The position numbers and the translations under genes were made by a program. From Rhodocyclaceae bacterium (GTDB taxonomy: Bacteria > Pseudomonadota > Gammaproteobacteria > Burkholderiales > Rhodocyclaceae), in the NCBI GenBank assembly GCA_020445785.1, contig JAGRFZ010000030.1, positions 1,699 through 53,221 on the forward strand: a stretch of DNA of 51,523 bases, given 5' to 3'. The notes under the pieces are model-generated. The model did not search any database. It was not told the DNA's origin and saw only the letters and a list, made by a program, of their open reading frames with translations. Positions 1 to 51,523 of this stretch are shown in pieces; within the stretch, counting starts at the first letter, position 1; every line of letters starts with the position of its first letter.

Positions 1-1827
1 AACGGCCACGGCTCGATGCTGCTCTACGCCCTGCTACACCTCAGCGGCTACGATCTGCCGGTCGGCGAACTGCGGCGCTTCCGCCAACTCGACAGCCGCA
101 CGCCGGGCCATCCCGAGAACGGCGTCACGCCCGGGGTCGAGACCACCACCGGACCACTCGGTCAAGGCCTGGCCAACGCGGTCGGCATGGCGCTCGCCGA
201 AAAACGATTGGCCGCCGAATTCAACCGCCCCGAGGCCACCATCGTCGACCACCGTACCTGGGTCTTCCTCGGCGACGGCTGCCTGATGGAAGGCATCAGC
301 CACGAGGCCGCCGGCATCGCCGGCGTGCAACGACTGTCGAAGCTGATCGCGCTGTGGGACGACAACCGCATCTCGATCGACGGCGACGTCTCGGGCTGGT
401 TCTGCGACGACACGCCGGCACGCTTCCGTGCCTACGGCTGGAACGTCATCGAGGCCGTGGACGGCCACGACATCGCGGCGATCGACCGGGCGATCCGCGA
501 AGCGATGGCCAACAGCGACAACGATGTCGGCCCGACCCTGATCTGCTGCCGGACGACGATCGGCCAGGGCAGCCCGGCCAAGGCCGGCAGCGCGGGCATT
601 CATGGCGCGCCGCTCGGCGCGGACGAGATCGGCGCCACCCGTGCGGCACTGGCCTGGCCCCACGCGCCGTTCGAAATCCCCGCCGAGGTGCGCGAGGCGT
701 TCGATGCCCGCCCGCGCGGCGAGGCCGCCCGCGCCGCCTGGCGCGACCGTCTCGCCGCCTACCGAAGCCACCATCCGCAGGCCGCGGCCGAGTTCGAGCG
801 GCGCATGGGCGGCGCACTGCCGGTCGGCTTCGAGGTGCTCGCCCAGGCCATTGTGCGGGGCGTGCATAACGAGGCGGAGGGTCCGGCGACGCGCAAGGCC
901 AGCCAGCAATCGATCGGGCGCATGGCCCGCGCGCTGCCGGAGCTGATCGGCGGCTCGGCCGATCTGACCCACTCCAACCTCACCGACTGGCCGGACTGCG
1001 GACGCATGGGCGCCGACGACAGCGGCCGCCACATCAGTTGGGGCGTGCGCGAGTTCGGCATGGCCGCGGCCTGCAACGGCATTGCCCTGCACGGTGGCCT
1101 GCTGCCCTTCTGCGCGACCTTTCTGACCTTTTCCGACTATGCGCGCAACGCGATCCGGATGAGCGCGCTGATGCGCCAGCGGGTGATCTACGTCATGACC
1201 CACGATTCGATCGGGCTCGGCGAAGACGGCCCTACCCACCAGCCGATCGAGCACCTGCCCAGCCTGCGCCTGATCCCCGGCCTCGACGTCTGGCGACCAT
1301 GCGATGCGGTCGAGACGCAGGCGGCCTGGGTCGCTGCACTCGAACGCAGCGACGGCCCGAGCCTGATCGCCTGTTCGCGCCAGAATCTGCCCCACCAGCC
1401 GCGCGACGAGGCACGGCTCGACGAAATCTCCCGCGGCGGCTACGTGCTGGCCGAGGCGGGCACCGGCGCGCCGCGCCTGGTGATCGTCGCCACCGGTTCG
1501 GAGGTGGCGCTGGCGATGGCCGTGCGGGAGCGCCTCGAGGGCGAGGGCATCGGTGTTCGCGTCGTTTCGATGCCCTGCACCGCAGCCTTCGACCGGCAGT
1601 CCGCGGAATGGCGACACGCGGTGCTCGCCGACGGCGTGCCACGCCTGGCACTCGAGGCGGCCCAGCCGGATCTGTGGTGGAAATACCTGGCCGGTGCGCC
1701 CCGGGCCGCCGTCGTCGGCATCGACCGCTTCGGCGAGTCGGCCCCGGCCGCCGACCTGGCGGCGCACTTCGGCCTGACCCCGGCCCGGGTCGCCGAGGCC
1801 GCCCGTACGCTGGCATCGCCGCAATGA
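1..1827 (+). CDS. tkt: Transketolase, 5'-truncated by window edge
   Basis: Transketolase transfers two-carbon units between sugar phosphates with thiamine diphosphate, in the cytoplasm, for the pentose phosphate and Calvin cycles. The open frame runs from base 1, whose first residues NGHGSMLLYALLH match a block normally about 60-65 residues into the protein, so that much of the N-terminus lies outside the window; 608 residues are visible. The thiamine-binding GDGCLMEGISHEA block, the DDNRISIDG segment and the pyrimidine-domain block REFGMAAACNGIALHGG are present, and the C-terminal domain is complete. It lies 229 bases upstream of pgk on the same strand, consistent with a cbbT-cbbK-cbbA-like group, although the gap and pyk genes often found in such clusters are absent. 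Confidence 0.97.
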   Translation, partial: NGHGSMLLYALLHLSGYDLPVGELRRFRQLDSRTPGHPENGVTPGVETTTGPLGQGLANAVGMALAEKRLAAEFNRPEATIVDHRTWVFLGDGCLMEGISHEAAGIAGVQRLSKLIALWDDNRISIDGDVSGWFCDDTPARFRAYGWNVIEAVDGHDIAAIDRAIREAMANSDNDVGPTLICCRTTIGQGSPAKAGSAGIHGAPLGADEIGATRAALAWPHAPFEIPAEVREAFDARPRGEAARAAWRDRLAAYRSHHPQAAAEFERRMGGALPVGFEVLAQAIVRGVHNEAEGPATRKASQQSIGRMARALPELIGGSADLTHSNLTDWPDCGRMGADDSGRHISWGVREFGMAAACNGIALHGGLLPFCATFLTFSDYARNAIRMSALMRQRVIYVMTHDSIGLGEDGPTHQPIEHLPSLRLIPGLDVWRPCDAVETQAAWVAALERSDGPSLIACSRQNLPHQPRDEARLDEISRGGYVLAEAGTGAPRLVIVATGSEVALAMAVRERLEGEGIGVRVVSMPCTAAFDRQSAEWRHAVLADGVPRLALEAAQPDLWWKYLAGAPRAAVVGIDRFGESAPAADLAAHFGLTPARVAEAARTLASPQ

Positions 1828-1961
1828 TCACCGCGGCCGCAGCGGACCGGTTCTTCCCCGTGGGCATGCGGAGCCTTCCCTCCTCCCGCACGCCAGGTAC
1901 CGACCGGATCGTTTGCGCGCCGCGCCCGAATTGGACTTTTCCTGCTACCTGGAGACACAGC

Positions 1962-2060
1962 ATGAATGATCGAGCCGCCTATTCGATGCCGACCCCGCAT
2001 CCACGGCAGCGAGGCACGTGCCGGCCTCGGCACCCTTTCCCTTTCGGAGCTTGGCGATGA
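1962..2060 (+). CDS. Possible 32-residue leader ORF overlapping pgk
   Basis: A short frame starts at an ATG with a good ribosome site (ctggag, 6-11 bases upstream) and ends in TGA that overlaps the pgk ATG as ATGA (2057-2060). The peptide, beginning MNDRAAYSM, is rich in Pro and Arg and resembles no family I know. It could be a translationally coupled leader of pgk, a relic of a deleted gene (gap often occupies this slot), or chance. It fits no GAPDH N-terminus. Confidence 0.3.
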   Translation: MNDRAAYSMPTPHPRQRGTCRPRHPFPFGAWR

Positions 2061-3265
2061 GTGCGCCGTTCCTGCGCCTGAACGAAGTCGAGCTGGCGGG
2101 ACGCCGCGTGTTCTTGCGGGCCGATTTCAACGTGCCGCTGAGCGACGACGGCGGGGTCGCCGACGACAGCCGGATTCGCGCCACCCTGCCCGGCATCCGT
2201 GACTGCCTCGCGCGCGGGGCCTCGCTGGCGATCGCCTCCCACCTCGGCCGCCCCACCGCCGGAAGGCTCGGTCCGCACGAGAGCCTGGCACCGGTGGCCC
2301 GGCGCCTGTCCGAACTGCTGGGCCGACCGGTGCCGCTGGTCAAGGAATGGCGCAGCCGCGACTTCGCCCCCCCTTTCGGCGAGGTCGTGATGCTCGAAAA
2401 CTGCCGCGGCAACGCTGGCGAAACAGCTGACGATCCGCTGCTGGCCGAGCGACTGGCCCGCTACGTGGACGTCTATGTCAACGACGCTTTCGGCACCGCC
2501 CACCGCAAGGAATGCACGCTCTCGGCACTGGCCAAGGCGGCGCCAATGGCCTGCGCCGGCCCGCTGCTCGCTGCCGAACTGGATGCGCTCGGCCGCGCCT
2601 TGGCGGCACCGCGGCGGCCGCTCGCGGCGATCGTCGGCGGATCGAAGGTGTCCACCAAGCTGGCGGTGCTGGAACGCCTGGCCGAGCAGGTGGACCTGCT
2701 GATCGTCGGCGGCGGCATCGCCAATACCTTCATCGCCGCCCAGGGCCACGATGTCGGCGCTTCGCTGTTCGAAGCCGAGCTGTTGGCGTCGGCCAGACGC
2801 ATCAGCGAACGGCTGGCCCAGCGCGGGGCACGCCTGTGGTTGCCGACCGACGTGGTCTGCGCGGACCATTTCGGCGCCGATGCCGAGATCCGGGTCTGCA
2901 CCCTCGACCAAGTTCCGAGCGGCTGGATGATTCTCGACGTCGGGCCGGACAGCCAGGCGGCGCTGACACCGGCCCTGGCGGACTGCGGCACGGTGGTCTG
3001 GAACGGCCCGCTCGGCGTCTTCGAACTCGACCCGTTCGCCGCCGGCACCCGCGCGCTGGCAGCAGCGATCGCGGCCAGCCCCGCATTTTCCATCGCCGGC
3101 GGCGGCGACACATTGGCGGCGATCGCACGCTTCGACGTCGCCGACGGACTCGACATGATCTCGACCGGCGGCGGTGCCTTCCTGGAATTTCTGGAAGGCC
3201 GCACGCTACCGGCGATCGCCGCCCTGCTCGAAGCCCGCCGCAACGCGGCCGGTGCCACCGTCTGA
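2057..3265 (+). CDS. pgk: Phosphoglycerate kinase
   Basis: Interconverts 1,3-bisphosphoglycerate plus ADP and 3-phosphoglycerate plus ATP; a cytoplasmic enzyme of glycolysis, gluconeogenesis and the Calvin cycle. The 402-residue protein has the family's usual length and blocks: RADFNVPL near the N-terminus, ASHLGRP, LENCRGNAGE, DVYVNDAFGTAH, the IVGGSKVSTK hinge and the ATP-side blocks VVWNGPLGVFE and the Gly-rich STGGGAF near the C-terminus. An in-frame ATG exists at 2018, but the ATG at 2057 is preferred because it gives the usual N-terminus and follows cggag. Only 27 bases separate it from fba, so the two are probably co-transcribed. Confidence 0.97.
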   Translation: MSAPFLRLNEVELAGRRVFLRADFNVPLSDDGGVADDSRIRATLPGIRDCLARGASLAIASHLGRPTAGRLGPHESLAPVARRLSELLGRPVPLVKEWRSRDFAPPFGEVVMLENCRGNAGETADDPLLAERLARYVDVYVNDAFGTAHRKECTLSALAKAAPMACAGPLLAAELDALGRALAAPRRPLAAIVGGSKVSTKLAVLERLAEQVDLLIVGGGIANTFIAAQGHDVGASLFEAELLASARRISERLAQRGARLWLPTDVVCADHFGADAEIRVCTLDQVPSGWMILDVGPDSQAALTPALADCGTVVWNGPLGVFELDPFAAGTRALAAAIAASPAFSIAGGGDTLAAIARFDVADGLDMISTGGGAFLEFLEGRTLPAIAALLEARRNAAGATV

Positions 3266-3292
3266 GCCCGCCACGCCTACAGGAGATTCCCC

Positions 3293-4336
3293 ATGGCAAT
3301 GATTGCCCTGCGCCAACTGCTGGACCACGCCGCCGACCAGGGCTACGGCGTGCCCGCCTTCAACATCAACAACATGGAACAGATCCAGGCCATCATGGCG
3401 GCCGCCGAGCGCTGCGCCAGCCCGGTCATCCTGCAAGCCTCGGCCGGCGCCCGCAGCTATGCCGGCGAGCCCTATCTGCGACGCTTGGTCGAGGCCGCGG
3501 TCGAACAGCATCCCGACATCCCGATCTGCCTCCATCAGGATCACGGCGCCAGCCCGGCGGTGTGCCAACGCTCGATCCGCTCCGGCTTCACCAGCGTGAT
3601 GATGGATGGCTCGCTGCAGGAAGACATGAAGACCCCGGCGAGCTACGACTACAACGTCGCGGTGACCCGGCGGGTGGTCGACATGGCCCACGCGGTCGGG
3701 GTCAGCGTCGAAGGTGAACTCGGTTGCCTGGGCTCGCTCGAGACCGGCCAGGCCGGCGAGGAGGACGGCGTCGGCGCCGAAGGCACGCTCGATCACAGCC
3801 AATTGCTGACCGACCCTGCCGAAGCGGCCGATTTCGTCGCCGCAACCGGCGTCGACGCCCTCGCGGTGGCGATCGGCACCAGCCATGGCGCCTACAAGTT
3901 CACCCGACCGCCGACCGGCGACATCCTCGCAATCGACCGTATCCGCGCGATCCACGCCCGCATTCCCCACACCCACCTGGTGATGCACGGCTCCTCCAGC
4001 GTGCCGCAGGAGTGGCTGGCGATCATCCGCGAGTTCGGCGGCGAGATCGGCGAGACCTACGGCGTGCCGGTCGAGGCGATCGTCGAGGGCATCAAGAGCG
4101 GGGTGCGCAAGGTCAACATCGACACCGATCTGCGCCTCGCCATGAGCGGCGCGATCCGGCGCCTGGCCGCTCAGAAGCCCGGCGAGTTCGATCCCCGCAA
4201 GTTCTTCAAGGCTGCCCGCGATGCCGCCACCGAGATCTGCGTCGCGCGCTTCGAGGCCTTCGGCTGCGCCGGCCAGGCGCCGACCATCAAACCGCTGCCG
4301 CTCGACGCCCTGGTCTCCCGCTACGCGGCGGGCTGA
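3293..4336 (+). CDS. fba: Class II fructose-bisphosphate aldolase
   Basis: Zinc-dependent aldolase cleaving or forming fructose 1,6-bisphosphate (and possibly sedoheptulose bisphosphate) in the cytoplasm. The 347-residue protein begins [20 protein letters not shown], with the FNINNMEQ block, the metal-ligand segment CLHQDHG, the GTSHGAYKF block, [12 protein letters not shown] and KVNIDTDLR, all typical of the class II type B (CbbA-like) family. The ATG follows a clear aggaga ribosome site 6 bases upstream. It is the last gene of the tkt-pgk-fba group and is followed by a strong hairpin. In many relatives pyk sits between pgk and fba; here it does not. Confidence 0.96.
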
Positions 4337-4375
4337 GCCCGCCCGCTCGCGACCGGCGACAGCCACCACGAGCCG

Positions 4376-4401
4376 AGGCCCGCGACATCGTCGCGGGCCT
4401 T
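4376..4401 (+). terminator. Terminator hairpin after fba
   Basis: An 11-bp perfect stem, AGGCCCGCGAC paired with GTCGCGGGCCT, with a three-base loop, 40 bases after the fba stop and followed by only two T's. It probably ends the tkt-pgk-fba transcript. The weak T-tract lowers certainty. Confidence 0.65.
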
Positions 4402-4410
4402 GCCATGCGC

Positions 4411-4432
4411 CGCCGGCCGGGGCCGGCCGGCG
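4411..4432 (-). terminator. GC hairpin after the PKD protein gene
   Basis: An 8-bp stem CGCCGGCC / GGCCGGCG with a six-base loop lies six bases past the minus-strand stop of the PKD gene. There is no T-tract, so its terminator role is inferred from position between convergent genes. Confidence 0.4.
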
Positions 4433-4437
4433 ATGCC

Positions 4438-7400
4438 TCAGAACTGACCGCAGCTGATCACGTTGTCGGCGGGCGCGTAGTCCAGACCGGCATACGTCAC
4501 CAAATCGACGCAGAAGCCGAAGCTGACGCCGCCTTTCTGGCTGGTCGTGGTCTGCAGGCTCGCCGATCCGTCGCCGCCGCTCTGGCCAGTGACCGATTCG
4601 TCGTAGCTGCCCGAAAACGTTCCGCTGACCGTCGCGCCGCTGACCGGACTGCCGTTGTTGTCGACGATGCCTACGACCGCGACCGCCAACTTGCTGCCCT
4701 TGCCGGCATTCGCCGTGGACAGCGTGATCGCGCCGACGTGCAGCGAGGTCGCGGGGTCGCCGCCACCACCCGTCGGGGTCGCCGAGGCGACGGCGCTGGA
4801 CGCACTCTCGTTGCCACTGGTGTCGAGCGCGACCACCCGGTACAGATAGGTCTGGCCGTTGGTCAGCCCGCCATCGACATAGGCCGACGCACCGACGCCA
4901 CTGCCGCTGGTTAGCCGCGTGTACGGCCCGGCGGCATCCGTCGCGCGCTCGACATGGTAGCCGGCGAGATCATTCTCGCCGTTGTCGGCCCAGTCGAGCG
5001 AGACCTGGCCGTCGCCCGCGGTCGCCACGAGGCCGGTGGGTGCCGCCGGAGGCGTGGCATCGCCGCCGCCGATGGTGATCGAATCCACCGTCTCGCTGCC
5101 TTGGGGATCGAACAGTGCGCCGGCCAAGGTCACGTTCACCACCCGCAGCGAATAGACCCCGTCGGCGCCGGCCGCCACGCTGAAGCTGGCGACGCCGCGG
5201 CGGTCGCTGTATTGCGTGCGGTTCACGTGACTGCCGTCGGGCAGGGTCCATTGGCCGGTCACGATCGCGCTCTGCTGCGGCACGCCGCGCCCGTTCAGGA
5301 CATGGACGGCGCCTTCGACGATGGGCGTACCCCGCAGCTTGCCGGTGGACATGTCGATGGCGGTCAGCAGCGACCGGTCCGAATGGCCATCGACGCTGAT
5401 CGTGACGCTGGCGCTATCGCTGTCGCCACTGTTGTCGGTGACCGTCACGGTGGCGACGAAGGTGCCGACCGACGCGTAGGAGTGGAACGGGCTGGCACCC
5501 GATCCGCTGGTACCGTCACCGAAATCCCAGAGGTAGGAGACGATCGTGCCATCGACGTCGGTCGACGCGCCGGCGTTCAAGGCGACACCGAGGGGCGCGA
5601 GGCCGCTGGTCGGCGTCGCGCTGGCCTGGGCGACCGGGGGTTGGTTCGGACCGCCGACCTCGATCGCCAAGGTGTCTTCCGAGAAATCGCCACGACTGTC
5701 GTATACCCGAAGGGTCGCGGTGTAGCTGCCGTCGGTGCTGAAGGTGAAGAAGGCCGGACTGCCGAACGAGGTACGGCCGTCGCTGATCCGCCACTCGATG
5801 TTGCCGAGGGCGCCGTCCGGATCGTAGGAGCCGGTTGCGAACAGTTGCACACTGAGCGGCGACGGGCCGCTGAGGTCGGTCGGCGAGCCGCTCGCGACGG
5901 CTACCGGCAGCACGTTCGGCGCGCTCGCCTGCACCATGATCGCCTGGGACGCGCTGCGGCCGGTACCGTCCACGACGGTCAGCAGTACCGGGTATTCGCC
6001 CGGTTGGCTGAAGGTGTGGCTCGGGTTCGCCTGGGTCGAGGTCGTGCCGTCGGCAAAATCCCACAGCAGCGTGACTGCACCCCCTTCCGGATCGACCGAG
6101 CCGAGTGCGGAGAAGTCGACCGTGAGCGGCACGTCACCACTGCGCACCGAGGCCGTGGCCACCGCCACCGGAAAACGGTCGGTGCCGTCGAGGACCTCGG
6201 CCAGGCCGATGCGGTAGTTCGACGACACCCCGTCGTTTCGCATCTGCGAGGCGGCGATCAGCGTGTCGCTGCCACGGCTGGCGACGGCCAGGTCGGTCTC
6301 GCCGATCGGTGAGTCGTCGATCAGGAAGCCCTGCGGGTCGATGATGCCGCCGTCGATGGCGACCCGCATGCCGTAGAGATCGCTGCGGGCGTCGAGCTGG
6401 TCGAGGGTGTGCGGCGCCAGGCGGTTCTTCTGGTCCTGGAATACGACGACGTAGTCGCGGCCGTCGAAGCCAATCGACGGCCGATATTGGTTACCGACCC
6501 ACGGCGTCGCGTTAACCCCGACGGGCGCCGCCAAGTTTGCCGGATCGATCAGGATCAGCTCCATGTCGTTCTCGACGCCCGAGGTGAGCTCCCAGGATTG
6601 GGCGAACAGCGCGTTGGTGCCGCTCGACGCAAGGGCGATGCGGTTGATGCCGTTGCCGCCGTTGGTCACCGAGAAGCCGATCCGGAATGGCGCGTCCCGT
6701 TGTCCGTTCGCCTCGACGAACACCCCGATCGCATCCGCTTGCGGGCTATCGTGGGTCCAGTTGCTGAGCCAGGCCGCCAGCCAGCGCCCGCCGACGGTGG
6801 CGACCACCGTCTCGCGCGTATAGACCGTGAACGGGCTGTCGCTGGACACGCCGAGGGCGATCGGCGTCGCGTCGAGGAGTTGACCGGCACCGCTGACACG
6901 GGCCCCGATCGGCAGAATGATCTGGATCGTCTGGCCGAATTGGCGGCCGACGACGAGGAAGTCGCCATTGAGCGCTGCGACATTCACCGGCCCGAAGGCG
7001 TTGCCCATCACCAGGGTCGCGGCAGCATCCAACAGGCTGCCATCCTGGGCGACACGCCGCGCGACGATGCCGCTGCCGTTCGGCCAGCTCACCAGGTAGT
7101 GGCTACCGTTCCAGGCCACGCCCGGAGAACCGGGCCCCCCGAGGGTCGGGCCCCGTTCGAGTTCCACCGGCGGCCCGACCGGAACACCGAGCGCGTCGAG
7201 CGCTTGCACCAGCACGACCAGCTCGCCCCCGATCTCTTCCCGATAGCCGAGCAGGTAGCCGTCGGCGCCGGCGGCCAGCTTCGACCCACGCTGACGCGGC
7301 TCGCCGGTGGAGATCCCGCCGTTGGCCAGCAACTCGTCGGTGCCATTGATGTCCGTGCCGACGGTGGCGCCGACGACGTCGTACTCGTTGCCGGCGAATT

Positions 7401-8529
7401 CGGTCCACAGCAGCTGGACGCCGCCGGACCCGGTACCGGCCATGAGGCCGGACTGGGCCGGCGCAAGCGCGCTACCACCGGGATTCAGCACCTGGCCGGT
7501 GGCGGGGTCGACCCGGGCGAGATGGAGGATGCGGTCGGCAGTGTGGTCCCAACCGACGCGCCAGTGGCTGCCATCCCAGGCGACGCCGACGATGTTGCCG
7601 AAGGGCGACGAGGCCGCAGCGAGGTCGACGCCATCGGTGTCGAGCAGAACGCCGGTCGGCGAGACCCGGGCGCCCATGATGGTCAGCGTGAAGTCCGGGC
7701 GCTGCCGGTTCCACGCGATGTAGTAGCCCTCGTCGGTCGCCCCCAGCGCCGAGATGACGGCACCGTCGAGCAGCAGGAAGGGGTCGCCGGCGGCGAGCAG
7801 GGAATCGATCAACACCGCGCCGGTGCCGTTGCTGGCCGTGAAGGTCAGCATGTAGGTGCCACCGGCGTGGGCGAGGCGCAATGCGCTGCCGCGGAAAACC
7901 CCGGCAGGCACGATGCTCACCGTGGGCGGATCCAGCACCACGCCGTCGGCATCGATGCGCACCGCGACGATGTCGTTGGTGACGTCGTTGCCGACCGCGG
8001 CGACCATCCAGCCGTTGCCGTCGGAGGCCACGGCATAGGAACCGGTGCCCAGGCCCGGAAGCGGGATCGGTGCCGGGTCGACCAGTGTCCCGTCGGGCGC
8101 GACGCGCACCGCTGCCAGCGTCGATGAATAATAGAAACCCGTGCCCGAGAGCGACGCCGAACGGAACACCACCAGCCAGTGGCTGCCGTTCCACGCCACC
8201 TTCGGTGCCGTCTGGCTGCCCGCGCCGGCGTGAATCGCGAACGGCACCCGATCGAGCGGCGTGCCGTCATCGGCAAGACGCACGCCGTAGATGTCGTAGG
8301 AGGTCTCGTACTCGTTATAGACGTACGGATTGGCACGTTCGTCCGACCACACCGCCAAGCGCGCACCGGCGCCCGCTGCGATGTCCGGTGCCACCTGATC
8401 GCCGGCGGCGACCGCGACCGTGCCGTCGTTCGGCAACAGCCGGTCGAGGCCTGGCAGGCGTGCCTGGGCGCCCAGGCTGAACAACAGCGACAGCGTGACG
8501 AATGCACGCACGATGATCGAACGACTCAT
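4438..8529 (-). CDS. Large secreted PKD/Fn3 protein, 1363 residues
   Basis: Predicted exported or cell-surface protein; substrate unknown. The start at 8529 gives a signal peptide (MSRSIIVRAFVTLSLLFSLGAQA) and follows an excellent ggaggt ribosome site. Residues from about 25 to 780 hold repeated blocks such as VAWNGSHW and DIYGVRLADDG, which look like beta-propeller blades. Three PKD domains follow at roughly 785-865, 874-955 and 965-1045, two with the classic WDF(A/G)DGT core and one diverged (WRISDGR). A fibronectin type III domain lies at about 1158-1250. Two Ig-like modules, about 1055-1150 and 1255-1363, resemble each other (GxxV..A.V.G.W/F with a following D/GGxAS core). The last is like the C-terminal module of many secreted bacterial hydrolases. 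No catalytic domain was recognised. The protein may bind polysaccharide or mediate adhesion; that is inference. Confidence 0.85.
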   Translation of the reverse strand: MSRSIIVRAFVTLSLLFSLGAQARLPGLDRLLPNDGTVAVAAGDQVAPDIAAGAGARLAVWSDERANPYVYNEYETSYDIYGVRLADDGTPLDRVPFAIHAGAGSQTAPKVAWNGSHWLVVFRSASLSGTGFYYSSTLAAVRVAPDGTLVDPAPIPLPGLGTGSYAVASDGNGWMVAAVGNDVTNDIVAVRIDADGVVLDPPTVSIVPAGVFRGSALRLAHAGGTYMLTFTASNGTGAVLIDSLLAAGDPFLLLDGAVISALGATDEGYYIAWNRQRPDFTLTIMGARVSPTGVLLDTDGVDLAAASSPFGNIVGVAWDGSHWRVGWDHTADRILHLARVDPATGQVLNPGGSALAPAQSGLMAGTGSGGVQLLWTEFAGNEYDVVGATVGTDINGTDELLANGGISTGEPRQRGSKLAAGADGYLLGYREEIGGELVVLVQALDALGVPVGPPVELERGPTLGGPGSPGVAWNGSHYLVSWPNGSGIVARRVAQDGSLLDAAATLVMGNAFGPVNVAALNGDFLVVGRQFGQTIQIILPIGARVSGAGQLLDATPIALGVSSDSPFTVYTRETVVATVGGRWLAAWLSNWTHDSPQADAIGVFVEANGQRDAPFRIGFSVTNGGNGINRIALASSGTNALFAQSWELTSGVENDMELILIDPANLAAPVGVNATPWVGNQYRPSIGFDGRDYVVVFQDQKNRLAPHTLDQLDARSDLYGMRVAIDGGIIDPQGFLIDDSPIGETDLAVASRGSDTLIAASQMRNDGVSSNYRIGLAEVLDGTDRFPVAVATASVRSGDVPLTVDFSALGSVDPEGGAVTLLWDFADGTTSTQANPSHTFSQPGEYPVLLTVVDGTGRSASQAIMVQASAPNVLPVAVASGSPTDLSGPSPLSVQLFATGSYDPDGALGNIEWRISDGRTSFGSPAFFTFSTDGSYTATLRVYDSRGDFSEDTLAIEVGGPNQPPVAQASATPTSGLAPLGVALNAGASTDVDGTIVSYLWDFGDGTSGSGASPFHSYASVGTFVATVTVTDNSGDSDSASVTISVDGHSDRSLLTAIDMSTGKLRGTPIVEGAVHVLNGRGVPQQSAIVTGQWTLPDGSHVNRTQYSDRRGVASFSVAAGADGVYSLRVVNVTLAGALFDPQGSETVDSITIGGGDATPPAAPTGLVATAGDGQVSLDWADNGENDLAGYHVERATDAAGPYTRLTSGSGVGASAYVDGGLTNGQTYLYRVVALDTSGNESASSAVASATPTGGGGDPATSLHVGAITLSTANAGKGSKLAVAVVGIVDNNGSPVSGATVSGTFSGSYDESVTGQSGGDGSASLQTTTSQKGGVSFGFCVDLVTYAGLDYAPADNVISCGQF

Positions 8530-8638
8530 TTGACCTCCTCCCGTTCTTGTCCTTGTCGGCAAGCCGCAACGTCCGCGGACAGATGCACGAGGCGTGCCAT
8601 GATCGCTCCGATGCTGGAACATCCGGCCACCGCCCGGC

Positions 8639-8652
8639 TTGATCGAGATCAA
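8639..8652 (-). promoter_or_regulatory. Perfect FNR/ANR-type box upstream of the PKD gene
   Basis: The sequence TTGATCGAGATCAA is a perfect 14-bp match to the FNR/ANR family consensus TTGAT-N4-ATCAA. Its centre is about 116 bases upstream of the PKD protein start, and no other gene start lies nearby. An activator at -41.5 would place transcription start near 8604, leaving a leader of about 75 bases; a weak CAGCAT sits in the matching -10 position. This suggests oxygen- or redox-controlled expression. Confidence 0.6.
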
Positions 8653-8775
8653 CAGAATACGAGAGGGTCCCGCGCTGCGTTCGGATTCGGGGGATATGGC
8701 GCGCGCGGCCGTGAAATCACCCAGAAATTGGCCTTGCGGCCGGTCGCCGCCCGGCACACCGGCCCGCTGCGGGGA

Positions 8776-11253
8776 TCATCCGCTCCCGGTGACGACCGCG
8801 TGGGTATCCGCCGAGGCAAGTCCCCTCTGCCGAACCCAGACCGCCAATTCTTCCGGCGGCAGCGCGGCTGCGTAGAGATAGCCTTGTGCCTGGTGGCAGC
8901 CCTGCCGACGCAGAAAGCTTTCCTGCCCAGGCTTCTCGACGCCTTCGGCCACGACCGTCAGGTCCAGGCTGGTACCGAGCTGAATGATCGCGCGGGTGAT
9001 CGCGGCATCGTCGGGATCGTCTTCCAGATCGCGGATGAAGCTCTTGTCGATCTTGAGAACATCCACCGACAGCCGCTTCAGGTTGACGAGGGACGAATAG
9101 CCGGTGCCGATGTCGTCGATCGCCAGTCGCACGCCCAAGGCGCGAAACCGCGCCAATCGATCCGCGATCACATCGACGCGTTCCATCAGCGCGCTCTCGG
9201 TGATCTCGATCTCGAGACCTGCCGGATCGACTCCGCTGTCTTCGACCACGGCCAGCAGCCGTTCGACGTAGTCGTCGCGGCCGAGCTGGATCGCCGACAG
9301 GTTGACGGCGACCGTGAACGGACACATTCCTTGGCGATCCCACGTCCTTTTCTGCTCGCACGCGGCGCGCAGGATCCACTCGCCGAGCGGCACGATCAAG
9401 CGCGACTCCTCGGCCACCGGCACGAACGCGTCGGGATAGACCATCCGCCCCGCACTTCGCCAGCGGACCAACGCCTCGACGCCCGCCACCGTGCCAGTCT
9501 CCAGATCGATGCGCGGCTGGTAGTGCAGACAGAAAGCGGCTTCGTCGATCGCAGCGCGGATCGACGCCTCGATCTGCTTGCGGGTCTGGGCCGCGTCGTT
9601 GAGTTGCTGGTCGAAGAACTGGAAATTGCAGCGACCTTCCTGTTTTGCCTTGTACAAGGCGAGGTCGGCATTCTTCAGCAACTGCTCAGAGCTGTCGCCA
9701 TCGCTCGGGCACACGGCGATGCCGACGCTGGCCGAAACGTAGATCTCGTGGTCGGCGAATTCGAACGATTCCGAAATCGCCTCGACCATCTTGTTTCCCA
9801 GCACTGCCGCGGCGCCGGAATCCGTCAGGTGCGTGGCAATGATTGCGAATTCGTCGCCACCCAGGCGAGCGACCGTGTCGGTCGCGCGCACGAGGGCGCG
9901 CAGGCGACCGGCCACCTGCTTCAGCAATTCGTCGCCGACCGGATGGCCGAGGGTGTCGTTGACGTCCTTGAAGTTGTCGAGGTCGAGCAGCAGCACGCCG
10001 AGGGTATCGTGGCTACGCTGCACGTCGGCGAGTGCCGCACTCAGTTGCTGATGGAATCGAATGCGGTTGGCCAGGCCGGTCAAAGCATCGTGGTGGGCGA
10101 GGCGGGCAAGCTGGTGCTGGGCAGCACCGAGGCGCTCGAGCATCAGGTTGAAGGTCTGTCCGAGCCGCGCCACTTCGGCGAAGGCGCCGACCTCGAAGCG
10201 ATGGTCGACCGACCCGCTGGCCACCACCGACGCCGCCACCTGTTCGAGTTCGCGCAGCGGTCTGGCCAGTCGACGGGCCGCCAGCGCACTGAACAGCACG
10301 GCACCGATCAGCACCGCAAGGCCGATCAGGAGGTAGATCAACGTCAGTTGCGCGAGCGGTCCCCGGATCAAGGCCGGATCGGCGCGCAGGCGAACATCGA
10401 GCCGCAGGGGCGCGAGCATGGCATGGAGCTCCAGCGGCTTGGTCTGGGTCAATGCCCTGCGACTTCGGCCCGTGCCGCCTGCGGACGGGTCCTGACCGAG
10501 GATCGAGCGACCGTTGTAGAGCAACTGCACCGATCCGTTCGCGACCTCGGGCGCCGACTCGCCCACCAGCCGTGCCAGGTCGATTCGATGGACGAGGGCG
10601 CCTTCCGGACTCAAGGTACCGACGTAGAAGATCGGCTCGGCCACCAGCAGGGTGGCGCGCCCCGCCCGTTCTTCGACCGTCACGTACGGGAGCCCCCGCT
10701 CCAGCACACCCACCTTCCAGTGGGCACTGCCGAGTGCGCCCCCCGCCGCGCCGGCCACCGGATTCCCCTCGAAATCCGTCAAGGTGATTTCCACCGGCAC
10801 GCCGTTGATGGTCGAGAAGTCTGCCAGGAACGGATCGAGGGAAGTCCTGCGGGTATAGCTGTCCATCAAGGAATTGAGGACCAGGGCGTTCTGCTTGAGC
10901 TCGCTGAGCGTCGTCGCCACGGAATTCAGCGTGGTACTGAGGCGGCTGGCCAGCAGCGCCGCCTGGTGGGAGAGGCCGTCCTTGACGCCCTGCGTGATCT
11001 GGGCACGGGTCACGACGTAGGAGACCGCACCGATGCCGGTGACGAACAACAGGGTCAGTGCCGACGCTGCCAGGGCAATTCGTGCGGCGAGCCCGAAGCC
11101 GCCGGCGCGAGGCACGTCGCGGGCGTCGCCCGCCCGCCTCGCCGCGTCCTCCGCCGCTGCCGCGGACGTCGTTTCGCCGCCCACGGCCCCGACGCCCGCC
11201 GTCGGCCCCGGTGACGGCGACGAAGCGACCTCGGGCTGCTGCGGCGACGTCAT
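8776..11253 (-). CDS. Membrane GGDEF-EAL c-di-GMP enzyme with HAMP
   Basis: Predicted inner-membrane sensor that makes and/or degrades cyclic di-GMP. The 825-residue protein has a transmembrane helix at about 54-81, a periplasmic Cache-like sensory region to about 300, a second helix at about 301-326, and a HAMP linker. The GGDEF domain (about 385-550) has an intact GGDEF active site and an RATD inhibitory site five residues before it. The EAL domain (about 560-800) retains EAL, NLSAIQL, EIEITES, DDIGTGYSS, LKIDKSF and AEGVE, so its metal and catalytic residues look complete. The start at 11253 lies 25 bases after the stop of the binding-protein gene; longer starts would overlap that gene. 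The pair probably forms one operon, suggesting the binding protein delivers the signal. Confidence 0.9.
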   Translation of the reverse strand: MTSPQQPEVASSPSPGPTAGVGAVGGETTSAAAAEDAARRAGDARDVPRAGGFGLAARIALAASALTLLFVTGIGAVSYVVTRAQITQGVKDGLSHQAALLASRLSTTLNSVATTLSELKQNALVLNSLMDSYTRRTSLDPFLADFSTINGVPVEITLTDFEGNPVAGAAGGALGSAHWKVGVLERGLPYVTVEERAGRATLLVAEPIFYVGTLSPEGALVHRIDLARLVGESAPEVANGSVQLLYNGRSILGQDPSAGGTGRSRRALTQTKPLELHAMLAPLRLDVRLRADPALIRGPLAQLTLIYLLIGLAVLIGAVLFSALAARRLARPLRELEQVAASVVASGSVDHRFEVGAFAEVARLGQTFNLMLERLGAAQHQLARLAHHDALTGLANRIRFHQQLSAALADVQRSHDTLGVLLLDLDNFKDVNDTLGHPVGDELLKQVAGRLRALVRATDTVARLGGDEFAIIATHLTDSGAAAVLGNKMVEAISESFEFADHEIYVSASVGIAVCPSDGDSSEQLLKNADLALYKAKQEGRCNFQFFDQQLNDAAQTRKQIEASIRAAIDEAAFCLHYQPRIDLETGTVAGVEALVRWRSAGRMVYPDAFVPVAEESRLIVPLGEWILRAACEQKRTWDRQGMCPFTVAVNLSAIQLGRDDYVERLLAVVEDSGVDPAGLEIEITESALMERVDVIADRLARFRALGVRLAIDDIGTGYSSLVNLKRLSVDVLKIDKSFIRDLEDDPDDAAITRAIIQLGTSLDLTVVAEGVEKPGQESFLRRQGCHQAQGYLYAAALPPEELAVWVRQRGLASADTHAVVTGSG

Positions 11254-11278
11254 GCCGGCTGCCACCACGCCGCGCGTC

Positions 11279-12475
11279 CTAGCGGGTTCCTTCCGACCAC
11301 GACAGGGGCACGATGGCCCCGTCGCTTGCCCGGTAGCGCGCCATGAAGACGTCATCCGCACCGAGCGCATCGTGGCTCTGCGGCGAGAACGGTCGCGCGA
11401 AGCGACGGACCAGGCCCTGGTACTCCCGCAAGTGCTCGAGGGCATCGCGCACGGCCGCCCGTTCGGTGGTCCCGGCCCGCTCGATGGCACGCGCCAGGAG
11501 GTGGGTCAGGTCGTAGGCGTGGCCGACGCCGACCGGTGATTCGATCCGATCGAAGCGCGAGATGCCGAACAGACGCTCGGCCACCGCCATCACCCGCGTA
11601 CGGATCTCGGGATCGGCGTTGAAGAAACTGAAGGTCTGGACGACCGAGAAATCCACCTCGTCGAGCATGCCGCGCACCTGCTCGGCGAAGTCGCCGCCGG
11701 TGACCCCCCAGTGGCTGACGATCGGGATACGATCCTGCTCGGGCAATTCGACCATGTCGCGGAACAGCACGACCGCCTCGGTGTCGTTGGCGACGAAGAC
11801 GATCGCGTCGGCACCTGCGGCACGCAGCGCTTCGTACTTCTCGATCATCGATCGGTCCCCCCATTGGTACCACTCGATGCCGACCGACTTGGGCAGGTCG
11901 GCGTTCAGGTAGTAGCGATCGGCAGCGGCGAGATTGCTTCGCCCCCAGGAGGTATTGGGCAGCAGCAGCCCCACCCGTCGCGCACCCTTGGCGAGCGCGT
12001 GGCGGAACATCGCCGGCATTGCCAGACTGTCCTTGAGCGACAGCCGGAACGCGAAGTTCGGCTGATGGCCGTTGTCGGTGATCGCGTCTGCGGCCGCCCA
12101 CGGGTCGAGCAAGATCATTTCGAGATCGTGCGCCAGGTCGATGTATTCCAGCGCAACCGGACTAAAGCGCCCGACGAACATCGCGACCATCTCGGGCATG
12201 GCAGCCAGTTCCTTGAGATTCCGGATGCCGCGTGCGGTCACCGACCGATTGTCGCGCGACACCAGTTCGATCCTTCGCCCACCGAGCACGCCGCCGGCAC
12301 GGTTGATCTCGTCGAGCGCAATCAGGATGCCACGCTCGATCGCCTGCGCCGAAGTGCTTCTGTCGAGGCCGAACTCGGCATCGAGCCCGACCAGTACCGG
12401 AGGCCGCTCCTCCGCATGCACGGCGGCGCCGATGGCACACAGGACAAGCAGCAACAAGACGCGCAGAGCAGACAT
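11279..12475 (-). CDS. Periplasmic type-I (Leu/Ile/Val-like) ligand-binding protein
   Basis: Predicted periplasmic ligand-binding protein of the branched-chain amino acid receptor fold. A 398-residue product starts with a signal peptide (MSALRVLLLLVLCAIGAAVHA) followed by EERPPVLVGLDAEFG, the first strand of the mature domain. The block GILIALDEINRAGGVLGGRRIELV is diagnostic of the family, as is GRSNLAAADRYY later. No permease or ATPase gene is nearby, so it is not part of a complete local ABC transporter. It stands directly upstream of a membrane GGDEF-EAL gene, which fits a role as a sensory co-receptor. The ribosome site is weak (ggga, 11 bases upstream). Confidence 0.85.
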   Translation of the reverse strand: MSALRVLLLLVLCAIGAAVHAEERPPVLVGLDAEFGLDRSTSAQAIERGILIALDEINRAGGVLGGRRIELVSRDNRSVTARGIRNLKELAAMPEMVAMFVGRFSPVALEYIDLAHDLEMILLDPWAAADAITDNGHQPNFAFRLSLKDSLAMPAMFRHALAKGARRVGLLLPNTSWGRSNLAAADRYYLNADLPKSVGIEWYQWGDRSMIEKYEALRAAGADAIVFVANDTEAVVLFRDMVELPEQDRIPIVSHWGVTGGDFAEQVRGMLDEVDFSVVQTFSFFNADPEIRTRVMAVAERLFGISRFDRIESPVGVGHAYDLTHLLARAIERAGTTERAAVRDALEHLREYQGLVRRFARPFSPQSHDALGADDVFMARYRASDGAIVPLSWSEGTR

Positions 12476-12862
12476 GACAATGAGATCCCAGAATGGCGGG
12501 GCACACGCCCAATACCCTACCAACGGCACGGGCATTGCACAGTTGAGACTGAATTCCAGCGGCCATGCCGGCGCGCTGCACGTGCCGCCGAGGAATCGCT
12601 CGGTGCGCACGCCGAGCGTTGTCCGGTCGCGGCAGGCAGGGCACCCGGTGAGGTGCCCGCAACGACAACCACCATGCGGCGCAACAACCCCTCGATTGCC
12701 TTCCACCTGGACCTTGTCGCATCTGGAGGCACGCGATCGCGCTGCCTCGCAACATCGAAAATGATTGCAAAGTCTATTAGAATTTTCTAACTTACTAAAA
12801 AACCTTTCAAGAAAGGCAGGCTCGCACCACGCCAAAACACCAGCGGGAGGAGGAAATCGACC
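12476..12862. other. 387-base divergent intergenic region
   Basis: Separates the minus-strand binding-protein gene from the plus-strand SQR gene. The first 260 bases are GC-rich, without a convincing ORF. The last 100 bases are strikingly AT-rich for this window, hold a palindrome at 12777-12790 and a CCTTTC/GAAAGG inverted repeat at 12803-12816, and end in a gggaggagg ribosome site for SQR. Confidence 0.7.
12777..12790 (+). promoter_or_regulatory. AT-rich palindrome upstream of SQR, candidate operator
   Basis: TTAGAA-TT-TTCTAA is a perfect inverted repeat inside an AT-rich island 73 bases before the SQR start. The size and composition suit an operator for a small winged-helix repressor (ArsR type, several of which respond to sulfide). 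The regulator itself is not in the window and its identity is inference. Confidence 0.45.
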
Positions 12863-14140
12863 ATGGCAAACATCGTCATCATCGGCGCCGGCATCGGCGG
12901 TCTTCCGATGGCCTACGAAATGCGCGACCTGGCGCGCCCGGAAGACCGTGTCACGGTAATCGCCAAGGACGCCAAGTTCCACTTCGTGCCGTCCAACCCA
13001 TGGGTCGCAGTTAGCTGGCGCAAACGCGAGGAGATCGAAGTAGATCCCTCGGCGGTGCTGGCCAAGCGCGGCATCGACTACATCCCGGTCGGCGTCGCCC
13101 GGGTCAAGCCCGCGAACAACGAGGTGGAACTGCTCGACGGGCGCAGCGTCGCCTACGATTATCTGGTGATCGCCACCGGCCCCAAGCTCGCCTTCGACGA
13201 GGTACCGGGTCTCGGCCCCGACGGTCACACCCAGTCGGTCTGCCATGTGGATCATGCGGTCACCGCGGAGGCGGGTTGGCAACGGTTCGTGGCCGACCCC
13301 GGACCGGTGGTGATCGGTGCCGTGCAGGGTGCATCCTGCTTCGGGCCGGCCTACGAGTTTGCGATGATCGTCGACGCCGATCTGCGCAAGCGCCGGATAC
13401 GGGACCGCGTGCCGATGACTTTCGTCACGTCCGAGCCCTACATCGGCCATCTCGGGCTGGGCGGCGTCGGCGATTCGAAGGGCATCATGGAGTCGGCCTT
13501 CCGCGACCGCCACATCAAGTGGATCTGCAACGCGAAGGTCGACCGGGTCGAGGACGGCGAGATGCACGTGATCGAGCACGACGAGGACGGCGCCGAGAAG
13601 CGACGCCACGAAGTGCCGTTCGCGTTTTCGATGATGCTGCCCGCCTTCAAGGGCGTGGACGCGGTGTTCGGCGTCGAAGGCCTGACCAATCCGCGCGGCT
13701 TCATCCTGATCGATCAGCACCAGCGCAACCCGACCTTCCGCAACGTCTTCGCGGTCGGCGTCTGCGTCGCGATCCCACCGGTCGAAGCGACGCCGGTGCC
13801 GACCGGCACACCGAAGACCGGCTACATGATCGAGTCGATGGTGACCGCGACGGCCCACAACATCCGGGCCCTGATCGATGGTCGCGAGCCCACCGAGACC
13901 GCGACCTGGAACGCGGTATGCCTTGCCGATTTCGGCGACACCGGCGCGGCCTTCGTCGCCTTGCCCCAGATCCCCCCACGCAACGTCAATTGGTTTTCCC
14001 AGGGGAAATGGGTGCATCTGGCGAAGATCGCGTTCGAGAAGTACTTCCTGCGCAAGATGCGCAAAGGCACGACCGAGCCGGTGTACGAGAAGGTCGTGAT
14101 GAAGGCGGTGGGCATCGCCAAGTTGCGCAAGGAAGCCTGA
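12863..14140 (+). CDS. sqr: Sulfide:quinone oxidoreductase
   Basis: Flavoprotein that oxidises sulfide and passes electrons to quinone at the inner membrane. The 425-residue protein opens with the FAD dinucleotide motif VIIGAGIGGLP. Three cysteines at 127 (SVCHVDH), 159 (GASCFGPAYEF) and 353 (AVCLADFGD) match, within three residues, the catalytic Cys128/Cys160/Cys356 of the Acidithiobacillus ferrooxidans enzyme. The segment VCVAIPPVEATPVPTGTPKTGYMIE is also typical. The C-terminal part (about 375-425) is aromatic- and Lys-rich, as expected for membrane association. A strong gggaggagg ribosome site precedes the ATG. It stands alone, between an AT-rich promoter region and a terminator-like hairpin. 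Confidence 0.9.
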   Translation: MANIVIIGAGIGGLPMAYEMRDLARPEDRVTVIAKDAKFHFVPSNPWVAVSWRKREEIEVDPSAVLAKRGIDYIPVGVARVKPANNEVELLDGRSVAYDYLVIATGPKLAFDEVPGLGPDGHTQSVCHVDHAVTAEAGWQRFVADPGPVVIGAVQGASCFGPAYEFAMIVDADLRKRRIRDRVPMTFVTSEPYIGHLGLGGVGDSKGIMESAFRDRHIKWICNAKVDRVEDGEMHVIEHDEDGAEKRRHEVPFAFSMMLPAFKGVDAVFGVEGLTNPRGFILIDQHQRNPTFRNVFAVGVCVAIPPVEATPVPTGTPKTGYMIESMVTATAHNIRALIDGREPTETATWNAVCLADFGDTGAAFVALPQIPPRNVNWFSQGKWVHLAKIAFEKYFLRKMRKGTTEPVYEKVVMKAVGIAKLRKEA

Positions 14141-14154
14141 CACCGTTTCCAATG

Positions 14155-14180
14155 CCGGCCGAACACCGGGGTTCGGCCGG
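14155..14180 (+). terminator. Hairpin after SQR
   Basis: A 10-bp perfect stem CCGGCCGAAC / GTTCGGCCGG with a six-base loop begins 14 bases after the SQR stop. No T-run follows, so it may be a transcript-stabilising hairpin rather than an efficient terminator. Confidence 0.55.
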
Positions 14181-14374
14181 GGCTGCTTGCGCTGCTCGGG
14201 CGGCGCGGGCATGATCGGCGGCAGGCAGGCTGTCGGCTGGGCGCGATCATCGCGAGCACAGCAGTCAGTCAGTAACCACCGACGGCTCGGGAGGGCGCGG
14301 CGGCCGGCGCCTCGGCACCGGCGGAGCGCGCGGGCGACGTCGGTATCGCGCGCACCCCCTGGCACCGGAAACCG

Positions 14375-15688
14375 ATGAACGACCCTCGCACCGACAGCAG
14401 CGGACAACACGCAGAGCACCCGCTGCGCTATAAGCTCAACAACGAACTGCACGCCCGCCCGCCGGTGGCGATCCGCTGCCCCCAGGCGGTTTCCTATGTT
14501 GCGCTGACCCACGACGACAGCACGATCGAACAGCAGGTCGCGCACCTGCGCCGTCTTGCCGAGGCCTTTGCCGTGCCGCTGCCGGAGGTGGACGGGGACC
14601 ACCTGCTGCTGACCACGCCCCGCTTCTGCCTCAAGTGGGAGCGTCATTCGGAATTCTCCTGCTACACCATCTTTCGTGACATCGACGCCGACGACCAGGA
14701 GGCGACCGCGGTCGAGGCCCTGCCTCCGCGCTGGCTGGAGGCGATTCCCGGCAGCCTGCTGGTCGCCACCCACGTCAGCTTGCACAGTGCCGAACAACTG
14801 ACGCCCGAATCGGTCATGGCCAGCGCCTCCCGCGAGGGCTCCCAGATGATCGCGACCCGGGTGGCGGAAGGCGGCGCCTGGGTGTTCACCGACTTCCTGC
14901 TGACCGACGGCTGGACCCGCTTCCTGGTGCTCGACGAAAAGCTGACGCCGCGCCAGACCGGTCGCATGGTGCAGCGCCTGCTGGAGATCGAGACCTACCG
15001 CATGACGGCACTGCTGGCCTTTCCGGTGGCGCGCGAAGTCGGCAAGTTGCTCAATCGGGCCGAAGGGGAACTCGCCGACCTGATGGACCGCATCGTCGCC
15101 GCAAGCACGCCCGAAGACGAGCGCAACGTGCTCGGACGCCTGACCCGTCTCGCCGCCGAGGTCGAACGTTCGGTGGCCCGTTCGACCTTTCGCTTCGGCG
15201 CCGCCGCCGCCTATCACCAACTGGTCCAGCACCGGATCGAGGAGCTGCGCGAGCTGCGGGTGTCCGGCTTCACCACGATCAAGGAGTTCATGGACCGCCG
15301 GCTGGCGCCGGCGATCAATACCTGTGCCGCCAACGCGCGCCGCCAGGACGACCTGTCGGGCAGGATCGCGCGCAATTCCCAATTGCTGCGCACACGCGTC
15401 GATATCGAGCTGGAACGCCAGAACCAGGAATTGCTGGCCCAGATGAACCGCCGCGCCAAGCTCCAGTTGCGCCTGCAGGAGACGGTCGAGGGCCTGTCGG
15501 TGGTGGCCATCACCTACTACGCGTCTCAGCTCGTCAATTACCTCGCCAAGGGCGCCAAGGGGCTGATCGCACCGCTGACCCCGGAGGCCATCACCGCCGT
15601 CTCGATCCCGCTGATCGGCGGATTGGTGGCGTTCGGACTGCACCGCATGCGCAAGGCGCTGGCCTCCGCCGAGGGCGGGCACGACTGA
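14375..15688 (+). CDS. DUF3422 family membrane-anchored protein
   Basis: The 437-residue protein matches what I know of the DUF3422 family: an N-terminal block HPLRYKLNNELHARPP, a central helical region, and a C-terminal membrane segment (about 400-425, ITAVSIPLIGGLVAFGLHRM). Molecular function is unknown. A possible amphipathic or short hydrophobic stretch precedes it (SVVAITYYASQLVNYLAKG). The ATG is preceded by ggaaaccg, a weak ribosome site. A gap of 234 bases separates it from SQR, so it is likely transcribed on its own or with weak read-through. No catalytic motif was seen. Confidence 0.85.
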   Translation: MNDPRTDSSGQHAEHPLRYKLNNELHARPPVAIRCPQAVSYVALTHDDSTIEQQVAHLRRLAEAFAVPLPEVDGDHLLLTTPRFCLKWERHSEFSCYTIFRDIDADDQEATAVEALPPRWLEAIPGSLLVATHVSLHSAEQLTPESVMASASREGSQMIATRVAEGGAWVFTDFLLTDGWTRFLVLDEKLTPRQTGRMVQRLLEIETYRMTALLAFPVAREVGKLLNRAEGELADLMDRIVAASTPEDERNVLGRLTRLAAEVERSVARSTFRFGAAAAYHQLVQHRIEELRELRVSGFTTIKEFMDRRLAPAINTCAANARRQDDLSGRIARNSQLLRTRVDIELERQNQELLAQMNRRAKLQLRLQETVEGLSVVAITYYASQLVNYLAKGAKGLIAPLTPEAITAVSIPLIGGLVAFGLHRMRKALASAEGGHD

Positions 15689-15723
15689 GCCGACGTAAGG
15701 ATTGCACCGTTTCCCCGGTCAGA

Positions 15724-15754
15724 CTCCTGACGCACACCATGCGCGCGTCAGGAG
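15724..15754 (+). promoter_or_regulatory. Hairpin that sequesters the nrtS-like ribosome site
   Basis: CTCCTGACGC (15724-15733) pairs perfectly with GCGTCAGGAG (15745-15754), enclosing an 11-base loop. The 3' arm contains most of the AGGAGG ribosome site of the ORF starting at 15767. In RNA this 10-bp stem would hide the site, suggesting conditional translation (temperature, ligand or protein). Confidence 0.55.
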
Positions 15755-15766
15755 GAACCCAATTGC

Positions 15767-15991
15767 ATGTCGGAACTGCTGAGACTCGCCTGCCGCCCGC
15801 GTACCTTGCGCACCTCGGCCTGCATCGCCCTGACGGTGGGCGCGATCTTGAACCTGATCAACCAGGGCGATCGCCTGCTCGGCGCCATGCCGATCGAATG
15901 GGGGCGCGTGTTGCTGAATTTTCTAGTACCTTTCTGCGTAGCCAGCGCCAGCGCGGCGCTCAACGCCAGGGAACGAAACAGGGAGCAATGA
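15767..15991 (+). CDS. Small NrtS-like nitrate/nitrite transport protein
   Basis: A 74-residue protein with two predicted membrane helices (about 18-36 and 45-66). The LNLINQGDRLLG loop and the following helix starting near LLNFLVPFCVA resemble the NrtS family of small nitrate/nitrite membrane transporters. The assignment is from recalled family features, so the substrate is inferred. AGGAGG lies 11 bases upstream of the ATG but inside a hairpin. Its stop overlaps the start of the next gene (ATGATG at 15988), so translation of the sigma factor is probably coupled to it. Confidence 0.7.
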   Translation: MSELLRLACRPRTLRTSACIALTVGAILNLINQGDRLLGAMPIEWGRVLLNFLVPFCVASASAALNARERNREQ

Positions 15992-16596
15992 TGAACGACG
16001 CCGCCGTGGGCCGGATCGACTGGAACGACCCGTCGATCGAGAAGATCCGCCGCGACATGCTGCGCTTCGCGCAGCTTCAGCTGCGCGACGCCGGAGCGGC
16101 CGAGGACATGGTGCAGGAAGCCCTGTTCTCCGCCATGAAGTACGAAGCCAGCTTTGCCGGCCGCTCGGCCCTCAAGACCTGGATGTTCTCGATTCTCCGC
16201 AACAAGATCGTCGACCATATTCGCAAGAGTTCGCGCGAAATCGCCGGCGCCGATCTGGTCGATGGCAGCGCCGAGGACGGCGACGACTTCGACGCCCTGT
16301 TCGACCAACGCGGCCACTGGAACCCGGAAGACCGCCCGCCGACCTGGGCGGACCCCGAGTCCTCGTTGTCGCAGCAGCAGTTCTGGGACGTCTTCGATGC
16401 CTGCCTCGATCGCCTGCCGCCGAAGACCTCACGCGTGTTCATGATGCGCGAGTTCCTCGACCTCGACACCGACGAGATCTGCACCGAACTCGGAATCAGC
16501 ACCAGCAATTGCTGGGTGATCCTGCATCGCGCCCGTGCCGGTCTGCGCCTGTGCCTGGATCGCGACTGGTTCGGCCGGGAGGACACGCCGTGCTGA
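15988..16596 (+). CDS. ECF-type RNA polymerase sigma factor
   Basis: Directs RNA polymerase to a specific regulon. The 202-residue protein has region 2 (AEDMVQEALFSAMKY ... ALKTWMFSILRNKIVDHIRK, about 35-82) and region 4 (LPPKTSRVFMMREFLDLDTDEICTELGI followed by the recognition helix, about 140-192). It resembles the sigma-70 subfamily that accompanies a small zinc anti-sigma protein. A long acidic linker (about 88-125) separates the two regions. The first of two adjacent ATGs overlaps the stop of the NrtS-like gene; the stop overlaps the GTG of the anti-sigma gene. All three are evidently one operon. Confidence 0.9.
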   Translation: MMNDAAVGRIDWNDPSIEKIRRDMLRFAQLQLRDAGAAEDMVQEALFSAMKYEASFAGRSALKTWMFSILRNKIVDHIRKSSREIAGADLVDGSAEDGDDFDALFDQRGHWNPEDRPPTWADPESSLSQQQFWDVFDACLDRLPPKTSRVFMMREFLDLDTDEICTELGISTSNCWVILHRARAGLRLCLDRDWFGREDTPC

Positions 16597-16784
16597 GCTG
16601 CAAGGAAGTGAACCGTCTTTGCTCGGAGGAGCAGGACCGCAATCTGTCCCTCACCGAACGCATCAACCTGCGCATGCATCTGGCGATGTGCAAGGCGTGC
16701 ACCAACTTTCGCGTACAGATGCAGTTCCTGAGAGCCGCCACGCGCCGCTACCGGGAGGGCCGGCGCGGCCCCGCCGGAGACTGA
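16590..16784 (+). CDS. Small zinc-finger anti-sigma factor (zf-HC2-like)
   Basis: A 64-residue protein containing the H-x3-C-x2-C signature of zinc-binding anti-sigma domains (LRMHLAMCKACTNFR) and an N-terminal Cys (MLSCKEV). It lacks a membrane helix, so it should be a soluble cytoplasmic partner of the preceding sigma factor. The GTG start overlaps the sigma stop by seven bases and follows a gggagg ribosome site. The short cysteine-histidine form suggests redox or zinc sensing, as in other ZAS proteins; this is inferred. Confidence 0.8.
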   Translation: MLSCKEVNRLCSEEQDRNLSLTERINLRMHLAMCKACTNFRVQMQFLRAATRRYREGRRGPAGD

Positions 16785-16792
16785 GCCCGGCT

Positions 16793-17605
16793 GTGGGTGG
16801 CGTGCTCGGCTGGCTGGGCGGCTGCATCGGACGCTACCTGTCGCAGCCCGTCGCGACCGACCATCTGACGCCGCCCACCGAAACACGGCGACTGCTCGAT
16901 GCGCTCGCGCCGGGTGACGTGGTGCTGGTCGAGGGCAACAGCCGGGTCAGCGGCATCATCAAGTACCTGACCCAGTCCACCTGGTCCCACGCCGCACTGT
17001 TCGTCGGCGAACGCCAACCGTGGGCGCCCAATGCGCCGTGCCCGGCCTTCATCGAAGCGGACATCGTCGAGGGCGTGCGCGCCGTCGGGGTCGAGGCGTT
17101 CGCGGGGCTTCCGACGCGGATCTGCCGTCCGATCGGCATCACGCCGGAGGATCTCGAGCGCGTGCTGGATTTCGCCATCGCCCGCATCGGCCACCAGTAC
17201 GATCTGCGCAACGTCGTCGATCTGGCACGCTACTTGTTCCCGACGCCGCCGGTGCCCCAGCGCTTTCGCCGCCGCATGCTGTCGCTGGGCAGCGGCGACC
17301 CGACCCGGGCCATCTGCTCGACTCTGATCGCCCAGGCCTTTCAGTCCGTTCGCTATCCGATTCTTCCCCGCACGCTGCGCGTCGCGGGCGAAGATCCGGA
17401 TTGTCCCGAGTGTGTCGAGGAACTGCTCGAACTGCGCCATTTCAGCCTGTTCGCGCCCCGCGACTTCGATGTCTCGCCCTACTTCCAGATCGTCAAGCCG
17501 GGCATCGCCAAGGCATGTGGTTATCGCCGCCTGGCGTGGGTCGACCACAACGCCGCAGGTGGCCTCGTCGCTCCGACCGATGGTCGCGAACGAGCCGTGC
17601 AATAA
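16793..17605 (+). CDS. YiiX-like permuted papain-fold hydrolase
   Basis: A 270-residue protein of the circularly permuted NlpC/P60 (YiiX/YebB-like) group, in which the catalytic His precedes the Cys. GDVVLVEGNSRVSGIIKYLTQ leads to STWSHAALFVG (His66), then FIEAD (Glu88) and RAICSTLIAQAF (Cys175). Such proteins are thought to act on amide or ester bonds, often at the envelope, but the substrate is unknown. A weakly hydrophobic N-terminus (GVLGWLGGCIGRYL) with Cys11 may anchor it. A GTG nine bases after the anti-sigma stop is chosen; GTG at 16802 is an alternative. It is the last gene of the NrtS-sigma-anti-sigma group. Confidence 0.8.
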   Translation: MGGVLGWLGGCIGRYLSQPVATDHLTPPTETRRLLDALAPGDVVLVEGNSRVSGIIKYLTQSTWSHAALFVGERQPWAPNAPCPAFIEADIVEGVRAVGVEAFAGLPTRICRPIGITPEDLERVLDFAIARIGHQYDLRNVVDLARYLFPTPPVPQRFRRRMLSLGSGDPTRAICSTLIAQAFQSVRYPILPRTLRVAGEDPDCPECVEELLELRHFSLFAPRDFDVSPYFQIVKPGIAKACGYRRLAWVDHNAAGGLVAPTDGRERAVQ

Positions 17606-17858
17606 TTCCGGCTGTGGGCGTCAGGCGCTCGTGCCGGACCACGGGGCCGTCCATGCTCACCCAGCGTCGGCATTCGTCGAAGCACACCCGGTGGCTGAAT
17701 TCGCCGCACGCTCGACAGCCGGCCTGGCGGCGTTGCGCCCCCGCCAGGCACGCACGCTGGCGCGTCGCCACACCTTGCCGGACCCACGCCCGGACCTGCC
17801 CAACTGCGATTTCCAGGATAATCCCCGGAGATGCCCAACCCATGGCGCACGGAGCGAG

Positions 17859-19184
17859 ATGAGCGATCCTTCCCCTTTCAAGAGCCGCCGCGACCACCTG
17901 CTGGCCAAGATTGCCGAACGCGGCGGCGGCGTCGCGGTTATACCGACGGCGCCCGAGGTGATCCGCAATCGGGACACCCACTACCGCTACCGCCACGACA
18001 GCTACTTCTATTACCTGACCGGTTTTCGTGAACCGGAGGCGGTACTGCTGCTGGTGGCCGGCAACGAACCGCGCGCGATCCTGCTGTGCCGCGAGCGCGA
18101 TCCGGAACGCGAGATCTGGGACGGCTTTCGCCACGGCCCCGAGGCGGCGTGCGAACGATTCGAGCTGGACGAGGCCCACGCGGTCGGCGCGGTCGACGAA
18201 ATCCTTGCGGAAATCCTGCCGGACCAGCCCGCCATCTTCTATTCGCTCGGCCACGATGCTGCCTGGGACCACCGGCTGACCCAGGCCCTCAATGCCGTCC
18301 GCGCCAACACCCGCAGCGGTGCGACGGCACCGCCGACGATCCACGACGTCCGCACCCTGCTAGACGAGATGCGCCTGATCAAGGACCAGGCCGAGATTGC
18401 CGTGATGCGCCGCGCCGCAGCGATCTCGGTCGAGGCCCATCGCCAGGCCATGCGCACTGCCCGCCCGGGCGTATTCGAGTACGAGATCGAGGCCACCCTC
18501 GAGCAGGCGTTCCGGCGTGCCGGCGCCCAGGCGCCGGCCTATCCGTCCATCGTCGCCAGCGGTCCCAATGCCTGCGTCCTGCACTACGTCGAAAACGACC
18601 GGCGCATGGCCGACGGCGAATTGCTGCTGATCGATGCCGGCTGCGAGCTCGACGGCTATGCTTCGGACATCACCCGCAGTTTCCCGGTCGGCGGACGCTT
18701 CGCCGGCCCCCAGCGCGACATCTACGAACTCGTGCTTGCCGCCCAGTACGCCGCGATCGCCGAAACCCGCCCGGGCGCCACTTGGAACGCACCCCACGAT
18801 GCCGCGGTGGCCGTGCTCGCGCGCGGCCTGATCGACCTCGGACTCCTGCGGGGCAGCGTCGACACCGTGCTCGAGAATCAGGACTACCGCCGTTTCTACA
18901 TGCACCGTACCGGCCATTGGCTGGGGCTGGACGTGCACGACGCCGGCGACTACAAGCAGGGTGGCGAATGGCGCCCCCTGCAGCCGGGTATGACGCTCAC
19001 CATCGAGCCGGGCTGCTACGTGCGGCCGGCCGACGACATCCCCGAGGCCTTCTGGAACATTGGCGTGCGCATCGAGGACGATGCGCTGGTGACTGCGGAC
19101 GGCTGCGAACTGATCACCGCCGGCGCGCCGAAGACGGTGGACGAGATCGAACAGTGGATGGCTGCGGGCGGCGATGGTGCATGA
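17859..19184 (+). CDS. pepP: Xaa-Pro aminopeptidase, M24B family
   Basis: Removes N-terminal residues that precede proline; cytoplasmic, two-metal enzyme. The 441-residue protein has an N-terminal creatinase-type domain (SYFYYLTGFREPEAVLLL) and a C-terminal pita-bread domain with the five ligands visible: LLIDAGCELDGYASDITRSFP (two Asp), HRTGHWLGLDVHD (His), TIEPGCYV (Glu) and GVRIEDDALV (Glu). The ATG at 17859 follows ggagcgag. Upstream in-frame sequence back to 17412 lies in another gene, so this start is preferred. The end overlaps ubiH by 11 bases. The preceding 253 bases hold no convincing gene. Confidence 0.95.
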   Translation: MSDPSPFKSRRDHLLAKIAERGGGVAVIPTAPEVIRNRDTHYRYRHDSYFYYLTGFREPEAVLLLVAGNEPRAILLCRERDPEREIWDGFRHGPEAACERFELDEAHAVGAVDEILAEILPDQPAIFYSLGHDAAWDHRLTQALNAVRANTRSGATAPPTIHDVRTLLDEMRLIKDQAEIAVMRRAAAISVEAHRQAMRTARPGVFEYEIEATLEQAFRRAGAQAPAYPSIVASGPNACVLHYVENDRRMADGELLLIDAGCELDGYASDITRSFPVGGRFAGPQRDIYELVLAAQYAAIAETRPGATWNAPHDAAVAVLARGLIDLGLLRGSVDTVLENQDYRRFYMHRTGHWLGLDVHDAGDYKQGGEWRPLQPGMTLTIEPGCYVRPADDIPEAFWNIGVRIEDDALVTADGCELITAGAPKTVDEIEQWMAAGGDGA

Positions 19185-20319
19185 TCTGCTGATCGTCGGC
19201 TCCGGCCCGGTCGGCACGGCGTTGGCCCTGGCGCTGCGCGAGCGGGGTCTGGACATCGCGCTGGTGGATGCGCGCGGGCGCGGCGCCAGCGTCGGCGACC
19301 CGCGGGTGCTGGCCTTGTCCCGCGGCTCGTGCCAGACGCTGCAACGGCTGGGGGCGTGGCAGGAACTCGACGCGACGCCGATCCGGCGCATCCACGTCTC
19401 TCAGCAGGGGGGCTTCGGCCGCACCTTGATCGATGCGAAGGAGGTCGGCGTGGACGCCCTCGGCCAGGTGGTACGTGCTGGTGAACTCGCCGGAGCGCTC
19501 GATCGCGCGCTCGGCAACGAGGGCCTGACCTGGATCGAAGGCGGGCGTGTCGCGAAGATCACGGCCGGCGACGACGACGTGGTCGTCACCCTGGACGGCG
19601 AGCGCCCGGGCGCGGTGCGGGCGCGGCTGGTGGCATGTGCCGAGGGCGCCATCGACGAGTCCGCGCCCGGCGTGCGCAGCCGCGACTACGGCCAACATGC
19701 GGTGATCACGCTGGCCACCAGCGAACGGCCCCACGATCACCAGGCCTTCGAGCGCTTCACCACAGGGGGCCCCCTCGCGCTGCTGCCCTTCGGCCAGCGC
19801 TATGCGGTGGTCCACACTGCGCCGCCGGACGAGGCCGAACGTCTCGCCGACCTCGACGACGCCGCCTATATCGCCGAGGTCGAGCGACGCCTCGCCGGAC
19901 GGGTGCGGCTGACCCGGGTCGACCCACGCATGCGTTTTCCGTTGATGTTGCGTTACCGTCGCCACCCGATCGGCGAACGCACCGTCTGGCTCGGCAACGC
20001 CGCCCAGACCCTGCACCCGGTCGCCGGGCAGGGATTCAATCTCGCCCTGCGCGACGTCTGGTCCCTGGCGGCCGTACTCTCGGCCTGGGCGGCCGACGAT
20101 GTCGGCCAGGCCCGCGTCCTCGACCGCTATGCTCGCCAGCGTCGGCTGGACCGCACCGCCACGATCGGCATCACGGACGCCCTGGTGCGGGTCTTCAGCA
20201 ACGACCGTCACGCCTTCGCCACGGCGCGCGGTGCCGGCCTGATGGCGCTCGATGCCTGCCCGCCACTGCGCAGGCTGCTCGCCCGCACGATGATGTTCGG
20301 CGCCCGCGCCTGGTCCTGA
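19174..20319 (+). CDS. ubiH: UbiH/UbiF-family FAD monooxygenase
   Basis: Flavin hydroxylase of ubiquinone biosynthesis. The 381-residue protein begins with the FAD motif LLIVGSGPVGTALALALRE and has GDPRVLALSRGS near residue 45 and the second FAD block VWLGNAAQTLHPVAGQGFNLALRD, all typical of the UbiH/UbiF/Coq6 family. Which ring position it hydroxylates cannot be told from sequence alone; the pepP-ubiH adjacency favours UbiH. The ATG lies within the end of pepP (11-base overlap), so the two are translationally coupled. Confidence 0.88.
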   Translation: MVHDLLIVGSGPVGTALALALRERGLDIALVDARGRGASVGDPRVLALSRGSCQTLQRLGAWQELDATPIRRIHVSQQGGFGRTLIDAKEVGVDALGQVVRAGELAGALDRALGNEGLTWIEGGRVAKITAGDDDVVVTLDGERPGAVRARLVACAEGAIDESAPGVRSRDYGQHAVITLATSERPHDHQAFERFTTGGPLALLPFGQRYAVVHTAPPDEAERLADLDDAAYIAEVERRLAGRVRLTRVDPRMRFPLMLRYRRHPIGERTVWLGNAAQTLHPVAGQGFNLALRDVWSLAAVLSAWAADDVGQARVLDRYARQRRLDRTATIGITDALVRVFSNDRHAFATARGAGLMALDACPPLRRLLARTMMFGARAWS

Positions 20320-20439
20320 CGCCGCACCGCCCCGACAGATGCCGGCGGCAGCCGGAATCGACGCAGCGCGTTGCATTTTCGACGCCGAAGTGCCTCCCTT
20401 CGGGTAGAATCGCGACTTTCCCCCGCTTGCTGCGACCCC

Positions 20440-21462
20440 ATGAAACTCGCCGGTTTTGACCTGCGGAACAACGTCTTTCTGGCGCCGATGGCCGGCGTCA
20501 CGGACCGCCCGTTCCGGCAGATCGCACGGCGCATGGGTGCCGGCCTGGCGGTCTCCGAGATGGTCACCTCGAACGCCCTGCTGTACGCCACCGAGAAGAC
20601 CCGCCGGCGTACCGATCATCGTGGCGAGGCGGCACCGGTCAGCGTCCAGATCGCGGGCGCCGATCCGCAGATGATGGCGGCGGCGGCGCGCCACAATGTC
20701 GACGGCGGCGCCGACATCATCGACATCAACATGGGCTGCCCGGCGAAGAAGGTCTGCAACGTGGCGGCCGGCTCGGCGCTGATGCGGGACGAAACATTGG
20801 TGCGCAGCATCCTCGAAGCGGTCGTCGCCGCGGTGCCTGCCACGCCGGTGACGCTGAAGTGCCGCACGGGTTGGGACCGAGACTGCCGCAATGTGCTGAC
20901 GATCGCGCGCATCGCTGAAGCGAGTGGCGTGCACGCGCTGACGATTCACGGGCGCACCCGGGAAGATCGCTACACCGGCGAGGCGGAGTACGACTCGATC
21001 GCCGCCGTCAAACAGGCCGTCCGCATCCCGGTGATCGCCAACGGCGACATCGATTCCCCGCGCAAGGCCAAGCAGGTCCTCGACCACACCGGAGCCGATG
21101 CGGTGATGATCGGACGGGCCGCCCAGGGCCGGCCCTGGATCTTCGCCGAGGTCGCGCATTTCCTCGCCACGGGCGAACAGCCACCGCCGCCCACGCCCGA
21201 ACAGATCCATCGCACCTGTCGGGCCCATGTTTTGGACATCCATGCCTTCTATGGCGTGGCTGCGGGTGTTCGGATCGCCCGCAAGCACATCGGCTGGTAC
21301 GTCCGCGGCATCGCCGGCGCACAACATTTTCGCCAGCGCATGGTTCGCCTGGAGCACCCCGCCGAGCAGCTCGACGCCGTGGACCGCTTCTTTCACGAAC
21401 TGCACCGGCCGGTCCCGTGGGACCACGAGACCCAGATTTTTGCCGAGGAACTGGCCGCATGA
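20440..21462 (+). CDS. dusB: tRNA-dihydrouridine synthase
   Basis: FMN enzyme that reduces uridine in the tRNA D-loop. The 340-residue protein shows [14 protein letters not shown], the active-site block [43 protein letters not shown] and the FMN phosphate block VIANGDI...[18 protein letters not shown]. This is the DusB/Nifr3 type. The start at 20440 gives the normal [19 protein letters not shown] beginning. A TAGAAT at 20405 could be a -10 element, though no good -35 is seen. Its stop overlaps the fis ATG, the widespread dusB-fis arrangement of proteobacteria. Confidence 0.95.
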
Positions 21463-21692
21463 GCAGCAACGAGATCGCAGATTCGGTCTGCCGCACCCTG
21501 GACCGTTATTTCCGCGACCTGGACGGAGAGAAGCCCGCGGCAATCTACGAACTGGTGATGAAGAATGCCGAGCGGCCGATGCTCGAATTCGTACTGCGCC
21601 ATGCCAATGGCAACCAGACCGCGGCAGCGGAGATGCTCGGCATCAACCGCAACACGCTGCGTCGCAAACTGAGCGAATACGACCTCCTCTGA
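21459..21692 (+). CDS. fis: Fis family DNA-binding protein
   Basis: Nucleoid-associated DNA-bending protein and transcription regulator. The 77-residue protein ends with the characteristic helix-turn-helix [22 protein letters not shown] and is preceded by the dimer core [11 protein letters not shown]. It is shorter than enterobacterial Fis (98 residues), as is common in betaproteobacteria. The ATG overlaps the dusB stop (ATGA). It is followed 38 bases later by purH. Confidence 0.94.
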
Positions 21693-21730
21693 ACCCGCGC
21701 CGACCGCGGCGCCTCGACCACAGAACCCGA

Positions 21731-23299
21731 ATGAAAGTTGCCCGAGCCCTGATCAGCGTCTCCGACAAGCGCGGCATCGTCGAATTTGCCGTCGAACTCG
21801 GCAAGGCCGGCGTCGAACTGCTATCGACCGGCGGCACCGCGAGCCTGCTGCGTGAAGCCGGTCTCGCCGTCACCGACGTTTCCGCGCACACCGGCTCGCC
21901 CGAAATTCTCGATGGGCGCGTCAAGACCTTGCACCCCAAGGTGCACGGCGGCTTGCTGGCCCGACGTGATTCGGACGAGCACATGCACACCATCGCCGAA
22001 CATGGCATTGCCCCGATCGATCTGTTGGTGGTCAATCTATACCCCTTCCAGGAGACCATCGCCCGTCCCGACTGCACGCTCGAGGAGGCCATCGAGAACA
22101 TCGATATCGGCGGCCCGGCGATGGTCCGGGCGGCGGCCAAGAACCACGGAAACGATGCCGGTGGCGTCGCGGTCGTGACCGACCCGGACGACTATGCGGT
22201 GATCATCGACGAGATGCGTGCCGGCGACGGCAGCATCAGCGCGACCACCCGATTTGCGCTCGCGGTCAAGGCCTTCACCCACACCGCCCGCTACGACAGC
22301 GCGATCTCGAACTATCTGACGGCCCTCGACGCGGAAGGCCGCATCCGCAGCTTCCCCGACCGCCTGCAGCTCGCCTTCGACAAGGTCGAGGATCTGCGCT
22401 ACGGCGAGAACCCGCACCAAGATGCGGCGTTCTACCGGGAGCCCGGCGCCGCAACCGGCGGCATTGCCGCATATACCCAGGTGCAGGGCAAGGCGCTGTC
22501 GTACAACAACATCGCCGACGCGGACGCCGCCTGGGAATGCGTCAAGGCCTTCGACACCACCGCCTGCGTCATCGTCAAGCATGCCAATCCTTGCGGCGTC
22601 GCGCTCGGCGCCAACCCGCGGGACGCCTACGCCAGAGCCTTCGAGACCGACCCGACCTCCGCCTTCGGCGGCATCATCGCGTTCAATGCGGAGGTGGACC
22701 AGGCCACGGCCGAGGCGGTGTCGAAGCAGTTCATGGAGGTGTTGATCGCACCGGCCTACTCGGCCGCGGCCCTCGACATCCTGCGCGCCAAGCAGAAAGT
22801 GCGGGTGCTGACGATGCCGACCGGCGCACTGCAGCAGATCGACGTCAAGCGCGTCGGCGGCGGCTTGCTGGTGCAGAGCGCCGATCATGCGCCGATCACC
22901 CTCGAAGATCTCAAGGTCGTGACTCGGCGCGCCCCCGACGAGCGCGAGGCCCGCGATCTGCTGTTCGCGTGGCGGGTCGCCAAGTACGTCAAGTCCAACG
23001 CGATCGTCTATTGCCGCGACGGCATGACGGTCGGCGTCGGCGCCGGTCAGATGAGCCGCGTCGATTCGGCGCGCATCGCCCGCATCAAGGCCGACAATGC
23101 CGGCCTTTCGATCGTCGGTTCGGTGGCTGCGTCGGACGCCTTCTTCCCGTTTCGCGACGGCCTCGACGTGCTCGCCGAAGCCGGGGCGACTGCGGTGATC
23201 CAGCCCGGCGGCTCGATGCGCGACGCCGAAGTGATCGCGGCTGCCGACGAACACGGCCTGGCCATGGTATTCACCGGATTCCGCCACTTCCGGCACTGA
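21731..23299 (+). CDS. purH: Bifunctional AICAR transformylase / IMP cyclohydrolase
   Basis: Carries out the last two steps of IMP synthesis. The 522-residue protein has the IMP cyclohydrolase domain first ([37 protein letters not shown]) and the transformylase domain after about residue 200, with the catalytic Lys-His in [14 protein letters not shown] and [10 protein letters not shown]. The C-terminus FTGFRHFRH is the normal PurH ending. It starts 38 bases after fis and is followed 61 bases later by purD, so purine genes are likely co-transcribed. Confidence 0.97.
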
Positions 23300-23360
23300 C
23301 CCCGGCGTGCCGCCCCGTCGGCGGCCGCAGCATCGAACCGAGAGAGAACCGGCAGCAAGC

Positions 23361-24632
23361 ATGAAAGTCCTCGTCATTGGCTCTGGTGGCCGCGAACACG
23401 CCCTGGCCTGGAAGTTGGCCCAATCGCCCAAGGTGCACAAGGTGTATGTGGCGCCCGGCAATGCCGGCACCGCACGCGAACAAGGCGTCGAGAACGTACC
23501 GATCACCAACCCTCGGGTGCTGATCGAATTTGCCAAGCGTGAAAAGGTGGCGCTCACCGTGGTCGGCCCCGAGGCACCGCTCGCCGAAGGCGTGGTCGAT
23601 GCGTTCCGCGAAGCCGGCCAGCGCATCTTCGGTCCGAGCCGGGCTGCGGCCCAGTTGGAGGCATCGAAGGACTACGCCAAGCAGTTCATGGTGCGCCATG
23701 CGATCCCGACGGCGGGCTACGCGACGTTCGCCGACGCCGGCGAAGCCCATGCCTACATCGACCGCGAAGGGGCGCCGATCGTGATCAAGGCCGATGGTCT
23801 GGCTGCCGGCAAGGGAGTGGTGGTGGCGATGACCCCGGACGAGGCCCACGCCGCCATCGACATGATGCTGGTGGACAACCGCATGGGCGGCGCCGGTGCA
23901 CGCGTCGTGATCGAGGAATTCATGCGCGGCGAGGAGGCCAGCTTCATCGTCATGGCGGACGGACGCCATGCCATGGCGTTGGCCACGAGCCAGGACCACA
24001 AGCGCCTCAAGGACGGCGACGCAGGCCCCAACACCGGCGGCATGGGCGCCTATTCGCCGGCTCCGGTGGTCACTCCGGAAGTCCATGCACGGGTCATGCG
24101 CGAGATCATCATGCCGACGCTGGCAGGGATGATCGCGGACGGCCACCCCTACACCGGCTTTCTCTACGCCGGCCTCATGATCGACGAGGCCGGGCGCCCT
24201 CGGGTGGTCGAGTTCAATTGCCGAATGGGCGATCCCGAAACCCAGCCGATCATGATGCGGCTGAAGACCGATCTGATCGACCTGCTCGACGCGGCGATCG
24301 ACGGCAAGCTCGACACGACCGAGGCGGAATGGGATCGCCGCTTTTCGCTGGGCGTCGTGCTGGCGGCCCATGGCTATCCGGAATCGCCGCGCAAGGGCGA
24401 CGCCATCGATGGACTGCCGGAAGGGCACGACGATGCAGTGCATGTCTTTCATGCGGGCACGGCCCGGGACGGCGAGCGGATCGTCACCGCCGGCGGGCGG
24501 GTGCTGTGCGTCACCGCCCTCGGTGAAAACGTGCGCAGCGCCCAGAAGAACGCCTACGACGTCGCCGACCACATCATGTTCGACGGTCGACAGATGCGTC
24601 GTGACATCGGCCATCGAGCCATCCGGCGCTGA
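23361..24632 (+). CDS. purD: Phosphoribosylamine-glycine ligase
   Basis: ATP-grasp enzyme that joins glycine to phosphoribosylamine in purine synthesis. The 423-residue protein starts [19 protein letters not shown], and contains [44 protein letters not shown], the [10 protein letters not shown] block and [14 protein letters not shown] with the metal-binding residues. Length is normal. The ATG at 23361 matches the family N-terminus, and an upstream in-frame extension to 23307 is unlike any PurD. Confidence 0.97.
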
Positions 24633-24798
24633 CCCGCGCCGGTGCCACAGTTATTCACGCGGCGACCATCCGGCCGGCTGCGGACGGCGCGGCTGCCCGG
24701 CGGCACGGTGGTATTCTGCGCTCGGGTCTGCGACTGCGGCCCACGGCGCCGGCATGCCGCCGGCACGAATTGACGACAAGGGGTAAGAGGAGAAGCCA

Positions 24799-25131
24799 AT
24801 GGCACTGACATTCGAACTGACCAAGAACGAGAAGGGCGAGTTTTATTTCAAGCTGTTGGCCAGCGCCGGCGGCACGCTGATTCGCAGCGAGGGCTACAAC
24901 GCCAAGGCCAGTGCCAACAACGGGATCGAGTCGGTACGCAAGAACGCCGGCGACGATGGTCGCTACGAGTTGAAGACCGCCTCCGACGGCCGGCCCTTCT
25001 TCAACCTCAAGGCGAGCAACGGCCAGGTCATCGGAACCAGCCCGATGCTCAAGGACGAGGCAGCACGCTCGGCCGCGATCGCCGAACTCAAGGCGGGTGC
25101 CGCCGGCGCGACCGTCGCCGACAAGACCTGA
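24799..25131 (+). CDS. YegP/DUF1508 family protein
   Basis: A 110-residue protein with two tandem DUF1508 repeats: [29 protein letters not shown] and [28 protein letters not shown]. Each is followed by a helix with alternating Ala/Lys. The family is small, cytoplasmic and of unknown function. A very good ribosome site (agaggag) lies eight bases before the ATG. It sits between purD (166 bases upstream) and hemF (five bases downstream), so hemF is probably co-transcribed with it. In most betaproteobacteria I recall, purD and hemF are adjacent. Confidence 0.9.
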
Positions 25132-25136
25132 TCGCG

Positions 25137-26042
25137 ATGCACGCCGCAACGGTCAAAGAGTATCTGCTCGGGTTGCAGCAACGGATCGTCACCGGCCTGG
25201 AGGCCTTCGACGGCCGCGAATTCGCCCGTGACTCCTGGGAGCGCCCATTGGGTGGCGGGGGTATCACCCGAGTGATCGAGGAAGGCGATTTCTTCGAACG
25301 TGGCGGCTGCAATTTCTCCCACGTCACCGGCGGTGCCTTGCCGCCGTCGGCCACCGCCAACCGGCCGGAGTTGGCCGGCCGCGGCTTCGAGGCGATGGGC
25401 GTGTCGCTGGTGCTGCATCCGCGCAACCCCTACTGCCCGACCGTGCATATGAACGTGCGCTTCTTCATCGCCGAGTCCGAAGGTCAGACACCGGTTTGGT
25501 GGTTCGGCGGCGGCATGGATCTCACGCCGTACTACCCCGTCGAAGAGGATGTGCGCCACTTCCACGCCACCTGCCGGCAGGCCATCCTGCCCTGGGGCGA
25601 GGACCGGTATCGGGAACTGAAGGCGTGGTGCGATCGCTACTTCCATCTGAAACACCGCAACGAACCGCGCGGCGTCGGCGGGCTGTTCTTCGATGACCAC
25701 GGCGCCGACGGAAGCGTTTCGTTCGACGACGCCTATGGTCTGACCCGATCGGTCGGCGACGCCTTTCTCGACGCCTACCTACCGATCGTCGAGCGACGTC
25801 GCGAGACTGCCTACGGTGAGCGCGAACGCGACTTCCAGGCGTATCGCCGAGGCCGTTACGTGGAGTTCAATCTGGTGTTCGATCGCGGCACCCTGTTCGG
25901 ACTGCAGTCCGGCGGTCGCACCGAGTCGATCCTGATGTCGATGCCGCCCGTCGTCCGATGGCGCTACGACTGGCATCCGGAACCCGGCAGTCCCGAAGAA
26001 ATCCTCTATCGCGATTATCTCAGGCCGCGAGACTGGGCCTGA
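25137..26042 (+). CDS. hemF: Oxygen-dependent coproporphyrinogen III oxidase
   Basis: Converts coproporphyrinogen III to protoporphyrinogen IX using O2. The 301-residue protein has the family blocks [101 protein letters not shown] and [11 protein letters not shown]. It is the usual length. The gene starts only five bases after the YegP-like gene and faces the convergent hemY gene. The O2-requiring form shows that the organism makes haem at least partly under oxic conditions. Confidence 0.97.
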
Positions 26043-26102
26043 CACCCGGGCGGGGCCGCCGCGAACGAACGCGTCGCGCCCCTGCCCCGGGGATCATCGC
26101 GC

Positions 26103-27281
26103 TCAGGCGGTCGCGATCTCGGCTGCCCGGCGGTAGTAGCGCTGGGCTTCGGCCGGCTTGTCGAGTTGCTCGGCCAAGCGGGCGAGCGCCAACGAGGTGT
26201 CGCTGTCGGCCGCGACGCTCATCGAAGCCTCGAGATAGCTCTGGGCCTTGCCCCACAGCTTCATGCGCATGCACAGGCGTCCGAGGGTCAGCAACAAACC
26301 GGCATCGTGCGGGTGTTCCACCAGCCAGCCTTCAGCCATGGCGAGGCCGGGCGAGAGATCGTCGGCATCGACACAGCAGTCTGCGTAGGCACGGGCCAAC
26401 GCCGGCTCCCAGTGCTCCGACAGCATGTCCTCGACAGCGCGCCGCGCGATCGAGCCTTGACCGGCGGCGATCAACAGGGGCACCGCCCGTTCCAGCAGCA
26501 CGTGATCCGACGCCTCACGCGCCGAGATCGATGCCCAGTACTCCGCCAGGGCCGCACCGTCGCCCGCCCGCTGCCGAAGATTTTCCAGGTGTGACTCACG
26601 CACGATCGCGGCGGCCGCCTCTTCGCTCAGTCCCTTGTGCTTGCGCAACTGACGCGCGAGGCGGGCGGTCTCGTCCCACTTGCCGGCCCCTTCCGCCGCT
26701 TTCAGCGCCAGCCGCTGCGCGGCGATGTGGCGCTCGCCCCGCTCCCGCAATACCACCAGGCGGTTGCTGGCCTCGTCGAAGCGCTGCCCGTCGAGCGCCA
26801 ATTCGGCTTCGGTCATCAGGCGGGCGGTGCGCAGCCACGGAATCCGCGACGCGCGACCGATCCACTCGCGATAGCTCTCCTGATCCCGGAGTTCGTGGGC
26901 TGCACGTGCCGCCACCAGCGTCTCGATGCCGGGCCGCTCGGAGCGGCGGAAGGAGTCGTCCGCGAGCTTCAACGCCTGCGCGTAGCGCCCCTCCATGAAG
27001 GCCCGCAGGCTTTCGTGCAGCTTGCGTTCGGCAATCACGCGGCGTCGCTTGTCGCGATACTGACCGATTGCCTTCGGCACCCGCAGAGTCCGCAGCACCA
27101 GCCGTACCAGCATGTAACCCAGGACAAAGCCCACCACCAACATGCAGATCACGAGATTCAACGACAGCTGTACGCGATAGTGGGAGAACGACACCAGCAC
27201 CGTGCCGGTACTGTGTTCGGCCACCAGCGACAGCCCCGCCGCCAGTGCGAAGATTCCGATGATCCAGAGAATTGCCCGCAT
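26103..27281 (-). CDS. hemY: HemY-like TPR membrane protein
   Basis: Inner-membrane protein of the proteobacterial hemCDXY cluster. Its exact role is unsettled (it is not the protoporphyrinogen oxidase also named HemY). The 392-residue protein has two N-terminal membrane helices (about 3-21 and 39-64) followed by a helical tail with TPR-like repeats (for example residues about 90-340) facing the cytoplasm or periplasm. A basic segment, RDKRRRVIAERKLHESLRAF, follows the second helix. The ATG lies 12 bases after the hemX stop, so it is the last gene of the hemC-hemD-hemX-hemY operon. Confidence 0.92.
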   Translation of the reverse strand: MRAILWIIGIFALAAGLSLVAEHSTGTVLVSFSHYRVQLSLNLVICMLVVGFVLGYMLVRLVLRTLRVPKAIGQYRDKRRRVIAERKLHESLRAFMEGRYAQALKLADDSFRRSERPGIETLVAARAAHELRDQESYREWIGRASRIPWLRTARLMTEAELALDGQRFDEASNRLVVLRERGERHIAAQRLALKAAEGAGKWDETARLARQLRKHKGLSEEAAAAIVRESHLENLRQRAGDGAALAEYWASISAREASDHVLLERAVPLLIAAGQGSIARRAVEDMLSEHWEPALARAYADCCVDADDLSPGLAMAEGWLVEHPHDAGLLLTLGRLCMRMKLWGKAQSYLEASMSVAADSDTSLALARLAEQLDKPAEAQRYYRRAAEIATA

Positions 27282-27293
27282 GGCCGGGCCTCC

Positions 27294-29252
27294 TCAGCGC
27301 TCGGCCGCCGCGGCTTCGGCGGCGTCCGTGGTCGTTTGCTGTGCAGACTCCGCGCCCTCGACCGCGGCACGGTCGGCAGCTTCGGTCGCGGCCTCGACGC
27401 GGACCACGGCCGACTCGGCCTCCTCGACCACCGCCTGCGCTTCCGCGGCAGGGCCGTCGGCTGCCGCCGGCTCCGCCACCGATTGCGCGGCGGTCTCGGC
27501 AGCTTCCGCGGGCGGCGACTCGACCGCCGCCTCGGCCGTGGCAGCGCCGTCCGGCGCCGACACCTCGGGCGTCACAGCCGTCTGTTCGGCGGCTTCCGCC
27601 GCAGCAGCGGTTTCGGGTGCTGCCTCGGACTGCGGGGCGGTCTCGGCCTGGGGCGCCGCTTCGACCACGGGGGCCGCCTCGGCGTCCGCGGCCGGCGTAG
27701 ACGCTGCCTCTGCAGCCTCCGGCGCAGGCGCCGATTCCTCGGCGGGTGCGGCCGTAGTCTCGGCTGTCGCCTCCGGCGCAGGGGCCGAAACCTCGGCGGC
27801 TGCGGCTGCGGCCGCGGCCTCGGGTGCCGCCTCCGGCGCTTCGGCTGGCGTTGGCGCCACGGCTGCCTCTGCGGCTTCGGCGGGTGCCGGCGATTCGCTG
27901 GCAACCGCAGCCGGCTCTTCCGCCGGCGCCGCGGCCTCTTCCGCCGGCGCCGCGGCTTCGGCCGGTGCCGACGGTTCGCTGGCGGCGACCGCCGGCGCTT
28001 CTTCGGCCGCCGGCTCCGCCGCTGGCGGCTCCGCGGCGGCCGCCGCGCCGGCACTGATCGCCGGCGAACGCTCCTGCAGCGCACGCAGCTCGGTGTAGGT
28101 CTGCTCCAGCATCGGGAGCTCGTCCGCGTCGAGCTTGACCCGGGCCAACTCGTCGAGTTGCGTCAGGGCATGCCCGACCACTTCGGTACCGGTATCGAAA
28201 TAGCCCCGCAGCCACTCCGACGCCAGTTGGAGATCGGTGTGATAGGTCTTGTCGTCCCGTGCCAGCAGCGAGAGCCGCGCCGACAACAGGCGCAGTCGCA
28301 GATTCTCGCGCAGGAAGACATCCTGCGAGGGCGAGATCAGCGCCGGGTCGGGCCGATCGAGTCGTTCGATGCGCACCAGCGAGCTGATCTCTGCCCACAG
28401 ATCGCGACCCGCCTGCTTGAGCTTCTCGGGCACGCCCTCGGGAATCGGCGCCTCGCCCATGTCGGTCTTGGGCGGCGACTTGGTATAGGCCAGCGGCATC
28501 CGCTCGATCGCCGAAACCAGCACCTCGAGGCGGGCCGCGATGCCGACCACGTCGAGGCGCGGCGCGCCGGCGAGCTTTTCGATGTCCTTCAGCAGCGCCT
28601 TGCGCAGTCGCACCAGGGACATGGCGTCGGCCCGAGCCAGCCGCGTCTCCGCAGCCCGCAGGGCGGCCAGCGCCGCGTCGATGTTGCCGGCCAGCTGCAG
28701 TTGCTGCAGCGCCAGGCCGAGCGTCTGTTCGACCTCGATCAAGAGCTGGTCCTCTCGATTGCGGGCCAGCGACTCATACAGGGCGCCGATCGCCGCCTGC
28801 TGCCGGCGGGTATCGGCCAGTTCGGCCTCGGCGGTGGCCAGACGGCGCTGCAGGTCGGCCACCGACTCCAGGCCCTGGCGTGCCGCAACCCGGGCAGCGC
28901 GGGCAATCTCCTCGCCCTCGCCGGTACGCGCATTGACGTCGCTGCGCAGCACGTCTGCGTCGCGCTGCAGGTCGCGAGCGCTCTCGCGCAGGGTCTGGGC
29001 GTCCTGGCGCATGGCCTGCATCACCTCGCCGGATGACTTGCCCTGGTACCAGAGCCAGCCAATCGCCGCAAACGCGAGCAACAGGCCGATCAACAGTATC
29101 GGGACGAGGCGGGAACCACCTCCGCTCTCCGGGGTCTGGTCGTACTCGGGTGTCTCGTGTTCCACACCCGAGCCCTCCGCCTGCGCGCTCGTGCCCTGGT
29201 TCGCTTCGGACGCAGGCGACGCCGAAGTCAGCACTGAGGTCTCTTGGTTCAT
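27294..29252 (-). CDS. hemX: HemX protein with long Ala/Pro/Glu-rich C-terminal tail
   Basis: Membrane protein of the hemCDXY operon, often annotated as a uroporphyrinogen methyltransferase although that activity is doubtful. The 652-residue protein has an acidic N-terminal cytoplasmic region, one transmembrane helix (about 48-68, LVPILLIGLLLAFAAIGWLW), a coiled coil (about 75-150) and the family core to about 395 (LLIEVEQTLGLALQQLQLAG, LLSARLSLLARDD). The last 255 residues are almost wholly Ala, Glu, Pro, Thr and Ser. That tail is far longer than in HemX proteins I know and is encoded by GC-rich imperfect repeats. It starts nine bases after the hemD stop. Confidence 0.92.
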   Translation of the reverse strand: MNQETSVLTSASPASEANQGTSAQAEGSGVEHETPEYDQTPESGGGSRLVPILLIGLLLAFAAIGWLWYQGKSSGEVMQAMRQDAQTLRESARDLQRDADVLRSDVNARTGEGEEIARAARVAARQGLESVADLQRRLATAEAELADTRRQQAAIGALYESLARNREDQLLIEVEQTLGLALQQLQLAGNIDAALAALRAAETRLARADAMSLVRLRKALLKDIEKLAGAPRLDVVGIAARLEVLVSAIERMPLAYTKSPPKTDMGEAPIPEGVPEKLKQAGRDLWAEISSLVRIERLDRPDPALISPSQDVFLRENLRLRLLSARLSLLARDDKTYHTDLQLASEWLRGYFDTGTEVVGHALTQLDELARVKLDADELPMLEQTYTELRALQERSPAISAGAAAAAEPPAAEPAAEEAPAVAASEPSAPAEAAAPAEEAAAPAEEPAAVASESPAPAEAAEAAVAPTPAEAPEAAPEAAAAAAAAEVSAPAPEATAETTAAPAEESAPAPEAAEAASTPAADAEAAPVVEAAPQAETAPQSEAAPETAAAAEAAEQTAVTPEVSAPDGAATAEAAVESPPAEAAETAAQSVAEPAAADGPAAEAQAVVEEAESAVVRVEAATEAADRAAVEGAESAQQTTTDAAEAAAAER

Positions 29253-29261
29253 TGGGCAATC

Positions 29262-30044
29262 TTAACCGACACGTTCAAAATGGGCATCCAGTCCGGCCAT
29301 TATTCCTGAATCTCCGGCACCGGTCGTGACAATCGTTTCGAATCCGAGCGCAGCAGCGCGTTCGGCAATCCGCGGGTGCGGCGCGAACACCGGCAGGCTG
29401 CGCAGTACTTCGAGGCCGCTTTCGCCAGCGAGAACCCCGAGGTTGTCGAGCGCTTCGCTGCTGGTCACGACGAGCGCGGCCAGCCGCCCTTCCCGCGCCG
29501 CGTCGAGCAGCACGCGGGCATCACCGGGCGGCGGTCGGCGCCGATAGCAGCTCACGTGACGGACCCGCGCACCTCGCCGCGCCGCCTCGCGGCCGAGCAG
29601 GTCGCGCCCGCCGTCGCCGCGCACGATCAACAGGCCGCGGCCGGCGAGCGCCGCAGGCGAGAATTCGGGGAGTGCCAACACGGCTTCGCTGTCGGCCCCG
29701 GTCTCGGGGGCAATCACGCTTTCGAAGCCCTGCCGCTCGAGCGCCGCGCGGGTGCCTTGGCCAACCCCGGCGACCCGCAGCCACGCTGGCCAACCCACCC
29801 GCCCACCGAGCACGGCAAGGCCGTGTTCGACGGCGTTCGGGCTGACGAAGAACGCAATGTCGTATTCGGCGAGCGTGGCCCGGACGGCGCGAATCTCGTC
29901 CGAATCGTCGATCGCTTCGATGATGATCAGCGGAAAGCGCAGCGCAATACCACCGCGCGCCTCGATCCCTGCGGCGAGCGCTTCGCTTTGGGCCTCGGGC
30001 CGGGTTACCGCGATGCACCGGCCCCTCAGGGTGGCGGGGCTCAC
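29262..30044 (-). CDS. hemD: Uroporphyrinogen-III synthase
   Basis: Closes hydroxymethylbilane into uroporphyrinogen III. The 260-residue protein has the expected two-lobed layout: an opening CIAVTRPEAQSEALAAGIE, then FVSPNAVEHGL, LLIVRGDGGRDLLG, and LAALVVTSSEALDNL, ending near VTTGAGDSGIMAGL. The family is poorly conserved, but these blocks and the position between hemC and hemX are convincing. A GTG start is used nine bases after the hemC stop. No ATG upstream fits. Confidence 0.94.
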   Translation of the reverse strand: MSPATLRGRCIAVTRPEAQSEALAAGIEARGGIALRFPLIIIEAIDDSDEIRAVRATLAEYDIAFFVSPNAVEHGLAVLGGRVGWPAWLRVAGVGQGTRAALERQGFESVIAPETGADSEAVLALPEFSPAALAGRGLLIVRGDGGRDLLGREAARRGARVRHVSCYRRRPPPGDARVLLDAAREGRLAALVVTSSEALDNLGVLAGESGLEVLRSLPVFAPHPRIAERAAALGFETIVTTGAGDSGIMAGLDAHFERVG

Positions 30045-30053
30045 CGCTCGGAC

Positions 30054-30992
30054 TCAGCCGAGCTCGGCGAGAATCTGGTCGGCCCCCTGGGCCCTCAACT
30101 CGTCGGCCAGCGCCTGGCCGAGCGCCTCCGCGCCCTCTGCCGCGCCCGAGCGTTCGCTGCGCGCGAAGCGGGTGCCATCCGGCCGGGCAACGAAGCCACG
30201 CAACCACAGTGCGCCGTCGCGCGATATCGCGTAGGCGCCGAGCGGCACCTCGCAACTGCCTGCCAGCGCCCTCGATACGGCCCGCTCGGCGGCGACGCAG
30301 GCTGCGGTCATCGGGTCGTTGAGGGGCGCCATCCATGCCGCGACTTCCGGCCGGGCAGCCAGCGCCTCGATCCCGAGCGCGCCCTGCCCCGCGGCCGGCA
30401 GCGAGACTTCGGCCGGCAGTTCGGCGCGAATGCGCGCGGCCAGACCCAGTCGCTTCAGACCCGCCGCGGCAAGAATGATCGCGTCGTACTGACCCTCGTC
30501 GAGCTTGCGCAGTCGGGTATCGAGGTTGCCCCGCAGGCTGGTCACCGCGAGCATCGGGTACTGGGCATGGAGCTGGGCTTCGCGGCGCAGGCTGGACGTG
30601 CCGACCACCGCCCCCGGCGGCATGTCGTCGAGGCTGTCGTAGCGGTTGGAGACGAAGGCGTCGAGCGGCACCTCGCGCTCCGACACACAAACCAGCGAAA
30701 ACTCGTCGGCCAGTTGCATCGGCACGTCCTTCATCGAATGCACGGCGATGTCGGCACGCCGATCGAGCAGCGCGGTCTCGAGTTCCTTGACGAACAGTCC
30801 CTTGCCGCCGACCTTGGCGAGCGGCCGATCGAGAATCTGGTCGCCGCGCGTGGTCATGCCGAGCAATTCGACGCTGCAGGTCGGATACAGTGCCTCGAGG
30901 CGTGCCTTGACATGCTCGGCCTGCCACAGCGCAAGCCGGCTCTCACGGGTGGCGATGACGATGCGGCTGGGTACGGGATTGGGCTCGGTCAC
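30054..30992 (-). CDS. hemC: Porphobilinogen deaminase (hydroxymethylbilane synthase)
   Basis: Polymerises four porphobilinogens. The 312-residue protein begins with a GTG at 30992 ([29 protein letters not shown]). It contains [57 protein letters not shown], and the cofactor-binding cysteine near residue 245 in [11 protein letters not shown]. This is the normal length and set of motifs. It is the first gene of the minus-strand hem operon and diverges from ppc across 175 bases. Confidence 0.96.
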
Positions 30993-31167
30993 GGCAGGCT
31001 CGCTCGAATTGGGGTCGTCGGCAACGTTGCCGCAGCGTCGGTACGCTCGTCGCAACGCAACATCAGGGTTCGCACCTATGGCGCTGACAGCGGCAGCGAT
31101 TCTAGCATGGGGAACGACGACCCCCGGGCCCCGCCCGAAGCATGCAAAACCGACCCGCGGAGACGGC

Positions 31168-33897
31168 ATGGAGCAGGACAAGGATCTACCACTGCGTGAG
31201 GATGTACGCCTGCTCGGGCGCCTGCTCGGCGACACCGTGCGGGCCTGCGAGGGAGACGATGTCTTCGCCGTGATCGAACGGGTACGCCAGTGCTCGGTGC
31301 GCTTTCGCCGCGACGACGATCTGGACGCCCGGCGCGAACTCGAGGCAAGCCTCGACGCCCTCTCACGTGACGACACGATCCACGTCGTGCGTGCCTTCAG
31401 CTATTTCTCGCACCTCGCCAATCTGGCGGAAGACCAGCACCACATCCGGCGCTCCCGCGCCCACCTCATCGCCGGCTCGCCGGCGCGGGACGGCAGCCTC
31501 GCCCACGCCCTCGAACGCGCCGGCGACGGCGGCATCGACGCCGCTGCGCTCGCCGGCTTCTTCACCACCGCGCTGGTGGTACCGGTCCTCACGGCGCACC
31601 CCACCGAGGTGCAGCGGAAGAGCATCCTCAACTGCCAGATGGCGATCGCCCGCCTGCTCGACGAGCGTGACCGGATGGCGCTGACGCCCGACGAGGCGGC
31701 GGACAACGACGAGGCGCTTCGCCGCGGCGTACTGACCCTGTGGCAAACCCGGATGCTGCGCCCGGCCAAGCTGGCGGTCGCCGACGAGATCGCCAACGGC
31801 CTCTCCTACCACGACTACACCTTTCTGGCGGAACTGCCGCGCCTGTATTGCTGGCTCGAGGATCACCTCGCCGCCGACGGCCTGCGGACCGAGTTGCCGC
31901 CCTTCCTGCGCATCGGCAGTTGGATCGGCGGCGATCGCGACGGCAACCCCTTCGTCACCGCCTCGGTGCTGCGCGACGCGCTGCGGATGCAGAGCGAGCG
32001 GGCGCTTGCCCACTATGAACGCGAACTCGTCGTGCTCGCCTCCCAGCTTTCGCTGGCGAGCCTGCTGGTGCCGGCATCGGATGCCCTGCTGGCACTCGCC
32101 GACGCCGCAGGCGGCGTCAATCCCCATCGCGATGACGAGCCCTATCGCCGGGCGCTCGAGCATATCGGCGCACGACTTGCCGCGAGCCGCCGACAACTGG
32201 CCATCGGCGCTGCAGCGGACGCTTCGGCCGGTGCGTACGGCAGTGCCGAGGCGCTCGCCGCGGACCTCCAGGTGGTGCACGACTCCCTCGTCGCCAACGG
32301 CTCGGAACAATTGGCGCGGGGACGCCTGCGGCGGCTGCGGCGAGCCGTTTCCGTCTTCGGCTTTCACCTGGCTTCGCTCGACCTGCGGCAGAACTCGGAC
32401 GTCCATGAGCGGGTCGTGGCGGAACTGCTCGAAGTGGCGCGCCCCGGCACCGCCTATCGTGCGCTCGGCGAAGAGGCGCGCATTGCGTTGCTGGCCCAGG
32501 CGGTGACCAATCCACGCCCGCTGCATTCGCCGTATCTCACCTATTCGGACGAGACCGACGACGAACTCGAGATCTTCGCGGCGGCCCGCATGGCCCACCA
32601 TCGCTACGGACGAAACTCGGTGCCGAACTGCATCATCTCCAAGGCGGACGGCGTCTCCGACGTGCTCGAACTGGCGCTGCTGCTGAAGGAGTCCGGGCTG
32701 GTCGATCCGGTTGCGGGCCGGCTGGCGGTCAACATCATCCCGTTGTTCGAGACCATCGGCGATCTCGAGGCGGCACCGGCAACCATGGATCGTCTGTTCT
32801 CGCTGCCGGCCTACAAGCAGTTGCTGGCCTCGCGGGAGATGACCCAGGAGGTCATGCTCGGCTACTCCGATTCGAACAAGGACGGCGGCTTCCTGAGCTC
32901 CGGCTGGTCCCTCTACAAGGCCGAGATCGCGCTGATCGAGGTGTTTCGCCGCCACGGCGTGCGCATGCGCCTGTTCCACGGCCGCGGTGGCTCGGTCGGG
33001 CGCGGTGGCGGCCCCAGCTACCAGGCCATCCTGGCGCAGCCGGGCGGCGCGGTGCAGGGCCAGATCCGGCTCACCGAGCAAGGCGAGGTGATTGCCGCCA
33101 AGTACGGCAATGCCGAGGTCGGCCGACGCAATCTCGAAGTGCTGGTGGCGGCGACGATGGAGGCCAGCCTGTTCGCCGACGCCGAGCCGGCGCCCAGGCC
33201 GGAAGACCTGGAGGCGATGGACGAGCTGTCGGCGCACGCCTATCGCGCCTACCGCGCCCTGGTCTACGAGACGGACGGCTTCGAGCGCTATTTCCGCGAA
33301 TCGACCGTGATCGGCGAGATCGCCAACCTCAACATCGGTTCCCGTCCGGCCTCTCGCAAGAAGACCACCGCGATCGAGGATCTGCGTGCCATCCCGTGGG
33401 TGTTCAGTTGGTCCCAATGCCGGCTGATGCTGCCCGGCTGGTATGGCTTCGGCTCGGCCGTGGCGGCCTTCCTGGCGCGCCACGGCGAGCCGGGTCTGGC
33501 CCACCTGCAGGCCATGAACCGGGACTGGGGGTTCTTCTCGACCCTGCTGTCGAACATGGACATGGTACTGGCCAAGACCGACATCGCGATCGCCAGCCGC
33601 TACGCCGGGCTGGTCACCGACGCCACCCTGCGCGACCGCATCTTCGGGCGCATCCGAGCCGAACACGCGGCCACGATCCAGGCGCTGCTCGAGATCACCG
33701 GTCAGCGGGAACTGCTCGACGGCAATCCGCTGCTCAGGCGATCGATACGCAACCGCTTCCCCTATCTCGATCCGCTCAACCACGTCCAGGTCGAACTGCT
33801 CCATCGCCACCGGGAGGGCAGCGACGACGACCGCATCAAGCGCGGCATCCACCTCTCGATCAACGGCATCGCCGCCGGCTTGCGCAACAGCGGCTGA
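31168..33897 (+). CDS. ppc: Phosphoenolpyruvate carboxylase
   Basis: Forms oxaloacetate from phosphoenolpyruvate and bicarbonate; anaplerotic enzyme. The 909-residue protein has the catalytic-His block [12 protein letters not shown] (His near 142), [44 protein letters not shown], and the C-terminal [12 protein letters not shown] that reaches the active site. All catalytic segments look intact. The ATG at 31168 follows cggaga; upstream in-frame sequence is not coding. It converges with algR 13 bases downstream of its stop. The 175-base gap to hemC serves both divergent promoters. Confidence 0.97.
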
Positions 33898-33910
33898 GTC
33901 CGGCCGGGGG

Positions 33911-34663
33911 TCAGAGCTTCAGCGCCGCCTTTACCGAGGGCCACTGGCGACGGCTGATGGACAGTGGTTGGCCGACACCGTCGAGCAATACGGCCCAGTG
34001 GGGATCGCCCTCGCTGCCGCCCTGGCGTTCGACGCCGAGCACCGCGGAACGCGCCACCAGGCAGTTGCGGTGAATGCGCAGAAAGCGTGACCCGAACTCC
34101 TCTTCGAGCTGCACCAGGGATTCGTCGAGGACGTAGTCGCGCTCGATGGTATGGGCGGTGACGTACTTCAGTTCGGCCTTGAGGTAGCGCACTTCGTCGA
34201 CCGGAACCAGCAGAATGCGGCCACGCTCGGTGACGCTGAAATTGACCCGGGCGCCGTCGGCTTGCTCCCCCTCTTCCTCCTTGCCGCGGGCGCGCCGGAA
34301 CTTGCCGAGGGCCTCCGCCAACCGCGATGCCCGTACCGGCTTCAGCAGGTAGTCGATCGCGGCGACGTCGAACGCGGTGACGGCATACTCGTCGTAGGCG
34401 GTGGTGAAGATCACCCCGGGTGCGTTGGGCCGTTCCGACACCTGCCGCGCAAATTCGACGCCATCCATCACCGGCATGCGAACGTCGGCGAAAACCAGGT
34501 CCACCTCCTCGCTGTCGAGCAGGCGCAGGGCCTCGGCCCCGTTGGCCACCATCGCCACCACCTGGGTCGGCTCCTCGCCGGCAATGTCGCCGAGCAGATC
34601 CCGCATGCGGGCTCGGGCCAGCGCTTCGTCATCGACGATCAGCACCTTCATCGGTTCACTCAT
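33911..34663 (-). CDS. algR: LytTR-family response regulator, AlgR-like
   Basis: Two-component response regulator. The 250-residue protein has a receiver domain with the acidic pair in LIVDDEA, phosphoacceptor Asp60 (LVFADVRMP), a conserved Thr in IFTTAYDEYAV and Lys in LKPVRA. A LytTR DNA-binding domain follows (about 145-245), with FLRIHRNCLVA. The stop lies 13 bases from the convergent ppc stop. The gene overlaps the end of the histidine kinase gene upstream, so the two are translationally coupled. An internal ATG (MKVLIVDDEA) is an alternative start. Confidence 0.93.
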   Translation of the reverse strand: MSEPMKVLIVDDEALARARMRDLLGDIAGEEPTQVVAMVANGAEALRLLDSEEVDLVFADVRMPVMDGVEFARQVSERPNAPGVIFTTAYDEYAVTAFDVAAIDYLLKPVRASRLAEALGKFRRARGKEEEGEQADGARVNFSVTERGRILLVPVDEVRYLKAELKYVTAHTIERDYVLDESLVQLEEEFGSRFLRIHRNCLVARSAVLGVERQGGSEGDPHWAVLLDGVGQPLSISRRQWPSVKAALKL

Positions 34664-35646
34664 GCGGCCTTCCTCCGGTATGGCAGGCGAATGCGGACGC
34701 GATACTGGTCGGCATCCGCCTCGACCGCCAACGATGCCTCAAGGTCGTAGAACAGCATCAGGCGCTCGCGAATGTTGTCCATCGCCATCTGATTGCCGGC
34801 ATGTGCCGACCCTGCCCGGGCCACCGGGTTGCTCACCTCCAGCACCACATCGCTCCCCCGCAATACACCCTTGACACCGACCATCCCCGGCTCGGACAGC
34901 GGTTCGATCCCATGATAGACCGCGTTTTCGACGAGCGGCTGCAGCATCAGCGGCGGAATCAGCGCGTCGCCGGGCAGATCGTCCACGTCCACATCGACCT
35001 GCAGGCGATCGCCCAGGCGCAGACGCTCCAGCCCCAGATAGCGTTCGCATAACGCCAGTTCGTCGTCAATGGTAATCAGTTCGCGATTTTCCTTCATCAC
35101 CGAACGAAACACATCCGACATTTCCTCGAGGGCCTGCTCGGCGCGCCGGGGGTCGCTGCGGATGACGCCGAGCACGGCGTTGAGACTGTTGAACAGAAAA
35201 TGGGGGCGCATGCGCACCGTCAATGCCTGCAATCGGGCCTCCGCCAGCGACGGCGTCAGCAACTTCTCGCGATAGTCGAAATAGGCAAGCGCCACTGCCG
35301 CCATCGCCGCCGCCCAGAACGCCGCGCCGATCCACCCATAGGCGGTGCTGCCCGCCATGGCCTCCGACAGGCCGGTGCTCGCCACGGCGATCACCAGCAC
35401 CAGCCCCGCGGCACTGCGGTAACGGACTGCAGCCAGCGAAGGCTGGAACAGATACAGCAGCGACACGCTCAGAAAGAGGGGCAGTTCCAGGCGCGCCGCC
35501 AGCAGCAGGGCCCGCTGCGGCAGATCGGACGGCGCGATCGACTGCACCGCGACGGTGACGCCGGCTGCGGCGTGCACCAGCAGCAGCAATCTGAGAATGA
35601 TCCCGAAGTTGCGGAAATCCGGAAGATGCCGGGCTCGGCCTTGCAT
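34660..35646 (-). CDS. algZ: LytS/AlgZ-type membrane histidine kinase
   Basis: Membrane sensor kinase of the His_kinase family, partner of the adjacent AlgR-like regulator. The 328-residue protein has four or more membrane helices in its first 125 residues and the phosphorylated His149 in RMRPHFLFNSLNAVLG. The ATP-binding block LMLQPLVENAVYHGIEPL and the late block DNIRERLMLFY follow. Starting at 35646 removes an implausible Arg/Pro-rich extension. The start lies at an AT-rich junction facing argH. Its stop overlaps the algR start. Confidence 0.92.
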   Translation of the reverse strand: MQGRARHLPDFRNFGIILRLLLLVHAAAGVTVAVQSIAPSDLPQRALLLAARLELPLFLSVSLLYLFQPSLAAVRYRSAAGLVLVIAVASTGLSEAMAGSTAYGWIGAAFWAAAMAAVALAYFDYREKLLTPSLAEARLQALTVRMRPHFLFNSLNAVLGVIRSDPRRAEQALEEMSDVFRSVMKENRELITIDDELALCERYLGLERLRLGDRLQVDVDVDDLPGDALIPPLMLQPLVENAVYHGIEPLSEPGMVGVKGVLRGSDVVLEVSNPVARAGSAHAGNQMAMDNIRERLMLFYDLEASLAVEADADQYRVRIRLPYRRKAA

Positions 35647-35815
35647 TTGATTTATACTCGATCGTTCGCCGGACGCGCACATTCCGCAAGCTAAGGGGCA
35701 TGAGCCGCCATTGGCCGGTGGCCGTTCCGAGCGGCCGCCCGGACGTGACGGGCGGCGGAGCGAAACGCACGCACCCGCCTGCGCAAGAGTCCTGATCCTT
35801 GAAGACCCCGGAATT

Positions 35816-37303
35816 ATGTCAGACAGTTTGCCCGCACCCCAGCACCAGCCCGAGGGTGCCCGTTCCGAACCGGACAAGGCCTGGTCCGGCCGCTTCTCCG
35901 AGCCCGTATCCGAGTTGGTCAAGCGCTATACCGCCTCGGTGTTCTTCGATCGGCGCATGGCCGCCCACGACATTCGCGGTTCTCTCGCCCACGCCCGCAT
36001 GCTCGCCCGCCAACAGATCATCTCTGCCACCGACCTCACCGACATCGAGCGCGGCCTGGCACAAGTCGGCGACGAGGTCGCGAACGGCAGCTTCGCGTGG
36101 AGCCTGGACGACGAAGATGTCCATCTGAACATCGAAAGACGGCTCACCGCCCTGGTCGGCGACGCCGGCAAGCGGCTCCACACCGGCCGCTCTCGCAACG
36201 ACCAGGTCGCCACCGACATCCGTCTCTGGCTGCGCGACGCAATCGACCGCATCCATACCCTGCTGGCCGAGCTGCAGGGCCGGCTGCTGGATCTGGCCGA
36301 GGTTCACGCCGAGACGCCACTTCCCGGGTTCACCCACTTGCAGGTGGCGCAGCCGGTGACCTTCGGCCATCACCTGATGGCGTACTTCGAGATGGCCTCG
36401 CGTGACGCGGAACGCTTCGTCGACTGCCGCCGCCGGACCAATCGCCTGCCCCTCGGAGCCGCGGCACTGGCCGGCACCAGCTTCCCCATCGACCGCGAGT
36501 CGGTGGCGGCCGAATTGGGCTTCGACGGCGTCTGCGAGAATTCCCTCGATGCGGTCTCGGATCGCGACTTCGCCATCGAATTCACGGCCGCCTGTGCGCT
36601 CACCATGACCCACCTGTCGCGCATGTCCGAGGAGTTGATCCTTTGGATGAGCCCGCGCGTCGGTTTCATCGATCTCGCCGATCGATTCTGTACCGGCAGT
36701 TCGATCATGCCGCAGAAGAAGAACCCGGACGTGCCGGAATTGGTGCGCGGCAAGACCGGACGCGTCAATGGCCATCTGGTTGCCTTGCTGACCCTGATGA
36801 AGGGCCAGCCGCTGGCCTACAACAAGGACAACCAGGAGGACAAGGAGCCGCTGTTCGACGCCGCCGATACCCTGATCGATACACTGCGCATCTACGCCGA
36901 CATGATTCCCGGCATCCGTGTCCGGGCCGACAACATGCGGGCGGCACTGACCCAGGGATTCGCCACCGCGACCGATCTGGCCGACTATCTGGTCAAGAAG
37001 GGGCTGCCCTTTCGCGACGCCCATGAGGCGGTGGCACTCGCCGTGCGGGCCGCCGAAGATCAGGGATGCGATCTGCCCGAACTGGGGCTCGACGGCCTGC
37101 GCCGGGCGATGCAGGCCGTCGCCGGTGCGGGCGATCGGCTCGCGGACGACGTCGCCTCGGCCCTCACGGTCGAGGGCGCCCTGCAGGCGCGGCGGCACAT
37201 CGGCGGCACCGCACCGGAGCAGGTACGCGCCGCGATCGCGCGCGCCCGGGAACGGTTGCGCCGGCCGAAGCCGGATTCGACCCTGGCGGCGGACCAGCGC
37301 TAG
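35816..37303 (+). CDS. argH: Argininosuccinate lyase
   Basis: Last enzyme of arginine synthesis, releasing fumarate and arginine. The 495-residue protein has the fumarase/aspartase superfamily signature [11 protein letters not shown] near residue 294, the block [20 protein letters not shown], and [16 protein letters not shown]. The first 25 residues are extra relative to most homologues, so the true start may be slightly downstream, but 35816 is the first plausible ATG. It diverges from algZ with a 169-base gap and precedes the kinase gene by 156 bases. Confidence 0.96.
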
Positions 37304-37459
37304 CCGTGTCGGGAACTCGCAGCAGCGACGACGCGACGCAAGGCATCCGCGCCGACCAGCGTTCGCCCGCCGGCATCGCGTGCTGACCGTACAGGATACG
37401 CTCGCCGGGCCGTACGGCCGCGGCCGCCGACGACGCTTCGGGAGGCTGCCCCCGGTTTG

Positions 37460-38740
37460 ATGGAACGCATCGGCAAATACGAGATCAAGGCCCAGGTCGG
37501 CGCCGGCACCACGGCCACCGTCTACCTGGCGCACGACCCGTTCGCCGGCCGCGACGTGGCGATCAAGTACATCGATCCGAACATTCTCTGCGATCCCCGA
37601 CAAGGCCGGCTTTACCGCCAGATCCTGCGCAGCGAGGCGGCCCTCGCCGGCCGCCTCAACCACCCGCATATCGCGCGCATCTTCGACGCCGTGATCACCG
37701 AGCGAGAAGCCTATGTGGTGATGGAATACGTGGCGGGCGGGACCCTCGAACGCTTTACCAGCGCCGACCACCTGCTGCCCGAAGAGCGGGTCATCGAAAT
37801 CGTCTTCAAGTGCAGCCGGGCATTGGACTACGCCTTTCACCAGGGCATCACCCACCGCGACATCAAACCCGCCAACATCCTGATGGTTTCCCCCGACCGG
37901 CAGGACATCAAGCTCTCCGATTTCGGCTCGGCGGTGTTCCAGTCGAGCGACGCCACCCAGGTATCCGGGGTCGGCTCACCGGCCTACATGTCGCCGCAGC
38001 AGATTCGCGAAGTACCCCTCAACCACCAGACCGACATCTATTCGCTCGGTGTCGTCATGTACCAGTTGCTGGCCGGCCGCCTGCCCTTCGAGTCGGTCAA
38101 CAACTACAGCCTGCTCTATCGCATCGCCAACGAGGAAGCACCGCCGCCGTCCCATTTCAACCCGCAGATCCCGCCCCATCTCGACAGCATCGTCGCGCGC
38201 GCGATGCGCAAGGAACTGGAACACCGCTACCGCACCTGGTCGGAGTTCTCCCACGATCTGGCCCAGGCCTTTCGCAACCGATCGGCCGCCGAATCGGACC
38301 ACGACCTGCAGGTGCCGGAGCGATTCGAGATGCTTCGCGGCATGGCCTTCTTTCGCGAGTTCAGCGATGTCGAGCTGTGGGAGGTACTGCGGATCGCCCA
38401 ATGGTCGACGGTGCACACCGACACCTATCTGATGCGCGAGGGCGAACCGGGCGATTCCTTCTGCTTCGTCGCATCGGGCGAGGCGCGCGTACAGAAGGGC
38501 AAGAAGCTGCTGGGCATTCTTACCGCCGGCGACTGCTTCGGCGAGATGGCCCTGTTCTCGGCGGGCAGCGGCACTCGCGGCGCCGACGTGCTGGCGAGCA
38601 CCGAACTGGCCTTGCTGACGATCCGGGGCCACTCCTTGAACCGGGCCACGGAGGCCTGTCGCATGCACTTCTACAAGGCCTTTCTCGAAGTGCTGGCAAC
38701 CCGGCTGGCACTGGCCAATTCGAGGATCGCGAACCTGTGA
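37460..38740 (+). CDS. Ser/Thr protein kinase with C-terminal cyclic-nucleotide-like domain
   Basis: A 426-residue Hanks-type kinase fused to a CRP-like nucleotide-binding domain. The kinase part (about 1-270) has the Gly loop IKAQVGAGTTATVY, Lys36 in VAIKYI, HRDIKPAN (catalytic Asp134), DFGS (Asp154) and SPAYMSPQQ, so it appears active. The second domain (about 297-390) carries GDCFGEMALFSAGSGTRGADVLA, a close match to the phosphate-binding cassette with its conserved Glu and Arg. No membrane segment is present; it should be cytoplasmic. Its target is unknown. The stop overlaps the next start as GTGA, so a co-regulated kinase pair is likely. Confidence 0.92.
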   Translation: MERIGKYEIKAQVGAGTTATVYLAHDPFAGRDVAIKYIDPNILCDPRQGRLYRQILRSEAALAGRLNHPHIARIFDAVITEREAYVVMEYVAGGTLERFTSADHLLPEERVIEIVFKCSRALDYAFHQGITHRDIKPANILMVSPDRQDIKLSDFGSAVFQSSDATQVSGVGSPAYMSPQQIREVPLNHQTDIYSLGVVMYQLLAGRLPFESVNNYSLLYRIANEEAPPPSHFNPQIPPHLDSIVARAMRKELEHRYRTWSEFSHDLAQAFRNRSAAESDHDLQVPERFEMLRGMAFFREFSDVELWEVLRIAQWSTVHTDTYLMREGEPGDSFCFVASGEARVQKGKKLLGILTAGDCFGEMALFSAGSGTRGADVLASTELALLTIRGHSLNRATEACRMHFYKAFLEVLATRLALANSRIANL

Positions 38741-39633
38741 CCAGACGCCCGGAGAGCCTCGCCGATGCGCTCGAGCAATCGATCCGCGATGTCCTCGGCA
38801 ACGCCTTCCGACTCGCCTCATCCGCCCTGCCACCCCCCAATTCGAGCGGCATGGTGGCAGGGCACGGCCAGCGTCTGTTCGGCAAGTTCATGCCGGCGGC
38901 GCAAGCCGACCGGCTCGACGCGGAGGCCGATGGCCTGGGGGCGATCGCCACTACCGGCGCGATCCGCACGCCGGCCGTGGTTGCCCGTGGCGAAGCCGGG
39001 GGCGTCGCCTGGCTGATCCTGGAATGGCTCGACCTGGTCCCGATTGCGGACGACGCCACCGCGGGCCGCGCAGCCGAAGCGGTGGCGGCGATGCACCGTG
39101 TCGAAGGCGAGCACTTCGGCTGGCACCGCAGCAACTTCATCGGCGCCACCCCCCAGGCCAACCACGAGAGCGACAACTGGTCCCGCTTCTTCGCCCTCCA
39201 GCGCCTGCAGCCTCAGTTCGCACTGGCGGCGGCCAACGGCCACGGCGGTGCGCTGCAGAAGGATGGCCGTCGGGTGGTCGAGCGACTGCCGGCGCTGTTT
39301 CTCGACGAGCGACCACGCCCCAGCCTGCTGCACGGAGACCTCTGGCACGGCAACCTGGCCGCCTTGGCGGACGGCACGCCGGTGACCTTCGACCCGGCCT
39401 GCTACCACGGCGACCACGAGGCCGACATCGCGATGAGCGAGCTCTTCGGCGGCCTGCCGTTTGCCTTCTATGCCCAGTATCGGCGGTCGATGCCCCTGTC
39501 GACGGACTACGAGATCCGCAAGCAGCTGTACAACCTCTACCACATCCTCAATCACCTCAACCTGTTCGGCCGCGGCTACCTTTCCCAGGCAAGCCGGATG
39601 GCCGGCCAGTTGCGCGAGTCCTTGGGACGCTGA
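38737..39633 (+). CDS. Fructosamine-kinase-family protein
   Basis: A 298-residue protein of the ketosamine/ribulosamine-kinase family, which phosphorylates sugars attached to amines and so helps deglycate proteins or metabolites. It shows the catalytic block SLLHGDLWHGN (Asp201), the metal block FDPACYHGDHEADIAM (Asp219) and the WHRSNFIG segment. It begins with GTG within the GTGA overlap with the upstream kinase gene, a sign of coupled translation. The convergent nucleotidyltransferase gene ends 19 bases downstream. Protein repair or phosphometabolite control is a plausible role; the exact substrate is not evident. Confidence 0.88.
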   Translation: MTRRPESLADALEQSIRDVLGNAFRLASSALPPPNSSGMVAGHGQRLFGKFMPAAQADRLDAEADGLGAIATTGAIRTPAVVARGEAGGVAWLILEWLDLVPIADDATAGRAAEAVAAMHRVEGEHFGWHRSNFIGATPQANHESDNWSRFFALQRLQPQFALAAANGHGGALQKDGRRVVERLPALFLDERPRPSLLHGDLWHGNLAALADGTPVTFDPACYHGDHEADIAMSELFGGLPFAFYAQYRRSMPLSTDYEIRKQLYNLYHILNHLNLFGRGYLSQASRMAGQLRESLGR

Positions 39634-39652
39634 ACAGCGCGCAAAGGCGCAT

Positions 39653-40747
39653 TCAGCCGCTGCTGCGCAGCGACAGGCGCGCGAGCCCCTTGTGGCAGAG
39701 ATGGCGGGCCAGCAGTGCGGGCGGCATCCGCAGCCAGTGGTAGCGCAGTTGGCCCAGCCCACGCGCGAGCGCGCGAATCCGCGGCTCGCCACCGTCGGCG
39801 AGTCGCGGCAGGCAGGCATGGCGCATCAAGAGATCCATCAGGTAACGAGCCGCCGGCCTCGGCGGCTCGCTCCGGCCGGCCACGGCCGGCCAGGGTGTGC
39901 CGAGCCACTGGTGACAATAGTGCAGCGCAAACCACAACAGACCGGAGGCGCGGTGGCGCTCGGCGCGTGTCCGCAATTGGCGCCAATCGTCGTCGCTACG
40001 CATATGCAGGCGGATCAGGCCATCGATATCCACAAGATCCCGCAGCCGACCGGACATCTCGGAGTCTTGAAACAGGTGGATTACCGCATGAATGACCTGG
40101 TCGGCCGGCGCCAGCACGCAATAACGGCTTCCCGGCAGCGCTGTGCGCCCCTGCTCGAGCAACTCGTCGTCGGCACGGGTCCGGCTCGTCACCGGCGCGA
40201 TGGTGTGGTGTAGATCCACTTCGAGCGCGTGTCCGGACGCGCGCATCGGCGGCAACTCGTGGCTCCATTCTCGGTAGTAGCGCTGGTCGTAGGCGTCGGT
40301 CGTCTCTGCTTCCCAGCCGGCCGCGGCGAGCGCCGATTCGGCCTTGTCGAGATCCCGCCGGGCGACCAGCAGGTCCACGTCGTTGGGCATGCGCCCACGG
40401 GAGAATTCCAGTTCCTGGGCGATGTAGGCCGCCCCCTTGAGGAGCACCACATCGATCTCGGCCGGCAACGCGGCCTCCAGGTCTGCCAGCTCGATTCGCA
40501 CCATCTGCAGGCGATGGGCGGCGAAATTGATCGACGAAGTCAGGTGGCCGTGTACCGCCGGCGGCACCGCCGCGAGCAGTTCGGGCTCGCGCTCGATTCG
40601 GTGGGCGATCACGCCCAGCAGGCGGGCCTGGCGGGCAAGGCGCAGGGTTTCGTCCCAATCCGCCAGGGACATCCGCAGCACGTGCCGAATGTCGCCCAGC
40701 AGCGGCAGCAGATGGCGGCCGGCGGGCCCCCGAGCGTCAGGCCGCAT
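39653..40747 (-). CDS. HPr-rel-A cassette nucleotidyltransferase
   Basis: A 364-residue protein of the family of uncharacterised nucleotidyltransferases that accompany HprK-like kinases. The diagnostic core is VVLLKGAAYIAQELEF followed by GRMPNDVDLLVARRD, with Lys104-Gly105, an Arg at 119 and Asp123/Asp125 expected to bind metal and nucleotide. The remainder is helical and of unknown role. The ATG at 40747 overlaps the end of the HprK-like gene by 11 bases. It is the last gene of the cassette. The donor nucleotide and acceptor are unknown; the exported protein at 41948 is one candidate acceptor. Confidence 0.82.
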   Translation of the reverse strand: MRPDARGPAGRHLLPLLGDIRHVLRMSLADWDETLRLARQARLLGVIAHRIEREPELLAAVPPAVHGHLTSSINFAAHRLQMVRIELADLEAALPAEIDVVLLKGAAYIAQELEFSRGRMPNDVDLLVARRDLDKAESALAAAGWEAETTDAYDQRYYREWSHELPPMRASGHALEVDLHHTIAPVTSRTRADDELLEQGRTALPGSRYCVLAPADQVIHAVIHLFQDSEMSGRLRDLVDIDGLIRLHMRSDDDWRQLRTRAERHRASGLLWFALHYCHQWLGTPWPAVAGRSEPPRPAARYLMDLLMRHACLPRLADGGEPRIRALARGLGQLRYHWLRMPPALLARHLCHKGLARLSLRSSG

Positions 40748-41684
40748 CGGCTTCTCCACGGGCATCGTCGAGGAGATCGTCGAGACAGTGGATCGCCTCG
40801 TCGAGGCTGCCATAGCTCAGTTCGAAGGCCGGACAGGTCGCCGCCACATCGGCGACCGCATGAAAGGAAACCGGCCCCAACAAGGCGTAGTTGAAACTGT
40901 TGAAGGCCAGCCGCGAAAAGGCCTGCTCGGGCGGCTGTGGCTTCAGCTGGAGGCGCCCCCCCGCAACGAAGCGCGGGAAGATCACCAGCGCCGGCCGTGC
41001 ATTCCGGCCGGTAGCCGCTGCACTGGCGGCGTCGGGCGCGAGATGGGCGACATCGCCCTTGCGGGTGCCGCAAAACACCGGCCCGATCACCGCGTCGGGG
41101 GAAAATCCGCGAATGACGTCGATCGAACGGTTCTTCAGGGCGACCGGTTTCAGCATCGGCCGCAGCTCGCCGGTCGACGGATCGAGCACGCCGAATTCGT
41201 CCGACAGCAGCCGATAGCCGCGCAGCATCATCGCTGCGGTCAGCGTGCTCTTGCCGGAACCGGGGGTCGCAGCCATGATCACCGCACGCCCGCCACGCGC
41301 CAGTACCCCGGCGTGCAGCAGCACGAACTGGTTGCCGCGCTGGGCGAAGCACCAATTGACGCCCCATTCGAACATCGGCAGGGCGTTGCCGACCGGAAAG
41401 GGCTCGAACGGCTCGACGCCGTCGATGCCGAAGCGGCAGGTCGGCCTCAGGTATCGGCGCAGGCCGCGGCCGAAGTCCACGGATACGTGGTAGTCGGCAA
41501 ACTCGCGGCCTCGCGACAGGCGGAAATTCCGGTACAACAGGCCGACCTGAGCGGCGAACGTCGCCATTGGCGAGCGCACCCGAACGACGCAGGCGCCATA
41601 GTCGATCCAGACGCCGCTGCGCCGCAAGGCGGCATCCGGGGAGAGGGATTCTCGGGGGAGATCGGAAGGGGGCAGCACACTCAC
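40737..41684 (-). CDS. HprK-related kinase A
   Basis: A 315-residue kinase related to HPr kinase/phosphorylase (the HPr-rel-A group). The Walker A loop is ATPGSGKST (139-147), preceded by VLLHAGVLARGGRAVIMA and followed by LLSDEFGVLD with the Asp162 typical of the group. No HPr-like protein is encoded nearby, so the phosphoacceptor is probably something else in the cassette. The start codon is GTG and overlaps the PqqD-like stop (GTGA), implying coupled translation. Cytoplasmic; no signal peptide. Confidence 0.88.
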   Translation of the reverse strand: MSVLPPSDLPRESLSPDAALRRSGVWIDYGACVVRVRSPMATFAAQVGLLYRNFRLSRGREFADYHVSVDFGRGLRRYLRPTCRFGIDGVEPFEPFPVGNALPMFEWGVNWCFAQRGNQFVLLHAGVLARGGRAVIMAATPGSGKSTLTAAMMLRGYRLLSDEFGVLDPSTGELRPMLKPVALKNRSIDVIRGFSPDAVIGPVFCGTRKGDVAHLAPDAASAAATGRNARPALVIFPRFVAGGRLQLKPQPPEQAFSRLAFNSFNYALLGPVSFHAVADVAATCPAFELSYGSLDEAIHCLDDLLDDARGEADAA

Positions 41685-41929
41685 CGGGCGAGCATGCCGA
41701 TCTCCTTCAGTGCACGCAAGAAATCCTGGATCGCGGGCGTGTCGGGCGACACGTCGAGTTCACTCTGGATGCGCTGGCGAAGTACCTGCTCGCCGCAATC
41801 GGGAGCACATTCGTGCAACAACTCGACGATTACCGCGCCGGCCGGCGGCAATATGCGGGTTTCCCAGCGATCGCTGTCGAACACGGCCATGGCATCGCCG
41901 AGACGACGAACGCAGAAACGCTTGTCCAC
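41681..41929 (-). CDS. PqqD-like peptide-recognition protein of the HPr-rel-A cassette
   Basis: An 82-residue protein with the fold pattern of PqqD/RiPP recognition elements: an initial beta region (FCVRRLGDAMAVFDSDRWETRILPPAGA) then helices (VIVELLHECA ... LRALKEIGML). In the HPr-rel-A cassette family such proteins are thought to bind and present a substrate to the modifying enzymes. It starts with GTG 18 bases after the stop of the exported-protein gene, and its stop overlaps the kinase start. Confidence 0.75.
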   Translation of the reverse strand: MDKRFCVRRLGDAMAVFDSDRWETRILPPAGAVIVELLHECAPDCGEQVLRQRIQSELDVSPDTPAIQDFLRALKEIGMLAR

Positions 41930-41947
41930 TGACGAATGGAAGCAGGA

Positions 41948-42457
41948 TCAGTTGATGACGTTCGACTGCAGGTCGGTCGAATTGAGCGAGTTCCAGCACG
42001 ACGCGCCGGCAATCGGGTTCGCCGTCGGAGTGCCCAGATAGACGTAGGATGCCGGGTCGTCGGGACTGACGATGGGATCACTGTAGGCTTCGTAGTCCAC
42101 CAACAGAAAGTACGTCTGGCCGTTGCTCGCCTCGTTGACCGGCGTTTCCGAGATCAGTACCACATCCGAGCCGACGACTTGGTACAGGGACCCGTCCAGT
42201 CGAAAGCCATCAACCACACGGTTCCCCGTAAATCTCAGTCGCAGCCCCGGCACCGAAAAACGCATCCAGGCATCCGGCGCGACGGTGACGCCATCGACGG
42301 TCTCGCCGGTCGCTCGCTCGAGGCTCTTCGCAGCACACGTCAGGCTGCCGGCAGCGAGCGCAGCGCCAGAGGGCAAGGTGAAGATGACGGGGGCGCTCGC
42401 CGCCGCCTTCAGGATGCGGCGGCGCTTGATATTCTGTTCGGAATCTGTGCTTGGCAT
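41948..42457 (-). CDS. Exported protein with Tat-like signal, candidate cassette substrate
   Basis: A 169-residue protein that I cannot assign to a named family. The N-terminus has a basic RRRILK block (12-17), matching the twin-arginine R-R-x-hydrophobic-L-K pattern, a hydrophobic stretch (AAASAPVIFTLPSGAALA) and a likely cleavage after GAALA near 35. The mature part has two cysteines, 41 (LTCAAK) and 154 (GASCWNS), suited to one disulfide, and ends without a sorting motif. It is the first gene of the cassette; the next start is 18 bases downstream. An in-frame GTG at 42478 would extend it by seven residues. Confidence 0.6.
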   Translation of the reverse strand: MPSTDSEQNIKRRRILKAAASAPVIFTLPSGAALAAGSLTCAAKSLERATGETVDGVTVAPDAWMRFSVPGLRLRFTGNRVVDGFRLDGSLYQVVGSDVVLISETPVNEASNGQTYFLLVDYEAYSDPIVSPDDPASYVYLGTPTANPIAGASCWNSLNSTDLQSNVIN

Positions 42458-42484
42458 GTCGGAGCCTTGGACATTCACATCGTC

Positions 42485-42519
42485 GCTCGAATCCTAGCAA
42501 AGCCGCTGCGGATTCGAGC
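42485..42519 (-). promoter_or_regulatory. 10-bp inverted repeat upstream of the HPr-rel-A cassette
   Basis: GCTCGAATCC (42485-42494) and GGATTCGAGC (42510-42519) form a perfect inverted repeat with a 15-base spacer, about 28-62 bases before the cassette start. It lacks a T-run, so it is more likely an operator or 5' leader hairpin than a terminator. Confidence 0.5.
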
Positions 42520-42671
42520 ACTAATACGTCACGGTTCGGCCCACTGAAGCAACAAACACACCACTCCGAAAGGGATCATTGCTTATCAATGACTTGCAGG
42601 AATCGCAAGAAATCCGGCGAGGCTCCTGTCGGGCAATGCGTAAAAGAATCCGACACCCGTCCCGGGCGGAC

Positions 42672-43004
42672 TCAGGACTGCCCCGAAACCAGTCCGGCGT
42701 CGGTCAGCATCTGCTGCAATTCGCCGTTTTCGTACATCTCGCGCATGATGTCGCAGCCGCCGATGAATTCGCCATTGACGTAGAGTTGCGGGATCGTCGG
42801 CCAATCGGAGAATTCCTTGATGCTCTGGCGAATGCCATTGTCGGCCAGCACGTTGACTGAAACGTAGTCCTTGATGCCGCACAGCTTTAGGATCTGCACT
42901 GCGGTAGCCGAGAAGCCGCATTGCGGAATGGCGGGGCTGCCCTTCATGTAGAGCACGACGGGGTTCGAGCCGACTTGTTCCTTGATCGTATCCAGCGGGT
43001 CCAT
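42672..43004 (-). CDS. grxD: Monothiol glutaredoxin (CGFS type)
   Basis: Iron-sulfur cluster carrier/glutaredoxin of the Grx4 family. The 110-residue protein has the CGFS active site in [14 protein letters not shown] and the glutathione-binding blocks [27 protein letters not shown]. The start at 43004 gives the family N-terminus [22 protein letters not shown]; the long in-frame extension upstream lacks conservation. An aggaaa ribosome site lies nine bases before the ATG. It is separated from prmC by 58 bases and is probably the end of the hemA-prfA-prmC-grxD run. The 214 bases on to the cassette gene hold the inverted repeat but no other gene. Confidence 0.96.
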
Positions 43005-43062
43005 GTTCGCGTTTCCTGTGGGGAGTTGGGGAAAATACTTGAGCCAAATGGTCGGGATTAGT

Positions 43063-43920
43063 CTACGACCCGCCCATGGCTGCGTCAACAAGCCACCGCC
43101 CGAGCGTAATACGTTCGATTCCGGCCAGATCGGGCAGCGAGCGCACACCCTGGAAGCCGGCACGGGCCATCAGCCGGCGAACCGCCGGCGCCTGGTCGTA
43201 GCCGTGCTCGAGGAGCAGTGCGGCGCCGTCGCGCAGGTGTTCGCCGGCACCGTCGACGATGATCCGGATCGCATCCAGCCCGTCACCGCCCGACGCCAGC
43301 GCCTGGATCGGCTCGTAGCGCAGATCCCCGTGCGCCAGATGCGGATCGGCGTCGGCGACATAGGGCGGATTGGCGACGATCAGGTCGAAGGACAGCCCCG
43401 CGAGGCGCGCGTACCAGTCGCTTTCGCGAAACGCGATGCGCGCGCCGAGCCGTCCCGCATTGATGGTGGCATAGCCGAGGGCCGTCGCGGATCGATCCAC
43501 CGCCATCACGGCAGCGGCCCGCACACCCAGTTCGAGCGCCAGGGTGACGGCGACGACGCCGCTGCCGGTGCCGAGGTCGAGCACCCGAAGCCCTTCGCGC
43601 CCGGCGGCGAGATCGAGCGCAGCCGCCACCAGCCCCTCCGTCTCCGGCCGCGGGATCAGGACGCCGCAGCCGACGTGGAAGCTGCGCGAATAGAACTCCC
43701 GCGTGCCGGTCAGATAGGCCACCGGCTCGCCCTGCGCCCGACGCCGCACCAGGGCCTCGAAGCGTTGCCACACCGGCGCGGCCAGCGTGCGCTCGCCGAA
43801 TCCCTTGAGGGTGGCGTGGGACACCGCCGCCACGTGGCACAGCAGCACACGCGCTTCCATCGCATCGATGCGCTGACGGGCCCAGTCCAGGGCGGCCGCC
43901 AGCGACAGCGCCTCAGCCAT
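43063..43920 (-). CDS. prmC: Peptide chain release factor N5-glutamine methyltransferase
   Basis: Methylates the glutamine of the GGQ motif in release factors. The 285-residue protein has the N-terminal helical domain, the VLIPRPETE segment, the S-adenosylmethionine site VLDLGTGSG and the catalytic NPPY (184-187). Its start lies within the end of prfA (eight-base overlap), and the substrate gene directly precedes it, the classical prfA-prmC pairing. Confidence 0.96.
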
Positions 43921-44995
43921 CGTCGCCCAGCGCCGCCAACTGCTCGGCCTGGTGCTCGGCGATCAGCGCATCCACCAGTTCGTCGAGATCCCCCGCCATG
44001 ATCGCATCGAGCTTGTAGAGGGTCAGGTTGATGCGGTGGTCGGTCACTCGCCCCTGGGGAAAGTTGTAGGTGCGAATCCGCTCCGAGCGATCGCCACTGC
44101 CGACCAGGCTCTTGCGGGTGGCGGCGTCCCGAGCCTGCTGCTCTCGCGACTGGATGTCCTTGATGCGCGCGGCCAGCACCGACATCGCCTGGGCACGATT
44201 GCGGTGCTGGGAGCGATCGTCCTGGCACTCGACGACGATGCCGGTCGGCAGGTGAGTGATCCGCACCGCCGAATCGGTCTTGTTGATGTGCTGGCCACCG
44301 GCACCGCTGGCCCGATACGTATCGATCCGCAACTCGGCCGGATTGATCTCGACTTCCGCCAGTTCGTCGGCCTCGGGCATCACCGCGACGGTACAGGCGG
44401 ACGTATGGATGCGCCCCTGGGTTTCGGTGACCGGTACGCGCTGCACACGGTGGCCGCCCGACTCGAACTTCAGTCGTGCGTACGCCCCGTTGCCGCCGAC
44501 CCGCGCGATGACCTCCTTGTAACCGCCGAGCGACGATTCGGCGGCCGAAACGATCTCCAGTTGCCAGCGCCGCTGCTCGGCGTAGCGCGTGTACATCCGC
44601 AACAGGTCGGACGCGAACAGCGCCGCCTCGTCACCACCGGTACCGGCACGGATCTCCAGGAAAAGGTTGCGGTCGTCGTCCGGATCCTTCGGCAGCAAGG
44701 CCTTCTGCAGCCCCCGTTCGAGCGACTCGCACAGCCCGACGCCGTCTTCGAGTTCGCTTTCGGCGAGCTCGCGCAGCTCCGGATCGTCGAGCATTGCGCG
44801 GGCGGTGGCGACGTCTTCCTCGGCCTGACGGAAGCGCTCGAACAATGCCACGACCGGCTGCAGTTCCGCGTGCTCCCGCGATTGGCGCCGGAATACGTCC
44901 ATGTCGGCGGTGGCGTCGACCGAGGCCAGCCAGCGATCGAGCTCCGCCAGCCGCAGGCCGAGCTGCTCCAGCTTTTCACGAATACTGGGTTTCAT
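43913..44995 (-). CDS. prfA: Peptide chain release factor 1
   Basis: Recognises UAA and UAG stop codons and releases the peptide. The 360-residue protein has the GGQ motif near residue 232 in [20 protein letters not shown], together with the domain 2 block [27 protein letters not shown] and the C-terminal block [19 protein letters not shown]. Length is standard. It starts 36 bases after the hemA stop and overlaps prmC by eight bases. Confidence 0.97.
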
Positions 44996-45031
44996 TCGGG
45001 GAGGTCCGCTTGGGGGCGCCGTATGCCGCCC

Positions 45032-46273
45032 TCAGCGGCGGCCATCGATATTGAACAGTCGCTGGATCAATCCGCTGGTGTCGGCGCCCGACTTGCTCAG
45101 ATACTGGGTCGGGCCGTGCATCAGCTTGTTGGTGAGGCCGTGGCTCAAGGCTTCGAGCACCTTCTCGGGCGATTCGCCGCGGGCCAGCAGCTTGGCCGCC
45201 CGTTCCAGTTCGACCCGCCGGAGTTCGTCGGCATGGGCTCGCAGCGCACGAATCGCCGGCACCACGTCACGCGATTCGACCCAGTGCAGGAACCCGTCCA
45301 CCTGGCGCTCGATGATGCCCTCGGCCTCCACCACCGCCGCTTGGCGCGATTCGATACCCGACTCCACCACCTGGGCGAGATCATCCACGGTATAGAGGAA
45401 CACGTCGTCGAGATCGGCCACCTCGCGCTCGATGTCCCTCGGCACTGCCAGATCGACCATCACCATCGGCCGGTGGCGGCGCGCCTTGACCGCCCGTTCG
45501 ACCATGCCGAGGCCGACGATCGGCAGCGGACTGCCGGTACAGGAAACCACCACGTCGTAGTGGTGAAGGAGGTCGGCGACCTCGTCGAGCCGGGCGACGT
45601 CACCGTCGAAACGCTCGGCCAACGCGCGCGCGCGCTCCGCGGTGCGGTTCACCACGGTGATGCGTTTCGGCCGCTCGCCCGCGAAATGCGCGGCGCACAA
45701 TTCGATCATCTCTCCGGCGCCGATGAAAAGGACTTGTTGATCCGCCACCCGCTCGAAGATGCGCTCGCTCAGGTGCACGGACGCCGCCGCCATCGACACG
45801 ATGTTGGCCCCGATGGCGGTGGTCGAGCGGACCTCCTTGGCCACCGCGAAGGTGCGCTGGAACAGCTTGTGCAGCATCGTGCCGAGGGTGCCCGCCTTTT
45901 CGGCCTGGCGCGCCGCCTCCTTGACCTGGCCCAGGATCTGAGGTTCGCCCAGCACCATCGAATCGAGCCCGCTGGCCACGCGAAAGACGTGGCGCACGGC
46001 TTCTTTCTGCGGATACGCATAGAGATAGGGCGAGATCTCGCGCAACTTGACCCGATGGAAATCCGCCAGCCAGTCGGCCGCCGCCTGCTGGTCGTTGCAC
46101 GCGTAGTAGAGTTCGGTACGGTTGCAGGTGCTGAGGATCGCCGCTTCCTTGACCGCCCTTTCCGAGGTCAGGTGCTGCAGTGCCTGGGGCAGACAGTCGG
46201 GCTGAAACGACACGCGCTCGCGAATCTCGAGCGGTGCGGAGTGATGATTCAGTCCGAGCGCGTACACTTGCAT
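45032..46273 (-). CDS. hemA: Glutamyl-tRNA reductase
   Basis: First committed step of C5 tetrapyrrole synthesis: NADPH reduction of glutamyl-tRNA. The 413-residue protein has the active-site Cys50 in [14 protein letters not shown], the [11 protein letters not shown] segment, the NADPH-binding [17 protein letters not shown] and the C-terminal dimer helix. The ATG at 46273 gives the usual N-terminus [19 protein letters not shown]. An extended -10 element lies 32 bases upstream. It is the first gene of hemA-prfA-prmC-grxD. Confidence 0.97.
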
Positions 46274-46304
46274 GGGTTGATCTGGGCGCCAATTTAGCCG
46301 ATCG

Positions 46305-46313
46305 ATTATAGCA
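46305..46313 (-). promoter_or_regulatory. Extended -10 promoter of hemA
   Basis: On the minus strand TGCTATAAT is a perfect extended -10 (TGN-TATAAT). Transcription would begin near 46298, about 25 bases before the hemA ATG. No good -35 is seen, as is common for extended -10 promoters. Confidence 0.6.
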
Positions 46314-46570
46314 TCCGCCTGCACCCCGCCTGCGCCGACATCGGGCCGTGCATGCGCCGGCGCACCGTGGCCAGCGGACTCGCAGGGCGAGCGGGAACGC
46401 TCCCGTGACCGGCCGGCGGCGGGGGGCGGATCGCCCTGCCCGGCGGGCAACGCGTCGCCGACCAGCCCCGAGGGTCGCCATCGCGCCACGAACCCACATT
46501 GCCGCGCAGGCGGGGCAGCGATGCTGTCCCGGCATTGGAGAGCGGCGAAACCTCCCTTCCAGGGCATATC

Positions 46571-46612
46571 TTGTTCTTATTCCTTTCAGGGTATATTTTG
46601 GAAATATATACC
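46571..46612 (+). promoter_or_regulatory. Candidate hipBA promoter and operator
   Basis: A TTGTTC (46571-46576) and a TATTTT (46594-46599) are spaced by 17 bases, giving a plausible sigma-70 promoter. GGTATAT (46590-46596) and ATATACC (46606-46612) form a perfect inverted repeat overlapping the -10 region, as expected for an autoregulated toxin-antitoxin operon. HipB binding here is inferred from position. Confidence 0.45.
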
Positions 46613-46637
46613 TCACAAGGCATAAGGAAGGGCCCGC

Positions 46638-46889
46638 GTGTCTTTCGTCATTCCTACCCTGTCCCAACTCGGGCCGACACTCCGCGGGTTTCGCCGGCAA
46701 AGAAACCTCACCCAAACCGAAGTCGGCCGTCTGAGTGGCTTGCAGCAGAAAACCGTCTCGATACTCGAGACGCACCCCGAGCGCTGCACCCTGGTGAGTC
46801 TCTTCAAGTACCTCTCGGCCGTCGAGGCCTCGCTCTCGCTCGCCCCCATCGCGCCCCTTCGCCACCCGCCCTCGGGGGACGACTGGTAA
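46638..46889 (+). CDS. hipB: HipB-like antitoxin, XRE helix-turn-helix
   Basis: DNA-binding antitoxin that represses the operon and neutralises HipA. The 83-residue protein carries an XRE-type helix-turn-helix in GFRRQRNLTQTEVGRLSGLQQKTVSILE (about 17-44) followed by LFKYLSAVEASLSLAP. A GTG start lies seven bases after an aaggaag ribosome site. Its TAA overlaps the hipA ATG (TAATG), so the two are translationally coupled. Confidence 0.85.
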   Translation: MSFVIPTLSQLGPTLRGFRRQRNLTQTEVGRLSGLQQKTVSILETHPERCTLVSLFKYLSAVEASLSLAPIAPLRHPPSGDDW

Positions 46890-48198
46890 TGGGACGAAAA
46901 CGGCTCGGCCAGCGCCTGGGGCTTTGGATGAATGGGCGGTACGTCGGCCGCTGGGACATCACCGCCCAAGGCCGGCAATCCCTTCAGTACGACGACCAAT
47001 GGGTCCACTCGGAGGTCGGCCGGCCGGTGTCTCTGTCGATGCCGCTCCGTCCCAGCGACCGTCCGTACAGGGCCCGGCGGTCGAGGCCTATTTCGAGAAC
47101 CTGCTCCCCGACAACCGGGAAATTCGTCAGCGCATCGCAGAGCGCTTTCACACCGATCGCGCCGACGCTTTCAGCCTGCTTGCCGAGATCGGCCGCGACT
47201 GCGTCGGCGCGCTCCAGATCCTGCCGGACGGCGAACGACCCGAAGCGCCCGGCACACGACACCGCAGGCCCCTCACCGAAGAGGAGGTCGAAGCACATCT
47301 GCAGTCGATGTCGGGCAGGCCCGCCTTCGGGGTGAGCGACGACGACAGTTTTCGCATCTCGCTTGCCGGCGCACAGGAAAGAACCGCCCTCTGCCGCCAC
47401 GCAGATCGCTGGCGCCTGCCGCAAGGCGGCACCCCGACGACGCACATCTTCAAGCTCCCGATGGCCAGGCGGCCTCAGAACATCGACCGCTCGACCTCGA
47501 TCGAGAACGAATGGCTGTGCCACAAGCTGCTCCAGGCGTACGGGGTTCCGGTGGCAAACGCCGACATCCTCCGATTCGGCGGGACGACAGCCCTCTGCGT
47601 CGAGCGATTCGACCGCAAGCACAGCAGCAGTGGGGGCATTCTGCGTCGCCCCCGGGAGGACATCTGCCAGGTGTTCGCCCTCGGCCCGAGCCGCAAGTAC
47701 GAGAAAGACGGCGGCCCCGGCATCCGGCACATCATGGACTTCCTATCGGGCTCGCTTCACGCCCGTCCGGACCCATTGGATTTCTTCCGGATCCGGCTCG
47801 TCTTCTGGCTCCTCGCCGCCATCGATGACCACGCCGAGAACTTAAGCATCTTCATCCAGCCGCGCGGAAGCTTCCAACTCGCCCCTCGCTACGATGTGCT
47901 CTCCGCCCACCCGGTGCTGGGACACGGAACGGGGTTCATCGCGCCCCAGATGGCGGAGATGTCGATGGCTGTCTGGGGCAAGAACCGCCACGCCAAATGG
48001 GCGGAGATCCGCCGCGAGCACTTCGAGAAGACCGCAGCGGACTGCGGCATCGGCAACCCGGGCCCGCTCATTGACGATATCAAGGCGATGACCCCCGGCA
48101 TCGTCGAACGCGTTGCCCGGGACCTTCCACCCACCTTCCCCGACCACGTTGCAGGCACCATCCTCAAAGGGGTCTCGGCGACCGCGCGGAAGCTCTGA
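46889..48198 (+). pseudogene. hipA: hipA-like toxin kinase with a one-base frameshift
   Basis: HipA is a Ser/Thr kinase toxin whose best-known target is glutamyl-tRNA synthetase. The reading frame from the ATG at 46889 encodes the correct HipA N-terminus (LWMNGRYVGRW, VGRPVSLSMPLRPSDRPYR), but homology then continues in a different frame (GPAVEAYFENLLPDN onward). The switch falls at a GGG run at 47070-47072. Adding one G restores 436 residues, the usual HipA length. As read, the first frame stops at 47335. Downstream, ENEWLCHKLLQAYGVPVA, VERFDRKH, the catalytic block AAIDDHAENLSIF and YDVLSAHPV are intact. The mutation would give a toxin-null allele, unless it is a sequencing error or is bypassed. 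Confidence 0.85.
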
Positions 48199-48501
48199 AC
48201 CGGCCGTAAGGAAACGCTCCCTGCCCAGCCGACACGGCGCCACCCGGGCGCGGGACGACCGTGCGCAGTTCAGGAACAGGTACCCCGCGCAAGGGACTCA
48301 GCCTGCTTCGGCAAGCCGAGGACTTGCCCCACCGAAAAACCGCGCCTTCACGTCCCCGGGCCTTGCCGGCGACAAACGCCACCAACGTCCCCGTGCTACG
48401 GATCATTCGGGAGCAGGTCTCACTCCTCCGCAACGGAACGACCGCAATAGGCAACGTAAAAAAGCCGGTTCGCGCCATCGGGCGGGAACCGGCTTCAGAT
48501 C
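48199..48501. other. Region between hipA and tRNA-Phe
   Basis: No supported coding sequence. The right end carries the minus-strand tRNA terminator (48458-48494). The short frames seen here cross the tRNA or lack a ribosome site. Confidence 0.6.
48458..48494 (-). terminator. Terminator of tRNA-Phe
   Basis: On the minus strand the stem AGCCGGTTC / GAACCGGCT, with a 14-base loop, is followed by six T's, beginning just after the tRNA 3' end. A convincing intrinsic terminator. Confidence 0.85.
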
Positions 48502-48577
<76 letters not shown>

Positions 48578-48638
48578 GCAAAGAGCGCGCATTATAGCCG
48601 ATGATCGACCACGGTCAACCTGACCGACGCGCCGGCGC

Positions 48639-50117
48639 TCAGCCCGGCACCGGCGCCAATTCGCCGCTCGCGCCGGCGGGCTGGAAGCTGCGCGGGAACA
48701 CCACCTGCGCGATCGTGCCGCGCCCCGACGGGTTCGGGTTCAAGGTCGCGCGGGCGCGGTGTAGCTCGGCGATCTCTCGAACGATCGGCAGGCCGAGTCC
48801 GGATCCGTCCTCACCGCTGCCCAGCACCCGGTAGAAACGCTCGAACACGCGCTCTCGGTCCGCTTCGGGAATGCCGATGCCGGAGTCTTCGACCTCGAGG
48901 ATGGCGAAGTCGGTGGCCTGGGTGCGCACGGTCACCTGCCCCTCCACCGGCGTGTACTTGATCGCGTTGTCCACCAGATTCTTGACCAGTTCACGCAGCA
49001 GCACCGGGTTGCCGTCGATCGACAGCTCGGCGTCCGTCGCTTCGATGCCGAGGTCGATCTGCTTCGCCAGCGCCCGTGGGAATAGCTCTTCGACGACGTT
49101 CTTCGCCAGCGCCGAAAGATCGACCCGCTCCACGGCGTAGATCTTCTCGGAGCTGGATTCCGCTCGCGCCAGCGACAGCAGCTGGTTGATCAGGTGGCTG
49201 GCCCGCTCCGCGCTGTCGGCAATCTGCTGGAGCGAACTGCGCAGGGCCTCGGGCTCACGCTCCAGCAACGCCAGTTCGGTCTGCATGCGCAGGCCGGTCA
49301 GCGGCGTGCGCATCTGGTGGGCGGCGTCGGCGATGAAGCGTTGCTGGGCCTGCAGGTTTTCCTCGAGCCGCACCATCATCTCGTTGAACGCGATGATCAA
49401 CGGCCGCACTTCTTCCGGAACACCGATCGTCGAGATCGGCGAAAGGTCCGACGGCCGCCGCCGTCGCAGAATGCGCTGGAGCCGGCTCAGCGGTGCGATG
49501 CCGCGGGTCAGGCCGAGCCATACCAGGACCACCGCGAGCGGGATGATCGCGAACTGGGGCAACAGCACGCCGGTGACGACACGCGATGCAAGATCGCTGC
49601 GCTTGTTGCGGGTCTCGCCGAGCTGGAGCAGCACCAGCGGGCTGTCGGAACGGGGATAGGCACGCAGGAAGAGATAGGCGATGCGTACCTCTTCACCCTG
49701 GATCACACCGTCGCGGAACAGCACGTCACCGGGCACCAGATCGCGCGGCGGTGACGCCGGCGGGATGTCCTTGTCGCCCGAGATGACGCGACCGGCGAGG
49801 TCCGTGACCTGAAAGTAGACGACATCGTCCTGGTCGGATCGGAACAGCGCCCGCGCCGGCGCCGGAAAATTGACGCTGACCTCGCCCTGGTCGACGGCGA
49901 TCATCTGGGCCAGCGCCCGCAGGCTGTCGGCCATGCTGCGATCGTACGGGGTGTTGGCGATGCTGGCGGCGACGTTGTGGGTGATGATGATCGAGATCGG
50001 CCACAGGAACAGCAACGGCGCCAGCATCCAGTCGAGGATCTCGCCGAACAGCGAATTGTAGTGGGTCTCGCCCCCCTGCTTGCCCGCCTCGGCCAGACGC
50101 CGACGCCTAGGCCACAT
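48639..50117 (-). CDS. TctE-like sensor histidine kinase
   Basis: Inner-membrane two-component kinase. The 492-residue protein has an N-terminal membrane helix within the block NSLFGEILDWMLAPLLFLWP (about 20-45), a periplasmic sensor domain of the TctE (2CSK_N) type, a second helix (about 185-205), a HAMP-like linker, the phosphorylated His in FIADAAHQMRTPL, and the ATPase blocks NLVDNAIKYTP, EDSGIGIP and GSGLGLPI. Homologues are linked to tricarboxylate uptake, but no transporter is present here, so the ligand is open. The ATG overlaps the response-regulator stop by 11 bases. Confidence 0.93.
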   Translation of the reverse strand: MWPRRRRLAEAGKQGGETHYNSLFGEILDWMLAPLLFLWPISIIITHNVAASIANTPYDRSMADSLRALAQMIAVDQGEVSVNFPAPARALFRSDQDDVVYFQVTDLAGRVISGDKDIPPASPPRDLVPGDVLFRDGVIQGEEVRIAYLFLRAYPRSDSPLVLLQLGETRNKRSDLASRVVTGVLLPQFAIIPLAVVLVWLGLTRGIAPLSRLQRILRRRRPSDLSPISTIGVPEEVRPLIIAFNEMMVRLEENLQAQQRFIADAAHQMRTPLTGLRMQTELALLEREPEALRSSLQQIADSAERASHLINQLLSLARAESSSEKIYAVERVDLSALAKNVVEELFPRALAKQIDLGIEATDAELSIDGNPVLLRELVKNLVDNAIKYTPVEGQVTVRTQATDFAILEVEDSGIGIPEADRERVFERFYRVLGSGEDGSGLGLPIVREIAELHRARATLNPNPSGRGTIAQVVFPRSFQPAGASGELAPVPG

Positions 50118-50778
50118 CCGGTTTTTCCAGGCAGTATCCGAGGCCGCGCACGGTCACCACCCGCACACCGCTCGTCTCGAGTTTCTTGCGCAGGCGGTGA
50201 ACGTAGACTTCGATCGCGTTGTTCGAGACTTCCTCACCCCAGCCGCACAAGTGGTCCACCAACTGGTCCTTGCTGACCAGGCGCCCGGCCCTCAGCAGCA
50301 GGACTTCGAGCAGCCCGATTTCGCGGGCTGACATCTCGACGATCTGGCCGTTGATCTTGACCACCCGGTCGGCCTGATCGTACTCGAGCCCGCCCAGTTC
50401 GATACAGCGCGGCTGTCCGGTACCTCGCCGGGTGAGGGCACGCACCCGCGCTTCGAGTTCGGGCAGGGCAAAAGGCTTGGTCAGGTAGTCGTCCGCCCCG
50501 GCGTCGAGGCCGCGCACCCGATCCTCGACGCCGTCCTGGGCGGTCAGGATCAGCACCGGCAAGGCCGATTTGCGGGCCCGCAGCCGCTTCAGCACGTCGA
50601 TGCCCGCAAGCTTGGGCAGACCCAGGTCGAGGATCAGCAGGTCGTAGGGCTGGGATGCCACTGCCGCATCCGCTTCGGTTCCGGTTGCCACGTGATCGAC
50701 CGCATAACCATTGCGGCGCAGCGCCCGTGCCAGACCGTCCGCTATGACAGCATCGTCTTCCGCCAACAGAATCCGCAT
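50107..50778 (-). CDS. OmpR/PhoB-type response regulator, TctD/QseB-like
   Basis: A 223-residue DNA-binding regulator with a receiver domain (acidic AEDD at 6-9, phosphoacceptor Asp near 51 in LLILDLGLP, Thr in LILTAQDG, Lys in YLTKPFALPE) and a C-terminal winged helix (about 125-220, NAIEVYVHRLRKKLE ... TVRGLGYCLE). It partners the overlapping histidine kinase gene. Direct repeats of CTTACR lie 13-43 bases upstream, suggesting autoregulation. Confidence 0.95.
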   Translation of the reverse strand: MRILLAEDDAVIADGLARALRRNGYAVDHVATGTEADAAVASQPYDLLILDLGLPKLAGIDVLKRLRARKSALPVLILTAQDGVEDRVRGLDAGADDYLTKPFALPELEARVRALTRRGTGQPRCIELGGLEYDQADRVVKINGQIVEMSAREIGLLEVLLLRAGRLVSKDQLVDHLCGWGEEVSNNAIEVYVHRLRKKLETSGVRVVTVRGLGYCLEKPDVA

Positions 50779-50790
50779 ATCCCGTTCCGC

Positions 50791-50821
50791 TGTAAGTTTG
50801 ACGTAAGCGGTGCCTCGTAAG
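50791..50821 (-). promoter_or_regulatory. Triple CTTACR direct repeat before the response regulator
   Basis: On the minus strand CTTACG, CTTACG and CTTACA occur in the same orientation. The last two start exactly 11 bp apart (five-base spacer) and the first 14 bp from the second. An 11-bp spaced pair of half-sites is typical of OmpR/PhoB-family binding boxes, here probably the regulator's own. Confidence 0.55.
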
Positions 50822-50886
50822 GTCTAACCCGCTGTTCTCCTTTTACTCGGTCTTGGGGCTTCGGCTGCAGCTTGCTGCCGGAACCC

Positions 50887-50931
50887 GGGGAGCGCCCAGC
50901 CCCGCAGCGGGCGACTCCCCGCCGCCTTTTT
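50887..50931 (+). terminator. Hairpin plus T-run in the RR-groEL gap
   Basis: GGGGAGCGCCC pairs with GGGCGACTCCCC (one bulged A) around an 11-base loop, and a run of five T's follows six bases later on the plus strand. No plus-strand gene precedes it, so it is either a terminator for an unseen small RNA or a leader hairpin on the minus strand. Confidence 0.3.
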
Positions 50932-50994
50932 CCCCCGATTATCCCACGCAGCGCGCAGCTTGGCCCGTGTGCCTGTTGGCGTGCACCGTAGACG

Positions 50995-51021
50995 AAAAAG
51001 GCCCCGTCTGGCGACGGGGCC
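50995..51021 (-). terminator. Terminator of groEL
   Basis: Stem GGCCCCGTC / GACGGGGCC with a four-base loop, followed on the minus strand by five T's, 25 bases after the groEL stop. Clear intrinsic terminator. Confidence 0.88.
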
Positions 51022-51046
51022 TCGCGGACAGGCGTCCGGACCGGGC

Positions 51047-51523
<477 letters not shown>

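Follow-up and report, generated by a model that had tools for sequence, protein, structure and literature searches.

Four adjacent genes in a Rhodocyclaceae genome appear to form a RiPP-like protein-modification cassette, with a RiPP recognition element (RRE), a kinase that would act on a conserved Ser, a transferase, export through Tat and a role in the envelope. We put the probability of this reading at about 0.6. The genes lie in the window, which is the whole 51,523-nucleotide stretch of DNA that was analysed. An earlier note on this DNA had described four packed minus-strand genes, and re-checking the sequence of the window confirmed them at the positions listed here; the four-gene cassette is genuine.

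39653..40747, minus strand: nucleotidyltransferase-fold protein (ATG start, 364 residues, PF14907)
40737..41684, minus strand: HprK-like kinase, HprK-related kinase A (GTG start, 315 residues, TIGR04352)
41244..41270, minus strand: Walker A motif ATPGSGKST of the kinase, residues 139-147, from sequence
41681..41929, minus strand: PqqD-like protein, predicted RRE (GTG start, 82 residues, TIGR04353)
41948..42457, minus strand: Tat-like exported partner, candidate substrate, class I (ATG start, 169 residues, twin-arginine signal KRRRILK)
41984..42004, minus strand: C-terminal motif ASCWNSL of the partner, residues 152-158 (C154 and S157 unchanged across the 26 aligned class I partners)
41987-41989, minus strand: codon of Ser157, the proposed phospho-acceptor, within ASCWNSL
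42335..42337, minus strand: codon of Cys41, one of the two Cys of the partner (conserved in every one of the 26 aligned class I partners)
42407..42427, minus strand: twin-arginine motif KRRRILK of the partner, residues 11-17 (both Arg, R12 and R13, are the same in all 26 aligned class I partners)

The Tat gene is separated from the PqqD-like gene by 18 bases, the PqqD-like and kinase genes overlap by 4 bases, and the kinase and nucleotidyltransferase genes overlap by 11. From a plus-strand open reading frame ending at 39633 to the glutaredoxin gene (42672-43025) there is room for four genes only. TatC is encoded in the window's genome. The kinase (383 bits against TIGR04352, cut-off 200) and the PqqD-like protein (37 bits against TIGR04353, cut-off 35) both score above the NCBIfam cut-offs for membership of the HPr-rel-A system, and the family links that had been claimed for these two genes therefore hold. 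Judged by these matches, the cassette belongs to HPr-rel-A, which is an uncharacterised NCBIfam system. The exported protein and its Ser157 provide a candidate substrate and acceptor residue for this annotated but unexplained system.

The Walker A motif of the kinase is intact, as had been reported, and H124, K145, D162 and E163 are invariant in all 63 aligned kinases. The first three match the H-K-D-D set of the lasso kinases, and the fourth position is the invariant Glu163, not Asp. In a profile search the HPr kinase structures (1jb1, 2qmh) come out on top, and their His, Lys and Asp line up with those of the cassette kinase. The cassette kinase has no match to TIGR00679, the canonical HPr kinase family, at E<=1. 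Another contig of the window's genome encodes a canonical HPr kinase, which scores 308 bits against TIGR00679, and therefore the cassette kinase is not the HPr kinase of this genome. The transferase matches PF14907 with E=1.3e-50, and its K104 G105, D123, D125 and D178 (KG, DxD, D) are invariant in 61 of 61 aligned sequences. By their conserved catalytic residues, both enzymes look active. The transferase gene is divergently encoded in 6 first-set loci and absent from 11 hold-out stretches. Some of those 11 genes lie kilobases off or on another contig, and a transferase was recovered elsewhere in the genome in all 11 cases; there is therefore no real absence, and true loss was rejected.

The PqqD-like protein had been called a recognition protein, and it is predicted to be an RRE by both profile and fold. 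Its AlphaFold2 model has a mean pLDDT of 92.5 and the element order E-E-E-H-H-H, which is that of the RRE winged-helix fold. In a fold search the lasso B1 protein TbiB1 was the best match (E 2.7e-3, probability 1.00), followed by a sactisynthase RRE and TfuB1, and the profile matches include TfuB1 (2e-4) and TbiB1 (1.5e-3). We infer that this RRE docks to the exported partner. The profile used for the PqqD-like gene has no match in 11 of the 85 first-set stretches; in the hold-out it has none in 10 of 100, of which one carries the gene divergently. The position of the gene relative to its partner also varies. In locus L100 it lies beyond the transferase gene and directly follows the Tat gene, and in L276 the PqqD-like and Tat genes together face away from the kinase gene. 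In L135 about 600 bases separate the partner gene from the PqqD-like gene that comes after it, and in six f224 genomes it is the transferase gene, not the PqqD-like gene, that the partner adjoins.

The 169-residue protein with an RRRILK-type signal was also confirmed. KRRRILK is followed by AAASAPVIFTLPSGAALAA, and the predicted signal has the features of Tat substrates, namely the twin arginines, a moderately hydrophobic stretch and a signal peptidase site. The protein has no Pfam match, and its only NCBIfam match, to the Tat signal region, is below the cut-off (12.7 bits, cut-off 48). The AlphaFold2 model is poor (pLDDT 64.6) and a Foldseek search with it gave nothing meaningful (best E 0.098). 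It had been proposed that the protein folds before export. The model's beta domain, predicted with confidence at roughly residues 64-121, is consistent with this, but the tail with the conserved Ser has a pLDDT <50 and the smallest partner seen, in L130, consists of a Tat signal and about 12 residues, ending SCNASLI; folding before export is thus weakly supported by the models. No other short partners like that of L130 were found in its family, where the kinase is over the cut-off in only 1 of 8 genomes.

All 84 assessable first-set loci, and 97 of 100 in the hold-out, have a twin-arginine partner with the cassette. These loci are not independent, since several of them share a genus. The absence of the exported protein at the HPr-rel-A loci of relatives, which would have spoken against the earlier proposal, was thus not what was found. 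The first set comprised 90 gathered loci, or 85 after removal of three duplicates (L103-L105) and two fused kinases (L101, L102); L137 was left unassessed because its contig ends, and L033 was counted with a partner cut at its start. A single automatic twin-arginine rule accepts 53 of the 84 first-set partners and 22 of 625 other open reading frames of those loci, and the other 31 partners were accepted by looser rules or by eye. For the hold-out, 100 of 117 new matches were fetched and 17 phylum matches were left out. By the criteria used, no partner was recognised in the kinase-containing stretches, at most 19 kb long, of three hold-out genomes (G861, G1028, G981), and one hold-out partner (L212) is doubtful. 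The cassette is widespread, its hosts including Beta- and Gammaproteobacteria and further Pseudomonadota classes. Family models gave no match to the eight exported partners scanned (that of L133 in part only). A class I profile (A4) run over 41 relatives matched nine genomes, with seven matches at cassettes; orphan class I partners away from cassettes were rejected, as the other two matches are marginal (E ~0.006).

The partners form two classes, and the window belongs to class I. The common features of class I are few: a Tat signal, a cysteine pair and a C-terminal Ser in [CSA]-x-x-S-[ILVFAM]. The only invariant columns among 26 aligned class I partners are R12, R13, C41, C154 and S157. In class II, serines follow the signal roughly as C-x-x-S-G-x-x-S-G-N-x-S. 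The tail motif x[CSA]xxS[ILVFAM], which was picked after looking at the first-set sequences, occurs in 37 of 37 non-class-II partners of that set vs 3.9 expected (maximum 12 in 1000 shuffles). Fixed beforehand, it occurs in 45 of 51 hold-out partners, the doubtful L212 included, vs 6.1 expected (maximum 14), and CxxS[ILVFAM] occurs in 38 of these 51 vs 0.8 expected (maximum 5). The six hold-out partners that lack the tail motif and fall outside the class II rule (L192, L202, L228, L255, L258, L259) are labelled class II-like by eye only. The strict motif is found in 0 of 47 first-set class II partners (37 assigned by pattern and 10 by eye) and 0 of 38 in the hold-out, and a relaxed form in 2 of 47 and none. 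The hold-out count of 38/38 for the C..S..S pattern is partly circular, because the pattern that defined class II there overlaps it in part.

For Cys numbers, 81 of the 88 partners outside class II were used, all of them selected for having the motif; the six class II-like partners and L212 were left out. The spacing of Cys and Ser is constant in 70 of these 81, and the other 11 have lost the tail Cys and kept the Ser. Most of the 81, 76 in all, have an even total of Cys, and this suggests disulfides. Class II has even totals in only 32 of 42 (five near-copies being left out of the 47 first-set sequences for column counts) and 23 of 38. [FYW]xxP is present in the signals of 21 of 37 partners in class I and of 1 of 47 in class II, its form in the window being FTLP, with F and not [YW]; a universal [FYW]xxP leader motif was rejected on these counts.

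On the kinase tree the partner class changes once (SH-aLRT 95), against a mean of 20 for shuffled classes. Congruence is weaker for the transferase tree, with 4 changes; the PqqD tree, which has few columns and is poorly resolved, gives 7. Exosortase A (XrtA) is encoded in 35 of 41 cassette genomes vs 38 of 328 without the cassette, as raw counts that ignore kinship, and in the window's genome it lies on another contig. Sugar-nucleotide epimerase families are found among the neighbours of the cassettes. The co-occurrence with XrtA suggests an exopolysaccharide or envelope role for the cassette.

A predicted RRE, enzymes that look active and a Tat signal fit a scheme of modification followed by Tat export. 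The exported protein would be made with its twin-arginine signal and held by the RRE, most likely through the conserved signal region, and the RRE would present it to the HprK-like kinase. The kinase would use ATP to place a phosphate on the conserved Ser. From its conservation, Ser157 of the ASCWNS tail is the likely acceptor in the window's protein, and in class II the acceptor would be a Ser of C-x-x-S-G-x-x-S-G-N-x-S just past the signal. The transferase may extend the phospho-Ser, adding a sugar or nucleotide to the phosphate as reported for PsmN. Tat would then export the product, and the cysteine pair of class I would form a disulfide. The exported protein, phosphorylated or phospho-glycosylated, would act in the envelope, probably with exosortase A or exopolysaccharide functions. 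A more specific version is tentative and somewhat doubtful: the Tat signal would double as a RiPP leader, and a phospho-sugar or phospho-nucleotide would be placed on a Ser of two unrelated protein classes that are then exported to serve exosortase A. If so, the L130 partner would be a Tat-exported RiPP.

The co-occurrence with XrtA and the epimerase families among the neighbours would also fit a Tat protein that is an unmodified periplasmic partner, with the enzymes acting on another target, such as a precursor (nucleotide-sugar, lipid or polysaccharide) for the exosortase A or exopolysaccharide system. We consider this quite unlikely, as the RREs whose function is known are peptide binders, those HprK-like kinases of the systems compared here that have known targets act on Ser of a protein or peptide, and the kinase tree splits exactly with the class of exported protein. 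HprK homology could likewise mean that the cassette is a signalling copy of HPr kinase regulating carbon or nitrogen metabolism. This idea deserves very little credence, given the separate canonical HPr kinase, the lack of a TIGR00679 match at E<=1, the RRE and exported protein that accompany the kinase and the lack of an HPr gene among the four.

Two further alternatives keep the exported protein as the target. In class III/IV lanthipeptide synthetases, phosphorylation of Ser precedes elimination, and the constant spacing of Cys and Ser in class I would suit a similar chemistry, in which the phosphate is eliminated, Cys forms a thioether with the dehydro-residue and C-x-x-S becomes a ring. 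Such chemistry is disfavoured, and we regard it as improbable, because the Ser outlasts the loss of the tail Cys and the even Cys totals point to disulfides; there is also no lyase or cyclase among the four genes, and the transferase would be left without a role. Redox-enzyme maturation proteins are Tat-signal chaperones, and the PqqD-like protein might mainly be one as well, with the kinase and transferase gating export by transient phosphorylation or nucleotidylation of the client. The h- and c-regions of the partners' signals are alike across unrelated mature proteins, and the Tat gene adjoins the PqqD-like gene even where the two have moved or turned (L100, L276). Gating is nevertheless unlikely: signal-based control has no need of a conserved Ser far away in the class I tail, the partner is parted from the PqqD-like gene in the six f224 genomes, and the phosphates placed by the related kinases of LPP and lasso clusters are stable (PMC13381572, PMC9266682).

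The earlier note had proposed a new protein-modification system. The constancy of the partner, the predicted RRE and the conserved catalytic residues fit modification, but the arrangement is not wholly new, since a core of RRE, HprK-like kinase and NTP transferase is known from the linear polyphosphorylated peptides (LPP) of Bacillota, and paeninodin-type lasso clusters, also of Bacillota, typically contain both a kinase and a transferase (PMC13381572). The Tat-signal precursor sets the cassette apart. Searches of the available literature for HPr-rel-A, HprK-rel-A, TIGR04352, TIGR04353, PF14907, NTP_transf_5 and both NCBI product names found none of them, and twin-arginine was absent among the matches listed for Tat joined with RiPP terms. 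A term search of the available text of RRE-Finder (PMC7470986) and of a 2025 RRE paper (PMC12710340) found no HPr, kinase, TIGR04353 or nucleotidyltransferase, and no mention of Tat or twin-arginine was found in that of PMC13381572.

Bufferins and other MNIO-modified RiPPs resemble the cassette in having precursors with export signals, some of them protein-length, but their signals are of the Sec type and their modifying enzyme is an iron-dependent oxidase (PMC12452194), where the cassette has Tat and a kinase. The HPr kinase/phosphorylases (1jb1, 2qmh) are the closest solved structures by profile; their second Asp is Glu in the cassette kinase, and the constant companion here is not HPr. Paeninodin and pseudomycoidin are closer. 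Their HprK-like kinases (PadeK, ThcoK, PsmK) act on a C-terminal Ser, and PsmN, a nucleotidyltransferase homologue, is required for hexoses on the phospho-Ser left by PsmK (PMC9266682). In contrast, the four genes of the window include no leader peptidase B2 or macrolactam cyclase.

LPP clusters share with the window a discrete RRE, an HprK-like kinase and an NTP transferase, the last of these uncharacterised in LPP, and one conserved Ser of the precursor is phosphorylated, as is proposed here for a single Ser; LppK phosphorylates Ser3 of LppA and this is lost in S3A (PMC13381572). LPP precursors are 35-200 residues long with a conserved N-terminal and a variable C-terminal part (PMC13381572). 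An SpI-like leader peptidase, an MsbA-like exporter and a YxxP motif in the leader characterise LPP (PMC13381572). The four genes here include neither the peptidase nor the exporter, and the partner has a Tat signal of its own. LPP and lasso precursors carry [YW]xxP, which the cassette partners in general do not, and the proposed acceptor Ser of class I is far from the leader. The partners here are mostly protein-sized, unlike the peptides or small proteins of LPP and paeninodins, and the hosts are Pseudomonadota, whereas LPP and paeninodins are termed Bacillota-restricted (PMC13381572). LPP clusters are often at capsular polysaccharide loci of Bacilli (PMC13381572), and this setting, taken with the exosortase A of the cassette genomes, hints that the chemistry may serve a single envelope function in both phyla. 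From these likenesses, our best reading is that the cassette is a proteobacterial, protein-sized counterpart of the LPP and paeninodin RiPPs of Bacillota. If this is true, the chemistry of RRE, HprK-like kinase and NTP transferase would extend beyond the peptides of Bacillota to exported proteins of Gram-negative bacteria, in which a Tat signal may double as the leader.

The four tightly packed minus-strand genes that the earlier note had described were borne out at 39653-42457, where they are spaced by one 18-base gap and then by overlaps of 4 and 11 bases. The genes of this window cassette are as follows.

41948-42457 (-), exported partner: 169 residues, KRRRILK, Tat-like signal
41681-41929 (-), PqqD-like protein: 82 residues, TIGR04353 at 37 bits (cut-off 35)
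40737-41684 (-), HprK-like kinase: 315 residues, TIGR04352 at 383 bits (cut-off 200)
39653-40747 (-), nucleotidyltransferase: 364 residues, PF14907 at E=1.3e-50

The genes seen next to the window cassette, for a glutaredoxin and a Ser/Thr kinase, are of other kinds than the neighbour families of related cassettes given below. A Ser/Thr protein kinase with a CRP-like (cyclic-nucleotide-binding type) C-terminal region lies at 37457-38740 (+), and a similar gene is found beside several related cassettes.

The first set of loci comprised 90 around TIGR04352 matches (32 named contigs and 58 stretches from relatives and the class), from which 3 duplicates and 2 fused kinases were removed. Partners were picked partly by script and partly by eye, as twin-arginine proteins encoded on the same strand ahead of the PqqD-like gene or its slot; a single fixed twin-arginine rule caught 53 of 84 partners versus 22 of 625 other ORFs. 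For the hold-out, 100 loci were fetched out of 117 new matches obtained by searching the order (kinase in 68 of 399 genomes) and the phylum (61 of 398). The earlier note had named absence of the exported protein beside HPr-rel-A loci as evidence against its proposal; the protein was present in 84 of 84 assessable first-set loci and in 97 of 100 hold-out loci, which are not independent since several genomes belong to one genus. The hold-out partner lies ahead of the cassette in 89 loci (L212 is doubtful) and directly 3' of the transferase in 6; one had been masked by a wrong kinase start, and in one locus the partner and the PqqD-like gene together point away from the kinase. No qualifying partner was found in the fetched stretches (up to 19 kb) of genomes G861, G1028 and G981. 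The exported protein almost certainly belongs to the cassette, and the probability that it is the cassette's client is put at roughly 0.85.

The sequences of the partners are very dissimilar to one another. NCBIfam and Pfam scans gave no family match above cut-off for the window protein, nor for the partners scanned (8, one only in part). Among 26 aligned class I proteins the only invariant columns are R12, R13, C41, C154 and S157. The tail motif x[CSA]xxS[ILVFAM] within the last 30 residues occurs in all 37 non-class-II first-set partners (shuffles: mean 3.9, maximum 12), 32 of them with the CxxS form, although the motif was picked after inspection of this set and 10 of the 47 class II proteins were assigned by eye. 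For these reasons the motif was fixed beforehand for the hold-out, where 45 of 51 partners carry it (doubtful L212 included; shuffle mean 6.1) and 38 of 51 carry the CxxS form (shuffle mean 0.8). The six failing partners look, by eye, like diverged class II proteins. Tail variants include SCWNSL, SCWTSF, SCYTSF, TCFASL, GCYTSI, AAYTSI and SAWNSV. Cysteines were counted in 81 motif-bearing class I partners, with 7 others excluded. The tail Cys is missing with the Ser kept in 11, a further Cys follows soon after the signal in all 70 that have the tail Cys, and the total is even in 76 of 81. With the Cys paired, the totals even and the Ser outlasting the Cys, the sequences suggest that two Cys form a disulfide and that the serine is conserved separately from them.

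Class II partners are about 200 residues long. Near the start of the mature protein the conserved columns are C (42 of 42), S (41), S (42), N (30), S (38) and C (42), counted on 42 of the 47 first-set proteins after omission of 5 near-copies; the usual pattern is CxxSGxxSGNxS with SPGYWK or TPGYWK downstream. Among class II partners, none of the 47 in the first set (2 in relaxed form) and none of the 38 in the hold-out has the strict class I tail. In six genomes of family f224 (loci L269-L274) the class II partner lies directly 3' of the transferase and not ahead of the PqqD-like gene.

The model of the window partner has a beta domain that is confident at about residues 64-121, and a low-confidence C-terminal tail with ASCWNS. 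The shortest partner, L130:5287-5508 (+), has 74 residues, a Tat signal and about 12 residues ending SCNASLI, and looks like a Tat-exported RiPP. A tail carried on a variable or missing domain would be the expected shape of an enzyme-accessible modification site.

Partner class changes once on the kinase tree (63 rows, quick method; SH-aLRT 95; shuffled mean 20), versus 4 changes on the transferase tree and 7 on the weak PqqD tree, so that partner class follows most closely the tree of the enzyme that is proposed to act on the serine. The five kinases whose partners replace the tail Cys (L052, L096, L100, L117, L119) group in a single clade (99). The kinase has invariant H124, G142, G144, K145, D162 and E163 (63 aligned), and HPr kinase structures rank first for its profile, with the His, Lys and Asp aligned and the second Asp replaced by Glu. 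The AlphaFold2 model of the PqqD-like protein (pLDDT 92.5) has three strands and three helices, Foldseek ranks RREs from lasso peptide and sactipeptide enzymes highest among PDB entries, and TfuB1 and TbiB1 rank first for its profile (62 sequences). Of the 85 first-set loci, 11 give no match to the PqqD profile (L050, L051, six Rheinheimera loci, L094, L097, L099); in those of them that were inspected, a small ORF usually occupies the slot. Of the hold-out stretches, 10 of 100 give no match. The transferase has invariant K104-G105, D123, D125 and D178 (61 of 61). It is absent from 11 hold-out stretches, and a PF14907 gene is present in all 11 genomes (G820, G884, G895, G888, G911, G861, G926, G907, G830, G811, G805), in some within a few kb and in others 12-24 kb off or on another contig. 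It is divergently encoded outside the operon at L130, L132, L140, L142, L143 and L144. At loci L101 and L102 (G002:C287, G013:C1), long ORFs of 501 and 392 aa match the kinase profile as well as the PqqD profile and lie beside a transferase-profile gene, an apparent fused relative under the TIGR04352 cut-off.

Exosortase A (TIGR03109 above cut-off) was found in 35 of 41 cassette genomes versus 38 of 328 others in a sample of 369 (Fisher p 1.4e-22, kinship ignored). Where both share a contig (13 genomes), they lie 29-108 kb apart in 11 and >2 Mb apart in 2; in the window genome XrtA is on a different contig. For the 114 neighbour proteins of 35 loci, HtrA-like proteases (11) and then sugar-nucleotide epimerases (8) are the commonest among the 25 of 832 NCBIfam families listed, which also include 4 matches to the exosortase-A-associated ligase. 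A role in the envelope or EPS is suggested, though rated as less likely than not. A trypsin-like protease (PF13365) is often near cassettes, in 23 loci of the first set (18 of class II, 5 of class I; e.g. L136:4052-4840 (+)) and near 15 of 100 hold-out loci with their short flanks; in several loci it is encoded upstream of the Tat gene in the same direction, and it is a candidate processing or partner protease. A gene that we take to be prmC adjoins cassettes of class I (L027, L028, L029, L031, L034) and class II (L089, L094, L099), as if the cassette had been swapped in place, and prfA/prmC-like genes lie ahead of hold-out cassettes L188 and L197. Accumulibacter, which are polyphosphate-accumulating organisms, account for 12 of the 32 named loci (L032, L036, L037, L039, L040, L042-L047, L052).

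The core genes of LPP clusters in Bacillota encode an RRE, an HprK-like kinase and an NTP transferase, and LppK adds phosphates to one Ser, which is abolished in S3A (PMC13381572). In pseudomycoidin the C-terminal Ser is phosphorylated by PsmK, and one or two hexoses on that Ser require PsmN; the review allows that PsmN may be a nucleotidyltransferase whose step is followed by that of a host glycosyltransferase (PMC9266682). RiPP precursors with Sec signals, termed a rare feature, occur in MNIO systems (PMC12452194). By analogy with LPP and pseudomycoidin, the cassette kinase would phosphorylate the exported partner at its conserved Ser, a modification that is judged probable. The transferase would then extend the phosphorylated Ser, with about even odds that it acts on the phosphate, and Tat would export the partner after both steps. 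That the RRE reads the signal is a slightly poorer bet. Unlike the LPP and pseudomycoidin precedents, the four genes of the cassette include neither a leader peptidase nor a dedicated exporter, and the precursor itself bears a Tat signal.
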